In this document: positions 1 to 7,079 of the stretch, piece by piece | Numbering within the stretch: position 1 is the first letter of the stretch | Layout of the letters: every line of letters starts with the position of its first letter | Assembly (NCBI GenBank): GCA_002839205.1 | Contig: PGXP01000082.1 | Coordinates: forward strand, 1 to 7,079 | DNA length: 7,079 nt | Source: Spirochaetae bacterium HGW-Spirochaetae-9 | GTDB lineage: Bacteria; Spirochaetota; Spirochaetia; Treponematales; Rectinemataceae | Reading direction: 5' to 3' | Notes under the pieces: generated by a model | What the model saw: the letters and a program-made list of their open reading frames with translations, nothing else | Database searches by the model: none | Told to the model about the DNA's origin: nothing | Made by a program: the position numbers and the translations under genes

Positions 1-44
1 ACTACCGAAGGAGAATACGGCTCACCTCTCGGCCTAGGTGCATG

Positions 45-97
45 AGGGGACATTTCTACTGTGCAGGATTAGGGGACATTTCTACTGTGCGTTGACA
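45..97. mobile_element. Probable insertion sequence end (IS21-like), remnant or boundary
   Basis: Two identical 20-base direct repeats, each beginning AGGGGACATTTC and ending CTGTGC, lie at 45-64 and 71-90, separated by 6 bases. The second runs on into GTTGACA (91-97). Read on the other strand, the end would be TGTCAAC followed by a GTAGAAATGTCCCC-type core. IS21-family elements are known for terminal TG...CA and for several internal repeats of the terminal sequence that bind the transposase, and this arrangement fits that pattern. The assignment is from memory of the family, not from a search. No transposase is visible: only 44 bases lie to the left, with short open frames ending at 37 and 45 that cannot be identified. 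It could be the right end of a complete element extending outside the window, or a relic. Confidence 0.5.
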
Positions 98-114
98 GTC
101 TTCCAGCAAAAGCA

Positions 115-141
115 TTGACCAATGAATTTATAAACTATAGA
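115..141 (+). promoter_or_regulatory. Weak candidate promoter for coaD
   Basis: TTGACC (115-120) and TATAGA (136-141) are separated by 15 bases, shorter than the usual 17. TATAGA ends 9 bases before the coaD ATG, so a transcript from here would be leaderless or nearly so. This agrees with the absence of a Shine-Dalgarno sequence in front of that ATG. The TTGACA at 92-97, at the insertion-sequence edge, has no acceptable -10 element at normal spacing. Transcription from further upstream is equally possible. Confidence 0.25.
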
Positions 142-150
142 GTCGTACTC

Positions 151-645
151 ATGAAGGCAGTCTTCGCAGGCAGCTTCGATCCGCCTACCTTGGGGCATAT
201 CGATATCATCCGCAGGGCATCGCCGATCTTTGCGGAACTCAGGGTCGTGGTAGGGCATAACATTCAAAAACAGCCATTGCTGAGCCTGGAGAGGCGCATG
301 GATATGCTGAGGCGCCTTGTTGAAGCCGATGGCTTGTCCAACGTGACGATCGATTCCTGGCACGGTCTTATTGCAGAGTATGCCGGCGCCCAAGGCTGCG
401 GCGTACTCGTGCGAAGCGTCAGGAGTATGGCTGATATTCCCTATGAACAGACGATGTCCAGTTTTAACCGGCGTATGAAAGATGGGCTTGAAACCCTCAT
501 CATGTTCTCGCGCCCTGAATTCGCCGACATCAGCTCCAGCACGGTAAGGGAACTCCTGGCCTGGAAAAGGCTTCCACGCAGCATTGTGCCCGATCTTGTG
601 CAAAAAGAACTGGAATTGACCTTCGGACCTCTTTTACAATCTTGA
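151..645 (+). CDS. coaD: Phosphopantetheine adenylyltransferase (PPAT)
   Basis: CoaD transfers AMP from ATP to 4'-phosphopantetheine to make dephospho-CoA, the penultimate step of cytosolic CoA synthesis. From ATG 151 the protein is 164 aa, typical for the family (about 160). The N-terminal nucleotidyltransferase signature AGSFDPPTLGH (residues 6-16) contains the ATP-binding T/GxxH motif. Arg88 and Arg91 fall where the family has its active-site arginine pair. The C-terminal ISSSTVRELL segment (from residue 127) matches the conserved ISSS motif. The frame is open further upstream, to a TTG at 115, but the family normally starts directly before this strand (MKAVFAGSFDP), so 151 is preferred. 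There is no clear ribosome-binding site. The usual RG(L/V)R motif reads RSVR here. It lies 115 bases upstream of rpmF, with a promoter in the gap. Confidence 0.95.
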   Translation: MKAVFAGSFDPPTLGHIDIIRRASPIFAELRVVVGHNIQKQPLLSLERRMDMLRRLVEADGLSNVTIDSWHGLIAEYAGAQGCGVLVRSVRSMADIPYEQTMSSFNRRMKDGLETLIMFSRPEFADISSSTVRELLAWKRLPRSIVPDLVQKELELTFGPLLQS

Positions 646-688
646 AAAATGCGGTAATCTTGCCTGCGCTTTCAGAGAGCAGCGGCTC
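646..688. other. coaD-rpmF gap: weak hairpin, no clear terminator
   Basis: The gap after coaD holds a short inverted repeat, AGAGC (676-680) and GCTCT (685-689), with a 4-base loop. It runs up to the rpmF -35 box. It is followed by GACAAAAATT rather than a T run, so it is a poor intrinsic terminator. It could be a weak stem or chance. No small gene is apparent. Confidence 0.25.
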
Positions 689-715
689 TTGACAAAAATT
701 GAATATTTGTATAAT
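689..715 (+). promoter_or_regulatory. Promoter for rpmF-acpP (sigma-70 type, short spacer)
   Basis: A perfect -35 TTGACA (689-694) and a perfect -10 TATAAT (710-715) are separated by an A/T-rich 15-base spacer. Both hexamers match consensus, but the spacer is two bases under the optimum. Transcription would start near 722, giving a leader of about 39 bases before the rpmF ATG. Its strength fits a ribosomal protein and an abundant carrier protein. It probably also feeds rnc downstream. Confidence 0.7.
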
Positions 716-760
716 GTCGCCTTTGTACTGGGCGAAACTTAGCGCAAATGAGGTTATATC

Positions 761-946
761 ATGGCTGTACCGAAATTTAGAACTTCAAAGGCGAGAACGC
801 GCCGACGCCGTTCCGTGAACATGAAGCTGACCGCTCCTACGCTTGTACAGTGCGGTAACTGCGGAAACCCTGTTCTCCTCCACCAAGTCTGCCCGAAGTG
901 CGGTTTTTATAGGGGTAAGCAGATCATTGCCCCGGAATCCAAATAA
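761..946 (+). CDS. rpmF: 50S ribosomal protein L32
   Basis: L32 is a small protein of the large ribosomal subunit. The 61-aa product begins MAVPKFRTSKARTRRRR, the family's basic N-terminus with the conserved MAVPK start. It carries a complete zinc ribbon with Cys31-x2-Cys34 and Cys44-x2-Cys47, so this is the zinc-binding (C+) form rather than a cysteine-free paralog. A GAGGT ribosome-binding site (750-754) lies 6 bases before ATG 761. acpP follows after 11 bases. The rpmF-acpP pairing is widespread in bacteria and links ribosome and lipid synthesis, often with fatty-acid genes such as plsX nearby; those are absent here. Confidence 0.97.
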   Translation: MAVPKFRTSKARTRRRRSVNMKLTAPTLVQCGNCGNPVLLHQVCPKCGFYRGKQIIAPESK

Positions 947-957
947 GGAGCACATCG

Positions 958-1194
958 ATGGACGAGCTTTTTGAGAAGGTAAAGAAGATAATCGCCGACA
1001 AGCTGGAAGTTGAAGAAGGAAAGATAACTCTTGATGCCAGCTTCCGCCAGGATCTTGGCGCCGATTCCCTCGACACTTATGAGCTTGTGTATGGAATCGA
1101 AGAAGAACTTGGAATCCAGATTCCGGATGAGAAAGCGAACGAATTTGAAACTGTTCGCGATGCATACGAATTCATCAAGACCCAGGTCAAATAA
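958..1194 (+). CDS. acpP: Acyl carrier protein
   Basis: ACP carries growing acyl chains in type II fatty-acid synthesis on a 4'-phosphopantetheine arm. The protein is 78 aa, small and acidic, with the canonical attachment motif GADSL; Ser37 is the modified residue. The helix pattern is that of a primary ACP: DELFEKVKKIIADKL at the start, then DSFR-like and ELGIQIPDE segments. The ribosome-binding site AAGGAG (945-950) overlaps the rpmF stop codon and lies 7 bases before ATG 958, so translation of the two genes is closely linked. coaD, 313 bases upstream, makes the precursor of CoA, the donor of the ACP arm. No holo-ACP synthase gene is in the window. Confidence 0.97.
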   Translation: MDELFEKVKKIIADKLEVEEGKITLDASFRQDLGADSLDTYELVYGIEEELGIQIPDEKANEFETVRDAYEFIKTQVK

Positions 1195-1205
1195 AGACCG
1201 TTCAG

Positions 1206-1218
1206 CCCCGGCGCGGGG
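1206..1218 (+). promoter_or_regulatory. Short GC hairpin upstream of rnc, competing with the longer stem
   Basis: CCCCG (1206-1210) can pair with CGGGG (1214-1218) across a GCG loop, giving a 5-bp all-GC hairpin 12 bases after the acpP stop. It uses bases 1210-1218, which also form part of the 5' arm of the larger inverted repeat 1210-1223/1257-1270. The two structures are therefore mutually exclusive. The local hairpin would form first during transcription. Seen directly in sequence; the switching role is inference. Confidence 0.45.
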
Positions 1219-1281
1219 AGAACCAAATCGGTGGTCACCCAAATGACTGCGGAGGAGTTCTCCCCGCGCCAGCTTTTTCTT
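1210..1281 (+). promoter_or_regulatory. Large stem-loop over the rnc start; candidate RNase III autoregulatory site or attenuator
   Basis: GGCGCGGGGAGAAC (1210-1223) is a perfect 14-bp inverted repeat of GTTCTCCCCGCGCC (1257-1270), with 11 of 14 pairs G-C and a 33-base loop. The loop contains both possible rnc start codons (GTG 1231, ATG 1243). The 5' arm contains GGGGAG (1215-1220), the likely ribosome-binding site for the GTG. After a 3-base gap, TTTTTCTT (1274-1281) follows the stem, as in an intrinsic terminator, although the loop is larger than usual for one. Known from other bacteria: RNase III cuts a stem-loop in its own mRNA leader to limit its synthesis. Here the stem could serve as such a target, as a translation block, or as a partial terminator separating high rpmF-acpP from low rnc expression. 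All three roles are inference. Confidence 0.55.
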
Positions 1282-2013
1282 GAGGACTTCCAGAAAAAGC
1301 TTCAGCTTTCATTCAATAATCTCTCCCTCCTTGATTCTTCACTCACCCATCGTTCTTTCCTCAATGAATCACATTGTGGCGATGGCCTTACTCATAATGA
1401 ACGATTGGAGTTTCTCGGTGATGCCGTTCTGGGGCAGGTTGTAGCTTCTCTTCTCTTTGCCAGGCTGGACGGAAGACCAGAAGGCGAACTGGCGAGGATC
1501 AAGAGCATAGTCGTTTCGGAACAGTCGCTGGCTCCTATCGCTCTGGCCATAGGTATTCCCGAAGCCCTCCAGTTGGGACGAGGCGAGGAGCACTCTGGAG
1601 GCAGGTCCAAGAAAGCCTTGCTCGCCGATGCGGTAGAAGCCCTTATCGGGGCTGTCTTCCTGGACCAGGGCTACGATGCTGCGCAGCTCTTTGTGTCAAG
1701 ATTGGTAGAGCCTGTCATCGAGGAAGCTGTCGCTGGCAAGAGCAAGGACTACAAGACTGTAATCCAGGAATACGCACAAAAACACTACAAGGAGCTTCCG
1801 CTCTATACCCTGGACAGGGCTGAGGGTCCCGAACACGACAGGATATTCTGGGTATCGTGTAAGCTTGGAAGAAAAAGCTATGGTCCTTTTTCCGGAAAGA
1901 CAAAGAAAGAAGCGGAACAGATGGCTGCCGAGAATATCTATTTTTCCCTGAAAAAAGGTTCAGACATCGTCGCCAGCCGCCTCGATGCCATCACAAGCCT
2001 TTCCCCTCAGTAA
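1231..2013 (+). CDS. rnc: Ribonuclease III
   Basis: RNase III cleaves double-stranded RNA in rRNA precursors, structured mRNAs and sense-antisense duplexes. From GTG 1231 the protein is 260 aa. The nuclease domain (about residues 20-150) has the signature NERLEFLGDAVL with metal-binding Glu60 and Asp64, and the second pair Asp133 and Glu136 in ADAVEALIGAVF. The spacing matches the catalytic set of known enzymes. The C-terminal dsRNA-binding domain (about 170-245) starts at DYKTVIQEYAQ and ends with the KTKKEAEQMAAENIY helix. Start choice is uncertain: GTG 1231 has GGGGAG 10 bases upstream, while ATG 1243 (256 aa) has only a weak GGTGG. Both lie in the loop of the large stem. The gene is 36 bases after acpP, probably in the same transcript. 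Its last 54 bases overlap cca on the other strand. Confidence 0.96.
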   Translation: MVTQMTAEEFSPRQLFLEDFQKKLQLSFNNLSLLDSSLTHRSFLNESHCGDGLTHNERLEFLGDAVLGQVVASLLFARLDGRPEGELARIKSIVVSEQSLAPIALAIGIPEALQLGRGEEHSGGRSKKALLADAVEALIGAVFLDQGYDAAQLFVSRLVEPVIEEAVAGKSKDYKTVIQEYAQKHYKELPLYTLDRAEGPEHDRIFWVSCKLGRKSYGPFSGKTKKEAEQMAAENIYFSLKKGSDIVASRLDAITSLSPQ

Positions 2014-3360
2014 ACGGCTTTTCATTGATTCGGCGATACGGAGCAGCGATGCTTTGGTATTTTGAGCCGGATCGTCCAGGACGGTCTCAAGCAGGGCACC
2101 GAGGATCCTGCCCATGGCTGGCCCTCTTGGTATGCCAATAGTTGCAAGATCGTTGCCGCTCACCGCCAAGTCCTTAAGGCTCAAGGCGCCCGCCTCGGCG
2201 AGGATGGATTCAAGGCGCTTCCTGAAAGGTTCAAGAGGGCGCGCGTCAGGTTTTGTCCCTGCGGTGGCCGCCGCGTCGGCTATCCTCAAAAAGAAAAGAT
2301 CTTCTATCGATTCGGGTCCGACGCGGGCAATAAAGCGCCTCACGGCCGCATCCGTCCAGTTTTCCGTATAATTGAACATGTGATTCTTCACGAGGTGGAG
2401 CACGGCGTCTATCGTCTCGTTGGAAAATTTCAGCCTGCGCATCGCCACGGAGGCCAGGCGGGCTGAAATTGCCTCATGGTTGTAAAAGGTAGGGCTGCCG
2501 TCCTGGCCTGGTGCGCAGGCCGCAGGTTTTCCCGCATCGTGGAAAAGTGCGGCCAGCCTAATGATGAGGTCGCTGCGCGCCGCGTCCACCGACAAATAAA
2601 GATGATCCATGACATCGAAGGCGTGCATGCCCTTTTGCTGGCAGCCTCGCGCGGGAAGCAATTCGGGAAGGATCTCGGCCAGAAGCCCTGAAGATTCCAG
2701 GAGCCTCAAGCCTGTCGAAGGGGAAGAGCTCAAGAGTATTTTTTGCAGCTCGTCGCGCACTCTCTCCCTTGATACCTGCCTGAAAGTATGCATGGTGGAT
2801 GGAATCGCGGAGAAGGTCGCTTCTTCGATGGAAAATCCGAGCTGGGCGGAGAAACGTATGGCGCGCAGCGCTCGAAGACCATCCTCGGCGAAGCGGAGAG
2901 CTGGGTTGCCCACGCTTCGGATGCTGCGCTTTTTTATGTCGGATTGGCCTCCGAAGGGATCGTGAAGCTCGGCCGAAATCGGGTCGAATGCCATCGCGTT
3001 CATCGTGAAATCGCGTCTGGACAGGTCTTCGTCGATGTCGGCGACAAAGGTAACCGCATCGGGACGCCGTCCGTCGGCGTAGACCCCTTCCACCCTGAAG
3101 GTTGTCATCTCCACGGCGTAGCGTCCCGCGAGTATGGTCACAGTCCCATGTTTGATGCCCGTCGGTATCACACGAGGGAAGAGGGATGTAATCTCTTGGG
3201 GCGAAGCATCGGTGGCCATGTCGTAATCATTGATGACGGGCCGTCGCAGGAAGTAGTCTCGGAGTGCTCCCCCAACGATATATGCTTTTTTCCCAGTGTT
3301 TCTCACTGTTTCCGCTATGTGGCGAATCTCTTCAGGTATGCGGAACAAGGGCAGCATCAT
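1960..3360 (-). CDS. cca: CCA tRNA nucleotidyltransferase / poly(A) polymerase family, with HD domain
   Basis: This class II nucleotidyltransferase most likely adds or repairs the 3' CCA of tRNAs. The protein is 466 aa. The head domain has VGGALRDYF (residues 29-37), catalytic DYD (Asp45, Asp47), RRDFTMNAMAF (115-125) and EDGLRALRAIRF (159-170), the last holding the EDxxR base-selecting motif. RERVRDELQKIL (198-209) matches the neck region. A C-terminal HD metal-dependent phosphohydrolase domain follows, with His274-Asp275 in LFHDAGKP. The family includes CCA-adding, A-adding, CC-adding and poly(A) enzymes, which sequence alone does not separate safely. An in-frame stop lies 4 codons before ATG 3360, so this is the first possible start (a second ATG follows directly). 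No Shine-Dalgarno sequence is visible. The gene converges on rnc and diverges from thiN. Confidence 0.92.
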   Translation of the reverse strand: MMLPLFRIPEEIRHIAETVRNTGKKAYIVGGALRDYFLRRPVINDYDMATDASPQEITSLFPRVIPTGIKHGTVTILAGRYAVEMTTFRVEGVYADGRRPDAVTFVADIDEDLSRRDFTMNAMAFDPISAELHDPFGGQSDIKKRSIRSVGNPALRFAEDGLRALRAIRFSAQLGFSIEEATFSAIPSTMHTFRQVSRERVRDELQKILLSSSPSTGLRLLESSGLLAEILPELLPARGCQQKGMHAFDVMDHLYLSVDAARSDLIIRLAALFHDAGKPAACAPGQDGSPTFYNHEAISARLASVAMRRLKFSNETIDAVLHLVKNHMFNYTENWTDAAVRRFIARVGPESIEDLFFLRIADAAATAGTKPDARPLEPFRKRLESILAEAGALSLKDLAVSGNDLATIGIPRGPAMGRILGALLETVLDDPAQNTKASLLRIAESMKSRLLRGKACDGIEAAGDDV

Positions 3361-3368
3361 CGGAGAAG

Positions 3369-3396
3369 TCTATACCAATCCTGATGAAGCTGTCCA
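3369..3396 (-). promoter_or_regulatory. Candidate cca promoter giving a leaderless transcript
   Basis: On the minus strand, TGGACA (3396-3391) and TATAGA (3374-3369) are separated by 16 bases. The -10 box is preceded by TGG, an extended -10 motif (TGn). It ends 8 bases before the cca ATG, so transcription would begin at or beside the start codon. This fits the lack of a ribosome-binding site. Confidence 0.4.
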
Positions 3397-3468
3397 TCGA
3401 GAGCAGTGAGTCAAACAGGGTGGCGGTGCCGGTTGACAAAGGTCCCGGGCTGGGAGGATCTTGTTCGG

Positions 3469-4116
3469 ATGGAAGCGCTCGTGATAACGGGAGGCCAATG
3501 CCCCCCGCCTGAATTCCTCAAACGGCTCGCGGCCCATGCCACCCTCGTCATAGCAGCAGATTCGGGGCTGGATGCAGCTCGGGGAGCAGGGATCCAGCCC
3601 GATGTCGTCGTGGGTGATTTCGACAGCCTGAACGACCTGGCTGGCCTCGATTCCATACCTCAGGAAAATATTCTGACCTTCCCGAGGGAAAAAGACGATA
3701 CCGATACGGAAATCGCCATACAGACGGCATGGAATAAGGGTTTCGATTACGTCGTTCTGGCAGGCGGCGGCGGAGGAAGGCTTGATCACCTGCTGGCAGT
3801 CTGGGCTCTCTTTGCCCGCGAACGTACCCCGCAGGAATGGCATACGGGCAGCGACTCTGTCTATCTGCTTGAAAAAGGAAAATCGGCTGCATTCAAGGTT
3901 TCGCCAGGCGTGATGGTTTCCGTTTTTCCCGCCGGCTGCGAGGGGAGCAAGGGTATGTCCTCCTCGGGACTTAAATGGCCGCTCAATAGCCTGACATGGG
4001 ATGAAGGCCGCTACGGCATAAGCAACGAAAGCACCGGGGGCGAAGTGCATATTTCAGCAGGATCCAGCAGCCTCCTCATCATTCTTCCTCTTGGATGCGA
4101 ACGCCTTTCCGAGTAG
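3469..4116 (+). CDS. thiN: Thiamine pyrophosphokinase
   Basis: This enzyme makes thiamine diphosphate from thiamine by pyrophosphoryl transfer from ATP, in the cytosol. The protein is 215 aa from ATG 3469, the usual family length. The catalytic domain shows AADSGLDAARGAGIQPD followed by VVGDFDSL, then KDDTDTEIAI and GGGGGRLDHLLA, all hallmark family motifs. The C-terminal thiamine-binding domain contains GLKWPL and GISNES. The frame is open to an ATG at 3406, but homology begins at MEALVITGG, and GGGAGG (3452-3457) lies 11 bases before ATG 3469, so that start is preferred. It is divergent from cca (108-base gap). Its last 63 bases overlap the HIT gene on the other strand. No thiamine-biosynthesis gene or TPP riboswitch is seen nearby, which suggests it acts on salvaged thiamine; that is inference. 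Confidence 0.94.
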   Translation: MEALVITGGQCPPPEFLKRLAAHATLVIAADSGLDAARGAGIQPDVVVGDFDSLNDLAGLDSIPQENILTFPREKDDTDTEIAIQTAWNKGFDYVVLAGGGGGRLDHLLAVWALFARERTPQEWHTGSDSVYLLEKGKSAAFKVSPGVMVSVFPAGCEGSKGMSSSGLKWPLNSLTWDEGRYGISNESTGGEVHISAGSSSLLIILPLGCERLSE

Positions 4117-4566
4117 CGCAAGACTTTCGAGAGGATCCTGAACCAGAACTTTCTTGCCTCCCAATAATTCCGCTATGCCTATTTCGTTGGCATAGCGAGG
4201 AATAATATGGAGATGGAGATGCTCTATGCTTCCGCCAGCCACCAGGCCCAGGTTGTAGCCGATATTGTACCCAGCCGGGCGGTATGTTTCGTCCAGAACA
4301 TCAAGGCAAAGGTCGACAGCCTTGTCCATGGCGCATCGCTCAACCTCGTCCAATGAGCGGATATCGGTGAGATGGCGCCGAGGAAAGATGATGATATGGC
4401 CAGGGTTGTAGGGGTAAAGATTCAGAGATACTGTAAGATGTAGGTTTTCGTATACAACGAGCCTGTCCACCGCCTCCGAACCTTCCCTGATGAGACAAAG
4501 AATGCAGCCACGCGGTTTCTTCCCTTTGAGGTAGCCTATCTTGTTGAAATTGAAGAAATATTCCAT
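4054..4566 (-). CDS. HIT family nucleotide hydrolase/phosphorylase (Ap4A phosphorylase-like)
   Basis: HIT proteins bind nucleotides and act on the alpha-phosphate of substrates such as Ap4A or AMP-lysine. This 170-aa protein has the histidine triad HLHLHIIPR (His116, His118, His120), with His118 the expected nucleophile. It also has YPYNPGHIIIFPRRH (residues 51-65) and GYNIGYNLG before the triad. CILC (21-24) near the N-terminus resembles the zinc-binding CxxC seen in many HIT proteins. The GYNIGYNLG...GGSIEHLHLH layout resembles Ap4A phosphorylase-type members; the substrate cannot be set from sequence. The start is ATG 4566, with AGGAGG (4577-4572) 5 bases upstream. Its 3' end overlaps thiN by 63 bases. 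It diverges from the small membrane protein gene, with only 45 bases between start codons. Confidence 0.9.
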   Translation of the reverse strand: MEYFFNFNKIGYLKGKKPRGCILCLIREGSEAVDRLVVYENLHLTVSLNLYPYNPGHIIIFPRRHLTDIRSLDEVERCAMDKAVDLCLDVLDETYRPAGYNIGYNLGLVAGGSIEHLHLHIIPRYANEIGIAELLGGKKVLVQDPLESLALLGKAFASKRKNDEEAAGSC

Positions 4567-4611
4567 CGCAGCCTCCTACCGTCTTTATGCTCATCATGAT
4601 ACCATTCGCCC

Positions 4612-4989
4612 ATGGAGACTTTGGAATCATCGGTCGTCGTCGATAAAAATCCTCACTGGGTTATTATGGTTCGAAAAATCTTCTCGGGCGTGGCATGTGC
4701 CATCGCTTTCTTCATGGTGCTCTGCCTCATTCTGCTTGTTTTCTCGCAAGCCCTGCGGCTGGAATCCCCCTTCGCTGTCCTGATTTTCGATGGACTGCGT
4801 TACGGTGCTGTCGGATTGTTCGCGGCTGCAGTCGCGAGGTTCTTCCTGGACATTATGTACGGCATTTTTGGGCTTTTGCAAGCTAAAGTTGCCAGCCCGC
4901 TGCGCTGGTTCGCTTTCTCCCTGCTGAGCCTCATACCTCTCGCCCTCATCTTCGCCTTCATGCGCCTTGCTGAGGGTTTTCGGGCTTGA
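4612..4989 (+). CDS. Small membrane protein of unknown function
   Basis: I do not recognise this 125-aa protein. It has three strongly hydrophobic stretches: about residues 24-44, 63-88 and 99-117. The middle one carries Arg76 and Asp80, unusual charges for a membrane helix and possibly functional or facing a partner. The N-terminus (METLESSVVVDKNPHW) is polar, with no signal-peptide cleavage site. An in-frame stop at 4597 makes ATG 4612 the first start; ATG 4666 is an alternative. Neither has a convincing ribosome-binding site. TGATACCAT (4597-4605), an extended -10-like sequence, lies 6 bases before 4612 and could allow a leaderless start. It sits between the divergent HIT gene and gltX. 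It is probably real, given its clear membrane pattern and the lack of any other gene in the interval. Confidence 0.65.
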   Translation: METLESSVVVDKNPHWVIMVRKIFSGVACAIAFFMVLCLILLVFSQALRLESPFAVLIFDGLRYGAVGLFAAAVARFFLDIMYGIFGLLQAKVASPLRWFAFSLLSLIPLALIFAFMRLAEGFRA

Positions 4990-4992
4990 AAT

Positions 4993-5013
4993 GATGGGCG
5001 CGCTTGACCCATC
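4993..5013. repeat. Inverted repeat overlapping the gltX -35 box
   Basis: GATGGG (4993-4998) and CCCATC (5008-5013) form a perfect 6-bp inverted repeat with a 9-base spacer, directly after the membrane protein stop. It contains the gltX -35 box. It could be an operator half-site pair or a weak transcript-end hairpin; there is no T run after it. Confidence 0.3.
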
Positions 5014-5033
5014 GGAGTTGCGGGGGCTATACT
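5004..5033 (+). promoter_or_regulatory. Promoter for gltX
   Basis: TTGACC (5004-5009) and TATACT (5028-5033), each 5 of 6 to consensus, are separated by 18 bases. Start of transcription would be near 5040, leaving about 25 bases before the ATG. A second inverted repeat, GCGGG (5020-5024) and CCCGC (5034-5038), with a 9-base spacer, flanks the -10 box. Confidence 0.55.
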
Positions 5034-5064
5034 CCCGCGTCCGTTTCGAGACAAGGAGCTTCCC

Positions 5065-6540
5065 ATGAGCACGAGAGTAAGGTACGCGCCTTCCCCCACG
5101 GGGAACCAGCACATCGGCGGCGTACGCACGGCCTTGATCAATTATCTTTTTGCCCGATCGAGCGGCGGAACCTTCATACTGCGCCTCGAAGACACCGATA
5201 GAACCCGCTATTCCGATGAATATGTCAAGAACCTGTACGATACTTTTCGATGGCTCGGCTTCTACTGGGACGAGGGTCCCGATATCGGAGGTCCTTCCGC
5301 TCCCTATATCCAATCGGAACGTTTTGTCATCTACAAACAATATGCGGAGAATCTCGTCGCTATGGACAAGGCATATTACTGTTTCTGCGACGAGGAGAGG
5401 CTGGGCAGGCTCAGGGAAGATCAGGCTCAAGCCAAGACTGGCGAGCAGGGATACGACAGGCATTGCCGAACCCTGGGGAAGGACGATGTAGCGGCCGGTA
5501 TCGCAGCGGGCAGGAATCATGTCATCCGCCTCAAGATACCTATGGAAGGTACAACGGTTTTCCATGACCGCCTTCTTGGAACCATCGAGTGGAAGAACGA
5601 GGACATCAGCCCTGATCCCGTCCTGCTCAAGTCCGACGGTTTTCCCACCTATCATCTTGCGAACGTCGTGGACGACCACCTCATGGGCATCACCCAGGTT
5701 ATGCGTGCCCAAGAATGGATACCTTCCGCGCCCCTGCACAGGATCATGTATGACGCCTTCGGCTGGGAGATGCCCGAGCTCTGCCATCTTCCCATGGTCC
5801 TCGGTCAGGACGGCCACAAGTTGTCCAAAAGGCACGGGGCGACAGCTGTCAACGAGTTCAGGAAAGCGGGGTACCTGCCCGAAGCTCTCATCAACTACAT
5901 CGCGCATCTTGGCTGCTCCTTCGAGGAGGGTCGGGATCTTTTTACCCTCGGGGAAATGGAAAAGCTGTTCAGGCTCGAGAAGCTGAACAAGGCGCCTGCC
6001 ATCTTCGACTACCAGAAGCTCGAGTGGTTCAATGGGCAGTATATCAGGCTCAAGTCCGACCTCGAGCTCGCTGCTCTCGTAAAACCCTTCCTCGTGGAGG
6101 CGGGCCTGCGCGCCGAGAGCGACGCGGCCGCGGATGCCCTCGATCTTCAGGCCATGCCCCTCGTCAAGGAGAGGCTGAAGCTCCTTTCGGAGGCGCCTGC
6201 TATAATGGCATACCTCTACGGAAAGCCTGCATTGCCTGCCGCCGAAGAGTTCATTCCGAAAAAGCTCGACCTCGCCGCGGCGATCGCGATGCTTAAGGAA
6301 AATTTGGTCCTCGTCCGCATCGTCGACTTTTCCGATATCCCTGCAGCGGAAGAGCGCTACAAGGCGAGGAGCATCGAGATCGACGCCAAGCTGGGGAATT
6401 TACTGATGCCGTTGCGCGTCGCTGTCACGGGCTCGCGGGTGAGCCCGCCCCTCTTCGAATCCATCCGCATTCTCGGGAACGCCGAAACCGCCTCGCGCAT
6501 CGAAGCGGCCATAAACTATCTTGTATCGATAAAGGTATAA
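5065..6540 (+). CDS. gltX: Glutamyl-tRNA synthetase
   Basis: GluRS charges tRNA-Glu (and in some bacteria tRNA-Gln) with glutamate. This 491-aa class I synthetase has the HIGH-type motif [11 protein letters not shown] (residues 9-19), [12 protein letters not shown] after it, and the KMSKS-type motif KLSKR (252-256) in [12 protein letters not shown] CxC at Cys106/Cys108, then 21 residues, then Tyr130-x3-Cys134 closely resembles the zinc site of E. coli GluRS. The C-terminal anticodon-binding region is complete, ending [20 protein letters not shown]. The start ATG 5065 has AAGGAG (5053-5058) 6 bases upstream. Whether it is discriminating cannot be told here; gatCAB and glnS are not in the window. 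The DUF1846 gene begins 4 bases after the stop, implying cotranscription. Confidence 0.97.
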
Positions 6541-6544
6541 TACC

Positions 6545-7079
6545 GTGCAGCTTAAAGCCTTCGACAACGAAAAATACCTCGCCGAACAGGCGGCCTTTAT
6601 AAGTGAAAGGGCCCTGGGAACAGAAAAGCTCTATCTGGAATTTGGCGGCAAGCTTCTGTGGGACTGGCACGCCGCGAGGGTGCTGCCCGGCTACGATCCC
6701 AACGTGAAGATCCGCCTCCTTTCGATGCTCAAGGACAAGGCCGAGGTGATTCTCTGCATCTATGCGGGCGACATTGAGCGCAAGCGCATGCGGGGCGATT
6801 TCGGCATCACCTATGACGCCTCGGCCCTGCAGATCTTCGACCAGCTGGGCGACTGGGGAGTCTCGGTGGCGGGGGTTGTGATCACACGTTTTGAAGGCCA
6901 GCCGGCAGCCGAGCAGTTCGCCGCCCTCCTGGAACGCAGGGGCGTCAAGGTTTTCAAGCATACACCGACAAAAGGGTACCCCAACGACGTGGAGTGCATC
7001 GTCAGTCGCGAAGGTTATGGGGCGAATGAGTACATACCCACCAGCAAGCCAATCGTCGTCGTCACGGGTCCAGGGCCGG
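6545..7079 (+). CDS. DUF1846 family protein, N-terminal part (cut by window end)
   Basis: The frame starts at GTG 6545 and is open to the window end: 178 codons plus one base, with no stop. An in-frame TAA at 6530-6532 makes the GTG the first usable start. AAAGG (6531-6535) gives a modest ribosome-binding site 9 bases before it. The sequence (residues about 1-40 with FISERALG...[21 protein letters not shown], then [35 protein letters not shown] and [19 protein letters not shown]) matches my memory of the DUF1846 family, roughly 490-500 aa and found in Firmicutes and some spirochaetes. The biochemical function is not established to my knowledge. The last visible residues, VVVTGPGP, lead into the family's glycine-rich segment, which may be a phosphate-binding loop. 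The tight spacing to gltX suggests one operon. Confidence 0.85.

Follow-up and report, generated by a model that had tools for sequence, protein, structure and literature searches.

The start codon of rnc, the gene for RNase III, lies inside a hairpin at the acpP-rnc boundary of the window, by which we mean the whole stretch of DNA analyzed here, an entire metagenome contig of 7079 bp. The hairpin is far more stable than its composition predicts, and both the likely Shine-Dalgarno sequence and the start codon of rnc are buried within it. We tentatively propose, as a quite possible reading, that the hairpin restrains initiation on rnc and offers a plausible target through which RNase III could exert negative feedback on its own synthesis.

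Gene context and anatomy of the hairpin

The contig has a G+C content of 55% and carries, in order, coaD, rpmF, acpP, rnc, a convergent cca, a thiamin pyrophosphokinase gene, a convergent HIT gene, a 125-aa ORF, gltX, and a DUF1846 gene. In the protein database, the nearest named relatives of its RNase III belong to the Rectinemataceae (Spirochaetota). A Pfam search of the 125-aa ORF between HIT and gltX returned no match. In each convergent pair the 3' ends of the ORFs overlap: rnc runs into cca at 1960-2013, and thiamin pyrophosphokinase into HIT at 4054-4116. Near the left end of the contig, AGGGGACATTTCTACTGTGC occurs as a direct repeat at 45-64 and 71-90, 26 nt apart, and is possibly the edge of a mobile element. 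The features relevant to the hairpin are as follows.

689..715, + strand: promoter-like TTGACA (689-694), 15-nt spacer, and TATAAT (710-715), read off the sequence 5' of rpmF
761..946, + strand: rpmF, ribosomal protein L32 (Pfam PF01783, 86.9 bits)
958..1194, + strand: acpP, acyl carrier protein (Pfam PF00550)
1210..1223, + strand: 5' arm of the outer stem (14 bp), GGCGCGGGGAGAAC, lying between acpP and rnc
1224..1227 (5' side) and 1254-1256 (3' side), + strand: 4/3 internal loop of the predicted fold
1228..1253, + strand: inner stem-loop, from the predicted fold and pairing probabilities
1230..1236, + strand: candidate Shine-Dalgarno sequence GGTGGTC, the strongest anti-SD duplex, in the inner stem
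1243..2013, + strand: rnc, RNase III (Pfam Ribonuclease_3 and dsrm); the ORF is also open from GTG1231
1257..1270, + strand: 3' arm of the outer stem, GTTCTCCCCGCGCC, within rnc codons 5-10 (E-F-S-P-R-Q)
1271..1301, + strand: second predicted hairpin (-11.2 kcal/mol), rnc codons 10-20, abutting the main hairpin

On sequence grounds, the motifs at 689-715 are likely to form a strong promoter for rpmF-acpP-rnc, and we infer that these three genes make up one operon. A promoter scan of 600-2100 with the spacer set to 16-18 nt returned no promoter-like sites; the spacer at 689-715 is 15 nt. The acpP stop codon TAA occupies 1192-1194, and the outer stem begins 15 nt later.

A sequence-only reading had described a perfect 14-bp stem spanning the initiation region of rnc itself, and this description held. 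The two arms form 14 of 14 Watson-Crick pairs and are separated by 33 nt, both candidate starts (GTG1231 and ATG1243) fall in that interval, GGGGAG sits at 1215-1220 in the 5' arm, and the region from 1195 to 1300 folds at -53.2 kcal/mol (z -5.57), with none of 200 dinucleotide shuffles equally stable. The 33-nt interval also pairs with itself: positions 1228-1237 join 1244-1253 in nine pairs around one mismatch (1228-1229 with 1252-1253, G1230 opposite G1251, and 1231-1237 with 1244-1250), closing a 6-nt loop at 1238-1243, and the supposed loop is therefore not open. The whole element, 1210-1270, comprises 61 nt and 23 pairs with a predicted energy of -41.9 kcal/mol. An Rfam search found no family above the gathering threshold; up to E 1 there was one match, on the other strand, at 22.5 bits against a threshold of 100.

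The working start of rnc is most likely ATG1243, since 29 of the 30 nearest relatives (P0002-P0031, compared by eye) place a Met 8 residues before the Arg of an S-P-R motif. The one exception is P0007, in which another Arg fits that spacing by chance. GTG1231 is disfavored as the working start because of where the relatives begin and because its pairing with the 16S tail is weaker: GGGGAG upstream of it gives an anti-SD duplex of -8.1 kcal/mol, compared with -11.9 kcal/mol for GGTGGTC upstream of ATG1243. The latter value is the strongest of 11 starts tested, the next best elsewhere being -10.5 kcal/mol, in calculations that used what we take to be the 16S tail sequence. GGTGGTC is thus the likely Shine-Dalgarno sequence of rnc, whereas GGGGAG, to which the burial of the ribosome-binding site had been ascribed, is probably not a working site. 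The burial itself stands, at a different place. In the predicted fold both the Shine-Dalgarno sequence and the start codon are base-paired except for G1230 and A1243; the probability of being unpaired is at most 0.01 at 1231-1236, 0.21 at U1244, and 0.00 at G1245.

The predicted cost of opening the start varies with the footprint assumed for the ribosome. For -35 to +19 it is 41.7 kcal/mol for rnc and 12.1-26.5 kcal/mol for the other nine genes of the contig, and among 64 other rnc starts, which were assigned automatically, the median is 14.55 kcal/mol and none is as high as the window. For -25 to +19 the cost is 27.3 kcal/mol, a value reached by 3 of the 64, and for -20 to +19 it is 24.0 kcal/mol, reached by 1 of the 64. 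With the shortest footprint, -18 to +15, it falls to 17.1 kcal/mol, a figure equaled or exceeded by the HIT gene of the contig (18.4 kcal/mol) and by 9 of the 64 other rnc starts. The cost is thus exceptional only if a ribosome has to open the outer stem, as it probably does when the 33-nt loop is closed.

These same data fit a simpler account in which the hairpin is a static translational throttle that makes initiation on rnc less frequent than on acpP and rpmF, and RNase III is not a sensor. Acyl carrier protein and L32 are abundant and RNase III is scarce, so a step-down between their genes is needed, and a static throttle would supply it with no extra factor. A weak Shine-Dalgarno sequence would be a cheaper way to the same end, however, and here the best sequence of the 11 starts is the one that is hidden. 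A Shine-Dalgarno sequence that is the strongest yet buried resembles a switch rather than plain weak translation. It also seems unlikely that a 23-pair duplex in the mRNA of RNase III would escape the enzyme. We regard a purely static throttle as possible but somewhat unlikely.

Chance pairing and the evidence from close relatives

The site was chosen for its pairing, and all of the chance figures given here depend on that selection. When the contig was shuffled with its dinucleotides preserved, 7 of 2000 shuffles contained a perfect 14-bp inverted repeat with arms no more than 100 nt apart. Among 1400 80-nt windows taken from both strands, the site has both the lowest energy and the lowest z. 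Its z is -6.6 on the + strand and -4.2 on the - strand; an RNA element acting in this transcript would be expected to show such a bias toward the sense strand. Judged by z (about -4.5), the next most structured part of the contig is 351-450 on the + strand, inside coaD.

The contributions of the two arms were separated by recoding and shuffling. With the leader fixed and rnc codons 2-20 recoded synonymously with weighting by codon usage, 8 of 2000 sequences were as stable as the observed one and 21 of 2000 kept all 14 pairs. Just one of the 576 codon combinations for E-F-S-P-R yields the perfect stem, a probability of 0.006 under the codon usage of the contig, or 0.013 when G-U pairs are allowed. 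When the leader was shuffled and the rnc codons were kept, none of 2000 sequences reached the observed stability. Perfect stems around the start are also rare elsewhere: among 719 crude gene starts in other loci, one had at least 14 pairs and two had at least 12. The 14-bp case looks to belong to a spurious ORF, and the 12-bp case is a mis-assigned rnc start in locus L053.

The protein sequences of relatives bear on the same question. The Arg encoded in the 3' arm does not vary across 51 aligned proteins, and 26 of the 30 nearest relatives have a Pro directly before it; the protein sequence thus constrains part of the 3' arm. The 5' arm can be followed in P0007 (80% identical), whose predicted frame continues open upstream across the junction, reading S-N-K-D-L-V-L-Q-A-R-G-E-P-P-R-R-L-F. 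In the window the +1 frame at the junction reads S-N-K-D-R-S-A-P-A-R-G-E-P, in which A-R-G-E-P is the 5' arm. ARGEP lies at an equal distance from the acpP stop in the two sequences and the four codons preceding it differ. The shared ARGEP indicates that the 5' arm exists in a second species and argues against an assembly artifact of the arm. A mobile-repeat or artifact origin of the pairing is disfavored by this independent 5'-arm reading in P0007 and by the identity of the 3' arm as conserved rnc coding sequence.

In P0007 the predicted protein runs from the 5' arm directly into PPRRLF, without the loop and the ATG; the missing interior could be either a real loss or an error in which the hairpin was skipped. 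In P0117, 11 codons separate the apparent end of acpP from the Arg. With no interior in P0007 and only 11 codons in P0117, the hairpin is not universal in the family. Protein searches for relatives with an N-terminal extension into the 5' arm returned the query itself only.

The earlier expectation that such pairing would seldom arise by chance agrees with these results, and we consider a chance origin unlikely. A coincidental match between a GC-rich intergenic stretch and codons kept for protein reasons would be in keeping with the conserved Arg and mostly conserved Pro, with the G+C content of the contig, and with the interior missing from P0007; moreover, shuffled contigs do occasionally hold such a repeat somewhere, and the site was presumably picked from many contigs. 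It would leave to coincidence the z of the site, a choice of rnc codons that suits the stem, a nested second stem that buries the Shine-Dalgarno sequence and the ATG, and a location at one of very few functional sites.

Hairpins at other acpP-rnc junctions

We examined whether the hairpin might instead be a transcript-boundary element, either an attenuator (an intrinsic terminator) or a 3'-end stabilizer of the acpP mRNA that overlaps the rnc start by accident. Of 80 rnc loci, 59 had an assignable start and 17 of these had an acpP motif directly upstream. A GC-rich hairpin was present at the acpP-rnc junction in 14 of the 17 (L006, L011, L015, L021, L022, L027, L039, L042, L045, L056, L060, L065, L067, and L073), and the remaining three (L013, L017, and L058) had no gap or a gap of 6 nt. 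Junction hairpins scoring at least 20 were found in 11 of the 17 acpP-rnc junctions, with scores worked out by hand, and in 9 of 136 junctions, 30-150 nt long, between co-directional genes. The stretches searched were not quite the same in the two sets, and the sets may overlap, since some of the 17 could be among the 136. Seven of the 14 hairpins come from records titled Oscillospiraceae and two more from genera that we take to belong to that family, so the 14 are not independent. These junctions suggest that a step-down from acpP to rnc is a common need.

Most of the junction hairpins look like ordinary terminators upstream of the start. The tail score is at least 2.9 in 4 of the 17 junctions, with stems chosen automatically so that a stem may run into the U-run. 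In Leptospira interrogans (L096:1318-1440), an 11-bp hairpin is followed by the U-rich TTCTTTTTCC just before the annotated rnc start, with a tail score of 3.7.

The window shares with these junctions a GC-rich stem followed by AGCTTTTTCTT, and a transcript-boundary role would gain from their recurrence, from the excess of high-scoring hairpins over other junctions, and from the U-rich tail in Leptospira. In addition, the second hairpin, at 1272-1300, ranks first among the short-loop terminator-like sites close to the start, with a tail score of 2.01. The main hairpin is unlike the others, however, in that it encloses the start and has a tail score of 0.93, compared with 2.5-4.2 in six junctions with hand-placed stem ends. 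An intrinsic terminator has a short loop and an immediate U-tract, whereas here the loop is 33 nt, beyond terminator norms, and the U-run begins 3 nt after the stem. A terminator scan listed no site at the hairpin. The tail score disfavors the intrinsic terminator reading, and with the recurrence elsewhere weakened by the shared ancestry of the Oscillospiraceae loci, we judge a transcript-boundary element of either kind to be quite unlikely.

Possible feedback by RNase III and known counterparts

Under the feedback reading that we favor, a cis-acting hairpin at the acpP-rnc boundary would close the rnc start inside the 23-pair structure, and translation of rnc would be low. A ribosome that terminates 15 nt before a stem should not melt it, given the size of ribosome footprints, so ribosomes ending acpP would halt short of the stem and leave the hairpin closed. 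RNase III would in this way be kept scarce even though its gene shares an mRNA with the genes of usually abundant proteins. The hairpin, with its 14 pairs, 4/3 internal loop, and 9 pairs, would also be a plausible substrate for the enzyme. When plentiful, RNase III could bind the hairpin or cut both of its strands within the rnc frame; cutting would destroy the rnc message and spare acpP, and the outcome would be negative feedback at the initiation region.

The sign of the response could depend on the strand that RNase III cuts. Cleavage confined to the 5' arm might free the Shine-Dalgarno sequence and the start and so turn rnc on, with a double cut, or binding without cutting, turning it off. 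If true, a single hairpin would act as a self-reading RNase III switch at the initiation region, with its outcome set by the strand cut; we think this version very doubtful.

The 14-bp outer stem had been thought short for RNase III. The outer stem is indeed 14 bp, but the full hairpin adds 9 pairs past the internal loop, and the worry is weaker for it. The 23 pairs, interrupted by the 4/3 internal loop and one mismatch, provide the stable duplex of about two helical turns expected of an RNase III autoregulatory element. The element also lies within the mRNA of the RNase III gene itself, as the ORF starting inside the hairpin matches both Ribonuclease_3 and dsrm. R1.1, the canonical RNase III test substrate, likewise has an internal loop between two stems. 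It is described as a 60-nt RNA (PMC3839596), close in size to the 61-nt hairpin of the window.

The E. coli rnc mRNA has its hairpin close to the 5' end, within the 5' UTR, and cleavage there is reported to destabilize the transcript (PMC8708148, PMC3386247). The window resembles E. coli rncO in that the hairpin is in the RNase III gene's own mRNA, and in E. coli negative feedback results. The rncO hairpin belongs to the 5' UTR and lies entirely before the start codon, whereas that of the window contains the start codon and the Shine-Dalgarno sequence and lies inside an apparent operon, a departure from the upstream-leader design that the sequence-only reading had pointed out correctly. In Staphylococcus aureus, RNase III is described as cutting its mRNA at U+296 in the coding region, in a hairpin with internal irregularities, and feedback on the enzyme's own mRNA as preserved while the site varies between species (PMC3386247). 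As in S. aureus, the element of the window includes coding sequence and is irregular inside; it spans -33 to +28 of the start, whereas in S. aureus the enzyme cuts far inside the coding region. The Streptomyces coelicolor absB/rnc transcript is polycistronic and is reported to have two RNase III sites, the first upstream of rnc and the second within the rnc cistron (PMC10126417). The transcript of the window would likewise be polycistronic, but its one hairpin over the start differs from the two separate stem-loops of S. coelicolor.

Cleavage near internal loops is reported in the same review: in the rpsO-pnp intergenic hairpin the E. coli enzyme cuts the stem just below an internal loop, and the S. 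coelicolor enzyme cuts at a 4/4 internal loop (PMC10126417). Like rpsO-pnp, the hairpin of the window has an internal loop directly above a stem. E. coli adhE and lambda cIII are reported to have an occluded ribosome-binding site that is relieved by RNase III (PMC5371410). They share with the window a ribosome-binding site held in structure, and the action of RNase III is known in those genes and proposed here. Both are activated by RNase III and neither encodes it, whereas the gene in the window is rnc.

RNase III feedback on its own mRNA thus occurs in at least three distant bacteria, at a different site in each. If feedback operates in the window, the hairpin would plausibly be a fresh layout of known RNase III autoregulation, differing in placement from those of E. 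coli, S. aureus, and S. coelicolor. A hairpin that is itself the initiation region would be a convergent solution and a simpler mechanism without a decay step, and it would account for the presence of a scarce nuclease in one operon with two proteins that are usually very abundant. An element this short would also be easy to study with a laboratory reporter.

Our searches for the same layout covered sequence collections and the literature. The best locus in a genome-contig search for rnc was 44% identical, and none was titled as a spirochete among 80 of the 145 matching loci. No match exceeded 48% identity in 61 genomes (G001 and relatives). Two scans of viral contigs gave, in one, 7 loci in all at no more than 39% identity and, in the other, none, and a plasmid collection gave 65 matching records, at least 2 of them from Leptospira. 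A start-enclosing rnc hairpin was not found in titles and abstract openings among the matches listed for RNase III autoregulation, nor among those listed for start-codon or ribosome-binding-site hairpins with RNase III and for Rectinema rnc or acpP. Both acpP and rnc are absent from the main text of a Borrelia 3'-end study.

For folding at the rnc start, 96 loci were reduced to 94 matching rnc, 69 with an automatically assigned start (some of them wrong), and finally 65 plus the window, after removal of the mis-assigned L012 and L031 and of L081 and L085, duplicates of L025. Only the window (z -6.28) and L053 (z -6.46) fell below -5. Despite its lower z, the L053 hairpin is upstream of the true rnc start, and with this locus as the only rival a start-enclosing rnc hairpin is not general. 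The L053 hairpin itself (L053:1900-2000, a Clostridiales MAG) folds at -50 kcal/mol; it is located ahead of the start, between rnc and a plsX-like gene, in an E. coli-like leader layout.
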